From assembly GCA_903928445.1 (NCBI GenBank), contig CAIYRB010000102.1, positions 1 to 64,000 of the forward strand: a stretch of 64,000 nucleotides of DNA, read 5' to 3'. The stretch's first letter is position 1. The number at the start of each line of letters is the position of its first letter. Shown piece by piece: positions 1-64,000 of this stretch. Position numbers and translations under genes: made by a program. The DNA comes from an uncultured Pseudomonadota bacterium. Lineage in GTDB: Bacteria > Bdellovibrionota_B > Oligoflexia > Oligoflexales > CAIYRB01. The notes beneath the pieces were generated by a model. The model saw only the letters and a program-made list of their open reading frames with translations, made no database searches and had not been told where the DNA came from.

Positions 1-521
1 GGATCGAGCCGCGGCGGATGTATTGCATCACCCTAAACAACGAATAGTGTAGATGAATGACCGTATATTAAAGTTTTTCGCCAATTGGTCGAAGAGCTTA
101 TTGTAAGGTTTGAACATCCACCTAAACGGTCAGCTACCTAACTAGGCCGTGGCTACTTTGCGGAGGTGCGGTATGCGCGGATATTTACGTACCAATACAC
201 ACGATGAGTTGCTCCAGCATGGCTGTCCGCCATAGGTGCTTGAGTCGATGCAGCCGGAGCTGCTGAGGCGATCACCACGGCGAATAAAGATGGCGACAAG
301 ATGCTAAATGTTCCACAACGGAATGCTGGGAGGTACGTATGCTGATTGGGTGTTTGCACGTCCGGATCAACGCGGGATGCCCGCCTTGACGACCGACCCC
401 GTGAGCCGCGGCACTGGATGCCTGCAATGCTCACTGTCCCGACGATAAGGGTGGCAACAACGGTTGCTGAAACTTAAACAATAAATAAAATGCGGCAACA
501 ACGCCGTTAAGGATGATACTT

Positions 522-551
522 AGCTCCCCTTTACAAGGGGAGCTTTTTTTG
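522..551 (+). terminator. Rho-independent terminator of a gene or transcript in the first 520 bp or upstream of the window
   Basis: Perfect 10-bp stem AGCTCCCCTT-TAC-AAGGGGAGCT followed by a T-run. Confidence 0.85.
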
Positions 552-669
552 TCCGCTCTCCTTCAAACTTAACCATCCGACCTTTCGCCTGCCGATATTT
601 TGCACCAAGCCTTGGTCACGCTAAACTCAGATGCGATGAACGAATGGACTAACGGACGAGGGCTGTATC

Positions 670-2220
670 GTGGCTGAGTTGGCTTATATACCCAAGGCGG
701 CGCACCACGTTGCCAGAGCCTGTTTCGTTGTCATTGCTGCGGCGAGCTGCAAGGCTATCGATTCATCACCTGCAAAATCTTTAGATGCTAACGAGCTGAG
801 TACCGCCGCCGTAGGGGAAACCTGGCCTAAGGAGCAGCAGCGACGGCAGGATGCATTCGTCAGATATCTTGAAGAAAACCGAACGCAATATGAGGCCTTC
901 CAAATTGCCCCGGTTGGCACCAGGGGGATTCCGGCAGCGCTTTTTCGCGAGCTGCCTAAGGTCTTTCCTGATCTCTGGGGGCCCGCCGCATTGCGTGACA
1001 AACTCGGCATGCATCCGGGCCCTGACGGACTGCCTCGCGAGTTGCGCCTAGGACACACGAGTACCGGGGAGGAGTATTTCAGCTTTAGCTGCGCCACGTG
1101 TCATACGGGAGTCGTCCGTATTGCTGGTGTTGAGAGTGATATTCCCGGCGCGCCGAGCAACACGCTCGACCTGCATGGATATCGGCATCAATGGTACCTA
1201 ACCGTCACCGATCCGCGCTTCAGTGCTGCCAATCTCCCGGAGGCCGCGCCGCTTTTAGAGGCGTTTAAGACTTCGGTTGTCGCCACCGAGGAGAGCGTGC
1301 ATCACTGGCTTGGCAACGGGGGTTACGTTGATGATCCAAAGTTGCTCGAAGGTGGTGTGCCTGGGGTGCAGGATGCATTTGGTTTGACCGTCGTCAACAT
1401 GCTCGTGCGGCCGGCAGCAGCCGCCGCTAGTCCAGCTAGCGACGTCAGCTCGCTGCTCCCGTCTAAGGCCTCGCTCGCTGATATTATGAGCGTATGGCAG
1501 CAAGGGCAGCGACACCTCTCCCAGTGGGACGGTAGCATCAGCGCGCGGTTGATTCGCAATCTTGGCGCCGAGCTCGGCGTTATGGGCAATCCGCAGTATG
1601 TCGATTTTGCCAACGCCAGGCTCTTGACGCCATTCGTCGCGGGTTGGCCGGCACCGGTTTATCCTTTCGCCGTGGACCGCGCCAAAGCCACCGCGGGCGA
1701 GGCCATATTCACGCAGTCTTGTCGCGGCTGCCACGACCAGGAAGCCTTGCTCCCCGTAGGTGCTATCGGCACCGATCCTGGTCGGGCGCTGGTGGTGACG
1801 CCGGCGGCAAGGACGGGACTCATCAAAGCGCTCAAAGCGAGCTGCCTAGATCCCGCTGAGCCCGGTTGCCAAGTGACCGATGACGAAGTTCTCGCCAATC
1901 GCTCAGCGCCTGGGTATGTCGCCTTGCCGCTTGCCGGCATTTGGGCACGCGCGCCTTATCTGCACAATGGCTCGGTGCCGACCCTCTTTCATCTCTTGGT
2001 ACCGGGCTCGCGCCCGGCGGTCTTTCAACGTGGCAGCGCCGACTATGACCAGGACAAGGTCGGATTTGTCTGGACCACCGGGGGTAAGGACGTCTCAACC
2101 CATCGCCCCGGACTAGCCAATAGCGGCCATGCTGATCCCAGCGTCTTTTTTGGTGGCCATGATTTTGCGAGCGAGCCGGCCAAGCTGGAGGCTCTGTTGG
2201 AATACCTGAAGACCCTCTAA
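670..2220 (+). CDS. RoxA-like / di-heme c-type cytochrome lipoprotein
   Basis: Two heme motifs (CATCH, CRGCH), lipobox-like AAASC at the N-terminus, and the C-terminal block APYLHNGSVPTL...DYDQDKVGF typical of RoxA/di-heme peroxidase-like proteins. Confidence 0.75.
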   Translation: MAELAYIPKAAHHVARACFVVIAAASCKAIDSSPAKSLDANELSTAAVGETWPKEQQRRQDAFVRYLEENRTQYEAFQIAPVGTRGIPAALFRELPKVFPDLWGPAALRDKLGMHPGPDGLPRELRLGHTSTGEEYFSFSCATCHTGVVRIAGVESDIPGAPSNTLDLHGYRHQWYLTVTDPRFSAANLPEAAPLLEAFKTSVVATEESVHHWLGNGGYVDDPKLLEGGVPGVQDAFGLTVVNMLVRPAAAAASPASDVSSLLPSKASLADIMSVWQQGQRHLSQWDGSISARLIRNLGAELGVMGNPQYVDFANARLLTPFVAGWPAPVYPFAVDRAKATAGEAIFTQSCRGCHDQEALLPVGAIGTDPGRALVVTPAARTGLIKALKASCLDPAEPGCQVTDDEVLANRSAPGYVALPLAGIWARAPYLHNGSVPTLFHLLVPGSRPAVFQRGSADYDQDKVGFVWTTGGKDVSTHRPGLANSGHADPSVFFGGHDFASEPAKLEALLEYLKTL

Positions 2221-2481
2221 ACGGACTGCAGTAGCTAAACATGGGCGTGGACCTGCATAGCGATCAATCAGTCAGTCTAGACAGCCGCGCGCGATACGGC
2301 CAGAACATGCATGGCGCGACCCTCGCCTATAAATCCCAGCGCCGGATCGCCACCCGGTCACCTTGACGCACCAGCCGCGAACCGTGTATTAAGGACGCAT
2401 AAGTATTGCATATAGTTCTTGCCCGAGTTGCGGCACTTTAACGTCAATCTTAGGCTTCAGAGCCTGAGATGTGGAGGTTCT

Positions 2482-5376
2482 ATGCACCTGACTATGCGGG
2501 TCCTGCGCCGCGCTGTGTCTGCGTTCTGCGTCACCTGTCTAAGCGCTGGTGGGGCGGCTGCCGCACCAGCCACCGAGCCCCAAGGTGGTTCGCTGCGGAC
2601 GTCGCAGCTGCTCGGCGACGGTTGGCACTTTAGTAAGGGAAACCCACGAGGGGCGCATGAAGTCGCTTTCGATGATCAAAGTTGGCAGCTAGTCCAGGTG
2701 CCGCATGACTGGGCGATTAGCGAACCTTTCAAGCCAAACAACGATTCCAATACCCGCTTTGATTGGCGGGGTGAAGGTTGGTACCGTCACGCGCTCGACT
2801 TACCCGTCGCGGCCGCTGGTCATCAGGTGTTTCTCGACTTTGATGGTGTCATGGCTTTTGCCCAAGTTTATGTCAATGGGCAGCTGGCTGGCGGCTGGGA
2901 CTATGGCTATAACTCGTTTCGCATCGATGCCACCCCGTTCGTCAAGTTCGGCGCTGCGAATGTTGTGGCGGTGCATGCTGATACCCGTGAGCACTGGTCG
3001 CGCTGGTATGCAGGAGCTGGAGTCTACCGCAAAGTCGTGCTGACTCTGACCGCACCTGTACATGTGGCGCACTGGGGCACCTATGTTACAACCCCAGACA
3101 TTAACCCAAGCAATGCGCAGGTTCAGATCGAAACGACGATTGATAACGATTCTAACAGTCCGCAGGCGGTTACGGTCTCGACGTCCATCGTCGCGCCTGG
3201 AGACGCCTCGACGCCGCGCTTGGTCGCCGAAGAGATCTTGCCCGTTCCGGCTCATGCTTCGCGTCCGTTGACCCAGCACTTAAACGTCAAGGACCCGCTG
3301 CTTTGGGGGCCAAAATCGCCGCGTCTATACACCGCGATCAGCACGCTGAGCATTGGCGGCAAAGTGGTCGATACCTACCAAACCAAGTTCGGCATACGGT
3401 CGCTGGAGTTTACCGTCGATGACGGTCTGCATGTCAACGGGGAAAGATTGCAGATTCATGGGGTTGATTTGCATCACGACCACGGGCCGCTGGGCTCCGC
3501 CTTCCATGTTCGGGCCATGGAGCGGCAGCTGCAGATCATGCAAGATATGGGCGTCAATGCGATTCGTACCAGTCACAACCCACCAGCTCCCGAACTGCTT
3601 GAACTCGCCGATCGGATGGGCCTGTTGGTGTTCGCCGAGTGCTTTGACAAGTGGGACCAAACCGCCGACCGCATGCCCTATGTCGATTTAGCCTCATTTG
3701 GCCGGCGCAATATCGGGCAGTTCATCCGGCGCGACCGCAATCATCCGAGCATCATGATCTGGAGCATCGGCAACGAGATTTGGGATATTGAAGGCAGCCA
3801 AGACAAGTCAGCGGCTGAGAGTGTCAAGATGATGGCGGGCTTTGTTCGGGAGTTTGATGCGACACGGCCGGTGACGATGGCAAATCACATGCCACAGTCC
3901 ATTGGCACCGGCTTGCACCGCTACCTCGATGTCATTAGTTGGAACTACGGTGAGAAGTACGTGGCAGGACGTGCAGCGTATCCGAACAAGCCAACGTGGA
4001 TGAGCGAGTCGTCGTCTGGCGTGAGCACGCGTGGCTTTTACCAATTGACCTTGCCCGCCTATAAAGAAGAGTTTCCGGCCAAGCCGACCCTGGATTCGAG
4101 TGACTTGAATGCGGTGTCCTGGGGCGATATCGCCGATGTCGAGTTTGCGCGCATTGCTGCGCATCGGTATGTGGCTGGTGAGTTCGTTTGGTCGGGGTTT
4201 GATTATATCGGCGAACCGACGCCGTACGAACAGGTGGCGCGCAGTTCGTATTTTGGCATCGTTGACCTCGTCGGCCTGGCTAAAGACCGCTATTACCTCT
4301 ACCGCAGCTATTGGGCACCTGAGGCAGCTACGGTTCATATCCTGCCGCATTGGACTTGGCCCGAGGAGCAGCAGGGCAGGCCCTTGCCAGTCTTTGTTTA
4401 TACCAATGGCGACAGTGCCGAGTTGTTCCTCAATGGTCGCTCGCTTGGGATGCGGTCGAAGGTCGTCACGGAAAGTCTGCCGGCGAATCTTGCCATCAAC
4501 ACCGCCGCGACCGCGAGCAGTGAGCAGCGGGAAAGCGGGCATCTGGCCAAGGACGCCGTCGATGGTAGTAGCCCTACGCGTTGGTGCGCAAGTGACGGGC
4601 GGGCTGGAGCCTGGCTCCAACTCGATCTTGGTGGCGTCAAACAGTTGAAGACCATCTATGTCGACTTTGAAAAATCCATCGACAACTATCAATACACCAT
4701 TAAGAGTTCGGTGGATGGCAGCCATTGGACCGTGCTGAGCTCAAAGCAAGATTTCTCGGGTGCTGGCACTGGACTGACGGTGCTGGTGGATGCTTCGAGT
4801 CGTTATTTGCGCCTGGAATTTGATCAGCTGAAGATAGGCGCGTGGGCCTCCGTCGCCGAGTTTGAGGCCTACGGCGCGCAGATCGATCGCAGCTACTACG
4901 GCGCGACACGCACCTACCGGCTGCGGTGGGACAACGTGCCCTACGCTCCGGGTGAGTTGACGGCAGTCGCGTATAAAGAAGGCGCCAAGCTGGGAAGCGA
5001 GACCATCCACACGGCAGGAGCCCCGGCAGCACTTAGTCTCGTTGCCGATCGGTCGGAGTTTGCCAGCGGTGGGGATGATCTGAGTTATTTGACGCTCAGT
5101 GCCGTCGATGCGCAGGGTCATCCGCATCCTGAGGCCAATCATCTGGTCCATCTAAGCGTGGCGGGAGCTGGTGAGTTGGCCGGCGTGGGCAACGGTGATC
5201 CCGCCGCCGCCGACGCCTTTCAGTCCAGTGAGGTGCGCTTATTTCATGGTAAGGCTATCGTCATCATCAAAGGCAAAAGCGGTCAAGTGGGAGCGATTCA
5301 GGTCACCGCTACCGCCCCTGGCCTGGCGCCCGTGGCCCTGGAGCTGACTGCTGTGGATGCAAAAAAGGCGATCTAA
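2482..5376 (+). CDS. Secreted glycoside hydrolase family 2 (beta-galactosidase-like) with an F5/8 type C domain
   Basis: GH2 motifs (DGVMAFAQVYVNGQLAGGWDYGYNSF, IRTSHNPPAPELLELADRMGLLVF, SIGNEIWD); F5/8-like SSPTRWCASDGRAGAWLQLDLGG; signal peptide; ATG at 2482 with a GGAGG RBS; the ORF track extends to 2419. Confidence 0.88.
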   Translation: MHLTMRVLRRAVSAFCVTCLSAGGAAAAPATEPQGGSLRTSQLLGDGWHFSKGNPRGAHEVAFDDQSWQLVQVPHDWAISEPFKPNNDSNTRFDWRGEGWYRHALDLPVAAAGHQVFLDFDGVMAFAQVYVNGQLAGGWDYGYNSFRIDATPFVKFGAANVVAVHADTREHWSRWYAGAGVYRKVVLTLTAPVHVAHWGTYVTTPDINPSNAQVQIETTIDNDSNSPQAVTVSTSIVAPGDASTPRLVAEEILPVPAHASRPLTQHLNVKDPLLWGPKSPRLYTAISTLSIGGKVVDTYQTKFGIRSLEFTVDDGLHVNGERLQIHGVDLHHDHGPLGSAFHVRAMERQLQIMQDMGVNAIRTSHNPPAPELLELADRMGLLVFAECFDKWDQTADRMPYVDLASFGRRNIGQFIRRDRNHPSIMIWSIGNEIWDIEGSQDKSAAESVKMMAGFVREFDATRPVTMANHMPQSIGTGLHRYLDVISWNYGEKYVAGRAAYPNKPTWMSESSSGVSTRGFYQLTLPAYKEEFPAKPTLDSSDLNAVSWGDIADVEFARIAAHRYVAGEFVWSGFDYIGEPTPYEQVARSSYFGIVDLVGLAKDRYYLYRSYWAPEAATVHILPHWTWPEEQQGRPLPVFVYTNGDSAELFLNGRSLGMRSKVVTESLPANLAINTAATASSEQRESGHLAKDAVDGSSPTRWCASDGRAGAWLQLDLGGVKQLKTIYVDFEKSIDNYQYTIKSSVDGSHWTVLSSKQDFSGAGTGLTVLVDASSRYLRLEFDQLKIGAWASVAEFEAYGAQIDRSYYGATRTYRLRWDNVPYAPGELTAVAYKEGAKLGSETIHTAGAPAALSLVADRSEFASGGDDLSYLTLSAVDAQGHPHPEANHLVHLSVAGAGELAGVGNGDPAAADAFQSSEVRLFHGKAIVIIKGKSGQVGAIQVTATAPGLAPVALELTAVDAKKAI

Positions 5377-5407
5377 CACCGAGAGTTACTCCCTTTTAGA
5401 GAAGCTC

Positions 5408-5440
5408 AAGCCCAAGGCTGCAATGGTCGGCCTTGGGCTT
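5408..5440 (+). terminator. Hairpin downstream of the GH2 gene, possible terminator
   Basis: AAGCCCAAGGC/GCCTTGGGCTT perfect 11-bp stem 3' of the stop; no strong T-run. Confidence 0.5.
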
Positions 5441-5520
5441 GCCTTATCGCGCCAGGGTCGCTACTGTGCCGGTCTTATGTCCGAGCGCGATACTTTGAGC
5501 TGCCGTTAAGGGGTAACTGA

Positions 5521-7479
5521 TTGAGTTCTAATAAGAAAAAGCGTAAAGCGGCGGCAAAGCGCGGGGCTTCTGGCCATGCCTCTCAAGGTAAGAGCAGCGG
5601 CGATGACGCGGTCACCATCGAGGCGCGGCGGTGGCTGCGTGATGTCTACCAAGGCGACGTGCAGCAGCTCTCGGTGCGCTCGATCGTTAGTGGTATGTTG
5701 ATCGGCGCGGTGATGTCGGTGTCCAACCTCTATGTCGGCCTCAAAACCGGTTGGGGTTTAGGCGTGACCATCACCTCGTGCATCATTGCCTTTGGTGTGT
5801 TCTCGGCGCTAGAGCGCCTGATTCCCGCCTATAAAAAGAATCCGTTTACGATTCTCGAAAACAACACCATGTCCAGCGCCGCAAGCGCTGCCGGCTATAT
5901 GGCTAGTGCCGGCCTCACCTCGGCTATTCCAGCGCTGTATCTGACCACCGGACGGCTGTTGACCTGGTGGGAGATGATGGGGTGGCTGGCTGCGGTGTCT
6001 GTGCTTGGCGTGTTTATGGCGGTGCCGCTCAAACGGCAATTGATCAACATCGATCAGTTGCCCTTTCCTTCGGGTATTGCTACCGCCGAGACCCTCAAGT
6101 CCATCCATTCGAATGATCCCGTGTCGCTGCGCAAGGCGAAGTCTTTGGTTTGGGGCGCCGTGGTCGGCGCGCTGATCGCCTTTTGGCGGGATGGGTTGGC
6201 ACCAGCAGGCGCTTGGCTCGGCGGCAAACTCAGTCGTCCGGAGCTTGGCGAAAGTATTGGCCGTGCGGCTCTACCGGACTCGCTGCCGCTGTTTCCTGGA
6301 GCGCAGTCCTTGCTAGAACGCTACACCCTTGGTTTTGAAGGGTCGGCGATCATGGTCGCGGCTGGTGCGATCATGGGCATCCGTGTCGGTGTGTCGCTGC
6401 TCCTTGGAGCGGTGTTCTACTACGGACTCCTCGGGCCCTGGCTCGTTGAGCAGGGCATTGCCGAGCCTGGCTATCGCAGCTTGGTGTCTTGGACGCTCTG
6501 GCCGGCGACGGCGATGATGGTGTGCTCAAGCATGCTGGCCTTTGCGCTGCGCTGGCGCACCGTGGTGCGGGCGTTTAGCGAGATGGGGGCGATCTTGCGG
6601 CAGCAAAAGGGCCGGCGGATCGATCCATTGGCCGATATCGAAGTGCCGATGTCATGGTTTGTGGGCGGCACCGTGGTCGCAGGTGTGGCTTGTGTTTACC
6701 TCGGTCACGCTTGGTTCAATATTACCTGGTGGATGGGCGTCCTTGCCGTGGTCGCGACCTTTTTGCTGTCGATTGTCGCGGCGCGCGCCACTGGCGAAAC
6801 CGATGTGACGCCGATCGGCGCGATGGGCAAGATCACTCAGCTCATGTACGGCGCCATCGCGCCTAGCAACATCACCACCAACCTGATGACGGCATCGATC
6901 ACGGCCGGAGCGGCGTCGCATTCCGCCGATCTGTTAACCGATTTGAAGACCGGCTACTTACTCGGTGCCAATCCGCGGAAGCAAACGATCGGCCAGCTTT
7001 TTGGTGTGTTTGCTGGGACCTTGTTTTGCGTCCCGGTCTATGGTCTGGTGGTGGACCCGACGAAGATTGGCTCCGTCGAGATGCCGGCTCCCGCGGCCAA
7101 GGTGTGGGCGGGCGTGGCAAAAATGCTTTCGAGCGGGCTCGAGTCGCTGCCGCGCGGTGCGGTGTTGGCCATGGCGATCGGGGCTGTGGTCGGTTGCACG
7201 ATCACCCTGCTCGAAGAGTACCTTCCGGCTAAGTATAAGCGCTGGATTCCGTCGGCGACCGGGCTAGGGATTGCGGGTGTGATTCCTGCCTTCAATGCGA
7301 TCTCGATGTTTTTGGGCGCGTTGTTTGCGTGGCTGCTCGCGCGGACTAAGCCGCAGATCGATGAGCGTTACACCGTGTCGGTTTCGTCGGGGCTGATAGC
7401 GGGAGAGTCGCTGACCGGTGTGGCCATCATCTTGTGGATGCAGGGCGGTGGGATGATCAAATCGATCTTTGGCTTTTGA
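5521..7479 (+). CDS. OPT family oligopeptide transporter
   Basis: Highly hydrophobic 652-aa protein with OPT-type segments (SVSNLYVGLKTGWGLGVTITSCIIAFG, ENNTMSSAASAAGYM, LPFPSGIATAETLKS); TTG start. Confidence 0.88.
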   Translation: MSSNKKKRKAAAKRGASGHASQGKSSGDDAVTIEARRWLRDVYQGDVQQLSVRSIVSGMLIGAVMSVSNLYVGLKTGWGLGVTITSCIIAFGVFSALERLIPAYKKNPFTILENNTMSSAASAAGYMASAGLTSAIPALYLTTGRLLTWWEMMGWLAAVSVLGVFMAVPLKRQLINIDQLPFPSGIATAETLKSIHSNDPVSLRKAKSLVWGAVVGALIAFWRDGLAPAGAWLGGKLSRPELGESIGRAALPDSLPLFPGAQSLLERYTLGFEGSAIMVAAGAIMGIRVGVSLLLGAVFYYGLLGPWLVEQGIAEPGYRSLVSWTLWPATAMMVCSSMLAFALRWRTVVRAFSEMGAILRQQKGRRIDPLADIEVPMSWFVGGTVVAGVACVYLGHAWFNITWWMGVLAVVATFLLSIVAARATGETDVTPIGAMGKITQLMYGAIAPSNITTNLMTASITAGAASHSADLLTDLKTGYLLGANPRKQTIGQLFGVFAGTLFCVPVYGLVVDPTKIGSVEMPAPAAKVWAGVAKMLSSGLESLPRGAVLAMAIGAVVGCTITLLEEYLPAKYKRWIPSATGLGIAGVIPAFNAISMFLGALFAWLLARTKPQIDERYTVSVSSGLIAGESLTGVAIILWMQGGGMIKSIFGF

Positions 7480-8106
7480 GTGGTGGAGCCTGAACATCAA
7501 CGTCTGAGCAGCCGCGTGGTCGCCAAGGGCAAAGCGATTGCCAGCTCGGTATGGGGGCGGGCTTGGTGCCTTAATTTAGAACGCTACAGTCACTATATGG
7601 GGCGCCTGCCGCAGGGGCGTACCCTGCTTCGCCGAGGTGCGGTTTCTAGTCTGCAGATCACGGCTGGGCGGGTCATCGCTCTGGTCGAGGATGAACGTAG
7701 CCACGAGGTGACGCTTCGCGTGCAGGCATGCTCTGAGGAGCGCTGGGGGATGCTGCAAGAGCGTTGCGGGGACACGGTGGATAGCTTGCTGGATCTGCTG
7801 CAAGGTCGGATTTCGGCTAGCGTGATGGCGGTGATGACCGACTTTGACAATGGGTTGTTTCCAGAGCCGAGTGAGCTGCGCTGTGTCTGCACCTGTATCG
7901 ATGACGCCGACCTTTGTAAGCATGCGGCAGCCGCGCTTTATGGTGTGGCCGTTGCGTTTGATGCGCAGCCGGAGTTGCTGTTTATGCTGCGCCAAGTGGA
8001 TGCTGGTGCTTTGGTGAAAGCGGATATGACTGGTGCGGCGGCTGGTACGTTGGACGAGGGCGCGCTGGAGGGGATCTTTGGTTTTGAGTTGGATGTGGAT
8101 CTTTAG
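7480..8106 (+). CDS. SWIM zinc-finger protein
   Basis: CVCTCIDDADLCKHAAAALYGV matches CxCx(n)CxH; GTG start abuts the OPT stop. Confidence 0.8.
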   Translation: MVEPEHQRLSSRVVAKGKAIASSVWGRAWCLNLERYSHYMGRLPQGRTLLRRGAVSSLQITAGRVIALVEDERSHEVTLRVQACSEERWGMLQERCGDTVDSLLDLLQGRISASVMAVMTDFDNGLFPEPSELRCVCTCIDDADLCKHAAAALYGVAVAFDAQPELLFMLRQVDAGALVKADMTGAAAGTLDEGALEGIFGFELDVDL

Positions 8107-8140
8107 GCGCGTTGAGGCGCACGTTGCGCAGTCGTCTAAA

Positions 8141-9529
8141 CTAGACTCCGTTGTTTGCTTTGAAGATGTTCGCTAAATCAATGATGCGATCGAAATAGCC
8201 GGCGCCAGCGACCACTTCGTCGGCGCCCTCGGCTGAGATAAGCACCCTCTGTACCGTGTGGCGAGCTGGGATGGCAAAGTTTGCTAGCTTGCGCTCGAAT
8301 TCTTGGATGACCTGTTTGCCCACCGGCGATTTGGCATACTTGATTTCGCAGATGCTCAGGACGCGGTCAGCTCGAGAGAAGATAAGATCGATCTGGAACC
8401 CTTGGGGAGTGGAACGCGAAAAATACGGTCCAACTCGGTAATCGACGGCGGAAAAGCCGAGAATTTGCGCCAGCAGGTGATGATTGCCGCGACACCAGCG
8501 CCCGAAGCTATAGCCGAGCCACTGTTGGTAGGCGGTCAGATTGAGCGCGCGGGCTGGGTTGTTGGCGAAGCTGCCACTCAAGATATGGGCTCCCTGTGGC
8601 TGTATAAAGCGAAAGTAAAACTGCAGATAGGCATCGGCAATCTCGTAACGTACCAGCTTGCTGTTGGCGGCTTTGTCATAGGACGTGTACGGCTGAATAA
8701 ATTGACAAGCTGTGAGCTCGTCGAGCAAGGCGCTCAGTGTACCGCCAGGAGCGATCTCGAGTTTGGCAGCGATCTCGGGTCGGGTTAGAAAACGGTGCTC
8801 AGCCAAAAGGTCGATGACGCGGCGGTAATGCGGATTTTGCGCTAGCGAACTGACAAAGACCCGGTCGCACTCGTCAACAAAGTAACCATCGCGATGGAAG
8901 GCAGCCGTACATAGGTCGAGGTAGGTCGACTTGCTGCGCCGTAAGTGGGACAGATACTCGGGGATACCGCCAACTGTGAGGTAGCTGTCCATCACCGCGG
9001 ACGGCGCATATCCATCGCCAAAATACGCCGCCGCTTCAGCAAGAGAAAAGGGCATGACATGAAGCTGGTGCTGGGCGCGGCCATAGAGTGCCTTTGACTT
9101 GATCACATGCGTCACCATGAACGATGGCGATGAGCCGCATAGCACGACAATCAGTTGTGGATTCTTCTTGAGGTAGTTATCCCATGCGATCTTGAAGTCG
9201 CTGATTAACTCGTCATCGTAGGAGGCCAGCCACTGGAGTTCTTCAAGATAGAGCGTGTGTTTGCCGTTGGCGACATGCCGAGACAGGAATTCGAAAAATT
9301 CCAGCCACCTACTAACCCTCAATTTTGCAATGCTTGGGTCTCGCAGCTTCGTGGACAGCATCAGTAAGGCTGTTTCCAATTGCTTGGATTTCGACCCTCC
9401 TTCGACACCTTCGAGCTTAAGGAGGTTGCGGTCGCTGTAGGCGCGCTCGATGATGGTGGTCTTACCGACCCGGCGACGGCCGTAGACGATGACGAGGGTA
9501 GCCGTGGTCGCGAGTGTTAGGTCGTTCAA
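8141..9529 (-). CDS. AAA-type ATPase with a C-terminal nuclease-like (DUF234-type) region
   Basis: Walker A GRRRVGKTT, LYLEELQWLASYDD, VVLCGSSPSFM, C-terminal FQIDLIFSRADRVLSICEIKYAKS; the true N-terminus appears to lie upstream of the TTG used by the ORF track. Confidence 0.8.
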   Translation of the reverse strand: MNDLTLATTATLVIVYGRRRVGKTTIIERAYSDRNLLKLEGVEGGSKSKQLETALLMLSTKLRDPSIAKLRVSRWLEFFEFLSRHVANGKHTLYLEELQWLASYDDELISDFKIAWDNYLKKNPQLIVVLCGSSPSFMVTHVIKSKALYGRAQHQLHVMPFSLAEAAAYFGDGYAPSAVMDSYLTVGGIPEYLSHLRRSKSTYLDLCTAAFHRDGYFVDECDRVFVSSLAQNPHYRRVIDLLAEHRFLTRPEIAAKLEIAPGGTLSALLDELTACQFIQPYTSYDKAANSKLVRYEIADAYLQFYFRFIQPQGAHILSGSFANNPARALNLTAYQQWLGYSFGRWCRGNHHLLAQILGFSAVDYRVGPYFSRSTPQGFQIDLIFSRADRVLSICEIKYAKSPVGKQVIQEFERKLANFAIPARHTVQRVLISAEGADEVVAGAGYFDRIIDLANIFKANNGV

Positions 9530-9599
9530 GGCGGCGAGTTCGGCGTCGCGTCCGATGAATTTAAAAGACTTAGTATTAATAGGCGGTTACCATTTTATT

Positions 9600-9689
9600 T
9601 GGCCGATATGCCACAAGCATCATGATGATCGGCCAGATTAGATTGAGGAATCTTGGCCGATATAGAGAAATTTTACCTATAATCGGCCG
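9600..9689. promoter_or_regulatory. Tandem pair of 36-bp dyads, putative operator
   Basis: TGGCCGAT-N20-ATCGGCCA at 9600-9635 and TGGCCGAT-N20-ATCGGCCG at 9654-9689, between divergent genes. Confidence 0.55.
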
Positions 9690-9944
9690 AGCGCACAAGG
9701 CGCACCTATGGGCCGTACGAAAACACACATCTAAAGCAGAAGTGTCCATTGCGATGAGCTTCGGTAACAGTAGCGATGGGGCAACTCGCACCGATGAGTG
9801 GATGATAAAGGGGTGGGGCTGCCGCTTACCAAATCAGGCAGCTTCGCGCTGTTTTAAATCTTTGATCGAATGACTTATTGTGAGTATCGATGTCGTTCAG
9901 TATACCAAGAGCCGAGCGTGAATCAATTCAACGGAGTTTCCTAT

Positions 9945-10616
9945 ATGTCATTCACTCATGCATTCGCCAGCCTCATACTCGTACTGCAACTTACAGCCGC
10001 CTGCACGCACACGGCGACGCAGTCGCCTGCTAGCATCACTGATCATGATGCCATCACGACCCTGCGTGACGGAAACCACAGATTCACCAGTAAGCAAACC
10101 CTCCATCCGCGCCAAGACCAGGCGCGGCTGGCCGAGATGTCTAAAGGTCAGGCGCCTGAGGTCGTGGTGGTCTCGTGCTCCGATTCGCGGGTGCCTCCGG
10201 AGATTGTCTTCGACCAAGGGCTTGGCGATATCTTTTCGGTGCGCACGGCCGGGCATGCTCTTGACGCCTATGCCGTCGGTAGCGTCGAGTATGCCGTTGA
10301 GGCATTGGGTGCCAAGGTCATTCTCGTCTTGGGTCATACATCCTGCGGTGCCATAAAGGCGGCTCTGACGACGCCGGTTGGAGTGTCAACGGGCTCCCCC
10401 AATATTGATCAACTGGTTAAGAGCATTCGTCCTGGTCTCAAGACAGCCGATGCGGCCGACAAGGAATTCATCCAAGCGGCAAAAAATAACGTCGATGCAG
10501 CCATAGCTTACCTGAAACAGCACTCCGCGCTGATCAGTCGTGCGCTGGAGCAAAAGAAGGTCAAAATAGTCGGTGGTCTGTACTATTTGAATACCGGTGA
10601 GGTCGCAATCTGGTAG
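9945..10616 (+). CDS. Beta-carbonic anhydrase, predicted lipoprotein
   Basis: CSDSRVPPEIVFDQGLGDIFSVRTAGH...GHTSCGAIKAAL; lipobox LTAAC; ATG at 9945 with RBS ACGGAG. Confidence 0.9.
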   Translation: MSFTHAFASLILVLQLTAACTHTATQSPASITDHDAITTLRDGNHRFTSKQTLHPRQDQARLAEMSKGQAPEVVVVSCSDSRVPPEIVFDQGLGDIFSVRTAGHALDAYAVGSVEYAVEALGAKVILVLGHTSCGAIKAALTTPVGVSTGSPNIDQLVKSIRPGLKTADAADKEFIQAAKNNVDAAIAYLKQHSALISRALEQKKVKIVGGLYYLNTGEVAIW

Positions 10617-10732
10617 CTGACGCACCAATGAGGTGGTTAAGAGCTTTCGCATGCACCTAAGCTCTCAACGAGCGGCGCGTTCTTGCGCTGCCGCACCACC
10701 GCCTTGACGTGCCGTTAGCATCTGCACGTGGC

Positions 10733-13522
10733 CTAATCCGCCAATAGCGCCTGCTTCAGGTCGAGGGCGACAAGCCGCATCAGGTCGTCATTGTTTAGCT
10801 CGGTTAAGTTGAGCTCGGCACCACCGCTAAGCAGCTCGTCCGCCACACCGCGCTTACTCGTCAACAGATCCGCAATCCGCGCCTCGATGGTTCCAGCACA
10901 GCTAAACTTATGCACCATGACTGGCCGCGTTTGACCGATCCGGTAGGCGCGGTCGGTCGCTTGATCCTCGACCGCCGGATTCCACCATCGATCAAAGTGA
11001 ATCACATGCGAGGCCTGGGTTAAGGTGAGCCCGGTGCCGCCTGCCTTTACCGACAAGACAAAGAAGGGCGGGCCGTCTTCGCGTTGGAAGTCCTCGACCA
11101 GGCGACGCCTTTCGGCAATGGGTGTGTCGCCGTGGAGTACACAGCCGGGGCGGCCAAAGAGCCTGGTGAGTTGTTGCGCAAGGACTTCGGTCATCTGGCG
11201 AAACTGCGTAAACACGAGGACTTTTTCCTGGCGTGCCGCGATCTCTCCGGCGAGATCCAGGAGGCGTTGGAATTTGCCACTGCTGGCGGCGGCAAAGTCG
11301 CCATCGCCGCTGATCATCGCCGGATGATTGCAAATCTGTTTGAGCTTCATCAACGCTGTCAGGACGGCACCTTTTCGCTGTATCGCACCTGCGGCGGCGC
11401 TTTGCTCCGGTCGGTCCTTGGTATGAAGTTCAGCTTTAAGCTCGTCGACAAGCCGCGCATAGAGCGCGGCTTGCATCTTCGTCAAAGAGCAGCGCACCGC
11501 GATCTCGGTCTTACTCGGCAGGTCGGCGATGATGCTGCGGTCCGATTTGAGGCGTCGCAGGAGATAGGGCTGGATCAAACCACGCACGCGTGCATAGGGG
11601 TGTTCGCGTTGCGCGGAGTTCGCCAGGTGCGTGGCAAATTCGGCGGAGGTCCCGAGTAAGCCGGGGTTGATAAAGTCAAAGAGCGACCAGAGGTCTTGGG
11701 GCTGGTTTTCAACCGGCGTTCCGGTCAAGGCCAGTCGGTGCCGGCTGGTCAAACTCTTGACGGCGCGTGTTTGCTGCGTCTGTGGATTCTTAATCGCTTG
11801 AGCTTCATCGAGGACGATTAAATCCCAGGACGTCGTCTGCAGCCAGTCATAGCGAGAGAGGGCGCCGTAGGTGGCAATGACGATGTCGGCTTTGGCGATC
11901 AGGCCTACTGCGTCTTGTAAATCGGCTCTACTTGCTACCGAGGGGTGGGCGACAAAGACGCTGAGCTGCGGGGTGAAGCGATGCGCCTCTGCCTGCCAAT
12001 TGCCGATCAAGGTGGCTGGGGCGATGATCAGGTGAGGTCGGCGTCGCTCGGTATCTTTGGCATGTTCTGGCTGATCTGTTGGACGGTCCGTATGTTCGAC
12101 ACGCTCCTTGGCGATGATCGCCATCAGTGCCAAGACCTGGATGGTTTTGCCTAGACCCATGTCATCTGCCAAGCAGCCGCCAAGGCCAAGCTGATGCAAG
12201 GTCCACAGCCAGTGGACACCAGCCTTTTGGTACGGTCGGAGCGTCGCTTTGAGGTGCGACGGCCCGAGTTCGGCCAAGGCTGTGCTGCTTGGGTGGCGCA
12301 GCTTTTCGAGGCTTGCACTCAGCCATGCGCCTGCTTGCACCGAGGCCCAGTCTAGGTCCGTGCTGTCTGCGTCTTGAGGGGACGTCGCCGCGGCGGCGCC
12401 CCCGCTTTGCATGCGGTTGATGAGACGCAAGGCCTGGGCAAAGGTCAGTCCTTGCTGCTCGACTAAAGCGGCGATGCGCTCCCAGCTACCGAGGACTTGC
12501 TCTAGGCGCTTGCCATCGACCTCGACCCATTGGCCACGAATCAGGACTAAACCAGCGCTTGCTTGCCGCAAGCGCTCCCATTCCTCCGGCGACACCGGCT
12601 GGCCGGCTAGAGATAGGTTCAGGCGGAAGTCGAGAAGTGCGCCGATGCCGACCTTGGCCGGTGGGTTTGTGCCGACCTCGACAGCGACTTGTGGCCGAGG
12701 TGGTTTACCATTGTTCCACCAAGCCGGCACGCGCAGCGTCAGGCCTGCGGCCTCGAGCTTGCTGGCGTCGCAGAGGATGCGGTAGGCCTCGCTGCTGCTC
12801 AGCGTTTGCGGCGCGAACAAGCGTTTGTCGGCGATCATTTCGCGCAACATCGAGCTATGCGCTGCAGCCGCTTGCAACGCTGCGCCGATTTTCGCGACGC
12901 CGGTGTCTTGGCCTTTGGCAACGAGGTCTTTGAGGACGCGTCCAAGCAACGCATGTTGCGGCTTTGCGCCGAGCGACAGGCGCAGCGTGTAGGTCGCCAC
13001 AAAAGCAAACGGCTTATCTGGATCTGCGGCATGTTCCGCCACACTGAGGCACACACGCCCGAGAGTGTCCCATGCCGCGTGGTGCGCCGCGAGCAGCTCT
13101 TGCAGCGGCTTTTGCTGTTGGTTTTGCCAAGACTGGATGGCGGTGGCGATGCTGTGCCAGAGAAGGTCGACGGTGGCCAGGTCGAGGTACTCGCCGCCTG
13201 GGAGTGGGGGAGCGATGCTGAGCCAGCGTGCCGCCTCGCTGGGATCAAGTGTTGCCTTACCCTGGGCGATAAAGCGCGTCAGGTGCAGTTTGGCAAAGTC
13301 GCGCCAATACGCTTCCGGCGCGTTAAGTAAGGCCGTTGGCCAGCATGCGGCTAAAAAGGCGAGCCCATGACCGTGGTCTTGGCCAAAGGCGGCAGACAGT
13401 GGCGACGGGGCGACGTCACCACTAGCTCCTACAAGATGCAGCACCCTTGCCGGTGATAGCGTTAAATGGCCGCCGGCAAATGGGTTGGCGTCGTCTGGCT
13501 GCAGCTGATCGCTAACGGTCAC
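10733..13522 (-). CDS. SNF2-family DEAD/DEAH-box helicase
   Basis: DDMGLGKTIQVLALM, DLIVLDEAQAIKN, LTGTPVENQPQDLWSLFDFI, KAGGTGLTLTQASHVIHFDRWWNPAVEDQATDRAYRIGQ; likely GTG start near 13522 overlapping the upstream gene stop; ORF track start is 13573. Confidence 0.93.
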   Translation of the reverse strand: MTVSDQLQPDDANPFAGGHLTLSPARVLHLVGASGDVAPSPLSAAFGQDHGHGLAFLAACWPTALLNAPEAYWRDFAKLHLTRFIAQGKATLDPSEAARWLSIAPPLPGGEYLDLATVDLLWHSIATAIQSWQNQQQKPLQELLAAHHAAWDTLGRVCLSVAEHAADPDKPFAFVATYTLRLSLGAKPQHALLGRVLKDLVAKGQDTGVAKIGAALQAAAAHSSMLREMIADKRLFAPQTLSSSEAYRILCDASKLEAAGLTLRVPAWWNNGKPPRPQVAVEVGTNPPAKVGIGALLDFRLNLSLAGQPVSPEEWERLRQASAGLVLIRGQWVEVDGKRLEQVLGSWERIAALVEQQGLTFAQALRLINRMQSGGAAAATSPQDADSTDLDWASVQAGAWLSASLEKLRHPSSTALAELGPSHLKATLRPYQKAGVHWLWTLHQLGLGGCLADDMGLGKTIQVLALMAIIAKERVEHTDRPTDQPEHAKDTERRRPHLIIAPATLIGNWQAEAHRFTPQLSVFVAHPSVASRADLQDAVGLIAKADIVIATYGALSRYDWLQTTSWDLIVLDEAQAIKNPQTQQTRAVKSLTSRHRLALTGTPVENQPQDLWSLFDFINPGLLGTSAEFATHLANSAQREHPYARVRGLIQPYLLRRLKSDRSIIADLPSKTEIAVRCSLTKMQAALYARLVDELKAELHTKDRPEQSAAAGAIQRKGAVLTALMKLKQICNHPAMISGDGDFAAASSGKFQRLLDLAGEIAARQEKVLVFTQFRQMTEVLAQQLTRLFGRPGCVLHGDTPIAERRRLVEDFQREDGPPFFVLSVKAGGTGLTLTQASHVIHFDRWWNPAVEDQATDRAYRIGQTRPVMVHKFSCAGTIEARIADLLTSKRGVADELLSGGAELNLTELNNDDLMRLVALDLKQALLAD

Positions 13523-14636
13523 AACCTTGCGCCTTGCAGCTGACGTCACTAAAGCGGCGCCTGCTCGCTGCACCAGACAGCCAATCGCGCAGCATCACAC
13601 TATTGCTGCTGACGTGATAAAAGTCGTTGTTCCAGGTATTGCAGTGGACGGTGCCGACGGAGACATAGCTGTTGAAATTGGGCACTGCGCTGGCGATCGA
13701 GTCAAGCATGGCGAACATACCAGGGCGCCACTCCTCCTTGTTTGGACTTGGATAGAAGTCCATTTGCACCGTGTCAGCATGGTTGGTTGCCTGGGAAAAG
13801 TGGATGTTTGGGTAGTGGCGAGCGGCGCGGATGTAAAAATCGTTCATGTTTAATCTGCTAAAATCGACTTGCTTCGGGTCCAATTCTGGAATCCAACTTG
13901 GCGCGGCTGCTTCGATATTCCAACCGTAGATGTTGAGGCCTGGCTTGCCAGGCGCTGGAACAGCGACGCTGGAGTCGGCAAATTGATCGAGCTCGGCGCC
14001 TGGGAAGGACTCTTGGACCAACGGCGTATAAAATACCGAGGCATAGCCCCCCGCGCTGCAACCGCTGACGAAGACGCGCTTTGCAGCGCTGAGGTTTTTC
14101 TTGCTCCAATCCATCACGGCTTGGACATTGACGGCGCCACGGTGGTGGATCTGGTATTTGTAGCCACGCGGACTCTGGTAGGTTTTGTCGATGTGGCCCC
14201 AGTGCAAATCGCCGGTGCAGTAGGGGATGAAGACCCTGGTCCAGCCGACATAGGGGTTGTCAAGATTCCTTAGGTCGTTGACTCCGGGTATGCCGAACAA
14301 GACAGCAAAGCGTGCTGGCTCAACGCGATCGAGAAAGCGCGTTGAGCCGAGGTCGCAACCAGCTCCGTCGGCGCAGGAACCGCCGCCCATAAAGTCGAAG
14401 ACGACCCGCTCCGGGTCACCAGGATAAACAAAAAAGGAGAATGGATCGCCGCGAGCACAAGAGGTCTCACCGCCTGGTTGGTATTCCTCCCAACCAGAGA
14501 ATAGCGTGGTATGGGCTATTTCGGCATGGACAGCGCGACTGCCGAGCAAAAGGGCCAAGGACGCTTGGGTCATCAGGACCACGACTCGCGACCAAACGAT
14601 GGGCATGTTGGACCTCCCGACCTGGAGTTTATGCAC
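13512..14636 (-). CDS. Pectinacetylesterase/Notum-like secreted esterase
   Basis: Signal peptide; VVFDFMGGGSCADGAGCDLGSTRF, FIPYCTGDLHWG, VFVSGCSAGGYASVFY. Confidence 0.75.
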   Translation of the reverse strand: MHKLQVGRSNMPIVWSRVVVLMTQASLALLLGSRAVHAEIAHTTLFSGWEEYQPGGETSCARGDPFSFFVYPGDPERVVFDFMGGGSCADGAGCDLGSTRFLDRVEPARFAVLFGIPGVNDLRNLDNPYVGWTRVFIPYCTGDLHWGHIDKTYQSPRGYKYQIHHRGAVNVQAVMDWSKKNLSAAKRVFVSGCSAGGYASVFYTPLVQESFPGAELDQFADSSVAVPAPGKPGLNIYGWNIEAAAPSWIPELDPKQVDFSRLNMNDFYIRAARHYPNIHFSQATNHADTVQMDFYPSPNKEEWRPGMFAMLDSIASAVPNFNSYVSVGTVHCNTWNNDFYHVSSNSVMLRDWLSGAASRRRFSDVSCKAQGCDR

Positions 14637-14639
14637 GCT

Positions 14640-16205
14640 TCAAAGGACTGCGCCGTGACTATCGCGTAGCGCCCGTTTTAGGATCTTGCCGGTCGGGCCT
14701 TTTGGCAGCTGTGGCAAGATCTTGATGTGGCGCGGGTATTTATAGGTCGCCAAGTGGCTTTGGCAATAATGCACCAGCTCAGCACTCGTCGCCTGGCAGC
14801 CTGGTCTGAGCACGATAAAAGCATGGACCTCCTCGCCGTGGCTTGGGTGCGGTAGGCCGACGACGGCGGCCTCCATCACCGCGGTGTGCGCGTAGAGGAT
14901 CTCCTCGATTTCACGGGGGTAGATGTTAAAGCCACCGCGGATGATGAGGTCCTTTTTGCGGTCGACGATACGGTAGAAGCCGTCGTCGTCGCGCTCGGCG
15001 ATATCACCGGTGTGGAACCAGCCATCTTGCAGCACCTCGCTGGTGGCCTCGGGACGGTTGTAATAGCCCTTCATTACGTTGTGGCCTTTGATGCAGATCT
15101 CACCCCGGGTGTTGGCCGTGGTGACGATGTCGCCGCCGGCGTCGACGAGACGAGCCTCGACGCCCCAGATCGGTCGGCCGATGCTACCGATGCGTTTGCC
15201 GCCGTTGATGGGATTCATCGTCGCGACGGGGGAGGTTTCTGAAAGACCATAGGCCTCGATCATATCGAGCCCGAAGGTCGCATCAAAGCGCTTGATCACC
15301 TCCTCGGGCATGGCGGCGCCGCCACATAGACAGAAGCGCAAACTGGACAGCATCGCCGGACTGATACCGTGGGCGTGGAGCAGAGCATAGTACATCGTCG
15401 GCACGCCGGCAAAATAGTTGACTCGGTGCTGCTCGATCAGCGTGGCCGTGGCGTGTGCGTCAAACCGGGTTTGTAAGACCAAAGTGCCGCCAGCCAAAAG
15501 CACGGCATTTTGCAAAGCCGTCTGGCCGAAGCTATGAAACAACGGCAACGCCAGCAGCCCGACGATGTCATGGCTGGGAAAAGATAGCGGTAGCTGCAAG
15601 ATATAGGCGGCGTTGTAAAATAAATTGAATTGGCTTAGCTCAGCGCCTTTGGGGCGGCCGGTCGTGCCTGAGGTGTAGATGATCACCGCCGTGTCTTCGG
15701 GGGTGCTCGGGTAGAGATCGCAGTATAGAGGTACGTCCTGTAGCAAGGGAGTCCAGGCAAAGGCCTTCTTGCCGTCTGACTCTGCCGCAAGCTCAGGGGC
15801 CATCTCATCGCCACCGCAGGCGATGAATAGCGGGCATTTTGGGGCGCGGTGCCAAGCGGCAAGCGCCTCACCGCGCATGGCCGCACCGGCGATCAACACG
15901 TGGCTGTCGCTATCGTTGAGATGGTAGGTAATCTCATCAGCCTTGAGCATGGTATTGAGCGGAACCACCGGGCAGCCAATGAGCTGAGCCGCATAGTAGG
16001 CGACCGGGAAGGCTGGCGTGTTGGGCAACATCAATGCAACATGTTGCCCGGGAGAAAGCCCAATGGCGCGCAATGAACCGGCTAGCCGCTGCACCTGGGT
16101 CCACAGCTCGGCGTAGGTGAGGACATCGCCGTCGTGGATCAAGGCGGCTTTACCCGGGAATCTAAGCGTCGATTCCCGCAGCAGAGTGGCGATGTTTAGG
16201 CTCAT
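14640..16205 (-). CDS. AMP-binding long-chain acyl-CoA ligase
   Basis: IIYTSGTTGRPKGAELS, AYGLSETSPVATMNP, GWFHTGDIAERDDDGFYRIVDRKKDLIIRGGFNIYPREIEE, GPTGKILKRALR. Confidence 0.93.
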   Translation of the reverse strand: MSLNIATLLRESTLRFPGKAALIHDGDVLTYAELWTQVQRLAGSLRAIGLSPGQHVALMLPNTPAFPVAYYAAQLIGCPVVPLNTMLKADEITYHLNDSDSHVLIAGAAMRGEALAAWHRAPKCPLFIACGGDEMAPELAAESDGKKAFAWTPLLQDVPLYCDLYPSTPEDTAVIIYTSGTTGRPKGAELSQFNLFYNAAYILQLPLSFPSHDIVGLLALPLFHSFGQTALQNAVLLAGGTLVLQTRFDAHATATLIEQHRVNYFAGVPTMYYALLHAHGISPAMLSSLRFCLCGGAAMPEEVIKRFDATFGLDMIEAYGLSETSPVATMNPINGGKRIGSIGRPIWGVEARLVDAGGDIVTTANTRGEICIKGHNVMKGYYNRPEATSEVLQDGWFHTGDIAERDDDGFYRIVDRKKDLIIRGGFNIYPREIEEILYAHTAVMEAAVVGLPHPSHGEEVHAFIVLRPGCQATSAELVHYCQSHLATYKYPRHIKILPQLPKGPTGKILKRALRDSHGAVL

Positions 16206-16320
16206 GGGGGATTCCTCTTTTGCTTAGAAGCTAGCTCTATTTTAAATGACTTACAAGTGCTTGCGTTGGCCGCGCCGTGAGGTTAAGTAGTCAGATAAGA
16301 TCTCAATCTAGGAGCCCAGC

Positions 16321-17220
16321 ATGACGACTTCGGAACTTTCATGTACCGCTGCGGACCTCGCCGGCTACCTTCGCTCGCAACGCCTCGCTTATGCCTGTGC
16401 CACGCATGTCGAGTCCCAGCTCGAGGCTGGAATGACGGAAATTCAGGCGGCGGACCTGATGCGTGCTTACATGATTCGCCACGATATTCACCATTACTTT
16501 CATGCTCCCTTCGTTTGGTTTGGCGATCGCACCGAACTAGCCCTGGAGTGGAGCGACGACGAGTTTTTACCGTCGCAACGTCGGCTGGTCCGGGGCATGC
16601 CGGTGATCCTCGATGTCGCGCCGATCGTCGACGGCTATGCATCGGACATCGGCTATGCCTTCGCCTTTGGCGGTCATCCCGTGGTGGAGGCTATGCTCGC
16701 GGATCTTGAGGTCTACCGGGATATGATCCCGCGCCTGCTCAAAGCGGGCGCGACCATGCAGCAGGTCTATCGCACGTTGGACCTGCAGATCGCCGCGGCC
16801 GGTTATCGCAGCAGTCATCACGCTTATCCTGCTGGTGTGATCGGCCACCGGGTGAGCAAATTCGCCGCAGGGATCGGCGACGAGGCCTTAACGGGGGGCT
16901 TTGGCAAGTCGGCCTTTCATTACTTGAAAACCAAGAAAGAACTGTCACAGCATGACCCTTTGGTGTCGCCGTATTGGAATGGTTGCGACCAGTCGGCGCA
17001 TGCACCTGAGGCGGGACTCTGGGCCGTGGAGCCGCATATTGCGCGGGGTGGTATCGGCGTTAAATTCGAGGAACTACTGGTCGTCACGGAAGGGGATGCC
17101 TACTGGCTTGACCCAGAGCCGCCGCATGTTCAGCGTTGGCGATTGACAGCTGGTGCGGGCTCGGGGCGTGGCGCAAGCGTTTCAGCATTCGCGTCTGAGC
17201 CAAGCGGTCGCGAAGCATAG
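16321..17220 (+). CDS. M24-family metallopeptidase (Xaa-Pro aminopeptidase-like)
   Basis: VILDVAPIVDGYASDIGYAFAFG metal-ligand region, GVIGHRVSKF, WAVEPHIARGGIGVKFEELLVVTEGDAYWL. Confidence 0.8.
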   Translation: MTTSELSCTAADLAGYLRSQRLAYACATHVESQLEAGMTEIQAADLMRAYMIRHDIHHYFHAPFVWFGDRTELALEWSDDEFLPSQRRLVRGMPVILDVAPIVDGYASDIGYAFAFGGHPVVEAMLADLEVYRDMIPRLLKAGATMQQVYRTLDLQIAAAGYRSSHHAYPAGVIGHRVSKFAAGIGDEALTGGFGKSAFHYLKTKKELSQHDPLVSPYWNGCDQSAHAPEAGLWAVEPHIARGGIGVKFEELLVVTEGDAYWLDPEPPHVQRWRLTAGAGSGRGASVSAFASEPSGREA

Positions 17221-17260
17221 GCTGACCATTGCCAGTATATGGCACCTCAAGGAGTCGCAG

Positions 17261-18340
17261 GTGACGGTTGAGACTAAATCGGCAGGAGCGTCCCAGAATG
17301 GCCTCAGCGGTGCGTCGATAGCTCTGGCACCGCTGGCGCTACCGCTAGCTCAGGACCAGCTCGATCCGCGCGTCGTCATCAGCATGCCTAGCGCCACGCT
17401 GCTCGATATCGAAGATGGCGTATCGTGCCTGGTGTTCCACTCGAAGTTGAACACGATTAACGCCGAGATTACGGCCATGATCAGGCAAAGCCTGGAGGTC
17501 ACGGCGGCCACGTTTGATGCGCTGGTGATCGCCAACGGTGCCGCACATTTCTCTGCTGGGGCCGATATTCGTGACTTTCTGGTGGCGATCCGGGGCAAGG
17601 ATTGGGCGCGCATCGACCAGATGGAGACCGAGTTTCAGGGACTGATGCAAGAGCTTAAATGCGCTAAGTTCCCGGTGGTGTCTTGTCCGGTCGGCATGAC
17701 CTTTGGTGCTGGCTGTGAAATCAGCTTACATGCGACTTTGCGCCTGGCAAGTAGCAACACAAGGGCTGGTTTAGTCGAGACCAACGTCGGCCTGTTTCCC
17801 GCAGGTGGGGGCACCAAGGAGTTGGCACTCCGGGCGTACGCCCGTGCGACTGACGATGCGGGCGGCGATCCCATGGCCTTTTTGCGCCAGGTATTTAATC
17901 TGATCAGCGCGGCAAAAACCTCGGCGACGGCGCAGGAAGCCATTGATATGGGGCTCTTTTCAGCGGCAACGACGCCGATCGAAGCGACGCGCGAGCTGGT
18001 GGCGCCAAGGGCTAAGCAGGCGGCCTTGGCCCTGATTCCCGGCTTCGTGGCGAAGTCTCGCCACAACACCATCCGCGCTGCCGGACATGCTGGTATCCAG
18101 AGCTTTAAGGCCGACCTGGCGCAATTGGTTGAAAGTGGCAGGATCTCACGCTATGACGCTGTCATCGGTGAAAAGATCGCCACCGTGCTCTGTGGTGGCG
18201 ACGTCGAGGCCGGCACTTTGGTCAGCGAGCAGACGCTGCTCGACCTCGAGCGGGACTTATTTGTCGAGCTGTGCCAGCAGCCGAACACTCTTGAGCGGAT
18301 CGAGTACATGCTGAAACACGGCAAACCGCTGCGCAATTGA
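17261..18340 (+). CDS. Enoyl-CoA hydratase/isomerase (crotonase) family protein
   Basis: NGAAHFSAGADIRDFL, GMTFGAGCEISLHATLRLASSNTRAGLVETNVGLFPAGGGTKEL; GTG at 17261 preceded by AAGGAG; the ORF track start at 17153 lies inside the upstream gene. Confidence 0.88.
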   Translation: MTVETKSAGASQNGLSGASIALAPLALPLAQDQLDPRVVISMPSATLLDIEDGVSCLVFHSKLNTINAEITAMIRQSLEVTAATFDALVIANGAAHFSAGADIRDFLVAIRGKDWARIDQMETEFQGLMQELKCAKFPVVSCPVGMTFGAGCEISLHATLRLASSNTRAGLVETNVGLFPAGGGTKELALRAYARATDDAGGDPMAFLRQVFNLISAAKTSATAQEAIDMGLFSAATTPIEATRELVAPRAKQAALALIPGFVAKSRHNTIRAAGHAGIQSFKADLAQLVESGRISRYDAVIGEKIATVLCGGDVEAGTLVSEQTLLDLERDLFVELCQQPNTLERIEYMLKHGKPLRN

Positions 18341-18500
18341 GGCGGTTTGAATGGGCGAAGTTGGTCTCAACCCTGACTGTGCTAGCGCGATGGGCGGAAT
18401 CTAGGTATCCTCGTGGTCGCACGGTCATCAGCAGCGTACCCATGACGCCTAGTTCGGGCGAAGAGCTTTGATCATTACCCCTTAAGTAAAGAGGATTCCA

Positions 18501-18788
18501 TTGGCAACTAAACCAAAAAAAACGATTTGTCCCCTAACGCGTCCTGAGTTCATGGACAAGGCCAAAGCCCTTGCGATCACCATTGATGGTGTGGCGATGC
18601 AGGCGCCACCGCGTGAATTCTCTACCGGCTCGCTCGGCTGGAATCTTAACAGTAAGACGACCATGGATATCGGCGGTGTGCCAGTGACTGTTCAGATCGG
18701 CATGAACGTCACACTCGTCGGAAGCAAAGATTTACCTGGTCGGGCGACGCCGAGCAGCGAGGCTGAGGCTAGCGAGTCCAACGCCTAA
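18501..18788 (+). CDS. Conserved small protein of unknown function
   Basis: 95-aa ORF with a coherent C-terminus (VQIGMNVTLVGSKDLPG). Confidence 0.6.
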   Translation: MATKPKKTICPLTRPEFMDKAKALAITIDGVAMQAPPREFSTGSLGWNLNSKTTMDIGGVPVTVQIGMNVTLVGSKDLPGRATPSSEAEASESNA

Positions 18789-18929
18789 ATAGGTCATTTG
18801 GGGTCAGTCACTCCCTGCAACTCATTTAAACTATTGCCGAACAAATCAGCTTGCCGGCTCTGCCGCATCGCGGAGTCTGCAACCTCGACGCGATTCACTC
18901 TGAACATTTGGCTTCTGCGATTCCAAGTC

Positions 18930-20198
18930 TCAAAGCAACAAAAATGCAGCCGCCGCCAACAGCGTATAAGGCAATGCCCCCAGCAACAACCCAGCCGGAC
19001 TAATCCCATCCTCGCCAAAACACTCCCGCAGCAGCCCATAGCCCGCCGGGTTTGGCGCATTCGCGATCACCGTCAAACCACCCCCCGCCACCGCGCCCGC
19101 CACCAACGCATACTTGGCACTCGCCCCAAGATTAGTGACCAGAGTACCTAGATAGGTGAGGGCCGCATTGTCCGTCAGCGCCGTAAGGGATAAAGCCCCC
19201 CAAAACATCGCCGTGTCGCCAAGACTGCTCAGAACGGGTTGCAACCACCAGTCCTGCAGCTTGCCCAGCGTCACAAGCCCGCCAAGAAAAAATCCGACAA
19301 GCAGGCTCTCTTTGATCCGCAGTTCGTCCTGATACACCTTGCTGATCGAGCACCAGCTCAAAAAGAACAGGAACAGCGGCAAAAAGAACACCATATGATG
19401 CGCGTTGATGATCGTCAGGCAAAGAAACCCCACATGCACCGCAGTCACCCAATGCGGCACCGACGCCTTGTTTGGTCCTGCGGCGACTTGCTCCCCAGGA
19501 ACCAGTTGGCGACGAAAGGCCACCGCTGTCGCCACGGTGCCGACGACGATCGCCAAGGCTGCCTTCCAACCAAAATGCGCCGCCATAAACGGCGTCGTCC
19601 ACTGCCACGTTGTGGCGACCATCAGGACAGGCGGCGCAGCAAAATGCGTCAACGTGCCACCGATCGATATATTCACAAACAGCAAACCAAGAGTTGCGTA
19701 GCGAAAGCGTAGGGACGTGCTGGGCGTTAAAAAGTCTTTGAGCAAGATCGCCGTCACAGTCATCGCAGCCGGCTCGGTGATCAAAGACCCAAGCAGCGGA
19801 CCAACGATCAAGCTCGTGGCATACAGCGCCAACCTGCGCTCGACCGGAATCAACCGGGCGATCACGGCAATCACGCGTTCGACCAGCTGCAACACCGGCC
19901 GCGTCGCCGCCATACACATGATCACAAAGACAAAGGCCGCCTCGGTGTAATCAATACCCTCCAGGTACGAGGTGGCCGAAGCCATGCCAAAGCGCATCCC
20001 CCAGACGGTGACAAAGAGCGCCGCCCAGATGCCAAACACCACCTCCACCTCGCCAAGAAAGTGGCACAGGTTGGCTGCAATGCCGCCGCTTGGATAGCGA
20101 TGCGAGCGCGCGAGGAATTGCTTGGCGGCGAAGGTGTGGATCACGGCGGCGACCAGGAACATGGTCGCTATATACGGCATCGTAAACATGTGTTGCAC
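18930..20198 (-). CDS. Putative Na+/H+ antiporter-like membrane protein
   Basis: Polytopic, with an arsB/nhaD-type arrangement (AALSLTALTDNAALTYLGTLV, GGGLTVIANAPNPAGYGLL). Confidence 0.75.
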   Translation of the reverse strand: MQHMFTMPYIATMFLVAAVIHTFAAKQFLARSHRYPSGGIAANLCHFLGEVEVVFGIWAALFVTVWGMRFGMASATSYLEGIDYTEAAFVFVIMCMAATRPVLQLVERVIAVIARLIPVERRLALYATSLIVGPLLGSLITEPAAMTVTAILLKDFLTPSTSLRFRYATLGLLFVNISIGGTLTHFAAPPVLMVATTWQWTTPFMAAHFGWKAALAIVVGTVATAVAFRRQLVPGEQVAAGPNKASVPHWVTAVHVGFLCLTIINAHHMVFFLPLFLFFLSWCSISKVYQDELRIKESLLVGFFLGGLVTLGKLQDWWLQPVLSSLGDTAMFWGALSLTALTDNAALTYLGTLVTNLGASAKYALVAGAVAGGGLTVIANAPNPAGYGLLRECFGEDGISPAGLLLGALPYTLLAAAAFLLL

Positions 20199-20248
20199 TC
20201 AGTCTCTAGGTATCAACATGTCAAAAGATCGTCGCGTTACCACCCGCG

Positions 20249-21040
20249 CTAGCGGCCCTTAAACGTCGGTGTTTCTTTGACGGCAAAGCTTTTGATCGCC
20301 CCCATAAAATCCTCGGTGCCAAACAACTGGCTTTGCGCCCATCCCTCAAGCATAAAGCCACGCTCGTTGTCGGCCAGGCCGTCGATGACCCTCTTGGCCA
20401 TGCCCACGGCGAGTGGTGCGGCGCGGCTGATCTCTGCCGCCAAGGCTTCAGCGGCGGGCAAAAGGTCGGCGCTGGCGACGACTTTATTCAAAAGACCGTA
20501 ACGCTCCGCCGTCGCCGCATCGACAGATCGTCCGGTAAAGATCAGCTCTTTAGCCCGTGCTGGACCGATCAAGCGTGTCAACCTGGTCGTGCCGCCGACG
20601 TCTGGGATCAGTCCGAGCAGGGTTTCGGGTAGGCCAAGCTTGACGTCTTCGGTGCCGATGCGCAGGTCGCAGGCCAATGCCAGCTCAAGCGCCATGCCTA
20701 AACAGAATCCATGTAATAAGGCGATGGTGGGAATCTCCAGCCGCTCCAGTCGATTAACGATCTGCTGAATGTCAGCGGTGATCATGCGCCCGCGCGCAAT
20801 CCAGTGCTCGCCGTAGATATCCTTGAGTTCCATAAACGAGGTGACGTCGATACCGGCAGAGAATCCTTTGCCTTCGCCGCGGATCAGCACGCAGCGTATG
20901 CCGCTAGCCCGGGTTGCCGCCATGACGGCTTGATCGAACTCCTTGCACAAGGCGTTGGACAGGGCATTGCGCTTGTCCGGACGATTCAAGATGATCTCGA
21001 AAATGGCGCCCCTGGTTCGCGTCAAAATACCTTCGCTCAT
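20249..21040 (-). CDS. Enoyl-CoA hydratase
   Basis: RGEGKGFSAGIDVTSFM, ALLHGFCLGMALELALACDLRIGTEDVKLGLPETLLGLIPDVGGTTRL; likely ATG at 21040; ORF track extends to 21172. Confidence 0.92.
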   Translation of the reverse strand: MSEGILTRTRGAIFEIILNRPDKRNALSNALCKEFDQAVMAATRASGIRCVLIRGEGKGFSAGIDVTSFMELKDIYGEHWIARGRMITADIQQIVNRLERLEIPTIALLHGFCLGMALELALACDLRIGTEDVKLGLPETLLGLIPDVGGTTRLTRLIGPARAKELIFTGRSVDAATAERYGLLNKVVASADLLPAAEALAAEISRAAPLAVGMAKRVIDGLADNERGFMLEGWAQSQLFGTEDFMGAIKSFAVKETPTFKGR

Positions 21041-21226
21041 CGCTGACCTCCATGTGTATGCCGCGAGAGTAGCGCCATGCACCCGGAATGACAAGGAAAG
21101 GCTCCGTTGCCAGGGGGTGCTTGGTAAACCGGTGTTTTTTCGCGTGCAAAGACCCGCTTGGACCACTAACATGCGCCAGCCGCGCCCTACAGCGCCCCGC
21201 CTTAAGCTTACAGGTAGTCTGCTCCT

Positions 21227-21895
21227 ATGAAAAAATCGACCCTCCTCGCCGAAGCCCTGAGTCCTGAAGGCGAGAAGTTTAGCCTGTTCGAGCGCGACGG
21301 CGAGTACACTATCCGGGTCGGTGGCCTGGATCTCATGTCAACCCGGCAGCATGCGTCCGAGGAGAAGCTCGCTCAGCTGGCTTGCGCGCACATTGCGCAG
21401 TCGCCTCAGGCCCGCGTCTTGATCGGCGGTCTGGGTTTTGGCTTCACGCTCAAGGCTGCCCTTGCGGCCCTTGCGCCTACGGCCACCGTGGTCGTTGCCG
21501 AGCTGATGCCAGCCATCGTCGAATGGAACCGTCACCCGGACTATCAACTGGCCGCCGCGGCGCTGAATGACCCTCGTGTTGCCGTTGTCCTCGGTGATGT
21601 CGGTGAGTTGATCAAGCGTCATCCCGGCAGCTTCGACGCCATCATTCTCGACGTCGACAACGGTCCGGAAGCGCTAAGTGCTGCCGTCAACGCCTCGCTC
21701 TATCACCGCAGCGGCTTGCTGCATACTAAGGCCGCGCTGCGTCCAGGCGGCTGTGTTGGTTACTGGTCGGCGGCACCGGACAAGGGTTTTGCTAAGCTTC
21801 TTGAGCGCGTTGGCTACCGCGTCGAAGTACAAAGCGCTCGGGCCCACGGCAGTTCGGGTAGTTGGCATACCTTGTTTATGGGTTGGCGCCTTTAG
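21227..21895 (+). CDS. Spermidine synthase-like class I methyltransferase
   Basis: VLIGGLGFGFTLKAAL, VVAELMPAIVEWNR, DAIILDVDNGPEAL. Confidence 0.82.
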   Translation: MKKSTLLAEALSPEGEKFSLFERDGEYTIRVGGLDLMSTRQHASEEKLAQLACAHIAQSPQARVLIGGLGFGFTLKAALAALAPTATVVVAELMPAIVEWNRHPDYQLAAAALNDPRVAVVLGDVGELIKRHPGSFDAIILDVDNGPEALSAAVNASLYHRSGLLHTKAALRPGGCVGYWSAAPDKGFAKLLERVGYRVEVQSARAHGSSGSWHTLFMGWRL

Positions 21896-21905
21896 AGCGG
21901 TTGGA

Positions 21906-22685
21906 TCACTGCAGCGGTATTGGTTTCACGCCGGTCGAAATATCATAGTGATATTGGATTAGGTGCTCCAGATCATGGTTGTAGTCGGTGTCTTTGACCA
22001 AGTCACTTAGGGCCGAAAGGGTCTTGAGTGGCAGGTCATGGCTGATGAAGTTGACGACAAAATCTGGAATGTTACCGCCGGGGTCTAGGACTACAGAGAA
22101 ATCAACCTCGGTCCGTTCATTGCCGCCACCTAGCGGCGTCATGGCCAACTTCGAACGCATCAGCGGCAGCCGTACCATACTCTTGACCGGAGGGTATTTG
22201 GCGTGGTCGGTCGTCTGAGTTTCAACGGTCAAACCAGCAGGGATTGACGGTGTCGCCGGGGTGACGACGACATGCGACTTGATGACGTAGTCGCGGTTGT
22301 GCAGGGGCCACGGTGATTTATTGATGGCATAGAAGACGCTGTACTGCGAGCTGAACGGCGCTTTCAAATCTTTGACGTTGTAGTTTCGATCGACCAATTC
22401 GCCGTGAATACAGCCTTCAAGCCAGCGCGGCATTTTGCTTGGCTCGGAAATGATCGAGATGATCTTCGCCATGCTGGCTTTGACCTCGCCGACGCCGCGG
22501 AATTCATAGAGCGACGTCCCAGGGACATCGCGTCGGTAGATCCGCACGCCGCCTTCTTCGCCCAGCGGTGACCACTCTGCTTGGGCCGCCGCCAGACCGT
22601 GACTAGGCGTAAACATGGTCGAACTTATCGTCAGTATGGTCGAGGCGACCACTAAGGCTAAGAGTGGCCTGAATCCGGAACCCAT
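21906..22685 (-). CDS. START-domain protein, secreted
   Basis: Signal peptide; GVRIYRRDVPGTSLYEFRGVGEVKASM, WPLHNRDYVIKSHV. Confidence 0.75.
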   Translation of the reverse strand: MGSGFRPLLALVVASTILTISSTMFTPSHGLAAAQAEWSPLGEEGGVRIYRRDVPGTSLYEFRGVGEVKASMAKIISIISEPSKMPRWLEGCIHGELVDRNYNVKDLKAPFSSQYSVFYAINKSPWPLHNRDYVIKSHVVVTPATPSIPAGLTVETQTTDHAKYPPVKSMVRLPLMRSKLAMTPLGGGNERTEVDFSVVLDPGGNIPDFVVNFISHDLPLKTLSALSDLVKDTDYNHDLEHLIQYHYDISTGVKPIPLQ

Positions 22686-22857
22686 GCCCAGTCTCCTTCT
22701 CTAGGGATAATCCCATTCTACCGCCCCCCGGCGTCCGAGGCTCTTCGGCATTTAAACCGCAATACTTTAGGCCTAATTGCCTCTTGTGTGGCATTTGACT
22801 ACCTCGCCTCGAGGCGCGCTAATACGCGAAGATCGTGGCATCTTTGGACCTATGGCA

Positions 22858-25800
22858 TTATTTTTTACCGCGGAACTGAAACTGATTATGACACGTTTCG
22901 CACTGGCTGAAGCCAGCTTGTTTGTGATTAGGGAAGCTGACCAGCAGCGAGTCCTCAAGGTGGCAACTGACGCACTCAGCACTCTTGCCCTGGTAGACCC
23001 CGTGTGCATGACATTCGCCGCATTCAAGCAGGCGGTGGGCACCGCGCAGCGGGAAGTCCGTCATGGCATGTTGAAACTTTGGTGCGCTCCAGAATTGCTG
23101 GATATGACAGCTCTTGCAGTCGGGTTGCGAGCCGAGGTGGACGTCGTCCTTTTGGTGGCAGAGCTTGCAGTCGTCACCGGTGCCGCTGAGTTGGCGATTG
23201 TCGGTATGGCACTGATTGCAGTCGAGCAGCCTATGCACGCCAGTCAGAATGAAGTCCTTGTGGAATCCAGCCGTCGCCCCCCATCCGGCATCGGTATGGC
23301 AGGTCGAGCACTTCGGTCCAAACCGTCCAGCATGCGGGTCTTTATGACACAGGGCGCAGTCCTTGGTGAGCAGGCCATCGAAGATAAACTTGCCTTTGGG
23401 GTGATGCGGTGACTGCTTATAGGTCGCCGTTGTCGGCGTATGGCATTCAACGCATTTGACCTCGACGTGCTTGTTTTTGACATCAAAGCGCGCCAGTTTA
23501 TGGTGATTGAAGGTCAGGCCCTTGGCGAAGTTGTTTTGATTATGACAGGTTGTGCAGACCTGGCCAGCCAAGGGCGGGTGGAACTGCTTGACGTGCTCCT
23601 TGGCATGGCAGGCATCGCAGTAGCCGCGACTTTCAAAGGCAAACAGGAACTGGTTCGCTGGCTTTGGCGGCGAGGTGGCGAGCAGCTTGTTGGTTTTGAC
23701 GTGGCACTCGCCGCAGTTGTTTTTGAACTTGGCATGGGCTCCGACAATCTGGAATTTGGTCTGGCTATGATCAAACGGCGATCTTTGGCCGAAGGTCTTT
23801 TGGTTGTGGCAGCTGAGGCACGGCTTTTTCGCAAACTGTTCGTCAAATTGACCGATGTGGACGTTTTTATGGCAAGAAAGGCAGAATCCTCCGGCGCTGC
23901 CGTCCACTCCCGGTGCGTCGAAGCGAAACTTCGCCGCCGGCCGTGGTGGCGTCGTCTCTAGCATCTGGTGGGTCTTGACGTGGCACTTGGCGCAATTGGT
24001 TTTGATATCGGCATGGGCCTCGACGAGTTTAAACCGCGTTTTATCGTGATCAAAGCCGCTCAGGTCCTTAAAGCTTTTGACATTGTGGCATTGCAGGCAG
24101 TTATCGCTGGCCGAAGCGGGGCTGAACTGCTCTTTGTGGATGTTCTTGTGGCAATCAACGCAGAATCCGCTTTGCGGATGCTCGAAGATAAACTTGCCTG
24201 CCGGCTTTGGTGGTTTGATCGGTAACATCGAGGCGCTTGGCTTGTGGCACTTGACGCAATCCGTTGCCAGCTTTTCATGGGCGCCGGTGATCTTGAAGCG
24301 GGACTCGTTGTGATTATAGCGCAGGTTGGCGAAGGCGACGGTGTCATGGCATGTGGCGCATGAGGCTGCCACGAGTTTAGGCTCAAATTGATTGGAGTGT
24401 ACCGTGACGTGACAACTGACGCAGAATTGCTTGTCGGCATTAGCAAACTTATAGACGGACTTGCCATTTTTAAGGTGACAGCTGGCACAGCTGATCTTGT
24501 TGTGGTCGCCGGTCAGGGGAAAGCGCGTCTGGGTGCTATGGTTAAAGCCGCTGCCGTTTAAGTTGACGGATTTCCAACCCTGCGTCGTGTGGCAGGTGCT
24601 GCATTTATTCTTGCGAAAGACCTCCGCGGATTCCTTCAGGTGCGGACTAGCATGGCAGGTCTCACAGGTTTTGCCGGCAAGCTCAGGGAATTCATACTTG
24701 CGGGCGGTATCCGGTGCTTTTTGGCCTTTGACCAGTGGCACATGGCAGCCAAAGCATTTGACCCCGATGTGTTTGCCATCGATGGGGTAGTTGGTCGACG
24801 TGTTGTGGTTGAAGTGCAAATCTGCCTTCCAGCCTGCCTCGGTATGGCAGGTTTTACATTGCGCCAGGACGCCCAGCTTTGGCGAGGTCTCGCCGCGAAA
24901 CCCATGGAAGTCCTTATGACAGGAGGCGCAGTCGCTTTTTAAGCCGGTAAAATTGGCGTGTTTTAGGTCGGTCTTGGCGCCTTTGGGCGGCTTGTGGCAG
25001 TCGACACAGGCCGTGGTTTGATGCTTGCCAAGCAAGCTAAAGCCGGTGATTTGGTGGTCAAAATGAGTGATCTTCCAGGTCTCTTGACCTTGGCTGTGGC
25101 ATTGCAGGCAGTTGCCGCCCTGAAATTTGCCCTGCAGATGATCTTTGTGAAAGTCGACGTGACAAGTCAGGCATTGCTGCTTGGGCAGTTCGGGGAATTT
25201 ATACTTGGCCGAGGCTTTGCCCTTAGGCAAATGGCAGGTGGCGCATTTGATCTTGGCATGGTCGCCGATGAGCGCATAGCCAGTCGCTTTTTTATGGTCG
25301 AACTCGGCACCTTTCCAGGTCGCATCGGAATGGCAAGCGCTGCACTCCTTGGCCGCCCACTGTGGCGGAAAAGCGTGGATGTCATCCTTGCGGTGGCAGC
25401 CATTACAGGTCTGGGTCTTGCCAAAGAAGCGGGTGTCACTGGACCGCGACATGGTGGCGCCGCGCTTTTCGGTGTGGCACTTGACGCATTTGATCTTGGC
25501 GTGAGCACCATGCAGGATGAAGCCGGTTTTGCTATGGTCAAACGTCTTACTGCTGACGACCGTGCTATTTAGGTCGCGGCCCTTGTGATCACTATGGCAG
25601 CCGATACAAGCTTGTTTGGTCATGGCGTGAAAGCTTTTTCTTTTGCGAATCGACTGCTGGATATCGCTATGGCAAGTCAGGCATTTGGCATCTGGGACGC
25701 CTTTGCCCGCATCATGACACTTAAGGCATGCGCCGTGTTCCAGCGAACGGTGGGCGAACATCAGTGGTCCTGGTGCCAGTAGCTTGTTAAAGACCCCTTC

Positions 25801-25914
25801 ACTGGAGTCACCCTCTTTGGCGCTCTCACTACCCAGGTCTTTGGCTGGGTCAGCCAAGGCAGGTGCGCCCCAGCAGCTCAGCATGATGCAGCATGCGGTC
25901 AGAAGTCGCAGCAC
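22858..25914 (-). CDS. Giant multiheme c-type cytochrome with 36 CxxCH motifs
   Basis: 36 CxxCH motifs counted in the 1018-aa translation; signal peptide ending ...GAPALA; about 11-12 repeats of F(D/N)H..T.F.L.G.H....CxxCH. Confidence 0.95.
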   Translation of the reverse strand: MLRLLTACCIMLSCWGAPALADPAKDLGSESAKEGDSSEGVFNKLLAPGPLMFAHRSLEHGACLKCHDAGKGVPDAKCLTCHSDIQQSIRKRKSFHAMTKQACIGCHSDHKGRDLNSTVVSSKTFDHSKTGFILHGAHAKIKCVKCHTEKRGATMSRSSDTRFFGKTQTCNGCHRKDDIHAFPPQWAAKECSACHSDATWKGAEFDHKKATGYALIGDHAKIKCATCHLPKGKASAKYKFPELPKQQCLTCHVDFHKDHLQGKFQGGNCLQCHSQGQETWKITHFDHQITGFSLLGKHQTTACVDCHKPPKGAKTDLKHANFTGLKSDCASCHKDFHGFRGETSPKLGVLAQCKTCHTEAGWKADLHFNHNTSTNYPIDGKHIGVKCFGCHVPLVKGQKAPDTARKYEFPELAGKTCETCHASPHLKESAEVFRKNKCSTCHTTQGWKSVNLNGSGFNHSTQTRFPLTGDHNKISCASCHLKNGKSVYKFANADKQFCVSCHVTVHSNQFEPKLVAASCATCHDTVAFANLRYNHNESRFKITGAHEKLATDCVKCHKPSASMLPIKPPKPAGKFIFEHPQSGFCVDCHKNIHKEQFSPASASDNCLQCHNVKSFKDLSGFDHDKTRFKLVEAHADIKTNCAKCHVKTHQMLETTPPRPAAKFRFDAPGVDGSAGGFCLSCHKNVHIGQFDEQFAKKPCLSCHNQKTFGQRSPFDHSQTKFQIVGAHAKFKNNCGECHVKTNKLLATSPPKPANQFLFAFESRGYCDACHAKEHVKQFHPPLAGQVCTTCHNQNNFAKGLTFNHHKLARFDVKNKHVEVKCVECHTPTTATYKQSPHHPKGKFIFDGLLTKDCALCHKDPHAGRFGPKCSTCHTDAGWGATAGFHKDFILTGVHRLLDCNQCHTDNRQLSGTGDDCKLCHQKDDVHLGSQPDCKSCHIQQFWSAPKFQHAMTDFPLRGAHRLLECGECHAHGVYQGKSAECVSCHLEDSLLVSFPNHKQAGFSQCETCHNQFQFRGKK

Positions 25915-27368
25915 TAGAGGCGCTCCAGTCGCGGGGCACGCTCGCGGGTTGGGGTTAGCTGGCGGCTGCCGAAGCGGTAGCCTAGGGTCATCAAGGCGCT
26001 GGTGAGCAGAGCTTTTTCGTCCTTGGCGAGCTCGAAGGTCAGTGAGCCGACCAAGCGCGTGCTCAACATGGTCGTCAGGCTCAGGTCAAAGATCAGTGGA
26101 TGCAGGGTTTCGCCGTTGTCGCGGTGTTCGATCATGGCCAGTTGCGTGAAATCGACGTCAACCTTGGCGGTGAAATAACTGGCGCCAAAGCGGGCGATGA
26201 GGTCGTGGCTGTTAAAGCTTTTACGGTAGCCGGCCCCGGCAAAGGCGGCGAAGCGGCCCTTTTGCAGATTGGTTGCGACGAGTTTGGCGTTGACGCTCGC
26301 GGCATTTTTTTGATCGCTGCCGCGCACGCCGATGCTCGAGACGCCCTCTAGCATCAGTCCTTTGTCCAACTTGAAGCGGGCATCAGCGCGGCCCTCCGTG
26401 TAAGCGCTAGCTGGGAGAATGTCGCGCAGATCGCGCTGTCTTTTATACTCGGTCGCGTCGATGCGCAGAGCCGCCAGCGTGCCAGAGAAGCGGGCGGTCC
26501 ATTGGTGATAGGCCGAAGCCCAAAGATTGCGCAGATGGACGCTTGGCTCCACATCGACGTGGGACAGGTAGGTAAAGCGCGTTTGTTCACTCGGCTGATG
26601 CACGATATTGCTGTACCAAAACAGGTAGTTTTTTAACGGCAGTGCACTATCCGCTGTTTCTGACTGCTGGGTCGTCGCACCGTCCGGCAGGGGCTGAGCC
26701 CGCTCAATATAGGTGCCGGGAGGCTGCACGGCGCTGACTGGCTGGCGCAGGACTAAAGCGGTGCTGGCATAGGTGCTGCGTTGCCAGTCTGGACCTTGAT
26801 CTTGGTACTGGGCATAGGCGCCAGCTTGGTGGTCTTCTTTAGCCAGTTGCAAGGTTTGTCCATGGCGCTGCTCGGGAAAGAGTCCGGCAAAGGCGCCGAT
26901 CTTGATCTTGGCGCCGGCTTTGATGCCGACGTCGACGCCGTCGTTACCTAGGACCGCGGCATCGGCAATAGGAAAGCGGCCAAGGGCCCAGTAGTAGGAC
27001 CCTTGATCATAGGGGTGTTTGACCGCCAGCTGCCGCAGTTGCGGCTCGTTGGACGGAATTAAACGTAGGCCGTTAGCGTCGAGAGCGCCGGCGAAGTAGT
27101 CGTATTTATCGCGAAGGTCCAAGGTAAACTGGTTCTTGTATGGTCCAATCTTGGCCGCATCAAAGTAAAGGCTGCCAAAGGCCGCCAAGGAATCGTTTTG
27201 ATCCGAGCCGGTGAACGGCGTGCTGTCCTTCTCGTGTGCGGAAAAAACTCCGGCATTGACGTGTCCAGCGTAGTCGATTGCCGCAGCGGGTGCGGCATGG
27301 ACGACCGTCGCAAAAAGGGTCCATAGACATCGTCGTGTCGGCATTGAAAGTGGACGAGCTGAGTGCAT
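25914..27368 (-). CDS. Outer-membrane beta-barrel protein, operon partner of the multiheme cytochrome
   Basis: Signal peptide; alternating aromatic/hydrophobic strands (FTLDLRDKYDYFAGAL, FTRYLSHVDV-like, LMTLGYRFG); 1-nt overlap with the cytochrome gene; no CxxCH. Confidence 0.7.
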   Translation of the reverse strand: MHSARPLSMPTRRCLWTLFATVVHAAPAAAIDYAGHVNAGVFSAHEKDSTPFTGSDQNDSLAAFGSLYFDAAKIGPYKNQFTLDLRDKYDYFAGALDANGLRLIPSNEPQLRQLAVKHPYDQGSYYWALGRFPIADAAVLGNDGVDVGIKAGAKIKIGAFAGLFPEQRHGQTLQLAKEDHQAGAYAQYQDQGPDWQRSTYASTALVLRQPVSAVQPPGTYIERAQPLPDGATTQQSETADSALPLKNYLFWYSNIVHQPSEQTRFTYLSHVDVEPSVHLRNLWASAYHQWTARFSGTLAALRIDATEYKRQRDLRDILPASAYTEGRADARFKLDKGLMLEGVSSIGVRGSDQKNAASVNAKLVATNLQKGRFAAFAGAGYRKSFNSHDLIARFGASYFTAKVDVDFTQLAMIEHRDNGETLHPLIFDLSLTTMLSTRLVGSLTFELAKDEKALLTSALMTLGYRFGSRQLTPTRERAPRLERL

Positions 27369-27395
27369 CGAATTCCAACTGTGAGGGCAACAGCT

Positions 27396-28787
27396 CTAGG
27401 ATTTTTTACGCGCTTCACCAAACTTTTTGTCGATCTTGATGCCTAAGGATTGCAGGAATGCGAACGGCATCTCAGCTCCAGCGAAGATAAAGATGAACTG
27501 ATTGGGCAGACGACTAGCGATGCCGTTCGCCTCAATGGCCAGGAAGTCGGCTTCGATCCGTGTCACAAAGGTATTAAACATGATCGTCACCAGCTTGCGC
27601 GCCGCCATGGACTGTAGGATATCGATATTTTCCTGATTGGCGCGGTTGAAGCCCGGGGTGCGCACCAGAATCGTCACCTTGTTACGAAGCTCCGGCTTGG
27701 CCAGGAATTGCGCGGCCTCGACGGCCGCGTTGCCGCCGCCGATCACGGCTACGTGCATGCGCTGATACTGCTCTGGTTCCAGTAGATTGTAGGTGACCTT
27801 GGCGAGGTCTTCGCCTGGCACATCGAGTTTGCGCGGCGTCCCGCGAACGCCCATGGCGAGGACGACCTTTTTTGCTTTGATCACGCCCTGGGTCGTCTCG
27901 GTGAGGAACAGCTCGCCTTCTTTGCGCAAGCTGATGAAGCGACAACCCTCGCGCACCTTGAGGCCGGTGCGGCGACGAACCATGCTCCAATACGCCAACA
28001 GCTCTTCTTTGGTGACCTTGTTGCGAGGAAATTTCATCGTGCCGACGATCGGCAGCGTTGCCGGCTGTGACATCACGACCTTTTGCCTAGGGAAATTAAA
28101 GATCGTACCGCCGACCGAATTTTGATCGATGCACTTATAAGGACGCTTGGCCGCAATCGCTGCGAGCGCGGCCGATAGCCCGGCGGCGCCAGCGCCGACG
28201 ATGAGGATATCGCAGTCAGCCTTGCTGCCACCTCTGAGATGTTGCACCGCATGCTCGACGGCCATACGGCCTTGCTTGACGGCATTACGGATAAGTCCCA
28301 TGCCACCGAGTTCACCGACGATATAGAGGCCCTTGACGTTGGTTTCAAAATCGCCGGTGATGCGCGGCAAATCCATGCCGCGGGTCTTGGTGCCAAACAC
28401 CAGCGAGATGGCACCAAAGGGGCAAGCGACCTCGCACTGGCCATGGCCGACGCATTTTGTCGGCGCCACCAAGACCGCCTTATGGTCGATCATCTGGAGG
28501 ATCTCGCCCTCAGGGCAAGCTTTGACACAGGCGCCGCAACCAGCACAACGCACTGGGTCGATATAGGGGTGTAGGCTGATCGGCTCGGCCATATCGTTAA
28601 CCACGGCCTGTTTATAGGCGTGTAGCCCTTCGCTATGGACGGCGCGACGGCGGCGAATCCCTACAGCTGCGATCAGCAGCAGTGAACCAATGCCGATGTA
28701 CTCCGCCGACTTGCCGAGGAACACAGATATATGCGACCAATGCAATGGTCTGTCCTCCCCAGTTCGAGTGCTAGCATAGGATTGCAA
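27396..28787 (-). CDS. Membrane-anchored 2x[4Fe-4S] ferredoxin / FAD-NAD(P) oxidoreductase fusion
   Basis: N-terminal TM segment; CAGCGACVKACPEG and CVGHGQCEVACPFG; FAD GAGAAGLSAALAA; NAD(P) VIGGGNAAVEAAQF. Confidence 0.88.
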   Translation of the reverse strand: MQSYASTRTGEDRPLHWSHISVFLGKSAEYIGIGSLLLIAAVGIRRRRAVHSEGLHAYKQAVVNDMAEPISLHPYIDPVRCAGCGACVKACPEGEILQMIDHKAVLVAPTKCVGHGQCEVACPFGAISLVFGTKTRGMDLPRITGDFETNVKGLYIVGELGGMGLIRNAVKQGRMAVEHAVQHLRGGSKADCDILIVGAGAAGLSAALAAIAAKRPYKCIDQNSVGGTIFNFPRQKVVMSQPATLPIVGTMKFPRNKVTKEELLAYWSMVRRRTGLKVREGCRFISLRKEGELFLTETTQGVIKAKKVVLAMGVRGTPRKLDVPGEDLAKVTYNLLEPEQYQRMHVAVIGGGNAAVEAAQFLAKPELRNKVTILVRTPGFNRANQENIDILQSMAARKLVTIMFNTFVTRIEADFLAIEANGIASRLPNQFIFIFAGAEMPFAFLQSLGIKIDKKFGEARKKS

Positions 28788-28947
28788 CCAGGCGTTGGTC
28801 GCAATGCTGAGGTCTAGCCTTGGCTGCTCAGATACGTAAAAAGAATGGTAAACTTACCGAAGTATACAGGAAGTTTAACGCGGCTGCCATGATTTGACGG
28901 AAGCGAAACGGCTCGACATCGCCGCAGGCGGCTTTGCGGGTCTTGGT

Positions 28948-30927
28948 TCAGGGCTTGTGCGACAACGGCGGCGGTGGACCGACCAGGTGCAAGGCGTGTA
29001 TTGCGGCAGCGATCTCTGCCTGCGCGGGTTGATCCGGGGCGATCTTGGCGTAGTCAGCGTAGAGCCGTTCGGCTTCATCTGCTCGCCCTAAGGCCAGCAG
29101 GCTTTTGCCCATCTCTACCACGACGCGCACGTAGTATGGGTACTGCCGGTGGAGAAGGCTCCATTGATCCAGCGATTCAGACCAGCGCCCCTGCTCTTGT
29201 AGGTTGGTGGCCCAACTTTGGCGGGGTCCATAGGCTGTTGGCGCCAAGCTGGTCGCTTGGGCAAAGGCCTTCTCTGCCTCTGGCAGGCGATGCGCTTTGG
29301 TCAGTGCCGAGCCGAGATTGGTATAGGCTTGCTGGTACTCGGACGCTATCCGGATGGCTTCGCGACACTCAAAGATGGCTTCGTCGAGGCGCCCGAGGTC
29401 GGTGAGCGCGGCGCAGCGATTGCAGTGGGCGAGGGGATAGGCTGAATGGAGTTTGATCGCGGCGGCATATTCGTCGGCCGCTTCTTTGGTCTCGCCTAGG
29501 TTCATGTGGGTGGTGCCCATATTATTATGTGGCCTGGACCATTCGGGAAGGGCCTGCTCGGCTCGCTGCAATAAGGGGATGGTGCCGCGCCAGTTGCCGC
29601 TGTTGGCGGTATCGTTGGAGAAGCCGACCAAGGCGACGGCACCGTTTGGTTCTTGCTCCAGGCTGTGGCCAAATAATTTACGTTCGCTCGACCAGGTGTC
29701 GACGAGGAAGGCGCTTTGCACGGCGAGACCGGCGAGGATCAGACCGAAGACGAGTTGCACGGGCTTGGTTTTGGTCCTAGGCAGATACAACGCCGCCACC
29801 AAAATCGCCGGGGCAAGCATCGCTAGATAGGCGTAGCGGTCGCACACCATCGAGAAGAACTGGTAGGCAAACTGCAGAAATCCCAGCGTTGGCAGCAACG
29901 CGACGGCAAAGGCCGCGAGCAAGATGGCCACCAGTTTAAGCCCTGGCGTGGGCTGTCGCCAACACCGCCAAAGCAGCGCTACGCCGATGACATAAGGAAG
30001 GCCCCCGCGCACCAGCAGCCAGGTGTCGCGCATCACCAAATCCGGCCTGCGGCCGTAGTCCAGGGCAAAACCGACGGGTATAAACGCTTTTTGTAGATAA
30101 AAAATCCAAGCGTCACCAGCGATCAAGGGTCTGAGCGACCAGGGTACTGGTGGAAATGGCCCCTCGGTACCCTGCGTCACGCTGGCCACCTTGAGGTACC
30201 AGGCAACGGTCAGTAGGTGCGGTATGACCAGCAGCACCGAGCGCCAACGCCAGCGCCCTTCAGTATACAGCGCCATCAGCACGAACAGCGGCGGCAGGAT
30301 CACCTCTGCTGGCTTTGCCATGATGGCTAAACTAAAGGCCGCATAGGCGGCGACGTAGCAGCCCAGGAGCTTGGTCCAGGGCGAGCTGGTAGTGCCTTGA
30401 GGCAAGGTAAGACGGCGGAGAAACCAGGAGTAGAACAACAAGGCGGCTAAACCAAAAAATCCCGACAAGACGTCCTTGGCGCCCGATACCCATGCCACCG
30501 CTTCGACTTGGATCGGATGGAGGGTGAAAAACAGCCCACCGATCAGCGCCGCCATAGTGCTAGCGCCAAAGCCCTCAAGCAGGAAGAGCACCAGCACCCC
30601 ATTGGCAGCATGCAGTAGCACGTTGCTCAAGTGATACAGCCACGGCTTGATCGACGGCACCTGCGCATCGCCATCCAGAGCATAGGACAGTGCCGTAATC
30701 CCGGACCAATAGGTGTAGGTCACAGGGATGTACAAGCCAAGAAACGGCGCGCGCCAATAGGCTGACACCGCATCGAGACTCAGCGCCTGCATGCGTGGGT
30801 TATTGCTGATATGCCGATCGTCATCATGCTCAAGGAAGCCAAAGCGCACGGCGTTGCCAAATACCAGCAGGACCAGGACCAAGATTATCGCGGGCCCTTG
30901 CCAGCGCCGGGTCAGCATACGGGGCAT
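28948..30927 (-). CDS. Polytopic GT-C-like membrane protein with C-terminal TPRs (TMTC-like)
   Basis: Multiple TM helices, EHDDDRHISNNPRMQ N-terminal motif, C-terminal TPRs (AYPLAHCNRCAALTDLGRLDEAIFECREAIRIA). Confidence 0.75.
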   Translation of the reverse strand: MPRMLTRRWQGPAIILVLVLLVFGNAVRFGFLEHDDDRHISNNPRMQALSLDAVSAYWRAPFLGLYIPVTYTYWSGITALSYALDGDAQVPSIKPWLYHLSNVLLHAANGVLVLFLLEGFGASTMAALIGGLFFTLHPIQVEAVAWVSGAKDVLSGFFGLAALLFYSWFLRRLTLPQGTTSSPWTKLLGCYVAAYAAFSLAIMAKPAEVILPPLFVLMALYTEGRWRWRSVLLVIPHLLTVAWYLKVASVTQGTEGPFPPVPWSLRPLIAGDAWIFYLQKAFIPVGFALDYGRRPDLVMRDTWLLVRGGLPYVIGVALLWRCWRQPTPGLKLVAILLAAFAVALLPTLGFLQFAYQFFSMVCDRYAYLAMLAPAILVAALYLPRTKTKPVQLVFGLILAGLAVQSAFLVDTWSSERKLFGHSLEQEPNGAVALVGFSNDTANSGNWRGTIPLLQRAEQALPEWSRPHNNMGTTHMNLGETKEAADEYAAAIKLHSAYPLAHCNRCAALTDLGRLDEAIFECREAIRIASEYQQAYTNLGSALTKAHRLPEAEKAFAQATSLAPTAYGPRQSWATNLQEQGRWSESLDQWSLLHRQYPYYVRVVVEMGKSLLALGRADEAERLYADYAKIAPDQPAQAEIAAAIHALHLVGPPPPLSHKP

Positions 30928-31170
30928 CGTCCAATCCTTTGCTCCATAGGAGTCATAAAGCGGTCGACTGGTGATTTCATGATTTGCTGTCTCGATGTTT
31001 GATGTCTCGATGATAGGAGATCTAGGCAGCGTTTAAAAGTTTTTGCCTCAGGGGCCCGCTACAGCCGGCCAAGAAATTGGCCAGAAGGCCAAACATGGCC
31101 TTGACTTCATAGCGTCCTTGTTGCTACCTCCTTGAGTCAGGATAACAGCATAGATGTTGGGAGGTTCAGC

Positions 31171-32478
31171 ATGACCAGGGGACTACCATGGGGACTACTA
31201 GCGGGCCTTCTCAGCGTGACCGCTCTAGGGAGCGAGGTCCCCCAGACGGCGCCGCAGCCGCGCTCGGCGTACTTTTCGCTGACCAACAAAGGCGCTGCGT
31301 TGCGTTTTTACAATCGCCTGGCCAACAATAAATATTGGTTTGTGGCCAGCGATGCGCCGGTTGAAGGTGCTTTGGCGAGCCAAAAGTTGACGGCCCGGAG
31401 CGGTGAGCGCCTAGTTCTTGTCGAGCTGCATGGAGTGGCTCCAGCCCGCCTGCCTGGGGAGCTGGCCCGCATGGACGACTTTGCCGTGCTGTCCGAGCCC
31501 TATAACGAAGACCTGCACATGATCAACGGTCAAGCCGTGTTGTTTGGTGAAGAGCTAGGGGCGAAGCTGCACAGCGCACCTGCCTGGACGGACGGGCTCT
31601 CTCCGCTCCACGCCATGACCTCGCGCGTGGTGACACACCTATCGACCCTGAGCGTCGATCCGGGCTTTCTTGAATCCCATGTGCGCCAGCTGTCAGGCGA
31701 TCAGCCTGTGACCATTGCTGGACGTCGCTTAAGCATCACCGAGCGGCGGCAAGATGATAACAAGGCCAATGCCCGGGCCTATCTACGCCAGGAGTACGAA
31801 GCTCTTGGCTTCACCGTCACGGAAAAGACCTACCGCGGCGGCTGGGGCTTTGGCACCCACGTCAACTTCGTGGCCGAAAAGGCCGGAGCCGATCCAAGCC
31901 GCTTTCTCTTGATCTCCTCGCATTTGGATAGCGTTGGCAACGCTGGTGCTGACGACAACGGCGCTGGCACTATCTCCGCACTGGCCGTGGCGAAGGCGCT
32001 GAAGGATCAAGAGCTGCGCTACTCTTTGCGTATTCTCGCCTTTGACGAAGAGGAGATCGGCATGGTCGGCTCGGCGGCCTATGCGCAGCAGCTGCAAGAC
32101 GAGGGCCAGCTAGACAGCATGATTGGCAACATCAATATGGAAATGACCGGCTACAACTCCGCCAACGATGGTGCCTTTCACATCATCGATTGCAACGAGA
32201 ATACCTCGGCCGAACTCAGCAAAAAGTTTCGCGAAGTGGCCGAGCGTGATCAGGACCTGCGCCTGAGATTCGTCGCGGCATGCACCAACCGCAGCGATCA
32301 CGCCAGTTTCTGGCGCTTTGACAAGCCAGCGGTGGTGTTTTCGCAGAATTTCTTTGGTGGTGACGGTAACCCTTGCTACCACAAGAAGTGTGATAAGGTA
32401 GACCGGATGAATTTCGATTATATGACCCGCATGACCAGCCTTCTGGCACGCGTGACGCAGGAGCTCCTCGTTCCTTAA
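31171..32478 (+). CDS. M28-family metallopeptidase, secreted
   Basis: SSHLDSVGNAGADDNGAGTISALAVAKAL, AFDEEEIGMVGSAAYA, SDHASFWRFDKPAVVFSQ; ATG at 31171 with RBS GGGAGG. Confidence 0.9.
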   Translation: MTRGLPWGLLAGLLSVTALGSEVPQTAPQPRSAYFSLTNKGAALRFYNRLANNKYWFVASDAPVEGALASQKLTARSGERLVLVELHGVAPARLPGELARMDDFAVLSEPYNEDLHMINGQAVLFGEELGAKLHSAPAWTDGLSPLHAMTSRVVTHLSTLSVDPGFLESHVRQLSGDQPVTIAGRRLSITERRQDDNKANARAYLRQEYEALGFTVTEKTYRGGWGFGTHVNFVAEKAGADPSRFLLISSHLDSVGNAGADDNGAGTISALAVAKALKDQELRYSLRILAFDEEEIGMVGSAAYAQQLQDEGQLDSMIGNINMEMTGYNSANDGAFHIIDCNENTSAELSKKFREVAERDQDLRLRFVAACTNRSDHASFWRFDKPAVVFSQNFFGGDGNPCYHKKCDKVDRMNFDYMTRMTSLLARVTQELLVP

Positions 32479-34724
32479 TGAGCACAAATCGGGCTGAGAT
32501 TGTCGATGCGAATTTCACGGCTCGGGTGCGGGATGGGCGCCTACCGGTCTCAAGCCTCGCCCAGCCGCTGAGCTTGGCGGAGGCGGGGCTAGCCCCAGCC
32601 GCCGCCTGTGACCTATTTGAATCCCAGGTGCTCAGTCGTCACCTTGATTTTAGCGCCCGCCTGCTGAAAGCGCGCAGCGAGAGCTTCTATACCATCGGCA
32701 GCTCTGGGCATGAGGGCAACGCCGTTCTTGGTAAGGTCTTCAGGCGCAGCGATATGGCTTTTTTGCACTATCGCAGCGGGGCCCTGTTTATCCAGAGACA
32801 AAAGCAGCTGCCAGGGTCGACTCCGGTCTGGGATATGCTGCTATCTCTCGTGGCGTCAGCTGAGGATCAAATTTCTGGCGGCCGGCATAAGGTCTTTGGC
32901 AGTCTACCCTTGCTCGTGCCGCCGCAGACCAGCACGATCGCCTCGCACCTGCCCAAGGCCGTTGGTATGGCCTTGTCCATTCGCCGCGCCAAGGACTTGA
33001 ACCTCGCCGCAACTGTTCCTGGCGATAGCATCGTCTTGTGCAATTTTGGCGATGCCTCCGCCAATCACGCCAGTGCTTTGAGTGCGTTTAATGCGGCGTC
33101 TTGGGCGGCCTTCCAGGGCGTGCCGGTGCCCATCGTGTTTATCTGTGAGGACAACGGCATCGGCATTTCCGTGTCCACGCCCAGCGGTTGGATCCAGTCG
33201 GTGGCTAAGGGCAGGCCGCTGCTGCGCTACACCCAATGCGATGGGCTAAACCTCGCTGACGCATACCGCGGTGCAGCTGAGGCCGTGGCCTTCACTCGGC
33301 GCACGCGCCAACCGTCGTTCTTGCATATGCGCACCGTGCGCCTTCTCGGCCATGCCGGCTCAGACGTCGAGGGGCAGTATCATCCGACCCAGCGCATCGA
33401 GGCCGCCGAGGCTGATGATCCTCTGCTGCATAGTGCCGCCCTGCTGATGGCCGAGGGCGTACTTAGTGGCGACGAGATCTTAAACCTCTATGAGTCGGTT
33501 CGTCAGCGTGTCGCTCGAGCCGCGGAGCATGCCATCTTGCGGCCCAAGCTGCTGACCGCTGCCGAGGTCGCCTATAGCGTCCTACCGCATCGTCAAGGGG
33601 CGCAGATTCCGGCACCGGTGCCACTGCCCACCGCAGCCCAGCGCGAGCAGCTGTTTGGCTCGGACTGGCGCTATCTTGAGAAGCCGCAGCACCTCGCCAA
33701 ACTGATCAATTGGGCCCTGGCTGATATCTTGTTGCGTTACCAAAATACCGTGGTCTTCGGTGAAGACGTGGCGCAAAAGGGTGGTGTTTACAATGTCACC
33801 ACTGGTCTGTACCAAAAGTTTGGTGCCCGGCGCGTCTTCAACTCTTTGCTCGACGAGACCAGTATTCTAGGAACTGCGATTGGGATGGCGCACAACGGCT
33901 TCATTCCGATCCCCGAGATCCAGTTTCTTGCCTATGTCCACAACGCGGAGGATCAGCTTCGCGGTGAGGCCGCGACCTTGTCGTTCTTTTCGGGTGGTCG
34001 TTTTACCAATCCGATGGTAGTGAGGATCGCCGGTCTAGCGTATCAAAAGGGCTTTGGCGGCCATTTTCATAACGACAACTCGCTCGCTGTGTTTCGCGAC
34101 CTGCCGGGAGTGATCATCGCCTGTCCAAGCAACGGCGCCGATGCGGCGATGATGCTGCGCAGTGCGGTACGAGCAGCGCATGAGCAGGGCCGGGTGGTGA
34201 TTTTCATCGAGCCGATCGCCCTGTATATGACCAAAGATCTCGAGGCGCCGGGTGATGGTGGCTGGTTGTTTCCGTATCCGTCGCCCGAGCTGGAGGTTCC
34301 GGTTGGACAGTGTGCCGTACACGGTGACAGCGATAAACTCGTGATCATGACCTATGGCAACGGCGTCTATTTGTCGCGTCAAGCGGCCCTGACTTTGGCC
34401 AAGGACTATGATTTGAACGTCAAGATCATTGACCTACGCTGGCTTGCGCCGCTTGATGAAGATGGCATTGCCGCTGCGGTTAAAGGCTGCAAGGCGGTGC
34501 TGATCGTCGATGAGTGTCGCCGCACCGGCTCGCAAAGCGAAGCTTTAATAACGTTGCTGGTTGAGCGCTTGGATCCGTTGCCTAAACTTCGCCGTTTGAC
34601 AGCTGATGATTGTTTTATTCCCTTGGGGCTGGCGGCCACGGTCACTCTACCCAGCAAGGAGTCGATCATCGCTGCGGCTCTGGAAATGACCACCAAGACA
34701 CCGGCGACTGCGGTGAGGACCTAG
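32478..34724 (+). CDS. Fused E1 alpha/beta 2-oxoacid (branched-chain type) dehydrogenase
   Basis: TPP-binding alpha part (GDASANHASALSAFNAASWAAFQGVPVPIVFICEDNGIGIS) fused to a beta part (VVFGEDVAQKGGVYNVTTGLYQKFGARRVFNSLLDETSILGTAIGMAHNG); start overlaps the M28 stop. Confidence 0.9.
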   Translation: MSTNRAEIVDANFTARVRDGRLPVSSLAQPLSLAEAGLAPAAACDLFESQVLSRHLDFSARLLKARSESFYTIGSSGHEGNAVLGKVFRRSDMAFLHYRSGALFIQRQKQLPGSTPVWDMLLSLVASAEDQISGGRHKVFGSLPLLVPPQTSTIASHLPKAVGMALSIRRAKDLNLAATVPGDSIVLCNFGDASANHASALSAFNAASWAAFQGVPVPIVFICEDNGIGISVSTPSGWIQSVAKGRPLLRYTQCDGLNLADAYRGAAEAVAFTRRTRQPSFLHMRTVRLLGHAGSDVEGQYHPTQRIEAAEADDPLLHSAALLMAEGVLSGDEILNLYESVRQRVARAAEHAILRPKLLTAAEVAYSVLPHRQGAQIPAPVPLPTAAQREQLFGSDWRYLEKPQHLAKLINWALADILLRYQNTVVFGEDVAQKGGVYNVTTGLYQKFGARRVFNSLLDETSILGTAIGMAHNGFIPIPEIQFLAYVHNAEDQLRGEAATLSFFSGGRFTNPMVVRIAGLAYQKGFGGHFHNDNSLAVFRDLPGVIIACPSNGADAAMMLRSAVRAAHEQGRVVIFIEPIALYMTKDLEAPGDGGWLFPYPSPELEVPVGQCAVHGDSDKLVIMTYGNGVYLSRQAALTLAKDYDLNVKIIDLRWLAPLDEDGIAAAVKGCKAVLIVDECRRTGSQSEALITLLVERLDPLPKLRRLTADDCFIPLGLAATVTLPSKESIIAAALEMTTKTPATAVRT

Positions 34725-34725
34725 C

Positions 34726-35775
34726 ATGCGCAAGACCGCCGTCGTCATTTGTCCGGGTCGGGGAACCTACACTAAGGCGGAGCTTGGTTATCTAAAGGAC
34801 CGACGAGTCCATGCTCCGCCTCTCATTGCGGGCATTGACCGGTCTTTGGCAGCGCTGGGCGAGCCGACGGTGAGCGCACTGGACGGCGCTGCCGTGTTTT
34901 CGCTACGCACCCACACCCCGGGGGAGTTCGCCTCGACCTTGATCTATGCATGCTCGGCGGCGGATTTTCATGCCATCGACCGCGAGCAGATCGACATCGT
35001 AGCGATCACCGGTAATTCCATGGGCTGGTATACGGCCTTGGCTCTGGGGCAGGCACTAGATGAGGCCGCGGCTTTTACGGTGATTCACCAGATGGGCTCG
35101 ATGATGAAGGCGGGGATCATCGGCGGTCAGCTGATTTATCCCGTCGTTGGTCCGGATTGGCGGCTAGATCCAGAGCGAGCGGTGCTAGTTGAACGGGTCC
35201 TTGGCGAGGTCAATCAGCGCCCTGGGTGTGAGGCACATCTAAGCATCCGCTTTGGCGGTTACATCATCCTTGGTGCTAACGCCGCAGCCCTGGCTCTGCT
35301 GATGCAGCTGTTACCGTCCGTCGACGACGGTAAATATCCATTTGTTTTGGTTAACCACGCCGCCTTTCATACGCCGATGCTGCGAGGGATCTCCGAACGT
35401 GGCCTGAGTTTGCTCGGCCCCGAGTTGTTTCGGGCACCGCAGATCCCGTTGATCGATGGGCGCGGCGTTATCTGGCAGCCTTACAGTACGGATCCAGACG
35501 AGTTGCGCGCCTACACACTTGGGCCGCAGGTCTGTGAACCCTACGATTTTAGTAAGGCCGTCGAGGTGGCGCTGAAAGAATTCGCTCCCGACTTGTTGAT
35601 TCTGCTCGGACCAGGCGCCACGTCCGGGGGTGCCATCGGCCAAATTTTGATTCAGCAGCAGTGGTTTGGTTTGATGTCCAAAGACGCGTTCGCCAAGCGT
35701 CAGGAGCAGGCACCGGTGTTGCTGGCGATGGGGCGCCCGGATCAGGCGCGGTTGGTGGCCAAGACGACGGCATAG
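34726..35775 (+). CDS. FabD-like acyltransferase (malonyl-CoA:ACP transacylase family)
   Basis: Nucleophile elbow TGNSMGW and NHAAFHTPM; 1-nt gap from the E1 gene. Confidence 0.75.
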   Translation: MRKTAVVICPGRGTYTKAELGYLKDRRVHAPPLIAGIDRSLAALGEPTVSALDGAAVFSLRTHTPGEFASTLIYACSAADFHAIDREQIDIVAITGNSMGWYTALALGQALDEAAAFTVIHQMGSMMKAGIIGGQLIYPVVGPDWRLDPERAVLVERVLGEVNQRPGCEAHLSIRFGGYIILGANAAALALLMQLLPSVDDGKYPFVLVNHAAFHTPMLRGISERGLSLLGPELFRAPQIPLIDGRGVIWQPYSTDPDELRAYTLGPQVCEPYDFSKAVEVALKEFAPDLLILLGPGATSGGAIGQILIQQQWFGLMSKDAFAKRQEQAPVLLAMGRPDQARLVAKTTA

Positions 35776-35796
35776 CTGTTCGCAAGGCGTCCGCTT

Positions 35797-35830
35797 CTCC
35801 CTCCCTCCGTCCGTCCCTCCCTCCCTCCGC
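35797..35830. repeat. CT/CCT/CCGT-rich low-complexity tract
   Basis: ctccctccctccgtccgtccctccctccctcc. Confidence 0.8.
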
Positions 35831-36113
35831 GTCTCCGCGGTCCAAGGATAACGTCCCAATTTGACCGCGGAACATTGGAGGCAGGGAAAAAAGGCAAAGT
35901 TTAATTTACCAACAACGCCGGCAAAGCCAGGTAACCCTTTAGGATCTCTAGGCTCATTGCTCGCTTTGGCCGGTCGCAAAGCAGCGCCAGGCACAGCGGT
36001 TTATGGCAAAATAGTCCTTTCAGACGGCCACCCTCCTCGGGTATGAGGTGAGAGACGGTTCGCCGCTGCCTCCAGCGCAAAGTGCCAGCAAAAACCAGGA
36101 GAACGACAAAGCA

Positions 36114-36881
36114 ATGGCTGTGGATCAACCGACTGAGTCAGGCCGCCCCGCGCATTTGCGTGGAGCCAATGTCGTCGCGATGACCTTTGACCTGCTTGGA
36201 GCGATCATCCTCGCTTTGTATGGGATTATCCTCGGCCCGCTCGGCGTGCTGCGAGGGCCCATCGTGCTCGAACGCGCCATTTGGTATCTATGGGTGTTGC
36301 TGCCGCAGGGTTTGATGGCGCGCGCGATCCGCACCGCACTCGACTGGCGCATGGGTCACTTTGATTCGGCCATTGCACAGCTGGAAGGTTTGGTTGGCTC
36401 GAGTGAAGAATACTACAAGGACCGCGTCACCTCGCGCATGCGCCGCCGCGTCCTCGAAGACCTGTACACCGTCTTATGCCGTGCGTACCTCCACGCGGGT
36501 CACATCGACGATGCGATGTTGGTTATTATCCGCGCCAAAAAATGCATGGCGATCGACCGCCTGCCTGGCCTTGCCGAACTCGACGCCAAGACCGCTCACC
36601 TCGTGCGTGCAGGCCTTGCCGCTGGGCGTCTGCTCGATGGCGGCGGCTTAGCCACGATGTTCGTCAAGTCGACGCAGACGACGCCGTCGCCAGGCGTGAT
36701 CAGGAAGCGGCCACAGCCGCAGCCTCAGCCTGCCGCGAATTCCCAGTCCAAAGGCGAAACTAAAGCGCATCCCAAGCTTCAAGGCGCCAGTGCGAAAGCG
36801 ACGCAGCCGCAGGCCGCCGCGGCCAAGACCGGGGATGACGGGGCCAAGATCATTCCCTTTCCAAGGCGCGAGTTGACATGA
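36114..36881 (+). CDS. Hypothetical membrane-associated protein
   Basis: ATG at 36114 with upstream AGGAG; hydrophobic region LLGAIILALYGIILGPLGVL; downstream helical and Q/P/A-rich tail. Confidence 0.6.
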   Translation: MAVDQPTESGRPAHLRGANVVAMTFDLLGAIILALYGIILGPLGVLRGPIVLERAIWYLWVLLPQGLMARAIRTALDWRMGHFDSAIAQLEGLVGSSEEYYKDRVTSRMRRRVLEDLYTVLCRAYLHAGHIDDAMLVIIRAKKCMAIDRLPGLAELDAKTAHLVRAGLAAGRLLDGGGLATMFVKSTQTTPSPGVIRKRPQPQPQPAANSQSKGETKAHPKLQGASAKATQPQAAAAKTGDDGAKIIPFPRRELT

Positions 36882-37921
36882 GCGGTTGCGACCTGCGTTC
36901 AGACACCTTGACTAAACCGACCCAGGCGATGCTCAAGGCGATGTTTGCGGCCGAGGTCGGCGACGACGCTTTTGCCGAAGATCCGACGGTTCGTCGCCTG
37001 GAGGAACAGACGGCAGCCCTTCTTGGCATGGAAAAGGCGCTCTTTGTCCCCTCAGGCACCATGGCCAACCAAATTGCTCTGGCCTTGCACACGCGGCCCG
37101 GTGATTCGGTGATTGCCGAGGTCGGTGCCCATTGTGTGGTGTTTGAAGCTGGTGCGTCTGCGGCGCTGTCTGGCGTGCAGTTTGAGTTGATTCCGCGCAG
37201 CGAGCTGCTTAGTGATCAAGCGATCGACGCGGCCTTTCGCGGTGATGCTCTGCACACCTCTGAGACGACGCTGTTGGTGGTGGAGAATACCCACAATGTC
37301 GGTGGTGGCCGGGTTCTGGACGTGGCGGCGACTCGTCGCATCGTGGCCAAGGCACGGGATTTGAATCTCGCCGTGCATTGTGATGGCGCTCGCTTGTGGC
37401 ATGCCGCAGCGGCTTTGGCTGTGCCCGAGCGTGACTTGGTTGCTGGCTTTACGACGGTGGCTGTTTGTTTCTCCAAAGGGCTGGGTGCGCCGGCGGGTTC
37501 TGCTTTGTGTGGACCTGCACCGCTCATTCATCGGGCGCGCAAGCTGCGTAAGATGTTTGGCGGTGGCATGCGGCAAGTCGGCTATTTGGCGGCGGCTGGC
37601 CTCTATGCATTGGAGCATCATCGTAGCCGGCTGGTGCAGGATCATCTCCAAGCGGCGACTCTAGCGACGGGTTTGCAGGCATTGCAAGGTCAGGGGGCGC
37701 AGCTTGAAGTGGCCTATCCTGAAGTCGGGACCAATATGGTCTACCTGCGCTTTACGCAGGGGGCGCCTGGTGCCCATATTCAAGAGTTGGCGCGGCGCGG
37801 GGTGCGGATGATCGACATGGGCGGCGGCTGGATCCGTGCCGTATTCCATTTGGATGCTGGCGACGATAGTGCACGTATGGCGCTGCGTGCGGTTGAGGCG
37901 ATCTGTTTTAAGCCCGCTTGA
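36878..37921 (+). CDS. Threonine aldolase family PLP enzyme
   Basis: DLRSDTLTKPTQAMLKAMFAAEVGDDAFAEDPTVRRLEE, HCDGARLWHAA, CFSKGLGAPAGSALCG; ATGA overlap with the previous gene. Confidence 0.93.
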   Translation: MSGCDLRSDTLTKPTQAMLKAMFAAEVGDDAFAEDPTVRRLEEQTAALLGMEKALFVPSGTMANQIALALHTRPGDSVIAEVGAHCVVFEAGASAALSGVQFELIPRSELLSDQAIDAAFRGDALHTSETTLLVVENTHNVGGGRVLDVAATRRIVAKARDLNLAVHCDGARLWHAAAALAVPERDLVAGFTTVAVCFSKGLGAPAGSALCGPAPLIHRARKLRKMFGGGMRQVGYLAAAGLYALEHHRSRLVQDHLQAATLATGLQALQGQGAQLEVAYPEVGTNMVYLRFTQGAPGAHIQELARRGVRMIDMGGGWIRAVFHLDAGDDSARMALRAVEAICFKPA

Positions 37922-38045
37922 TCTGGCAAATGCGTGGTTGTTGCGCGCAACCAACGACTAAACTCTCGCAGATGACAAATTCGGTCTCATTATTGCAGTG
38001 ATGGCACCGCAGGTCGCAGGTCGCGGCCTGGTCCGATCACTTAAC

Positions 38046-38462
38046 ATGATGAGGGTCTTTATGATGGTTAAATCGATACTCGCTGGCATGGCCGTGTGCT
38101 TGTTGGCGGTTCCTGCATTTGCTGCTGGGTCGGCGGCGACGGGAAATCTTGGTGCTTCCACCTTTGACCACCATCGCCATGGTCATGGCGGATGGCACCG
38201 GCGTGGTACTGATATTGGTCGTGGTCTGGGCGCTTGCAACTACGACGACGCGGCCAACAACGGCGGCTGGGGTTGGGATCCAGTCTCTGGGACGTCTTGC
38301 GCGCCGCGTTGTAACTACGACGATGCGGCCAACAACGGTGGCTGGGGCTGGGATCCAGCCACTGGGACTTCGTGTCCGCCACTGTGCAATTACGACGATG
38401 CGGCTAACAACGGTGGTTGGGGCTGGGATCCAGCCTCTGGGATGTCTTGTCCACCCGAATGA
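38046..38462 (+). CDS. Small secreted protein with three 25-aa CNYDDAANNGGWGWDP repeats
   Basis: Signal peptide followed by three units of C-NYDDAANNGGWGWDP-[AV][ST]G[TM]SC. Confidence 0.75.
   Translation: MMRVFMMVKSILAGMAVCLLAVPAFAAGSAATGNLGASTFDHHRHGHGGWHRRGTDIGRGLGACNYDDAANNGGWGWDPVSGTSCAPRCNYDDAANNGGWGWDPATGTSCPPLCNYDDAANNGGWGWDPASGMSCPPE
38235..38459 (+). repeat. Three tandem 75-bp coding repeats
   Basis: Units start at 38235, 38310 and 38385, exactly 75 bp apart. Confidence 0.95.
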
Positions 38463-38493
38463 TGGTTTGCTTGTGTAGTGAGGAGTATACAAG

Positions 38494-38518
38494 GCGCAGG
38501 ATTTATCCTGCGCTTTTT
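38494..38518 (+). terminator. Rho-independent terminator
   Basis: GCGCAGGAT-TT-ATCCTGCGC followed by TTTTT. Confidence 0.9.
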
Positions 38519-38613
38519 GGGCTATGGAACGGTTCTAGCTGCTGATCATAAATGTCGATACACCTGATTAAATCAGGAAATTCGTCTGTGGTGCTGCATG
38601 CAAGCCTCCCTGG

Positions 38614-39435
38614 TCAAGGCGCAGCGCTTACCCGTCTTCGATAACAAATAAATGTTAAGTCATCGGGTTTCGATGGTTGGAATTCCTGGGGGTCAGTCAT
38701 CCGCGACTTTGCCGCCTCGGCTAAATTGCTGGTCATACCAAGCAGAGGCCCGGCGCGGCAGAGTTCAGCGATCTCGTCCATCGACAGGTTGTCAAACAGT
38801 CCGTCGCTGGCGAGGATGACGGTGTCACGCGCCGAGATCTCGACCGGGGTGCCCATCTCGATGTGCATCGACGCTTGACCGATCAGGTTAGAGACTAAAT
38901 GCCGCTCTTCGTGCATCAAGGCGTCCTTCTCCTCGAGCAGGCCAGCTTCGATGGCGTAGCCGACCGGAGAATGCGACATCGTCGCTAGCTTGATCTTGCC
39001 CTTTTGCCCAACCACCATGATCTGCGAGTCGCCGACGTGATAGGTGCGGAGGGTTTGTCCCTGCAGTTGCGCCACGGCCAGCGTGGTGCCTGCGCCGACA
39101 CCGAGGGCCATGACCTCAGCATGCGCTTTCTCAATGCCATCAAGCACCGCCGAACGTAGATCGGTGCCATTCTCGCGCGCCGTGCGCATGGCCTCGTGCA
39201 AGGCATGAATCGTGATCTCAGAGGCTTTGTCGCCATTGGGGAGGCCGCCGGCGCCATCAGCGATGACGAGGATGCCGGAATCCTCATCATAGGGAATGAC
39301 GGCGCAGCAGTCCTCGTTGAGGTCTTCGCTGTCGGGACAGCGGGCGGTGAAGACCGCGGCAAGTCCGACACCCAAGGTGTGTAACTCGCCTTCGACCAGT
39401 TCGCGCCCTGCGTAGAGCAGGTCGCCTAGCTCCAT
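38614..39435 (-). CDS. PP2C-family protein phosphatase
   Basis: DGAGGLPNGDKASEIT, GAGTTLAVAQLQGQTLRTYHVGDSQIMV, ILASDGLFDNLS. Confidence 0.88.
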   Translation of the reverse strand: MELGDLLYAGRELVEGELHTLGVGLAAVFTARCPDSEDLNEDCCAVIPYDEDSGILVIADGAGGLPNGDKASEITIHALHEAMRTARENGTDLRSAVLDGIEKAHAEVMALGVGAGTTLAVAQLQGQTLRTYHVGDSQIMVVGQKGKIKLATMSHSPVGYAIEAGLLEEKDALMHEERHLVSNLIGQASMHIEMGTPVEISARDTVILASDGLFDNLSMDEIAELCRAGPLLGMTSNLAEAAKSRMTDPQEFQPSKPDDLTFICYRRRVSAAP

Positions 39436-40163
39436 GTCATGGTTTCCAGGTAGAGGCGGAGCTCGCCGGCATTGCGAAAGCGCTCGTGAATCGATGCCCG
39501 GCGCATACCGCAGCAGAGGGCTTTCACCGGTGCCGGCAGGGAGGCGTAGGTTTTGCCGCCGCCAAGGGCCTGATGCAGGATATGGATCAAGTCATAGACG
39601 TCGTCGCGGATGCTGTCGCGCTTGGCAGCGAATTCGGGGTTTAAGTCTAGGAGTTTTACCTGAAACCGTAGGCCCTTACGGCGAACCATGATGTGTTCCA
39701 TGGCGAGTTCACCATGCGCCTCGCCGAGGCGGTGGATTTGCTCGACGCCAAGCGCCATGGCGTGCAGCAGATGCAAGCCCTCGAAAGCACCCAAGCGACC
39801 CTGCGGCGCCCTCGCCAAGAAGGCGGTCAGCGTCTCGCCTTGGAAAAAGTCCGAGACCAAAAAGGTCACATCGCGGCCATCCACTGAGATGGTCTCCTGG
39901 GTTCGGTAGTGGACCAGGATGTCGCAGTGACGGAGTTTGTGCATTTTTACGGCACTGGTATTGGCGCAGCGATTTTTCGGGTCGAGTTCGGGCGAGAAGA
40001 ATTTCGCCGTCCGTTCAATCCCGGTGGCTTGCTCACTCAGCATATACAGCTCACCGCTCGAGCTGGCCCCGACCCGTGACAGCACCTCGTACTTGCGGGC
40101 CAGGACCCGCCCGGGGGCGAAATTGTACAGGGAAGGTTCTTTTCTTGCAGCGGGTGCGGTCAT
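39426..40163 (-). CDS. Degenerate Ser/Thr kinase-fold protein (predicted pseudokinase)
   Basis: Kinase-like layout, but the HRD loop reads HGELAMEH, DFG reads DLN and the glycine loop reads GASSSG; overlaps PP2C by 10 nt. Confidence 0.75.
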   Translation of the reverse strand: MTAPAARKEPSLYNFAPGRVLARKYEVLSRVGASSSGELYMLSEQATGIERTAKFFSPELDPKNRCANTSAVKMHKLRHCDILVHYRTQETISVDGRDVTFLVSDFFQGETLTAFLARAPQGRLGAFEGLHLLHAMALGVEQIHRLGEAHGELAMEHIMVRRKGLRFQVKLLDLNPEFAAKRDSIRDDVYDLIHILHQALGGGKTYASLPAPVKALCCGMRRASIHERFRNAGELRLYLETMTWS

Positions 40164-40445
40164 AAATCCTCGGTTGAAACCGGCCTGGACCTACTTGGGG
40201 GTGCACGGGGCGGTGATCAAACCAGCCCAGCCTAGCTCAGCATACCAAGGATGGCGCGGCGGTGGTAGCGGCTTGGGCGTGGCTTGCATGATTCTCCCGG
40301 TGTTTCGGTCAAAGAGCTAGAATATTGACCGCTTTCGCCGCTGAATCGGGCTGGCCCGGGCGGCACCATGGGCTGGATTTTTTGCTGGCGCTGGCATATA
40401 GAACTGTACTCTGAGACGACGATCCCTGACCTCGAAGGAGCGACC

Positions 40446-41444
40446 ATGACTATTCGCATCGGCATCAACGGCTTTGGCCGCATTGGCCGCACGGTTCTGC
40501 GGGCTGTTTTAGCTGATAAAAGCAGTGATTTGCAGATTGTCCACATCAACGACCTGACCGATACGCATACTCTTGCTCACCTTCTCAAGTACGACAGCGT
40601 GCATGGAGTGCTCCCTTTTGACGTCCAAGCCAAAGGCGAAGGCCTTAGCGTCAATGGCCGAGATATCAGCGTGTCGGCCATTAAATCGCCGGCCGAATTG
40701 CCATGGGCCGCGAAAAAGGTCGATCTGGTGTTTGAATGCAGTGGCATCTTCACCGACCGTAAAGATGCCGACCTGCATCTGAAAGCCGGCGCCCCAAAGG
40801 TGCTCATTTCCGCGCCAGCCAAGGGCGAGGACATCACCGTGGTGCTCGGTGTCAACCATGAGCTATTGAAAAAGGAGCACAAGGTCGTCTCCAATGGTAG
40901 CTGCACGACCAACTGCCTGGCACCGGTCGCCAAGGTGCTCAACGACGCCTTTGGCATCAAGCACGGTCTGATGACGACGATCCACTCCTACACTAACGAT
41001 CAGCGCATCCTCGACCTACCGCATAAAGATCTGCGCCGGGCCCGTGCTGCGGCTTTGAGCATGATCCCGACCTCGACCGGCGCGGCGAAGGCCATCGGGC
41101 TCGTCCTTCCGGCCCTGAAAGGCAAGCTGGACGGGCTTTCCATCCGGGTCCCGACGCCCAATGTGTCGCTGGTTGACGTCACCTTTGAAGTCGCCCGCAA
41201 CACCACCAAGGAGGAGGTCAACCAAGCCTTGAAAGCAGCGGCAGCCGGGCCTTTGAAAGGCATTCTTGGCTTTAGCGAAGAGCCGCTGGTCTCGTCCGAC
41301 TTCAATGGCAACCAGCTCTCCTCCATTGTCGATGCTGAGTTGACGACGGTGATGAATGGCAACATGGTCAAGGTCCTATCCTGGTACGATAACGAGACCG
41401 GCTTTAGCTGCCGGATGCTGGATGTCGCCCGGTTGATGGCCTAA
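40446..41444 (+). CDS. gap: Glyceraldehyde-3-phosphate dehydrogenase, type I
   Basis: [60 protein letters not shown] at 40446; ORF track extends to 40368. Confidence 0.96.
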
Positions 41445-41495
41445 TGGATTCCATGGCAGCCAGCGCTACTCTAATTCAAGGCGAATAGGTGACGG

Positions 41496-41900
41496 ATGAG
41501 CAAGGACAGTAACAAGTTGGTAACGCTGACCCGTAAGGAAGTCTTGGAGGTGCTGGCTGATACCAAGGATTTGCGCGATCGCGATATCCGCAAAGCCAAT
41601 CTGATCAAGATCGATTTCTCCAATTGCGACCTTCGCGGGACCAATTTTTCGTATTCGAATCTGAAGGATTGTAGCTTCCGCAACGCCGATCTTCGTGGCG
41701 TGTCGCTTTGGAACGCCAATCTCGAGGGTGCTGACTTCACCAATGCCAATCTTGAGGATGCCGATCTCGATTATGCCAAATTGCGTGGTGCGATCTTGTT
41801 TCATGCCAATATCCGTCGAGCGTCCTTGCCGACTGAGCTGATCCCGCGTGAGGATATTCTGGCGTCGGTGGACACGGGCTGCCGGGTGGGCACTAAGTAA
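41496..41900 (+). CDS. Pentapeptide-repeat protein
   Basis: A(D/N)Lxx repeats: NFSYSNLKDCSFRNADLRGVSLWNANLEGADFTNANLEDADLDYAKL. Confidence 0.88.
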   Translation: MSKDSNKLVTLTRKEVLEVLADTKDLRDRDIRKANLIKIDFSNCDLRGTNFSYSNLKDCSFRNADLRGVSLWNANLEGADFTNANLEDADLDYAKLRGAILFHANIRRASLPTELIPREDILASVDTGCRVGTK

Positions 41901-41921
41901 TACTTTGTTTTTAAAGTGTGA

Positions 41922-41956
41922 TGACCAGCGTCGACTTTCTAAGTCGCGTCTGGTCA
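41922..41956. terminator. Candidate bidirectional terminator between convergent genes
   Basis: Imperfect inverted repeat TGACCAGCGTCGACTT/AAGTCGCGTCTGGTCA between convergent CDS. Confidence 0.4.
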
Positions 41957-41967
41957 ACCTTTTATAT

Positions 41968-42789
41968 TCAATTCAGTGCACTGGTCGTGCCAGCACTTGT
42001 CGCTGTGCTGGTGCTGACATTGGCGGCACCAGGATTCGCTGTCAGGTAGCTGCGGAGCTTGGCGGCGTTGGTGTCGCCAGGCTGCGCGGCGATCTGGGTT
42101 GAGTACTTGCTGAGGGCCGCTGCCGCAACTTGGCTGGCGCTTGCATTGCCGGCCGCAGTGCCAGTTGTGCTGTTGCCGGCGAGGAGGGTGGCCGCCGCGC
42201 CCAAATTATTTAAGATCGCATTGGCATCGGCGTCGCTCAGCTTGGCGATGTCGGCAGCGGTAAGCGTTCCTGTATGCAAGGAGTCAAGCGCTTTGGTGTG
42301 CAGCACCATCGATGCCGTCATGTAGATGGCCGTCTTGAACACATCGCCTGGTTGGCGCAGACTCATCGGTATTTGATTATTTAAGATGTTCACGGCTTGA
42401 TCGATATCACTGATCACCAAGGCCGTTGCGTCTGGCATGACGCTAAACAGCGAGGTGATACTGCTAGTCGACGAACTGCTGTCGAGCAAGCCGGCGCCGG
42501 ATTCGGCAAACTTACTGCCGAGAACCAGCGGATCAACCCCAGCCCTAGAAGCATAGGCCGTCGCTAGGATCGACAGGTATTGTGCGTTGGCTGGATCCTT
42601 CACCAGAGCGCTTTCGAGGATACTGATCGCTGAGTCGGGATCGTTCTTTTCTAGCGCCAGAGTTGCATCTTCAGCCGGATCCTTTTTAACTCCGCTTTTA
42701 AATAGATTCCTGCCACAAGACAGCTGGCTTGCGAGGAGCATCGTCACCAGGCTGTAGAGGGTCCAATGGTGAGCTGTGCGGTGATTCAT
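41968..42789 (-). CDS. Hypothetical TPR-like lipoprotein
   Basis: Lipobox ASQLSC; ATG at 42789 with GAGGAGG RBS; helical TPR-like N-terminal half. Confidence 0.65.
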   Translation of the reverse strand: MNHRTAHHWTLYSLVTMLLASQLSCGRNLFKSGVKKDPAEDATLALEKNDPDSAISILESALVKDPANAQYLSILATAYASRAGVDPLVLGSKFAESGAGLLDSSSSTSSITSLFSVMPDATALVISDIDQAVNILNNQIPMSLRQPGDVFKTAIYMTASMVLHTKALDSLHTGTLTAADIAKLSDADANAILNNLGAAATLLAGNSTTGTAAGNASASQVAAAALSKYSTQIAAQPGDTNAAKLRSYLTANPGAANVSTSTATSAGTTSALN

Positions 42790-42800
42790 AATCGACCTCC

Positions 42801-43907
42801 TCAAAAGCCCATGCGCAGGCGTAACATATAGCGTTGATCTGGCCGGGTACCAACACGGTCGCCGACTTCTTCGGTGTACATGCCCAGGTCTAGCCGGACA
42901 AAGTAGATGTCTGCGTAGAGGCCTGCGGTAGGGTAGCCTTCATTGACGCCGGCAGTGACACCGACGGTGTCTAAGACGCTTATTTCGGTGCCAATGTGGG
43001 TTTTTTGTCGTGGGTCTTTGATAGCTGCGCTGGCGATATCATGATAATCAAAAAGAAGTTTGATGTGGCTGAATTTGGTACCTGGTTCGATCGAAACACC
43101 GGCGTTGATCGTCTGCTTCAAACCGAGATCGAGAGTCGACGCTTTTCCAGACTGGACGTGTGTGTCGCCAACATCGTTGACGGTTAGGCCGAAGCTCGGA
43201 TTGATGCGCCCGCCGCCGCGGAACATCATGCCGACGTCGGCGCCCATTCCGGTGCCGGTCGCAATAAAGTTGTTTTTATCCTTCAAGCGATCTTTGAGGG
43301 TGTCCACGTCAGCAGCGCTGGCACTGATATCACCGCGACCACGCTGGAGGTATTTAGCGGTGACCCCAACCATGAAGTGGTCGCTAAAGAGCTTATCGGC
43401 GACCGTGAAGGTCAGACCTAGGGTTTCATCGGCGCTAGCGTGAACGGCCTCTAGACCGCCAGCCTTCGGGTCGTCAAAGGCCAAAAAATCGGCGTGGCTC
43501 GTGGCGACGACGCCAACGGCGGCGCGGCGAAGGATCAGGCCGCTGAACTCGGAAACGCCGATATGAGCGGGCTTGCCGATGCTTTCCTTGACCGTGTCGA
43601 CGGCATTCGAGCTGGAGGAGTTGCTCGCTTGGGTCACGATGTCACGAGTGTTTTTTGATACCTCGATCATCGGCGAGGCGAGGACGGTACGCTTGTAAAT
43701 GCCAGTACCCTGAGCGATGCCCGCTGGATTATAAAAAATAGCGTCTTCATCATCCGCGCTGGCAATGCCGGTATCGCCGCGACCGAGAAAATAGGCGCTG
43801 CGATAGACACTGCTAGACGTCTGCGTGTCCGCGGCCGCGACCGGTGCGCCAAGCACTTGCAGCAGCAAGCATGCAAGCAGGTAGATTGGTGTTTTCGCGT
43901 GACCCAT
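42801..43907 (-). CDS. Outer-membrane beta-barrel protein (PorV/FadL-like)
   Basis: Signal peptide; RSAYFLGRGDTGIASADDEDAIFYNPAGIA, C-terminal MLRLRMGF. Confidence 0.65.
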   Translation of the reverse strand: MGHAKTPIYLLACLLLQVLGAPVAAADTQTSSSVYRSAYFLGRGDTGIASADDEDAIFYNPAGIAQGTGIYKRTVLASPMIEVSKNTRDIVTQASNSSSSNAVDTVKESIGKPAHIGVSEFSGLILRRAAVGVVATSHADFLAFDDPKAGGLEAVHASADETLGLTFTVADKLFSDHFMVGVTAKYLQRGRGDISASAADVDTLKDRLKDKNNFIATGTGMGADVGMMFRGGGRINPSFGLTVNDVGDTHVQSGKASTLDLGLKQTINAGVSIEPGTKFSHIKLLFDYHDIASAAIKDPRQKTHIGTEISVLDTVGVTAGVNEGYPTAGLYADIYFVRLDLGMYTEEVGDRVGTRPDQRYMLRLRMGF

Positions 43908-44208
43908 GCCTAGACCCTCGTGGCACCGCATGTGGTGCTTTTGCTTTCTATCGGCGGATCAACAAAAAACCTTTGCTTCTAGGTGAAAAATTTATTGTTT
44001 ATAGCTGGTTAACGGCGGGGACTGGTGCTGTATGGCACCGGACGCTGCCGAGTCGCTCCGCTCCGCTCGGGCTGTCATATTCAGTGCAGAAAAATGTCGT
44101 CGGTGCACAATCGAGGTATACAATGAACCTTTTGCCTTAAAATCATTCAATTAAATTCGACAATTATATGGGAATTAAAAAAAATGCGAAAAGGACTAAA
44201 CTTTTTTT

Positions 44209-45267
44209 ATGATTTTGCCGATAAGCGGCTTAGGTGTAACTCTAACCGGGGGTTTCTTCGTGGCTCATCCTATCCAGAACGGTCTTCCTTGGCTCAAGCA
44301 TACGAGCATTGCAGCGACGTTTTTGCTGCTTGCAGCCTGCGGAAGTCAATCTAATGATAAGCAACCCCCTCCCGCGAAGGCTGCGATTTCCAGCGGGACG
44401 CCGAGTGCCGATGCCTGTGCTGCCGGTAACAGCCTCGATTTAACCGGCGCGCAGGTTACCTACTCCGGGGATATTCAACCGCTCATTCAAGCCTCGTGCG
44501 CTAACTGCCATGCTGCTGGTAAGACGAGGCCTGACCTCTCGTCGCCAACCGCCGTGGCCAGTGCTCAAGCTGCTGTGGTCGCATCCGTGGTCGCCACGAC
44601 GATGCCTCAGGGCGGGAAGCTCTCGGCAGCTCAGAAAGCTCTCTTTCAGAGTTGGCAAGACGGCGGTTACTTGATGAGCCCAACCGCCACTGGGGCGGCC
44701 ACAACAGCTCCCGCCGCTGGGACTGGCGCAACTGCTTCCACTCCTACGGGTACATCTGCTGGCTCTACGATCGCGGCTGGGGCTCCAGGGGTGGCGGGAA
44801 CTCCCTCGACCACTGGTGATGCTTCCGCCAATGCGGCCCCGAGCAACTCTGCGGCGAGCGCTGGCTCGGCTTGCCCGAAATCCGTTACAGCTCCGGCACC
44901 GATTGCTGCCGTGACGCCTCCCACTATTGTGGCGACTCCGCCAGCCACGACTCTGCCTGATCCAACGGCAGGTGCAAACAACACGGCTGCGGGTGGTTTA
45001 GGCGGGTTGGCTGGTGGCTTGGGCGGCTTGGGTGGCTTGGGCGGCTTAACCAGCGGCTTGGGTGGCTTGGGTGGCTTAACCAGCGGCTTGGGTGGTTTGA
45101 GCGGCTTAACCAGCGGCTTGGGTGGCTTGAGCGGTCTCACAGGCCTACTCGGCGGTGGCGGGGCGGGCGGTTTGCTGTCGGGTCTCACTGGGCTCCTTAA
45201 TCCAGGTGCGGCGACGCCAACGACGACGACGCCAACGACGACGACGCCAACGACGACGACTCCTTAA
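44209..45267 (+). CDS. Lipoprotein with a single heme motif and Gly/Leu-rich and Thr/Pro repeat tail
   Basis: Lipobox LLLAAC; CANCH; GGLGGLTSGLGG repeats and TTTTP repeats. Confidence 0.7.
   Translation: MILPISGLGVTLTGGFFVAHPIQNGLPWLKHTSIAATFLLLAACGSQSNDKQPPPAKAAISSGTPSADACAAGNSLDLTGAQVTYSGDIQPLIQASCANCHAAGKTRPDLSSPTAVASAQAAVVASVVATTMPQGGKLSAAQKALFQSWQDGGYLMSPTATGAATTAPAAGTGATASTPTGTSAGSTIAAGAPGVAGTPSTTGDASANAAPSNSAASAGSACPKSVTAPAPIAAVTPPTIVATPPATTLPDPTAGANNTAAGGLGGLAGGLGGLGGLGGLTSGLGGLGGLTSGLGGLSGLTSGLGGLSGLTGLLGGGGAGGLLSGLTGLLNPGAATPTTTTPTTTTPTTTTP
45041..45130 (+). repeat. Three 30-bp tandem coding repeats (LTSGLGGLSG)
   Basis: Period-30 units starting at 45041, 45071 and 45101 (gcggcttaaccagcggcttgggtggcttg). 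Confidence 0.9.
45214..45265 (+). repeat. 15-bp tandem coding repeats (TPTTT)
   Basis: acgccaacgacgacg repeated three times plus a partial copy. Confidence 0.9.
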
Positions 45268-45285
45268 CTACTTTGCTGATGCTCT

Positions 45286-45330
45286 AAATCGCCTTGTTTC
45301 CTCACCATGGGAAACAAGGCGATTTCTTTT
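45286..45330 (+). terminator. Rho-independent terminator
   Basis: AAATCGCCTTGTTTCC/GGGAAACAAGGCGATTT long stem followed by a T-rich run. Confidence 0.85.
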
Positions 45331-45421
45331 GTCGCTGTTTCGCGGCAAGGCTATGTGAGCTTGCGGCCGTCGATTTGAAAATTTGGGACGCAGTGGGCTA
45401 GCTTGTTTTAGGGCCAATGGT

Positions 45422-46318
45422 CTAAAACGAGATGCCGACATCAAATCCATAGATCCCAGCGGCTTTGCCGACGATACCGCCAAGCACCGGGCGAATCGAG
45501 GCTTCAATGATCATCGAGACATCCGAGGTGCGCATAATGGCATAGCCGAGATTGGCGCCGAGCGAGAAGCCCGAATAGTACATCGAGTGGCCGTCGGCCC
45601 GCGTCTGCGCGGTGTGCGCACGATGCAAGACGCCGAGTCCGGCATCGATGCCAATAAAAGGAGTCTGTTTGGCGGCGCTGAGGTAGTAGTCGAGGCCGAG
45701 CCCAGCGGCCGCGCTGGCCATCTGCGAGTTGCCTGGTGCCCAGTTGAAATCGCTAAACAGTCGAGGTGCTAGGTGTTCCCCTTCCCAGGTGTAGGCGGCT
45801 TTGACATGATAGAGGAGGTTGGAGCTGCCGAGGCCGTAGCCCCAAGCCGGGCCAAAGGCGACTAGCACGCGTTTGACCGTTTGGCGGCGGGCGGTTCCTG
45901 CCGTGACTTCATCCTTGGTGACGTCGTCCACCGTGTCCTCCGTACTCGCTGGCTGTTCCTTTAGTACCGCATTGACGAGTCGTCTCGTGCCGACATCCAG
46001 CTCGTCCTCACTGGCGATCTTGAAGCTATCCTCATACGGCTCGGTACCTTTGGCGCGCTTTTCCAGGACGAGGAGATAGCCGCTGCCGATCTTGGAGATG
46101 GTCGGTCGCAGAGTGATGTCGGCTTTCGCCTTGGGGTTGCTAACGACGCGCAGCTTGGCTTGGGTTGCGGCAAGGCGCAGCAGCTCTGCGTAGGTCTCGA
46201 CGACCGCGGGGCTCACGCCGATCCCTTTGGGTGTGAGGATCTTGGCGGTCTCGCTGCGACCTATCGCAGCATGGAACAGACAGCCCAGGATAAGCAGGAA
46301 GGCGTAGCGGCGTTGCAT
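45422..46318 (-). CDS. Hypothetical secreted/outer-membrane protein
   Basis: Signal peptide MQRRYAFLLILGCLFHAAIG; barrel-like C-terminal half (YYSGFSLGANLGYAIM...GFDVGISF). Confidence 0.6.
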   Translation of the reverse strand: MQRRYAFLLILGCLFHAAIGRSETAKILTPKGIGVSPAVVETYAELLRLAATQAKLRVVSNPKAKADITLRPTISKIGSGYLLVLEKRAKGTEPYEDSFKIASEDELDVGTRRLVNAVLKEQPASTEDTVDDVTKDEVTAGTARRQTVKRVLVAFGPAWGYGLGSSNLLYHVKAAYTWEGEHLAPRLFSDFNWAPGNSQMASAAAGLGLDYYLSAAKQTPFIGIDAGLGVLHRAHTAQTRADGHSMYYSGFSLGANLGYAIMRTSDVSMIIEASIRPVLGGIVGKAAGIYGFDVGISF

Positions 46319-46750
46319 AGGGACTCCTTGAGTTGCCAAGATTATAGCAAAGCTGCGTCTGACTGGACATTTTTTGCACGCTCCGCAGGGATTCAGCGGT
46401 TAGCTGAATTTGATTGCCGAGCTATGAGGGTTTGAGCAGTTTCTTCAACAGCAGGGACCACTCACTTTGGTGTTTAAGGTCTGGTCAGCGACTAACATTT
46501 AACAGGTGCCTCAAGCCTGTACCTACCTGCCTGTTTTACCTGGATTTAGTGTAAAATCACCGACGCTTTAAGCAATGGTGCCGTCTAATCTGTAACCAGC
46601 ACTCACCTTCGCTTGCTTGGCTAAGCACCGAGGATTGTTGGCAGGAAAGTTGGCACGCTCCTCGCATGACTATCCTCAACTATTCGCTTCCCACTGTAGA
46701 TCAATCGTTGCCTGACGCGGTTTAATCAATGAACTCTTCCGGAGGATTCA

Positions 46751-47584
46751 ATGAAAGCAATGATCAAGCTACCTGTGGCTTTTGGTGTCAACAAGGCCGT
46801 GACGGCAAGCGTACTTTCCGCAGCGCTATTTATGCAAGCGTGCAGCGTGGCGACCGATCACAACAGCTTGACTCAAAGCGTGGCGACAGCACCATTGGTG
46901 GTTAGCACCGAGCAGTTTAGTGCGCATTTAGCTTCATTAGCAGATCCGGCCCATAAAGACCTACTGGCTCAGGCCATGTTGGCGCCAGCCTCGTCGGTAT
47001 TTAATGTAGCTGCGACGGCAAAACTTCCCGAAACCATCGTCCTTGGCGGGCACACCTTTAAGACCAGTCAACTGCTTGGCGCTAACCATGCGGCGCAGAA
47101 GCACCTTGGCTCGCAATACGCATCGGTCGGCGATTTTACCTCCGCCTACGGCATGAAGCCGCTGAAGAAGTTCTCTGCGGCGGAACTACAGCAGGCGTTT
47201 GACGCTTTAGATGTCGCGTACAACCAAGGTGGTTTAGAGTCCCTAAATGAATCGTCAGGCAAGTCTCTTGGCCTAAATTCCATAGGTGGCTGCGCTGGTT
47301 CTTCCGGTGCACTCGCTGCAGCATCGATCGGAGCTGCTGTGGCGTGCGGAGTGGGTGCGGTGTTTACGTTTGGGCTTTCCTGTGTGGCTGGTTTGATATC
47401 AGTGGGGGCGGCTACCGGCAATGTTGCCGGGAACTGTACTGGCCTGAAGAAAAATGAAAAACCTAAAAATCCGGCGGAAGCTGCATCAATGGCTGCCAAA
47501 GCTGCTACGGAAGCTTCTGAAGCGGCTAAGAAGGCTTCTGTTGCCGCCGAAGCCGTGGCGACTAGCACTGGGGCTGGGACCTGA
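46751..47584 (+). CDS. Hypothetical lipoprotein
   Basis: ATG preceded by GGAGG; lipobox LFMQAC; Ala/Lys-rich C-terminus. Confidence 0.65.
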   Translation: MKAMIKLPVAFGVNKAVTASVLSAALFMQACSVATDHNSLTQSVATAPLVVSTEQFSAHLASLADPAHKDLLAQAMLAPASSVFNVAATAKLPETIVLGGHTFKTSQLLGANHAAQKHLGSQYASVGDFTSAYGMKPLKKFSAAELQQAFDALDVAYNQGGLESLNESSGKSLGLNSIGGCAGSSGALAAASIGAAVACGVGAVFTFGLSCVAGLISVGAATGNVAGNCTGLKKNEKPKNPAEAASMAAKAATEASEAAKKASVAAEAVATSTGAGT

Positions 47585-47616
47585 AGACTGTGTTCCGTAT
47601 AAATTCGTAAATTTAT

Positions 47617-47652
47617 GCAACGGTGGCTCAAACATGTTTGAGCCACCGTTGC
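47617..47652. terminator. Perfect 36-bp palindrome, likely 3' hairpin/terminator
   Basis: GCAACGGTGGCTCAAACA/TGTTTGAGCCACCGTTGC immediately after the 46751-47584 CDS. Confidence 0.7.
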
Positions 47653-47721
47653 TGCTTTATGAGCTCAATGGATCTGAAATCCGAAGGTCGAGCCTCTGGA
47701 CCCGAAAGCCGATGCCCCAAA

Positions 47722-47802
47722 CCCCATTCCATTGATCTCGCTGGAATAATATGCACGTCTGTTTCAATGGAATGGGGATCCGCTGCGCTGGGATGGGGTT
47801 TG
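47722..47802. other. Inverted repeat set with mutually exclusive pairing
   Basis: CCCCATTCCATTGA (47722-47735) pairs with TCAATGGAATGGGG (47764-47777); overlapping CAAACCCCAT (47718-47727) can instead pair with ATGGGGTTTG (47793-47802). Confidence 0.55.
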
Positions 47803-48045
47803 AGGGATCGGGGGCTAGGGCGCCCGGGTTTGCGGGGCGCGGGGAAAAAGGAAAAAAGGGGCCCCTCGCGGGACCCCCAAGCTCTGACCACCTAAGGTGA
47901 AAATTTTTGGAAAGGATAGATTTGGATTGGACAGTACATGCAGTGCTAACAGAAACGGGCGAGACTAAAAAATGCAGCGGTAGAGCTTTTTTCGGTAAAC
48001 TTGTAAACCAACCTTAAACCAACACGACTAAGACCTTTCTAAGCG

Positions 48046-48121
48046 CCGATTCCGACGTTCTGTTTATAGATCTGCAATAGCGATGCCAACATTCGCAAAT
48101 CTATGGCGCCGGCGGAATCGG
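48046..48121. other. Nested hairpin, candidate structured RNA
   Basis: Outer CCGATTCCG/CGGAATCGG (48046-48054/48113-48121); inner ATAGATCTGC/GCAAATCTAT (48066-48075/48095-48104). Confidence 0.45.
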
Positions 48122-48322
48122 ACAGGCCTTGAACAGCTAAGATCCCAAAAATACAGGATTACTTATCTATCCCAGTCAGTCTGTGGTCGTTCCTGGTCTC
48201 AGCCACGTTTTGTACAATTATCAGTCAACACTGTCAATCTTTAAAACAAAATTTAGTAACTGGCCAAATGGCCAAAGAATTATATTGAAATATCATATAA
48301 TTCCATACTGTCATAATAATCG

Positions 48323-50755
48323 TCATAATGACAAGGCATACGACAGGGGCTCTCGCAGCATGAGCTCGCGGAGGGTTTTGGCGACTGGAGCTAGGTCGGG
48401 GATGCGCGCTTGAATGATCGACTGCAGGTAAGTGGCGCTGCGATAGATTAAGGACATCATATCGCCGGCACCATATTGTTCGTGCGTGACCGTCTGCGCC
48501 AGGTCCTTCCACGGCATGCCTTGAATCCACTCGCGGATGACATAGCCCCCGGCCGGGTTGAACTCGCGGATGACGGGAAAGGTGCGCTGGCGAAACGGCG
48601 GATCATAGAGCTCTTCGAACAGCGCCACCGGATACATCGCCTCGACTCGCTTCTCGATGTCCTGGTCGCCAAACGGCAGGCGGTAGCGCGGGTCACCGCC
48701 CGGCGCCTTAAACCTGGCCAGCGTCAAAGCAGCTGCCAACTCGGCGGCCTTTGCCAGGTTGTCGCTGGTTATGACACGGTCGATGATGAGGCGCGCCATG
48801 ACCAAGCCACCGGCCTGGGGGAAGTACCTGGCGATCCGACCAAAGTCGGTGAGCGTTTCATCCTCATCTAAGGCGCCGATTTTATGTAGATGGATCTGCA
48901 AGGCGGCCAGCGAGCCGCCCGGCTTGGCTTTTAGCAGAGGGTGGCAGGACGAACGCGCGCGACACGCATGACACGGTGACGTCGGTTGTTCCAAGAGAAA
49001 CTGCGCATAGGCTGCCGCCGGCGACTGGCACGGCAGATCGCCAACGCCTAGGCGTTTTTGCAAGCGCGGTTTAGTCACCATGCTGAGGTCGATGCCACGG
49101 TCGGTGAAGCGGCGAAAGCTCTTACTGTAAAAGTGCTCGATGTGTGCAAGGTCAAAGCCGCGACCGATCAGGCCAAGCAGCGTGGTCGGGTCGGCGCGCA
49201 GACGCGACTCAACGTTATCGCGTTTAGCCTTGCCCAGGCGGGAAAAGGCCTCGACTGTCGGCCATAAGCTGTAGCCCACTGCATCTTTGCCACGGCGACC
49301 GGCGCGACCGAGCATCTGCAGGACTTCCGACGGTGCATAATCGGTAAACCCGCCCTCGCCTGGACGTTGGTACTCGCAAATCAATGCCGAACGCACCGAG
49401 AAGTTGATGCCGAGGCTCAGCCCCATTGTTGCCGTGCAAAAGCGTAGGAGTCCGTTTTTGACCAGGGCTTCAATTGCCATGCGTGCCGGGGCCGCGAGGC
49501 CGGAGTGATGAAAGCCAACGCCGTAGACCTGCAGCATCTGCCGGACCTTGGGCGGGATAAATGACAACGCGCTAAATTCCTGATGCGAGGTCTGCAGCGA
49601 AGCGCCGATGCGCTCTGCGGCATCCGTGTCGAGTGGCGGCAGATTGCGACAGAGTAAAGAAGCCATGGTTTCGCAGGCGAGGCGCCGACCGCAGTAGAAG
49701 ATGGCGGGAGTTAGGCCGAGGTCGACGAGTCCAGCAGCCTTTTCAGCTAGCTCCTCTTGCCGCATCGGGGTCTGCAAGCGGTTCCGATCGAGGTGCTTAA
49801 AGACCTCTTCAGGTAAGGTGTCCGCGAGCAGCCATTGACCATGCAGGTGAATCAAATGCGCTAGTGGCACCGGCCTTGTTTCCGTGCGCACCAGCAGACA
49901 CTTGGGACCACCGCGGATACTGCTCAGCCAATCCGTAAACTCCTCGGCGTTGGCCACCGAGGCAGACAGGAGCAAGACTTGACAGCTTGGCGGGGTGAGG
50001 ATCAGCGCCTCTTCCCAGGCGCTGCCGCGGCTTTCGTCCTGCAGATAATGGTACTCGTCAAAGACGACCAGAGTCCGTCCTAGATCTGGCTCAACCCCGA
50101 GCAGCGAGTTGCGGTAGGACTCAAGCGTGGCGACGACGATCGGTGCGTCGAGGTTTTCTTTGATATCCCCGGTGGCGATTCCGACATTCTCGGCGCCATA
50201 CATCTGGCGAAATTCTCGCAACTTGTCGTTCGATAGGCTCTTGACGGGCGTCGTATAGGCGGCACGAAAATTCGGATTTTTTAGATTTTCGCGAAAGAAC
50301 ACTTCGACCGCGCGGGTCTTGCCAGCCGTCGTCGGGGCATCGACGACGACGCAGGAGCCAGCGACCAAGGCCTTGAGAACTTGGTCTTGCCATGGGTCAA
50401 GCCGGATGTGATCGCTCACCTCGTCGGCACTGCGCTGCCTTCTGATGGCCTCGCCTTGGGCCAGCCACTGGCTGAGCTGCTGCTGCGTCGCCAGCTTTGC
50501 CGCTGCGAGTCCAGCCGTATTGGGCGCTGCGCGACCCTCGTCGTCCTCCGTACGAGCGGCCCCTCGCCACGTCCTCGGACGTGGCTCGCCACCGACCGGT
50601 CGGGCAAAGCGTTTGCTTCCTCCGGCGGTCTGCTTGGCGCCAGCGGGTGGTCTTTCACCCGGCTTTGCTGGCCGGGCGTGACCTGCTTTGGCGCCGGGGG
50701 CTTTGCCGAAGCGCTTCTTCTTCTTGTGCTGTTTGCCTTTGCCTTTTTTTGTCAA
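48323..50755 (-). CDS. Ski2-like DExH-box helicase
   Basis: DAPTTAGKTRAVE Walker A, VFDEYHYLQD DExH, MLGRAGRRGKDAVGYSLW motif VI; CHACRARSSCH Cys cluster. Confidence 0.88.
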   Translation of the reverse strand: MTKKGKGKQHKKKKRFGKAPGAKAGHARPAKPGERPPAGAKQTAGGSKRFARPVGGEPRPRTWRGAARTEDDEGRAAPNTAGLAAAKLATQQQLSQWLAQGEAIRRQRSADEVSDHIRLDPWQDQVLKALVAGSCVVVDAPTTAGKTRAVEVFFRENLKNPNFRAAYTTPVKSLSNDKLREFRQMYGAENVGIATGDIKENLDAPIVVATLESYRNSLLGVEPDLGRTLVVFDEYHYLQDESRGSAWEEALILTPPSCQVLLLSASVANAEEFTDWLSSIRGGPKCLLVRTETRPVPLAHLIHLHGQWLLADTLPEEVFKHLDRNRLQTPMRQEELAEKAAGLVDLGLTPAIFYCGRRLACETMASLLCRNLPPLDTDAAERIGASLQTSHQEFSALSFIPPKVRQMLQVYGVGFHHSGLAAPARMAIEALVKNGLLRFCTATMGLSLGINFSVRSALICEYQRPGEGGFTDYAPSEVLQMLGRAGRRGKDAVGYSLWPTVEAFSRLGKAKRDNVESRLRADPTTLLGLIGRGFDLAHIEHFYSKSFRRFTDRGIDLSMVTKPRLQKRLGVGDLPCQSPAAAYAQFLLEQPTSPCHACRARSSCHPLLKAKPGGSLAALQIHLHKIGALDEDETLTDFGRIARYFPQAGGLVMARLIIDRVITSDNLAKAAELAAALTLARFKAPGGDPRYRLPFGDQDIEKRVEAMYPVALFEELYDPPFRQRTFPVIREFNPAGGYVIREWIQGMPWKDLAQTVTHEQYGAGDMMSLIYRSATYLQSIIQARIPDLAPVAKTLRELMLREPLSYALSL

Positions 50756-50768
50756 AAACCACGCCCTT

Positions 50769-50987
50769 TGGGGTCAGTCACTTCGGCTAACCGGCTGACT
50801 TCTGGATAAGATATGCATCTTATGGCGGCACATCACCAAATGCTAGCGATTACGCAGCAATGGCACTGAGGACTGGCGCCGGTACACCCCGCTGCCTTCG
50901 TCGTTGCCAGGCGTCTGTGCTTTGCCAGCGGAATGATTACACCCAGCGATAATCATTCTAAATAGTTAGCGTAAGTGACTGACCCCA
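50769..50987. mobile_element. 219-bp MITE/REPIN-like element with 23-bp terminal inverted repeats
   Basis: Left TGGGGTCAGTCACTTCGGCTAAC; right (reverse complement) TGGGGTCAGTCACTTACGCTAAC, 21/23 identical; internal hairpins at 50806-50823 and 50931-50958. Confidence 0.65.
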
Positions 50988-51598
50988 TCGTCGACCTGAA
51001 CGGCAACGCTTTCTAGGCTCCCGTCGGTGTGAATCACTTGGTCGGCTCGTCGCGCTTTCTCAGTCGCGGCCATCTGATTTGCGATGATCGCCTTGGCTCG
51101 CTCGTCGTCGATGCCACTTCGTTGCTTCAGGCGCTCGAGTTGCAATGCCGGCGCGCAGACGGTTGCCCAAACTTGGGCGTAGTCCGCCGCGCTACCGATC
51201 TCAAAAATCAAGGCAGCTTCGTAAAAGAAGTACCTGGGTTGATGTTCAAGGTCTAAGGCCGCGACCTTCGCCAACAAGGCTGCGCGAATCAACGGATGGG
51301 TGATCTGTTCGAGTTGGTGGCGCAAGTCGGGTTTGGCAAAGACGATCTGGCCAAGTCGCGGCCGGTTGAGCTCGCCGTTTGGCGTGAGCACGTCTGTGCC
51401 GAACCGCGCGACGATCTGAGCAAGTCCGGGCGAACCCGGCGCGGTGACCACACGTGCTAGGTGGTCGGCATCGATGACGCTATAGCCGCGCGCTTCGAGT
51501 AGACGTGCGACGGTGGATTTACCAGTGGCGATGCCGCCGGTGAGACCGATACCATAGCGCTTGAGCTGAGCTCGGCTTTTGTCATGGGAACTCATCAT
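50966..51598 (-). CDS. coaE: Dephospho-CoA kinase
   Basis: GLTGGIATGKSTVARLLEARGYSVIDADHLARVV; ITHPLIR; FYEAALIFEIG. Confidence 0.95.
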   Translation of the reverse strand: MMSSHDKSRAQLKRYGIGLTGGIATGKSTVARLLEARGYSVIDADHLARVVTAPGSPGLAQIVARFGTDVLTPNGELNRPRLGQIVFAKPDLRHQLEQITHPLIRAALLAKVAALDLEHQPRYFFYEAALIFEIGSAADYAQVWATVCAPALQLERLKQRSGIDDERAKAIIANQMAATEKARRADQVIHTDGSLESVAVQVDDGVSHLR

Positions 51599-53830
51599 TC
51601 AAAACGTCCAGGTAAGATTCAAGCTCAGTGCGCTGCGAGTCCGCTGATGGCCTTGATCATAGACGGGATTCGGATCTAGTTGCCACCGGAAGGAGTGCAG
51701 ATCGACGGGGGCCTCTCCAGCCTCGGCCAGCTCCTCTTCGCTTGCATGTTCGCGGTAGTCATCGCCGAAGTTCATGCCTTTGCTCCGCCGCCGTTTCTTC
51801 TTCTCCGGTGCTGGACCGTCGTCGATCATGGCCTGGATGGCACTGATGGCATAGACCACGCCAAATCCCATCAGGGAATAGTTGGCGTTTTGGCTGTAAG
51901 TCTTCGCCTTGGCGGTGGTGTACTTGTAGTTGACATCACACTCTGGTGGCAGACTTGCTTGGCCGTTGCAATAGGCGCGATTGTAGGCGTCTGCGTCCTT
52001 GACGGTCTTCGCGTTCTGCTGGGTATTGTAGAAGTAAAAGCCTAGCGCGCCGCCTTGTGCCGCCATAAAGCCCAAGCCGAGCAGGGTTCGACCATTATAG
52101 AATTGGCCAGCACCAAAGGGGAGGATGGCGAACAGGAACTTAGCGTCACCCCCCTTGGCCTTACTGGACTGCTTTTTTTGGCCATTGCTTGGTCTTGCTG
52201 CTCGTCCTGGTGCCCGCGAGGGGGTCCTTACTGGTGCCGGCTCGGAGTCCGTACTAAAGCCTGGGTCCGCAGGGTCGGCCTGCGGCGGCGGTGCGATCGG
52301 CGGCGGCAGCGGCGCGGCCGGAGCACTCTGCATTTCACTCATAATAGGGTCCGGCGGCGGCGCATAATAAGGCTGTGGCGGCGGCGCATAATACTGCGGC
52401 GGTGGTGGTGCGTAGTACTGCTGCGGTGGCGGTGCAAATTGTTGTGGCTGCTGGTACTGCTGTTGATACTGTGGCGGCTGTTGGTACTGGGGCTGTTGGA
52501 ACTGCGGCTGTTGCTGGAACTGCGGCTGCTGTTGCTGGAACTGCTGCTGCTGTTGCTGGAACTGCTGCGGCTGTTGCTGGAACTGCTGCGGCTGTTGCTG
52601 GAACTGCTGCGGCTGTTGCTGGAACTGCGGCTGCTGTTGCTGGAACTGTTGTGGCCTCTGCACAATTTGTTGCTGCGGTTGCCGCGCTGCTGCGGTATCG
52701 GCTGCAAACTGCGCGGTTAGGTCAGGACCCGGTGGTGGAGCGCCGCTTGGACCAGTGGCTTGAGCGCTGCCAAACATATCGTCGCTGGGTGCTGGAGCAT
52801 AGGGTTTCGCAGCACCACCGCGTGCAGCCCCCTTGCCCTTCTGTGGCCTTTTACCACTGGCGGCGGCTGGGGGAGCGGCGACTGCGGCGCCATAGTAATC
52901 ACCCTGGGGTTTGTTGCTGACCATATCGGCTTGCTGCTGCGGCGGTGCAGCGCGTTGCGGCGGGGCCTTGGGTTTGGGTAGCGGTTTGGGTTTAGGCTTT
53001 TCCAAATCGACGGTGACGTTGTTGCTCTTGTTTTTTGCGATCAGGACATTGATCTTCTTGGTGATATAGCCAGTCATGGCCACTTCGATCAATACATTGC
53101 CTGGATCCGTGTTGATCTGGCTGTTGACCGGTCCGGCGATGATGCCATCGATGGTGACATTTGCCCCTTTAGTCGATGAAGTGACGGTTAAAAAGGTTTG
53201 CTTGAGGGGCGCGCCAGTAGAGTCGGTGGTGCGTGGTCCGCTGGGTTTGTCACGTGGCGACAGAGCGTTACCAGGCCTTTCGCTTGTCGCGTTAGGCGCT
53301 GGCTTTCCACTTGGTGTGCTAGCCGCCGCCTTACCGCCGCCTGGTGGCTTTTGGCTTGGAGCTTTGGCGGCGGCGGTGGGTGCGCGACCGCCGCCAGCGC
53401 CTTTGAGGCTTTTAAAGAATGGTTGCATCTGCGGGCTCAAGGCATCCGCTGGGGTGATGGTTAACGTGGGATCGATCGCCAGAGCGGCTTTGAAGGCATT
53501 TGCTGCTCCGGCTTTGTCCCCAAGCATAAACTGACTCATGCCGAGAAGCTGCGACGTGCGCGCCTGTTCTGCCTTTGCCATGCGCGTTTGCAGCGCTGAC
53601 GTTAGGCTGGTTCTTGCGCCGGCAAAGTCGCGCCTCAGGTATTTGCCGTAGCCATTGCTATAAGCAGCGGCGCTGGCTGTGGGCGAATAGATCCATGCGG
53701 AGATCAGGTAGCCAGGCGGTATGGCCAAGGGTAGGATCACAGCGTACACGAGCAGGATACGGGCGACGCTGCGAAGCCAGGCCCATACCGTCTGCGGTGT
53801 TCGTTGTGATGTGTTTGCCTTGCCCGTCAT
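51599..53830 (-). CDS. TM-anchored protein with PEGA-like domain and Q/P/Y-rich low-complexity region
   Basis: N-terminal TM; TPR-like segment; ANVTIDGIIAGPVNSQINTDPGNVLIEVAMTGY; long QQFQQQP / QYYAPPP tracts; C-terminal TM segments. Confidence 0.75.
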   Translation of the reverse strand: MTGKANTSQRTPQTVWAWLRSVARILLVYAVILPLAIPPGYLISAWIYSPTASAAAYSNGYGKYLRRDFAGARTSLTSALQTRMAKAEQARTSQLLGMSQFMLGDKAGAANAFKAALAIDPTLTITPADALSPQMQPFFKSLKGAGGGRAPTAAAKAPSQKPPGGGKAAASTPSGKPAPNATSERPGNALSPRDKPSGPRTTDSTGAPLKQTFLTVTSSTKGANVTIDGIIAGPVNSQINTDPGNVLIEVAMTGYITKKINVLIAKNKSNNVTVDLEKPKPKPLPKPKAPPQRAAPPQQQADMVSNKPQGDYYGAAVAAPPAAASGKRPQKGKGAARGGAAKPYAPAPSDDMFGSAQATGPSGAPPPGPDLTAQFAADTAAARQPQQQIVQRPQQFQQQQPQFQQQPQQFQQQPQQFQQQPQQFQQQQQQFQQQQPQFQQQPQFQQPQYQQPPQYQQQYQQPQQFAPPPQQYYAPPPPQYYAPPPQPYYAPPPDPIMSEMQSAPAAPLPPPIAPPPQADPADPGFSTDSEPAPVRTPSRAPGRAARPSNGQKKQSSKAKGGDAKFLFAILPFGAGQFYNGRTLLGLGFMAAQGGALGFYFYNTQQNAKTVKDADAYNRAYCNGQASLPPECDVNYKYTTAKAKTYSQNANYSLMGFGVVYAISAIQAMIDDGPAPEKKKRRRSKGMNFGDDYREHASEEELAEAGEAPVDLHSFRWQLDPNPVYDQGHQRTRSALSLNLTWTF
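52500..52650. repeat. 21-bp tandem coding repeats (QPQQFQQ)
   Basis: ctgttgctggaactgctgcgg units and variants. Confidence 0.85.
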
Positions 53831-53851
53831 CTGTGTGTCTTGATCTCCTGA

Positions 53852-56437
53852 TTAGTCTTCGCTTTTAAATTCGACGCTGAACGTAAGCTGTCCCTCACCG
53901 CCATTTAAATTTAAGTCGCGCTCCCTGCTTTCGCTGCCGTGATCGATGCGAATATGGTAGCGGCCAGGACTGAGAGAAACGGTCTTGGCGCCGCTTTTGA
54001 TGGTAAAGACTTGAGTCGCGCTGGTTTCGAGATTGCGCAATGTCGCCTGCGCTGGACCAAGGTTGATGCGCAGCGTCAGTGCCACCTCCTGCAGCGCCGG
54101 TTTCGGGCCGCCCTGGCCGCTGTGTCCGGCCGCTTCGAGCACGACGCGAGGCAAGGCTTTTTGTTCATCCGCGGCTAGGTCAAACCGGCTGCGAGCCGCG
54201 ACATAGTCCTTACGGCGCAGCTCTAGCGAATGCCGACCAGTACTCGCCGTCAGCCAGCCGCTGTCGCTGGTGTTATCGATGGTGGTGCCCAGCCGGCGGC
54301 CATCCACATAGATCTCTGCTGCCGGTTGGGAGCTGATGGAAAAGCGGCCTTTTCCCGAGGGGGCACTGTCCTTTCTACCAGGCTTTTCGACCTTGTCGGT
54401 GCGCTCTTTGGACTCGCCCTTATCCGTTCGATCGCCTCTTTCGGTATGATCGCTTTGATCGCCATTGTCCTGGACCTCCGTTTTGGCGGCCTTGTCAGGC
54501 TTTGCTGCTTTTTCCGCTTTTTCCGATTTTTCAGGTTTGCCTTGACGGGTCGGGGTCTTTTCCACCGCTGCCTGGGCGGTTGGTTCTAGCGTGCTAGCAT
54601 CAGGATGCTCCGCAACCAGCTCGCGCGTGGTGTGCGCGGGGCTTGGCGCCTTCGCTCCGGGTGCCGGCGCCGGTGCAGCGGCCATGGTACTTGAGTCCAA
54701 GCCGATATTGTCTTTCGGCTCGCCGCGCTTACTTGCCCTTTTGTTTGGTGGTGTGACCTTGGTCGTTAGCGGCGTGGCAGGCGTTAACGTTGGTGCAGGT
54801 ATTTGGGAGCTACTAGCTGGCCCTGAATGGTCGCTGCGGCGTGGCGTCTTGCCGCGGCTTGGTGCGACGACGACGGGTGGTGGCACAGGCGTTGCTTTGC
54901 TTGGCTGCTGGTACGCGACGGTTGCGGATCCGTCACGGCGAGCGCGTGCGACCTTACGTGCCATATTCACTGAGGCACGGACGTTGGTCCGCCACGCCGC
55001 CTCAGCGTTGCTGACCCCTTGTATTTTGGCGGCCGGGCGTCCTTGCAGACCAAGCAGACCCCATAGGCTTACGGCGCAGATGAGGCCGACGATCAGCGAT
55101 CCAGACATGTAGCCAACCCAGCTAGCTCTGCTGGACTGAAACGGAGCGCGGGTCGCGCGCCGCACGAGGCGTGGATTCTGCCGCGGCACATAGACTGGTC
55201 GCCGTGGCGTGACGTAGTCGGTCGCTTGAAGCGGAGGCTGAGGTGGCAAGACATGCGCGACTGGTGGTGGCAACGGCGCGCGCGCCGACGCTGGCATCGG
55301 TAATGCAGCTGTAGCTAGCATCTGCGCATTCAGGCGCGATGCATCACCGTCCGAACCTGCGTAGCCGCGTTGAGTTGGGCTGCGTTGAATACGTGTTGGT
55401 GCAACTTGCTGCTTGGCTTGTTGGGCTTGTTGGGCTTGCTGCAGCACGCTGCGAAGCGCGGCTGTTGGCGCCCGCCGGCTGCGAGTCAGGCTAGTATGGT
55501 TTTGATGCAGGGCTGCTTGGGCGTTGGCTTTGGTTACTCCTAAGCGTGCATTGTAGCCTTCACGGTCTTTAAAATAGCGTTCCAGTTCGATATGGCTTTC
55601 GTCAAAGCCCAGGCTGATCAGCACTTGCGAGATGTAGGCGCCGTATTCTCTAGCGGTTTGGCATCGGTCGTTTGGATTTCTTGCCATGCCTTTGACGATT
55701 AACTCATTGAGCAGTAAGGGCAGGCCAGGTACCAAAAAGCGTGGGTGAGTATAGTTGCCTTCCATGATCTTCAGCACGACGTCGTGAGTGCTGGTGCCGG
55801 TAAAAGGTAGTCGTCCCGTGACGATCTCGTAGAACAACACCGACAGACTGTAGAGGTCGCTGCGCAGATCGATGTCGCGACCGCGGATTTGTTCTGGCGA
55901 CATGTAGCTTGGCGATCCCATAAACGTTCCGGTCACCGTCATACCGGATTTACCCAGGTCCTTGGCGATCCCAAAGTCCATCAGTTTGACTCGACCATCG
56001 AACGTCACCATGATGTTTTCTGGTTTGACATCACGGTGGACGATGCCCTGGCCGTGCGCTTTATCCAGGGCTTTGCAGATCTCATTGACGATGGCGGCGG
56101 CGATGACTGGATGCAGCCAACCGCCACTGGACTGCTGGACATATTGGGCGAGGTTTCTGCCGTGGATGACTTCAGTGACGATCCATAGGCGGCCAACTTG
56201 GTCACCGGAGAAGTCGTAGACCTTGACGATATTGGGATGCTCAAGCGAAGATACCGCCTGCGCTTCCATCTGAAAGCGCTGCCGGATGTCGGCGTTCTTT
56301 TCCATGTGTTCGTGCAGCACCTTGACGGCGACTTTGCGGCCGAGCTTTTCGTCGACGGCTAAGTAAACGTAAGCCATACCTCCTTCGCCAATTAAGTCGA
56401 GGATGCGGTAACGGCCGCCTAAGAGTTGGTTGCGCAT
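53852..56437 (-). CDS. Ser/Thr protein kinase with C-terminal PEGA domain
   Basis: YRILDLIGEGGMAYVYLAVDEKLGRKVAVKVL, IVHRDVKPENIMV, LMDFGIAKDLG; TM GSLIVGLICAVSLWGLLGL; PEGA FSISSQPAAEIYVDGRRLGTT. Confidence 0.95.
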   Translation of the reverse strand: MRNQLLGGRYRILDLIGEGGMAYVYLAVDEKLGRKVAVKVLHEHMEKNADIRQRFQMEAQAVSSLEHPNIVKVYDFSGDQVGRLWIVTEVIHGRNLAQYVQQSSGGWLHPVIAAAIVNEICKALDKAHGQGIVHRDVKPENIMVTFDGRVKLMDFGIAKDLGKSGMTVTGTFMGSPSYMSPEQIRGRDIDLRSDLYSLSVLFYEIVTGRLPFTGTSTHDVVLKIMEGNYTHPRFLVPGLPLLLNELIVKGMARNPNDRCQTAREYGAYISQVLISLGFDESHIELERYFKDREGYNARLGVTKANAQAALHQNHTSLTRSRRAPTAALRSVLQQAQQAQQAKQQVAPTRIQRSPTQRGYAGSDGDASRLNAQMLATAALPMPASARAPLPPPVAHVLPPQPPLQATDYVTPRRPVYVPRQNPRLVRRATRAPFQSSRASWVGYMSGSLIVGLICAVSLWGLLGLQGRPAAKIQGVSNAEAAWRTNVRASVNMARKVARARRDGSATVAYQQPSKATPVPPPVVVAPSRGKTPRRSDHSGPASSSQIPAPTLTPATPLTTKVTPPNKRASKRGEPKDNIGLDSSTMAAAPAPAPGAKAPSPAHTTRELVAEHPDASTLEPTAQAAVEKTPTRQGKPEKSEKAEKAAKPDKAAKTEVQDNGDQSDHTERGDRTDKGESKERTDKVEKPGRKDSAPSGKGRFSISSQPAAEIYVDGRRLGTTIDNTSDSGWLTASTGRHSLELRRKDYVAARSRFDLAADEQKALPRVVLEAAGHSGQGGPKPALQEVALTLRINLGPAQATLRNLETSATQVFTIKSGAKTVSLSPGRYHIRIDHGSESRERDLNLNGGEGQLTFSVEFKSED

Positions 56438-56691
56438 GAACGCGTGCCTGCGTGTGACCGAGGGACCTCAGTGTCCCCCGTCGTCTCTTCGGCTAATTGG
56501 CCACATTTCTTAAGTGTTCCATGCCCCTACGGAGTTTGAGCGAGGCAGATCAAGGGGCGCGGGTAGGGACTTCGGTGTCAGGCGTGATCATGAGGATTTC
56601 GCTTTGTATAGTCGCCCTATTTGGCGATGAAATAAGCGCGGCCTCACCGTCATAGTCACCACGCTGGAGCACTCATAATGACCACTTCAAG

Positions 56692-56739
56692 ACGCCGCGA
56701 GAAAATTCTAAGTAGTCGAAACGCCGCGTGAAAAAACTA
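56692..56739 (+). promoter_or_regulatory. Two direct repeats upstream of the pseudo-receiver/TPR gene
   Basis: ACGCCGCGaGAAAAttCTA (56692) and ACGCCGCGtGAAAAaaCTA (56721), 29 bp apart. Confidence 0.4.
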
Positions 56740-56872
56740 TAGTTTGGCAATCGGACTGATTTGCAATTTAAGCGGCGAACTGTTGTAGTCGATACCTGGC
56801 TTTGGTGTTCTGATCTTGACCCACGCCCGTTGTTAACGGGCATGGCTTTACTCCGAGTTTGGTGGGATTTAC

Positions 56873-58039
56873 ATGCTCAGTAGTCAAATGCCCGTGGCGC
56901 TTATCACGGCGAGCCAAGCCGAAGCCGAAATGTTCACGCAAGGCCTTGCGGAGTGCGGCTTTCGCCGGATCACCGTGTTCACCTCCGGCAAAGAGGCCTA
57001 CGAGGTCTGTGCGCGGCAGCAGTTTCCTCTGTTTCTCACCCGCGTCGAGATGCCGGATATGAGTGGCTTGGTCGTGATCCAAAAATTGCGGGCCACTGGT
57101 AACTATGGCCTCGAACCACATCTGCTCGTTTGCAATAAGCTTGATGCGCAGCTGCTAGCATTGGTCAGTGAGTATGATCTCGACTATGTCATGGTGCCAC
57201 CGTTATCCAAAGGCACTGTCGCTGCTAAGTTTAAGCATTTGATGACCACCGAAAACTCGCTGTCAGAAGTGGAACTCAAGTACCGTGACGGTAAGTCGGC
57301 CTTTGCCTCCGATCTGATCGATATGGCGGAGGACAAAATTATGCAAGTCCTCAGTGCCCAACCTAAACTCGAGAAGGCTCTGATCTTGCTCGGTGATATC
57401 GCAGTGAAGCGAAACGACCTCAATGTCGCCGATACGCACTACAAAGCAGCCCTTGCGGCCAATCCCAAATCATCCTCGGCTCTGCATCGACTGGCACAGC
57501 TGCTCATGAAGAAGAACGACTTTAATGCTGCGGCAACTCTGCTAAACAAGCTCGCCGACGTCAATCCCTACAACATCAGGCTGCTGGAGAACGCTGGGCT
57601 CTCCAATTTCAATATCGAGCGCTATGACCTGGCAAAAAGCTACATGGGCAAGCTCCAGGCCGTCGATGCTGCGAACAAAACCGCCGCGGTCGTCACTGCA
57701 CAAGTCAAGATCAAAACCGGTGACCTCACCGACCTGGTCGGGGGGCTGCGCCAGGGTATGGACGAAAAAGAATTGGTCCAATTTTTGAACAACGCCGGAG
57801 CTAAATTATCTAGTGATAACGACGTTGACGGTGCAATTAAGATGTATATGGCGGCCGTGGAGCAGATTAAAGTGAACAAATTTCTTTATGCAATCCACTA
57901 TAATTTGGGCATTGCCTTCAAAAAGAAAAAGAACTTCGACAAAGCTCGCCAGCATTTTGAAAAGTCGCTCAAGCTCAATCCCGAGTTCACCAAAGCGAGT
58001 GCCGCCCTGAAAGAACTAGCCGCCACTCCCGCCGCGTAA
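56873..58039 (+). CDS. Receiver-like (predicted pseudo-receiver) domain fused to TPRs
   Basis: CheY-like fold signature (ALITASQAE...LFLTRVEMPDMSGLVVIQKLR) followed by several TPRs. Confidence 0.8.
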   Translation: MLSSQMPVALITASQAEAEMFTQGLAECGFRRITVFTSGKEAYEVCARQQFPLFLTRVEMPDMSGLVVIQKLRATGNYGLEPHLLVCNKLDAQLLALVSEYDLDYVMVPPLSKGTVAAKFKHLMTTENSLSEVELKYRDGKSAFASDLIDMAEDKIMQVLSAQPKLEKALILLGDIAVKRNDLNVADTHYKAALAANPKSSSALHRLAQLLMKKNDFNAAATLLNKLADVNPYNIRLLENAGLSNFNIERYDLAKSYMGKLQAVDAANKTAAVVTAQVKIKTGDLTDLVGGLRQGMDEKELVQFLNNAGAKLSSDNDVDGAIKMYMAAVEQIKVNKFLYAIHYNLGIAFKKKKNFDKARQHFEKSLKLNPEFTKASAALKELAATPAA

Positions 58040-58062
58040 TGGGCTGCCCATAATGCCGCCCG

Positions 58063-59511
58063 TCACAGGTCATGTGGCAGGAGATCATGGGTCGAGGTAA
58101 AGCGCTTGAACGGGCTGTAAAAGCGCAGGTTAGTCACCGAACTCGTATAGATGCAGGCATAGTCCGCGACTTGATCGGCGAACCGACTGCGTTCGAGGCC
58201 GACCTTCATGAGTTCGCCCCAAACGGGGTGAACCTGCGCTTCACGCTCTTGGAGTAGGGCTTTGACCTGAAGGTCCAGCTGCTCCAACTGGAGTTGCAGC
58301 TCATCCTCACGGCCGGTCAATTTATCCGATTCTTTGAGTAGGTAGTGTGCCTTTTTGCCCTCGCCGATGGCTTTGGCCTTTTCCGCCTGGCGCGCTTGGT
58401 GGCGCTTGCGGGAGCGGATGACTTGTAGCTCTTCGTCACACTCTTCGCGGTCCTGCAGCTTCTGCATGATGAGTTCGAGCGACTCCTTCAGCAGCTCTAG
58501 CTTCGCTAGTTCCGTGCCCAGCTCCTCGACAATCAGCAGCGTGCGCCAATTGACGCTGTCCTTAGAACGGATGATATCGCCGTAGAGGTGGTCGCCGACG
58601 AACAAGATCTCGTCGCCGCGGTAGTCGGCTAACTTTTGCAACAACACCGCGTTACCACCTTGATAGACGCTAAGGGGCTTGAGCCCGCCGTTCTCCAGGC
58701 GCAGCAGACCGGTGTCGGTCATCACTTGGTAGAAGGGTTGGCTGCCGACAAAAAATCCGGGCTTACCAGCCCCCACCAGCACGTGCTCGAAGTAGTGGCG
58801 CCAGGTCGGAAAGTCTTCGGATTTGTCGTCGAAGGCAAAGTTCATCAATGCATTGGTGTAGTCCCAACTCGAGTTGGTCAATAAAAACAGGCTTTTTCCG
58901 GCCTCGATCTGCTGGATCAACATCGCTGCAAGCTGCTTATCCTTGCGCACAAAACGCCCCGGATCAGCCAGTACGACGTTTTTGATCGAGCCATCGGCGT
59001 GACTCAGGTCGATAAAGCGGCGGAGATCTTGGTAGACTTCGCGAAAGGTCTTTTGAATCTTGGCTGGGTTGCGGGCCATGTAGTCGACGATTTCGGTGAA
59101 TAGCTGCACTTCGCTGAGGGCGAAGAAGGTGTCGACGGAGAGCAGGCTGGCGGCCTTAAAGCTCTCGCTGTTGTATAGTTTATGGCGAACATCGCGTTCC
59201 AAACGCTGGTGGCCATGAAAGGCGATCTTGACGTATTTGTGACCATCGACCTTGAGTAGGTTGCCGCGGTCCATGTCGACAAGTAGACCCCGGATCAAGA
59301 GGCTTGGGTTGAAGGTTAAGGTCGCAAGCTCTTCGGGATAGCCCGCGGCGATAAACTTCGCGAGCGTCTCGCGGAAGGCCAGCGCCTCGAATTCCTCCCG
59401 GTTGTACGAGATCAAGGTGTGGTCCATGTCGAAGCCGATGGCGCGAATACGCCCCATGTTCAGCGACCGGTTGACGAAGACTCGCTGGCTCTTTTTAAGC
59501 TTGGACTGCAC
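58063..59511 (-). CDS. HAD-family 5'-nucleotidase
   Basis: IRAIGFDMDHTLISYN, FLLTNSSWDYTNALM, ILFVGDHLYGDIIRSK. Confidence 0.9.
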   Translation of the reverse strand: MQSKLKKSQRVFVNRSLNMGRIRAIGFDMDHTLISYNREEFEALAFRETLAKFIAAGYPEELATLTFNPSLLIRGLLVDMDRGNLLKVDGHKYVKIAFHGHQRLERDVRHKLYNSESFKAASLLSVDTFFALSEVQLFTEIVDYMARNPAKIQKTFREVYQDLRRFIDLSHADGSIKNVVLADPGRFVRKDKQLAAMLIQQIEAGKSLFLLTNSSWDYTNALMNFAFDDKSEDFPTWRHYFEHVLVGAGKPGFFVGSQPFYQVMTDTGLLRLENGGLKPLSVYQGGNAVLLQKLADYRGDEILFVGDHLYGDIIRSKDSVNWRTLLIVEELGTELAKLELLKESLELIMQKLQDREECDEELQVIRSRKRHQARQAEKAKAIGEGKKAHYLLKESDKLTGREDELQLQLEQLDLQVKALLQEREAQVHPVWGELMKVGLERSRFADQVADYACIYTSSVTNLRFYSPFKRFTSTHDLLPHDL

Positions 59512-59515
59512 GCTA

Positions 59516-60109
59516 TTAGTTCTCGAATTTGACGCCGACCTGATTACGCATCAGACCGCCGAGGTCCATCAGTTTGCGACGGTAGACGACCCGTCCCGGA
59601 CCTTGTTTGTAGATTTCTCCCCCGATAAACACGCGGATCTGTGGTAGGTAGGTCTCCGGTTGAAAGAGTTTGGACTCAAAGGTGGTGCGTATCGAAAGGC
59701 CGGTTGCCGACATATCCATGACGGCTTTCGACAGTCTTGTCTCGCCGTCAAAGGGATTGAGGATTTCAGCGATGACCCGTTCGTCGGCGCCCAACGAAAA
59801 CCGCTCGGCCTGCCGCGTCTCCTCGATCACGGCGTCAGCCTTCAGTGGAAAAATGATGTGCTCGCCGTCGGAGCTGATATGGTCGGACTGGAAGCGAACC
59901 ATACCAGCCTGGAGACTAAAGGCATGCGACGCGACAAAGGCGCTGATATAGCGCGGCTTGATGCGATTGCTTAGCTTCACGTGATCATCATGTACATTGA
60001 GGATGAAGGTCTGGAAGGTGATCGGCAGGCCATCACCGGAGATGAACACCGACTGCCGTTCGTGGTAGGCATCGCTTAGGACTTTTTGATTCTTGGCGTC
60101 GATGGGCAT
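59516..60109 (-). CDS. PilZ-domain protein
   Basis: RQAERFSLGADERVIAEILNPFDGETRLSKAVMDMSATGLSIRT. Confidence 0.75.
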   Translation of the reverse strand: MPIDAKNQKVLSDAYHERQSVFISGDGLPITFQTFILNVHDDHVKLSNRIKPRYISAFVASHAFSLQAGMVRFQSDHISSDGEHIIFPLKADAVIEETRQAERFSLGADERVIAEILNPFDGETRLSKAVMDMSATGLSIRTTFESKLFQPETYLPQIRVFIGGEIYKQGPGRVVYRRKLMDLGGLMRNQVGVKFEN

Positions 60110-60110
60110 G

Positions 60111-61865
60111 CTATTGAGCCACCTTGGTGAAGGCTGTGTCAGCGAACCGGTCGATGAACCTAGCTACGCGTTTAACACTGGGAAAGGCCATCGTGTACAT
60201 GAGTTGAACGGTCATCTTGTTTTCTTGGAATTCCTTCTGCGTCGGATTCGTGTTTTCGACGTATTGGAACAGCACCTGGTAGCGCTGAAACTGTGAGTAG
60301 TTCCAGTATACGATAGCCTCGAAAAGCAGGCCACTATCGACGCGTGGACACTGTAGCGGCGGGGCATTGGGGGCGGTGGCGCTATCGGATTCGCCGTGGT
60401 TGCTGCTGCAGCTGGTGCTCTTGAGGCGCGGTAGTTCGTATTGATCGCGGTAATACCCAGCGATGCCATTGAAGTACCAGCGCGGCAGGAATTCGACCTC
60501 CGTCGAGACGAACAGCCCTTGGCGCTTATAGTCGAGCCAGTTGTCGTTATAGATGAACTCATATTGGAACAATTCGAGGTCGACGCCCAGATTAAGCTGC
60601 GGAAAGTCCATCGCATGGCTGATGCCGAAGCTCGCGACTGGAGTCCCGCCACTGAGACCGAAGTCGTAACTCTTGTTGGAGAAGCCCGGGGTTTCGAAAT
60701 TGATCTCCTTGCGCATGTATAGGTAGAACAGCGTTCGGTAGTGATCGAGGTACGATGTGCCGATCCACGGAATCAGCAACTGGGTATCGGCGATCTTCAG
60801 GCTCTTTTGCAGCTCCTTGATCTCCGGACTCGGGAAGTACTGGTCAGCACCGATGCGGTTGAATTCATAGCGGCCAAAGGCCCCGAAATAGAACAGTCCG
60901 CTGACATCACGGCGAAAGTCACCATAGAACTGATGCTTGCGTTCGAGTTGGTCGACGCGAAAGGGAAAGTAGGCGAACTTGGAGGGGGCGCTTTCATATT
61001 CCGTGATTCGATCGGTATCGGTGTGCCAGATTTGGCGGTAGGTATAACCGGCAAAAAAGGTCGTGTCTTCCTGTCGCCACGGGCCGATACCGAGGCCAGC
61101 GTTGGCCAGAATGGCAAAGTCATTGTTTTGCGTTGCCTCGACCTTGCCAGCCGGCTTCGGCTCCTGAACGTTATCGATCAGCCCTTGGAAGCCACCTTGA
61201 ACAAACCAATAGTGTGGGGTAGGGGATAGTGAGATCGGGTTGTACCGGAATAGAGCATCTTCCATGTCTGGCTTTTTTGTTCCGGCGACGTGTTCAAACC
61301 AGTAGCCATCTTTAAGGCTCTGCAGGAGCCTGCTGGCGGGCATGCCGTAAACCCCGTGGGGGTAATGCTGCATGTAGAAGCTCAACCAAAATTGAGCACG
61401 CGGCTTGTTCTTGGCATTGTATTCCAAAACGCCGATTTCATAGGCGGCCCGTGCTGCATACTCGTCGCTGTAGCGTTGCGCAGCAAAGGTAAAGTATTCT
61501 CTCGCCTTAGCTAATTCTTCGCTGGTCGAAACGTCGAGCGTGGCCGGCGATATCGCTTCGTAGCACAGGCCTTGATAGAAATAATTATAGGACTTTTCCG
61601 TGGTGAGTCGCTCGACGTGTTTTAGATATCGTAGCGCTTTTCTCGGCTGACCCGTGTAATAATAAGCTGCAGCCAATAAATTCCAGATCGCATAGTCGCG
61701 TGGTGTCTGGATCAGGTGTTTGCGCAGGAGGTCGATGGCCTCATCATATTTTTGTTGCGTGAATTTGGTGCGACCTTGGACGGCATAATGAGGCACTGCA
61801 TCGGCGCTGAGCGCTACCCGCGGCAGTAGTGTGCAACCCAGGCAGGCTATGATGAGTAAACGCAT
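60111..61865 (-). CDS. TPR-containing outer-membrane barrel protein
   Basis: Signal peptide MRLLIIACLGCTLLPRVALSA; N-terminal TPRs; C-terminal barrel-like strands; ATG at 61865; ORF track start 61889. Confidence 0.75.
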   Translation of the reverse strand: MRLLIIACLGCTLLPRVALSADAVPHYAVQGRTKFTQQKYDEAIDLLRKHLIQTPRDYAIWNLLAAAYYYTGQPRKALRYLKHVERLTTEKSYNYFYQGLCYEAISPATLDVSTSEELAKAREYFTFAAQRYSDEYAARAAYEIGVLEYNAKNKPRAQFWLSFYMQHYPHGVYGMPASRLLQSLKDGYWFEHVAGTKKPDMEDALFRYNPISLSPTPHYWFVQGGFQGLIDNVQEPKPAGKVEATQNNDFAILANAGLGIGPWRQEDTTFFAGYTYRQIWHTDTDRITEYESAPSKFAYFPFRVDQLERKHQFYGDFRRDVSGLFYFGAFGRYEFNRIGADQYFPSPEIKELQKSLKIADTQLLIPWIGTSYLDHYRTLFYLYMRKEINFETPGFSNKSYDFGLSGGTPVASFGISHAMDFPQLNLGVDLELFQYEFIYNDNWLDYKRQGLFVSTEVEFLPRWYFNGIAGYYRDQYELPRLKSTSCSSNHGESDSATAPNAPPLQCPRVDSGLLFEAIVYWNYSQFQRYQVLFQYVENTNPTQKEFQENKMTVQLMYTMAFPSVKRVARFIDRFADTAFTKVAQ

Positions 61866-62751
61866 GAGTTTTCCCGGGCAGTCCAGCAAACATCCCTCTC
61901 CGCCGGCGCGGCCGGTCTCAGCAGGTATCCATCTATCAGGCCCTAACGCCCAAAAGACGGCCTTGACCGTGCTGTGCGGTGATCCGCGTCATAGTCCTCT
62001 GAAGATAGCCAAAGTATATGAAAAGATCGGAGCTTTTGGCACTTTATTTTCAGACGAGCGGCTGGTGGATATTCTGACCCTGGCCGGGCCATTGGCCGGA
62101 GTCTTCGTCGACTGCCCCTTGACCGTCCCGCCGTGTGTCTCTTGCCAGCTGCCTTCCTGTCCCGGAGCGGTTCACTGCGAAGACGTTGCCGTCGCCTATA
62201 TGCTGGCGATCAGCGACAAGGTCCGCCGTCGCGGCGCGCGCCGGGCGCGACCGGTGAACCCTCAGAGCCAACGCCTTTGGGATGTGATGCAGCTGACCGA
62301 GGTGGTGGAAGAACGGTTGGAGCCATCCTACAGCGCGAACCTAGCGCCGCTAGTGACCAGGGCCATGACCTTGCAGCGGCGGCTCAAGGCGCTCGTGCCC
62401 GTCATCGAGCTGCATGAAACCCAGGTGCCGCATGCCCTTGAAGCATTGCGCCAGAGCTTGGGCCTGGCGCCGGGGATCCGCCAGTCCTACAAACGCTTTG
62501 AGGATGGTGGGGAACACCGACGGTCCGTGCTGACTGCCTTACAAAGCAAAGGTTGGTTAGATGTGGCACAGGGCGCCGAAGCGCAGGTTTTGCAGGCGCA
62601 GGCGATCAGCAGCGTGGAAACCTTTCATTCCTTTGTCGCCGCCCTGGTTGCTGCATTTCATAGTGCCGGTATGACGACGGCAAGGCCCAAGGAATACGTT
62701 GCGTCCGAAGGGTGGGTGCACCTGCCGTTGACCGAGTGCAGTGCCGAATAG
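61864..62751 (+). CDS. DUF429-like predicted nuclease-fold protein
   Basis: GIHLSGPNAQKTALTV, VFVDCPLTVPPCVSC, VIELHETQVPHAL, FHSFVAALVAAF and EGWVHLPL resemble DUF429 motif order. Confidence 0.6.
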   Translation: MSFPGQSSKHPSPPARPVSAGIHLSGPNAQKTALTVLCGDPRHSPLKIAKVYEKIGAFGTLFSDERLVDILTLAGPLAGVFVDCPLTVPPCVSCQLPSCPGAVHCEDVAVAYMLAISDKVRRRGARRARPVNPQSQRLWDVMQLTEVVEERLEPSYSANLAPLVTRAMTLQRRLKALVPVIELHETQVPHALEALRQSLGLAPGIRQSYKRFEDGGEHRRSVLTALQSKGWLDVAQGAEAQVLQAQAISSVETFHSFVAALVAAFHSAGMTTARPKEYVASEGWVHLPLTECSAE

Positions 62752-62778
62752 CCGGCCCAAGATGCGGCGACTCGCCGT

Positions 62779-63996
62779 CTAGGTGCCGACTGTCGCGGCC
62801 TCCCCGGTACCTGCAAGCTGCAGATTGGCGGCTGCGGAGCTTAAGGTATCCAGGCCCTTGCAAAAGGCAAAACGCAGCAGGCGTAGGCGTTGTCCCGCCT
62901 CTTTAGGGTCGTTGTAGAACACCGAAACTGGAATGGCCGCCACTTTGGCCCGCGTCGTCAGCTCGAGGGCGTAGTCTAAATCGCCGAGCTGCGACCGCTG
63001 CGTATAGTCCGCCACGACGAAGTAAGTGCCCTCCGGCGCCTTGGCCCTAAAGCCATGATCCAGCAAGATCTTAACCAGAAGATTCCGTCGTTCCAGGTAG
63101 CCTCGGCGTAGATCATCGTAGTAAGCCTCCTGCAACTTCAACGCCGCTACCATGCCCATCTGCAGCGGCGTCGCCGAGCAAAAAACCGTATACTGGTGCA
63201 CGGTGCGCAGGACGTCGGTCAGCGCCTTAGGACCAAATGCGTAGCCGATTTTCCAGCCGGTAAAGCTAAAGGTCTTGGCGGTCGAAGAAATGATTAGCGT
63301 GCGTTCGCGCATGCCGGGCATCGCGGCCAGTGTGTGATGCTTCGCGGGGGCGTAGACGAGTTCTTCATAGACCTCATCGGTGATCACCAAGAGGTCATGC
63401 GCGACGGCCATGTCGCGCAGAAAGCGCCTCTCGTCGTCATCAAATACCCGGCCGGTTGGATTGTGCGGAGAATTGATCAGCAGCGCCTTGGTCCGCGGGG
63501 TGATCTGGCGGGCAAATTCCGCTGGATCGAAGCGAAAATCCGGGGCCCGCAGCTCGACACCGATGATCTTGGCGCCGCTGGAGTAAGCTGCCGCTGGGTA
63601 GCAATCAAAAAACGGCGCGAAGGCGATGATTTCGTCGCCCGGAGCGAACAGCCCTTGCAAGGCGCAAAAGAGCGCCTCGGTGGCTCCGGAAAACACTGTG
63701 ACTTCGCTCTCCCAGTCGTAGCTGAGGCCGCTCTTGCTGGCCTGTCGCGCGGCGAGCAGGCGGCGCAGCTCAGGTAGACCTGCTGACGGCGCGTATTGAT
63801 TGTAGGAACCCTTGAGCGCGGCAATGGCCGCGTCTTTAATCACCTGGGGTCCGTCAAAGTCAGGGAAGCCTTGGGCCAGGTTGACCGCGCCGGCGGCGTT
63901 GGCCTGCTGCGTCATGACGCTAAAGATCGAGGTCCCAAAACTTTGCCATTTGCGTGACACAGAAGGTGTGGGCATAGATAATCGGGTCTTTCTCAA
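62779..63996 (-). CDS. Class I/II PLP aminotransferase (start may lie at or near the window edge)
   Basis: NLAQGFPDFDGP, NSPHNPTGRVFDDDE, ITDEVYEELVY, SSTAKTFSFTGWKIGYAFG. Confidence 0.93.
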   Translation of the reverse strand: MRKTRLSMPTPSVSRKWQSFGTSIFSVMTQQANAAGAVNLAQGFPDFDGPQVIKDAAIAALKGSYNQYAPSAGLPELRRLLAARQASKSGLSYDWESEVTVFSGATEALFCALQGLFAPGDEIIAFAPFFDCYPAAAYSSGAKIIGVELRAPDFRFDPAEFARQITPRTKALLINSPHNPTGRVFDDDERRFLRDMAVAHDLLVITDEVYEELVYAPAKHHTLAAMPGMRERTLIISSTAKTFSFTGWKIGYAFGPKALTDVLRTVHQYTVFCSATPLQMGMVAALKLQEAYYDDLRRGYLERRNLLVKILLDHGFRAKAPEGTYFVVADYTQRSQLGDLDYALELTTRAKVAAIPVSVFYNDPKEAGQRLRLLRFAFCKGLDTLSSAAANLQLAGTGEAATVGT

Positions 63997-64000
63997 GAAA

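Follow-up and report, generated by a model that had tools for sequence, protein, structure and literature searches.

A reduced PCC3-type gene cluster with a 36-heme cytochrome in an uncultured Bdellovibrionota-like bacterium

PCC3 is a porin–cytochrome system that was proposed in 2017 (He et al. 2017, PMC5566968), and its role in extracellular electron transfer has the status of a proposal (PMC12442390). Its inner-membrane protein (IMP) was likened by the PCC3 authors to ferric reductase (FRD) on account of two HX13H motifs. The cluster analysed here lies in a window of 64,000 nucleotides (contig CAIYRB010000102.1, positions 1 to 64,000) from an uncultured Bdellovibrionota-like bacterium and comprises the genes of an iron–sulfur flavoprotein (OX), a predicted barrel (BAR) and a multiheme cytochrome (CYT36). 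This cluster is related to PCC3, as a reduced and paralogous version, and is not an isolated alternative to MtrCAB; the operon probably encodes a reduced trans-envelope electron conduit of the PCC3 type.

The three genes and their products

All three open reading frames were recovered intact on the minus strand (Table 1), in the close packing first annotated; OX and BAR are separated by 27 bases, and the claimed overlap of the barrel and cytochrome genes by a single base was borne out. The OX gene was also confirmed, but with a different probable start: the TTG codon at 28745 is likelier than 28787, being preceded by a GGGGAGGA ribosome-binding site and matching the orthologue starts in the alignment. 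Two neighbouring genes were examined as possible members of the operon and left out of it. An upstream TPR gene was present, among the fetched clusters, in the closest congener alone, and a downstream START-like gene was present in none of them (the congener contig stops short of that position).

Table 1. Positions of the cluster genes and of the single IMP gene of the genome.
Feature	Position	Strand	Description
OX	27396..28745	(-)	Fe–S/FAD/NAD(P) oxidoreductase, membrane-anchored; TTG start
BAR	25914..27368	(-)	predicted outer-membrane beta-barrel; probable porin sheath of the conduit
CYT36	22858..25914	(-)	secreted c-type cytochrome; GTG start, sharing 1 nt with the BAR stop
IMP	C29:88802-89578		PCC3 inner-membrane protein; sole genomic copy, in the sister cluster

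The proteins of a congener are 93–97% identical to OX, BAR and CYT36, with dN/dS of ~0.06–0.10, so the trio does not consist of chance reading frames; these are intact, conserved genes under purifying selection. The cluster is kept in 6/6 genomes of the genus (one 36-heme locus is interrupted by a contig end) and occurs with additions in related families, and conservation of the trio in relatives, a check named beforehand, was thus confirmed. The order OX–BAR–cytochrome is retained at all complete 36-heme loci, and versions with 33, 27 and 24 hemes were found in relatives and paralogues. The branching order of the six species is identical in both paralogous OX clades.

CYT36 (1018 aa) contains exactly 36 CxxCH motifs, the number originally counted; shuffled sequences of the same composition averaged 0.4 such motifs and never had more than 4. 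The motifs are arranged in 12 three-heme repeats of 66–93 aa each, and a Sec-type signal agrees with the annotation as a secreted protein. A match to Pfam Cytochrome_C7 was obtained. Geobacter c7-repeat cytochromes (GSU1996, GSU2210) likewise consist of tandem three-heme units; they are not known to be co-encoded with OX or IMP. A phmmer search of CYT36 against the PDB gave zero matches, and the only match of its profile was a weak one, to the high-molecular-weight cytochrome c 2e84. With the CxxCH motifs masked, CYT36 scored 145 bits against the profile of the PCC3 periplasmic cytochromes vs. 44 bits against that of the extracellular ones, and by this sequence comparison it belongs to the periplasmic family and not to the extracellular one.

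BAR was modelled by AF2 as a 22-strand barrel (mean pLDDT 73.8), in line with the predicted nature of the middle protein, which had also been named beforehand as a check. Foldseek against the PDB returned generic porins and ushers and no specific relative. The protein is conserved across 17 further clusters. It is at best weakly related to the canonical PCC3 porin of ~820 aa (hhalign probability 43%) and matches the small porins of single-cytochrome clusters (97.4%).

OX begins with one transmembrane helix followed by RRRR, and its catalytic part is predicted to be cytoplasmic. The Fe–S motifs come next, followed by a YpdA/thioredoxin-reductase fold in which the C-terminal FAD motif has been moved ahead of the Rossmann motif; the FAD and NAD(P) Rossmann domains are of the YpdA/thioredoxin reductase-like type. 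For residues ~178–445, YpdA (bacillithiol disulfide reductase)/low-molecular-weight thioredoxin reductase was the best match in both sequence and fold (Foldseek 8e-22), and TIGR04018 was matched at 1e-45, under its curated equivalog cut-off. The linker fragment alone gave zero matches with phmmer; a ten-sequence profile of it picked up glutathione reductase and glutamate synthase, in both cases at their C-terminal FAD segments. YpdA and thioredoxin reductase are without the added helix and Fe–S domain of OX, and the order of the FAD motif is rearranged in the latter. The structure model is of moderate quality (pLDDT 72, pTM 0.56), and by this fold NAD(P)H would be the substrate. The initial annotation as an anchored 2x[4Fe–4S]/FAD/NAD(P) oxidoreductase holds for the anchor, the Fe–S motifs and the FAD/NAD(P) fold. 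The 2x[4Fe–4S] label is uncertain, because the first motif is CxxCxxCxxxCP and the second is CxxHxxCxxxCP (in 95/95 OX sequences) and the eight-cysteine pattern of 2[4Fe–4S] ferredoxins, with two CxxCxxCxxxCP, is not present.

Comparison with PCC3 and other systems

The same genome holds a fuller sister cluster, which consists of IMP, OX, a tetraheme lipoprotein, a barrel and a 27-heme cytochrome. Its IMP carries SGxxG and two WX3HX13H motifs, as in the PCC3 description, and two b hemes are predicted. PCC3 and the window cluster have in common a barrel and a homologous periplasmic multiheme cytochrome, the porin gene being represented by BAR, and homologues of OX adjoin PCC3 IMP genes. They differ in that the window cluster lacks an IMP with these motifs, the extracellular multiheme cytochrome and the tetraheme lipoprotein; OX lies inside the operon, BAR has 484 aa vs. 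~650–880 in PCC3 porins, and the periplasmic-type cytochrome has grown to 36 hemes vs. the usual 21–24. Besides the sister cluster, most relatives encode the tetraheme lipoprotein, and in relatives the extracellular partner appears to have been reduced to it. The unmasked scores of this lipoprotein, of 30–50 bits vs. 11–20, vanished entirely on masking of CxxCH, so kinship with the extracellular cytochrome is suggested at most.

Relatives with a single cytochrome (L053, L060, L065 and L075, from Nitrospirota, Desulfuromonadales and a deltaproteobacterial MAG) combine one cytochrome of 35–57 hemes with a porin of 415–443 aa and OX. Unlike the window cluster, they have IMP inside the same cluster, and, with CxxCH left unmasked, the extracellular profile matches the C-terminal part of their cytochrome.

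MtrCAB, with a single long cytochrome replacing its decaheme pair, had been the original comparison. PCC3 is the right one. CYT36 is no novel substitute for a periplasmic/extracellular pair, being a member of the PCC3 periplasmic family. MtrCAB and MtoAB resemble the present system by analogy, as a barrel with a multiheme wire crossing the outer membrane, but the cytochrome and the inner-membrane partners are others. Membership in MtrCAB was ruled out: no MtrA family member was found in the genome above the curated cut-off, the best TIGR03508 score being 33.8 bits vs. 192.2.

Co-occurrence of OX and IMP

In a sample of 144 genomes, OX and IMP were found together in 17, OX without IMP in 1, IMP without OX in 3, and neither in 123 (Fisher 4e-18). 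The corresponding numbers in a set of 120 genomes related to a Sideroxydans genome were 48, 3, 1 and 68 (1e-28), and 44/52 OX genes of this set adjoin IMP in divergent orientation. By gene content and neighbourhood, the predicted cytoplasmic iron–sulfur flavin enzyme accompanies the PCC3 system as a conserved partner. The texts of the PCC3 papers PMC5566968, PMC10734462 and PMC12442390 make no mention of OX. In two other genomes IMP is fused to a cytoplasmic-type multi-Fe–S domain, which supports electron transfer from Fe–S to IMP. The latter probably carries electrons over the inner membrane in the relatives.

Proposed electron path and alternatives

The trio is best read as an envelope electron conduit; the transfer steps and their direction, the contacts between the proteins and the shared use of IMP are inferred as follows. 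Electrons would be exchanged between NAD(P)H, FAD and the Fe–S clusters of membrane-anchored OX at the cytoplasmic face, then with the two b hemes of IMP, which could be supplied in trans from contig C29: the single genomic copy, in the sister cluster there, could serve both clusters. From IMP they would pass along the CYT36 wire to the 22-strand outer-membrane barrel and an extracellular acceptor, or from a donor in reverse. Outward flow would be downhill if OX is NAD(P)H-linked. OX and IMP might act like a split NADPH oxidase/ferric reductase, in which a cytoplasmic FAD/NAD(P)H part likewise supplies a two-b-heme membrane protein; here, the proteins are separate, Fe–S lies between FAD and heme, and the flavin domain is of the YpdA type, not the FNR type. 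MtrA spans ~100 Å with ten hemes. At ~1 nm per heme, CYT36 would measure ~36 nm and exceed a typical periplasm, and may thus enter or pass the barrel, replacing the missing extracellular cytochrome.

That the trio would suffice by itself to carry electrons from NAD(P)H to the outside, as initially annotated, is very improbable. In its favour, OX has a membrane anchor and shares an operon with BAR and CYT36. However, OX and IMP co-occur almost invariably, and OX, with one helix, no visible heme b site and an Fe–S/FAD part predicted to be cytoplasmic, leaves the trio without a bridge over the inner membrane. The window copy has neither IMP nor the tetraheme protein, and thus no inner-membrane route of its own. 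IMP is likewise absent beside the other 36-heme loci with a readable flank (L026–L028) and is single-copy in each genome. This pattern, together with the missing extracellular cytochrome, would suit a store or wire for electrons within the periplasm, joined to other periplasmic cytochromes and with no crossing of the outer membrane, its abundant hemes serving as the kind of capacitor that PMC10734462 suggests for PCC3. Such a role is unlikely, since BAR has been retained under purifying selection (dN/dS ~0.1) and the gene order is constant in complete 36-heme loci.

An inward conduit, in which CYT36 and the barrel gather electrons outside the cell, from donors such as Fe(II) or Mn(II), and pass them via IMP to the quinone pool, with OX in a side or regulatory role, is rather unlikely. 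This direction was proposed by the PCC3 authors for Fe(II) oxidisers, OX is tightly linked to the PCC3 IMP in Sideroxydans-centred genomes, and the host has a heme–copper oxidase as electron consumer. Reduction of NAD(P)+ with electrons from Fe(II) requires energy input, though, which leaves the steady presence of OX beside IMP unexplained, and no Fe(II) physiology is on record for the host. The preference of the PCC3 literature for Fe(II)-inward flow, the absence of IMP and of an extracellular cytochrome from the window cluster, and the weak PCC3 likeness of BAR all weigh against the conduit of the reduced PCC3 type, which is still regarded as probable.

A wider proposal is put forward tentatively, and may well prove wrong: OX would be an unrecognised fifth component of PCC3 and, with IMP, form a split NADPH-oxidase-like unit that passes NAD(P)H electrons through its Fe–S domain (one cluster motif His-substituted) to the periplasmic heme wire. 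PCC3 would then export electrons, or run both ways, against the part in Fe(II) oxidation that it is assumed to play, and here the 36-heme cytochrome alone would span the periplasm and the outer membrane.

No earlier report of a PCC3-type system in Bdellovibrionota was found by literature search. The system is extended to this group in a stripped version of a reductase, a barrel and one giant wire. PCC3 is widespread and is a candidate machine for iron oxidation or extracellular respiration; a conserved, adjacent and apparently NAD(P)H-linked Fe–S flavoprotein offers a biochemical handle on it, by which the direction of electron flow becomes testable.

Composition and inheritance of the window cluster

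The three minus-strand genes described in the initial annotation were confirmed as real from the window sequence, as was the 1-nt overlap between the genes of BAR (a predicted 22-strand outer-membrane barrel) and CYT36 (a secreted multiheme cytochrome). CYT36 carries 36 CxxCH motifs (shuffled sequences: 0.4 expected, maximum 4), arranged as twelve three-heme repeats of 66-93 residues each; its relatives contain 24, 27, 33 or 36 hemes, every count being a multiple of three, and the spacing is about 28-29 residues per heme in all of these proteins. Cytochrome c7/c3 and MtrC/MtrF-type Pfam domains were matched, and the 49 histidines beyond the CxxCH motifs would be enough for second ligands. For OX, the TM-anchored Fe-S/FAD/NAD(P) oxidoreductase, a start at 28787 was judged less likely than TTG 28745, which has GGGGAGGA upstream and was preferred because the orthologues begin at the same residue. 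Values of dN/dS between the window genome and its closest congener were 0.07 (OX), 0.10 (BAR) and 0.06 (CYT36, readable part of the gene only).

Two such clusters were found per genome in 6/6 genomes of the genus. The window type is ordered OX-(tetraheme)-BAR-36-heme, the tetraheme lipoprotein being present in 4/6 genomes; the window genome and its closest congener are the two without it. Sister-type clusters are ordered IMP-OX-(tetraheme)-BAR-24 or 27-heme (IMP: inner-membrane protein of the PCC3 porin-cytochrome system) and keep the lipoprotein in 4/6 genomes; another family in the same order has clusters that read IMP-OX-(tetraheme)-BAR-33-heme. The window genome has a single IMP, located in the sister cluster, and two copies of OX. 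In the OX tree, each cluster type forms its own clade and the branching order agrees between the two; both are therefore old and have descended vertically within the genus. All sequences of the genus and order nest among named Bdellovibrionota sequences (support 100/100), and one Acidobacteria MAG sits inside this clade; on this basis the host would belong to Bdellovibrionota. Further genes of the window and of other genomes are collated in the table.

Additional genes and gene sets in the window and in fetched loci of other genomes (L-numbers, with coordinates within each locus)
Location	Strand	Feature	Remarks
Window 670-2220	+	Protein with RoxA-like cytochrome c domain (PF21419)	Secreted rubber oxygenase family
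Window 21906-22685	-	Secreted 259-aa protein downstream of CYT36, resembling a START-type lipid-binding domain (by eye)	No Pfam or NCBIfam match; none among the fetched related clusters
Window 28948-30927	-	Multi-TM protein ending in TPR repeats	Immediately upstream of OX, same strand; among fetched clusters, only the closest congener has one
L045:8995-18008		Complete PCC3-like set incl. barrel, OX and IMP	Bdellovibrionales GWA2_49_15; 37-heme extracellular-type and 30-heme periplasmic-type cytochromes
L057:10245-12239		Secreted-looking Sel1/ankyrin-repeat protein (by eye)	Directly after OX; one locus examined closely
L121:5510-7492, L122:4857-6842		PCC3/PCC4-type IMP with N-terminal part resembling a cyclic-nucleotide-binding-like domain plus several [4Fe-4S] motifs	Natural fusion joining IMP to cytoplasmic Fe-S clusters

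Kinship to the PCC3 system

An alignment of OX was used to scan GTDB species genomes and yielded at least 544 relatives, of which 80 were kept (mainly Gamma-, Beta- and Alphaproteobacteria, plus Nitrospirota, KSB1, Ignavibacteriota, Acidobacteriota and others). Their neighbourhoods were mostly PCC3 clusters (PMC5566968, PMC10734462, PMC12442390), in which IMP is accompanied by two cytochromes, one usually of 21-24 hemes and the other of about 7-67, and by a large porin. The sister-cluster IMP matches the published PCC3 signature of one SGxxG and two WX3HX13H motifs.

Profiles were made from both PCC3 cytochromes and scored on sequences with masked CxxCH residues. CYT36 gave 145 bits with the periplasmic and 44 bits with the extracellular profile, and all fifteen relatives showed the same preference; CYT36 therefore belongs to the PCC3 periplasmic wire family. 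The tetraheme lipoprotein leaned to the extracellular family only when the CxxCH residues were left unmasked. By hhalign probability, BAR shows a clear relationship to porins from other Bdellovibrionota (100%) and to the small porins that single-cytochrome clusters of Nitrospirota and Desulfuromonadales encode (97.4%), whereas its relation to the large PCC3 porin is doubtful (43%). Since the window cluster lacks two defining PCC3 features, IMP and the extracellular cytochrome, it was classed as PCC3-related. The cluster is real and functional-looking, but it is a pared-down form of an already known putative system rather than a kind of its own. The GWA2_49_15 set may stand between canonical PCC3 and the window form.

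Anatomy of OX and proposed electron path

OX begins with one TM helix followed by RRRR, and by the positive-inside rule its remainder is predicted to be cytoplasmic. The two [4Fe-4S] clusters originally assigned are not certain: the second Fe-S motif is CxxHxxCxxxCP (95/95 sequences examined), so that one cluster is histidine-ligated or of the 3Fe type. The first motif, CxxCxxCxxxCP, was found in 75/95 sequences with the strict pattern. The flavin part matches YpdA/thioredoxin reductase, enzymes in which the "GD" FAD motif segment is normally C-terminal, whereas in OX it comes after the Fe-S domain and ahead of the Rossmann motif. The profile of this segment matches glutathione reductase residues 275-338 and glutamate synthase 406-449, and with phmmer the two parts of OX align to glutathione reductase in inverted order; taken one by one, the hits are weak (E 7e-4 to 7e-3). 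A circular permutation of the flavin domain is the best interpretation of this arrangement.

The trio had been proposed as a possible conduit; by itself it cannot carry electrons across the inner membrane. IMP was predicted by its discoverers to bind two b hemes. A putative Fe-S-to-IMP transfer at the cytoplasmic face is supported by the adjacency of IMP and OX in relatives and by two other genomes in which IMP carries a fused N-terminal domain containing several CxxCxxC-type Fe-S motifs. Beyond the inner membrane, electrons would enter the CYT36 wire from IMP. Ten hemes of MtrA span about 100 A, i.e. about 1 nm per heme, and by analogy the 36 hemes of CYT36 could reach some 36 nm. A typical periplasm is narrower than this, so the end of the wire could sit in or beyond the barrel. 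Electrons passing outward from NAD(P)H would run downhill; reducing NAD(P)+ by inward flow would cost energy. A heme-copper oxidase is encoded by the host, whose genome gave no match to the MtrA family above the cut-off.

Pairing of OX with the PCC3 inner-membrane protein

In 144 sampled genomes (IMP counted at E <= about 1e-37), 17 encoded both OX and IMP, one OX alone, three IMP alone and 123 neither (Fisher, 4e-18), and in 120 genomes from the family to which a Sideroxydans MAG belongs the corresponding counts were 48, 3, 1 and 68 (1e-28). Because the sampled genomes are related, both p-values overstate independence, although the 144 cover several separate families. The OX of the single OX-only genome among the 144 sits near a contig end. 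Within the Sideroxydans-MAG family, 44/52 OX genes lay <=2 kb from IMP, and each of these is transcribed divergently from it. ORFs of roughly 640-730 aa, similar in size to the Sel1/ankyrin-repeat gene of the table, follow OX in many gammaproteobacterial PCC3 loci. The PCC3 cluster as published consists of four genes, and the main text of the PCC3 papers covered here makes no mention of an OX-like protein. The near-invariant pairing of OX with the PCC3 IMP is a more interesting outcome than the window cluster itself.

Follow-up and report, generated by a model that had tools for sequence, protein, structure and literature searches.

What would a bacterium use a cytochrome with 36 hemes on a single polypeptide chain for, and how did such a protein arrive at its size? 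Both questions are raised by a gene in the 64,000-nucleotide stretch of contig CAIYRB010000102.1 that we analysed (hereafter 'the window'), which derives from an uncultured member of the Oligoflexales. A first-pass annotation of the letters had described the encoded protein as a cytochrome of about 12 tandem tri-heme modules, and had suggested paired His ligands, growth by module duplication and possibly a nanowire-like heme chain. The protein contains exactly 36 CxxCH motifs, along with a total of 75 Cys and 85 His residues. Its gene starts with GTG, has one base in common with the stop codon of the porin gene (TAGTG), and is preceded by GGAG 8 nt upstream. Pfam assigns Cytochrome_C7 (E-value 3.9e-37), Cytochrom_c3_2, Cytochrom_CIII and Mtrc-MtrF_II-IV. 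The features of the locus are collected in Table 1.

Table 1. Position in the window, strand and basis of assignment of the features of the cytochrome locus (res, residues of the cytochrome)
Feature	Position	Strand	Basis
36-heme c-type cytochrome, 1018 aa, 12 tri-heme modules	22858..25914	-	ORF, CxxCH count, Pfam
Probable cleavable Sec signal peptide, res ~1-23, cleavage between APALA and DP	25846..25914	-	sequence inspection
Module m1, res 47-120, contracted N-terminal cap; with m2 common to 7-heme cytochromes	25555..25776	-	spacing, module comparison
Module m2, res 121-201	25312..25554	-	spacing, module comparison
Module m3, res 202-280; counterpart absent in 24- and 27-heme paralogs	25075..25311	-	module identity/tree
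Module m4, res 281-364; counterpart absent in 24-heme paralogs	24823..25074	-	module identity/tree
Module m5, res 365-453	24556..24822	-	spacing, module comparison
Module m6, res 454-530	24325..24555	-	spacing, module comparison
Module m7, res 531-618, opens expanded array m7-m9	24061..24324	-	module identity/tree
Module m8, res 619-711, expanded array	23782..24060	-	module identity/tree, DNA identity
Module m9, res 712-798, expanded array	23521..23781	-	module identity/tree, DNA identity
Module m10, res 799-876	23287..23520	-	spacing, module comparison
Module m11, res 877-942, compact C-terminal cap	23089..23286	-	spacing, homologs, tree
Module m12, res 943-1018, compact C-terminal cap	22861..23088	-	spacing, homologs, tree
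Predicted outer-membrane β-barrel porin, 484 aa	25914..27368	-	size, signal, β-rich sequence, context
Oxidoreductase with one N-terminal membrane helix, two 4Fe-4S sites and FAD/NAD(P) domain (YpdA/Pyr_redox_3-like)	27396..28787	-	Pfam, NCBIfam

The exact motif count and the spacing of the motifs confirm the modular description. Phase at period three explains 59% of the variance in CxxCH spacing versus a permutation expectation of 6% (P < 1e-4; 20,000 permutations), and nothing is explained at periods 2, 4 and 5; the permutations rule out a chance origin of the repeat. Comparison of the protein with itself, in line with the check proposed earlier, reveals the same regular three-heme period: when heme contexts are compared after removal of the fixed CxxCH residues (C, C and H), similarity is confined to lags 3, 6, 9 and 12 (mean BLOSUM scores of +6.7, +0.3, -2.8 and -11.3, respectively), every other lag being dissimilar (-27 to -32). 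The 36 hemes are thereby partitioned into 12 modules of 66–93 residues with a remainder of zero. The recurring signature F(D/N)HxxTxFxLxGxH...CxxCH is found ahead of the first heme in 11 modules if variants (YNH in m7, FHKDF in m11) are included, and is contracted in m1 (FAHRSLEHGACLKCH). Recent repeat slippage or an assembly artefact was likewise rejected, as the modules differ by at least 55% at the protein level and are position-conserved in independent genomes.

Each module furthermore provides three extra His residues. Two of them (FxH ... GxH) are located ahead of the first heme, and the third follows the second heme, usually as CHxxxH, and in each module lies ahead of heme 3. This holds for all modules of 16 out of 16 homologous proteins examined; in m1, the extra His were identified by inspection in contracted spacing (H55 and H60 in the window protein). 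We also aligned 93 two-module rows taken from 15 homologous proteins; the columns without variation coincide almost exactly with CxxCH and the added histidines. Since three extra His per module make one second ligand available for each heme, all 36 hemes are likely to be bis-His ligated, as far as can be judged from sequence. The number and conservation of these residues thus support the paired ligands suggested earlier, and the eight CHxxxH examples listed at that time all exist, each representing the second heme of one of the modules m3–m10.

An AxA-type cleavage site is common to the cytochrome and its homologs, and cytochrome c assembly genes are present in the genome. NCBIfam yields only sub-threshold matches for the cytochrome (DmsE, GSU2203 and OmcA/MtrC decaheme families). 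It scores 75.8 bits for TIGR03508 (DmsE/MtrA decaheme), below the cut-off of 192.2 and with 36 hemes versus ten, and 40 bits for TIGR03507 (OmcA/MtrC surface cytochromes; cut-off 209), and no lipobox is conserved among the homologs. Lipoprotein or surface anchoring was considered on account of VTSC/MLSC-like cysteines in some of the signal peptides, but was discarded because these are not conserved.

A search of 58 genomes of the same phylum (E-value ≤ 1e-20) identified homologs in each of the five congeners covered and in a single further family of the order (f6), and none elsewhere among these genomes at this threshold. Complete homologs possess 36 hemes in four congeners, as in the window, and 33 hemes in five f6 genomes. 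In addition, a 27-heme paralog is present in the window genome and in congener G001, which also has a window-type operon interrupted by a contig end, and a 24-heme paralog in G002–G005. Heme numbers of 24, 27, 33 and 36 correspond to 8, 9, 11 and 12 modules, so that the repeat counts in homologs, the further check suggested along with a module phylogeny, vary by whole modules only. The heme spacing is constant at the two ends (15, 25/26, 40 at the start; 17–19, 17, 32, 16, 24 at the end) and variable in the middle. Consistently, module identities and a tree of all modules reveal grouping by position and not by protein: m1, m2, m6, m10, m11 and m12 are related one-to-one across all proteins (tree support 0.85–1.0 for m1, m6, m11 and m12), and one clade (0.935) unites the 36-heme modules m7, m8 and m9 with m8 of the 33-heme proteins and a single module of those with 24 or 27 hemes. 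Modules m7–m9 correspond to two modules in the 33-heme and to one in the 24- and 27-heme proteins; at the DNA level, m8 and m9 are 76% identical over 90 nt, and m7 and m8 are 72% identical over 81 nt.

Because the modules are position-conserved across genera, most of the duplications would have to be old. Growth by module duplication, as initially proposed, accounts for part of this picture: the whole-module steps and the m7–m9 array speak for it, but m3 and m4 are missing from shorter paralogs, which implies losses as well. In trees of both the reductase and the shared modules, the f6 proteins (33 hemes) are set apart from the paralogous operon pair of the window genus (36; 24/27), and the operon tree unites the 36- and the 24/27-heme operons with 94% support, its root being weakly placed. 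After rooting of this tree, pure growth of module number was replaced by gain and loss. The simplest history, in which the order of events depends on a root that is not firm, would then begin with about 11 ancestral modules, followed by a single gain on the way to the 36-heme proteins and by losses on the way to those with 24/27 hemes. An evolution of multiheme cytochromes by grafting and pruning of modules has been proposed (Soares et al. 2022, as cited in PMC12203936).

The strongest clue to function is provided by the porin and the Fe-S/flavin reductase, neither of which had been noted in the first-pass annotation. The cytochrome gene is the last of an operon with the porin and reductase genes upstream. 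The porin has no Pfam or NCBIfam match; a predicted porin adjoins the cytochrome in 17 of 17 operons compared, and the reductase, whose redox domains are probably cytoplasmic, is encoded in the window operon and in every homologous operon recovered. Most of the related operons code for a tetraheme cytochrome (130–180 aa, lipobox-like start) between reductase and porin, and the 24-, 27- and 33-heme operons for an inner-membrane protein (260–290 aa) ahead of the reductase, which by inspection comprises five helices and contains two WX3HX13H motifs as well as SGxxG. Neither gene is found in the window operon. Genomes of the window genus have two reductases each and one inner-membrane protein, always in the operon of the shorter wire, and the sole copy in the window genome is part of the other, paralogous operon. 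Since the window operon is devoid of this gene and the single copy of the genome is located elsewhere, the 36-heme conduit probably borrows the protein encoded there. A scan of the 212-contig assembly for paired CxxCH motifs revealed no third locus of a giant cytochrome. A heterotrophic character is suggested by other genes nearby in the window, which encode an acyl-CoA ligase, enoyl-CoA hydratases, an E1 dehydrogenase and peptidases.

The full-length AlphaFold model (21 sequences; pLDDT 41) is unusable, and a two-module piece was modelled with pLDDT 84.5 and pTM 0.63. A Foldseek search of the PDB with the two-module model returned chance matches only and no solved cytochrome, and phmmer with the single cytochrome sequence retrieved nothing from the PDB. 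A family profile retrieved GSU1996 first (3ov0, E-value 1.3e-10), followed by MtrF, HmcA and MtrA (6r2q_A, E-value 6e-8); these matches rest largely on CxxCH and are given light weight. The cytochrome comprises 28.3 residues per heme, which is below the ∼33 residues per heme of MtrA homologs taken as a sign of a wire by He et al. 2017 (PMC5566968) and was thus counted in favour of a wire. Based on this ratio and the remote sequence similarity to GSU1996, the nanowire-like heme chain suggested at the outset is plausible.

Residues ∼40–230 (m1–m2) alone match 7-heme cytochromes encoded on proteobacterial plasmids (Sphingobium, Bradyrhizobium, Variovorax, Methylophaga and others). Three of these loci were inspected; in each, the 7-heme gene is directly downstream of the gene of a ∼250-residue protein, which in Methylophaga and Bradyrhizobium exhibits paired HX13H, and no porin is annotated nearby. 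The match of m1–m2 to cytochromes that occur beside the same kind of inner-membrane protein suggests that the N-terminus is the end docking at the inner membrane; by exclusion, m11–m12 may then face the porin.

Taken together, we consider it probable (roughly two chances in three) that this locus specifies a porin-cytochrome conduit that crosses the envelope and is related to PCC3 and PCC4, with a periplasmic heme wire of variable length. The 36-heme protein would be exported to the periplasm, where its 12 tri-heme units, joined covalently and carrying bis-His hemes, would form one continuous wire, presuming that the fold is continuous throughout. The conserved m1–m2 would trade electrons with the inner-membrane di-heme b protein, to which it would presumably dock, and which the 4Fe-4S/flavin NAD(P) oxidoreductase from the same operon, itself membrane-anchored, would serve in turn. 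At the other end, the conserved cap m11–m12 would meet the porin and thereby pass electrons through the outer membrane, with the middle modules setting the length of the wire, which would change in whole three-heme units.

As to direction, we give a slight preference to electron export, from NAD(P)H to an acceptor outside the cell, over uptake. A conduit of the same anatomy operating in reverse, from extracellular Fe(II) or another donor via the porin and the heme chain to the quinone pool or NAD(P)+, deserves serious consideration even if it is the less probable choice: PCC3 and PCC4 are known from Fe(II) oxidisers and have been modelled as uptake systems (PMC5566968, PMC10734462), and the flavoprotein could also run as an NAD(P)+ reductase. 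The heterotrophic look of the neighbouring window genes argues against uptake.

It is tempting to speculate further that the conduit is a length-adjustable single-polypeptide wire, in which 4 to 8 interchangeable modules are inserted between the fixed caps m1–m2 and m11–m12, and of which each cell makes two lengths (27 and 36, or 24 and 36 hemes) that have one inner-membrane b-heme protein in common, with the longer wire extending past the outer membrane. We regard this extended proposal as tentative and, taken as a whole, rather unlikely. A placement of the chain partly outside the cell, with the cytochrome threaded through the porin and extra modules extending its outward reach, would be a sub-case of the conduit. 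Hemes in GSU1996 and MtrA are spaced such that we estimate ∼1 nm per heme, and by simple scaling 36 hemes would span ∼30–36 nm, which is beyond the usual periplasm. Moreover, a separate giant cytochrome of the extracellular kind is not seen in the genome, and one cell has both a 27- and a 36-heme version. On the other hand, the closest described PCC3 cytochromes (21–27 hemes) are predicted to be periplasmic, and no surface signal or anchor was found, which makes this arrangement unlikely. Finally, the protein may be a periplasmic electron store (capacitor) or general carrier that is not linked directly to the porin, a role like the one proposed for GSU1996 of Geobacter (PMC10138318), the top PDB profile match. 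This reading would agree with the capacity of 36 hemes for 36 electrons and with the lack of a conserved lipobox or outer-membrane anchor, but is improbable given that porin and Fe-S/flavin reductase accompany the cytochrome in every operon compared, and given the distinct N- and C-terminal caps that are conserved in all homologs at any length and would be needless for a store.

The preferred reading, a conduit related to PCC3 and PCC4, can be placed among known systems. PCC3 of Sideroxydans, Leptothrix and Gallionellaceae likewise (i) combines a porin with a very large, repeat-rich periplasmic cytochrome of low residue-to-heme ratio, (ii) includes a five-helix inner-membrane protein with two WX3HX13H motifs, which here occurs in paralogous and related operons and is absent from the window operon, and (iii) has published heme numbers (21, 24, 27) that are multiples of three; the Gallionellaceae cytochromes of these sizes were modelled as long and mostly linear (PMC10734462). 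This likeness is drawn from published descriptions. In contrast to PCC3, our system has 33–36 instead of 21–27 hemes, lacks a second giant extracellular cytochrome in the operon and in a scan of the fragmented genome, and has in addition the 4Fe-4S/flavin NAD(P) oxidoreductase. PCC4 (He et al. 2017) shares the porin, the tetraheme cytochrome (found in most related operons, not in the window), an inner-membrane protein with the same motifs, an additional redox protein encoded ahead of the tetraheme cytochrome, and the lack of an extracellular giant cytochrome. However, PCC4 uses 4-, 5- and 10-heme cytochromes, of which the 5- and 10-heme ones are replaced here by one protein with 24–36 hemes. 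In both PCC3 and PCC4, the two WX3HX13H motifs and SGxxG of the inner-membrane protein have been read as the site of two b hemes (PMC5566968).

The Geobacter heme wires GSU1996 (dodecaheme), GSU0592 (12 hemes) and GSU2210 (27 hemes) are similar in linking tri-heme domains within one polypeptide, and GSU1996 leads the profile matches among solved structures. Yet the ligand order differs. In c7 cytochromes, two ligands precede heme 1 and the third precedes heme 2, whereas the order here is His-His-A-B-His-C. GSU1996 is a crystallised wire of four tri-heme domains with 3–5 Å gaps, described as a capacitor, in which one heme per domain has His-Met ligation (PMC10138318, which also mentions a 27-heme Geobacter protein); in contrast, three His per module suggest bis-His ligation throughout in our case. 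GSU1996 is, moreover, not described with a porin in the literature covered, whereas a predicted porin is adjacent here. MtrA, DmsE, MtoA and PioA with their MtrB-type porins share the pairing of periplasmic multiheme cytochrome and porin as well as a partial profile match, but have ten hemes and no tri-heme arrays, and the window protein is far below the family cut-off.

The kind of protein is therefore already known, tri-heme wires (GSU1996) and PCC3 cytochromes with 21, 24 and 27 hemes having been published. New, within the literature covered, are the size of 33–36 hemes for the periplasmic type, the position-wise module history underlying heme numbers that change by three, a coupled 4Fe-4S/flavin reductase without a second giant cytochrome, and the lineage. 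PCC3/PCC4-like conduits, so far mainly from iron-oxidising Proteobacteria, are thus extended to another bacterial lineage; MtrAB has been described in magnetotactic Bdellovibrionota of another class (PMC13200544). The homologous series of 24, 27, 33 and 36 hemes represents a wire that differs by whole tri-heme modules between constant ends, and thereby makes the growth of heme wires, the relation of length to envelope width, and the scaling of conductance with length testable. Gain or loss of whole modules would allow the length of the wire to change in fixed steps.

More distant relatives are found in gene clusters of Bacteroidota, Ignavibacteria and Gemmatimonadota, including plasmid pEMTOL02 of Emticicia oligotrophica. 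These share the inner-membrane protein, the 4Fe-4S/flavin oxidoreductase and a homologous cytochrome of tri-heme modules with 20 or 23 hemes, but differ in having a second large cytochrome (12–40 hemes) after it and a last module with two hemes, at ∼30–37% identity. Four loci from metagenome-assembled genomes encode the 20-heme form, consisting of six full modules and the two-heme module, and the 23-heme relative from Emticicia has an extra module that resembles the neighbouring third module.

The genome that holds the window also encodes a paralogous second operon (Table), which comprises genes for an inner-membrane b-type protein, a 4Fe-4S/flavin reductase, a tetraheme lipoprotein-like cytochrome, a porin and a 27-heme cytochrome; its inner-membrane protein is the sole copy in this genome.

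Coordinates of the loci and features discussed
Feature	Location	Strand	Remark
Paralogous operon	L006 4800-11131 (G000:C29:88799-95130)		same genome as window
Emticicia oligotrophica pEMTOL02 cluster	L058 5691-14387		plasmid
Trio	L056 8228-9747		plasmid-borne
Trio	L057 8285-9801		plasmid-borne
Trio	L059 7205-8813		plasmid-borne
Large multi-span membrane protein, C-terminal TPR repeats	window 28948-30927	-	upstream of operon, same strand
Exported protein, 259 aa	window 21906-22685	-	downstream of cytochrome gene
Long antisense open frame	window 22777-23412	+	inside cytochrome gene
Long antisense open frame	window 24994-25572	+	inside cytochrome gene

Among the genes flanking the window operon, the exported protein appears START-domain-like by eye; it has no match in Pfam or NCBIfam, and no counterpart adjoins the homologous operons. 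The two antisense frames are probably a by-product of the biased codons of the cytochrome gene rather than genes.

In the cultured Bacteroidota Emticicia oligotrophica, a tractable organism for tests, a cluster carried on plasmid pEMTOL02 encodes an inner-membrane protein and a reductase together with two cytochromes, one of 23 and one of 40 hemes, and what is probably a porin. Since tri-heme repeats within the 40-heme protein are nearly identical in sequence, they probably represent recent duplications. Related clusters from Gemmatimonadetes, Ignavibacteriales and two 'Paludibacter' MAGs (L034, L035, L036 and L037) combine a 20-heme cytochrome with a 12-, 22-, 25- or 30-heme partner, most of these heme numbers being 1+3n or 3n.

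Each plasmid-borne trio pairs a small multiheme cytochrome, which has 7 hemes in the cases counted, with a 2Fe-2S protein and an inner-membrane protein that bears HX13H. The N-terminus of the small cytochrome is similar to m1-m2, the N-terminal modules of the 36-heme cytochrome. Copper or heavy-metal genes lie near the trio in two of the three loci.
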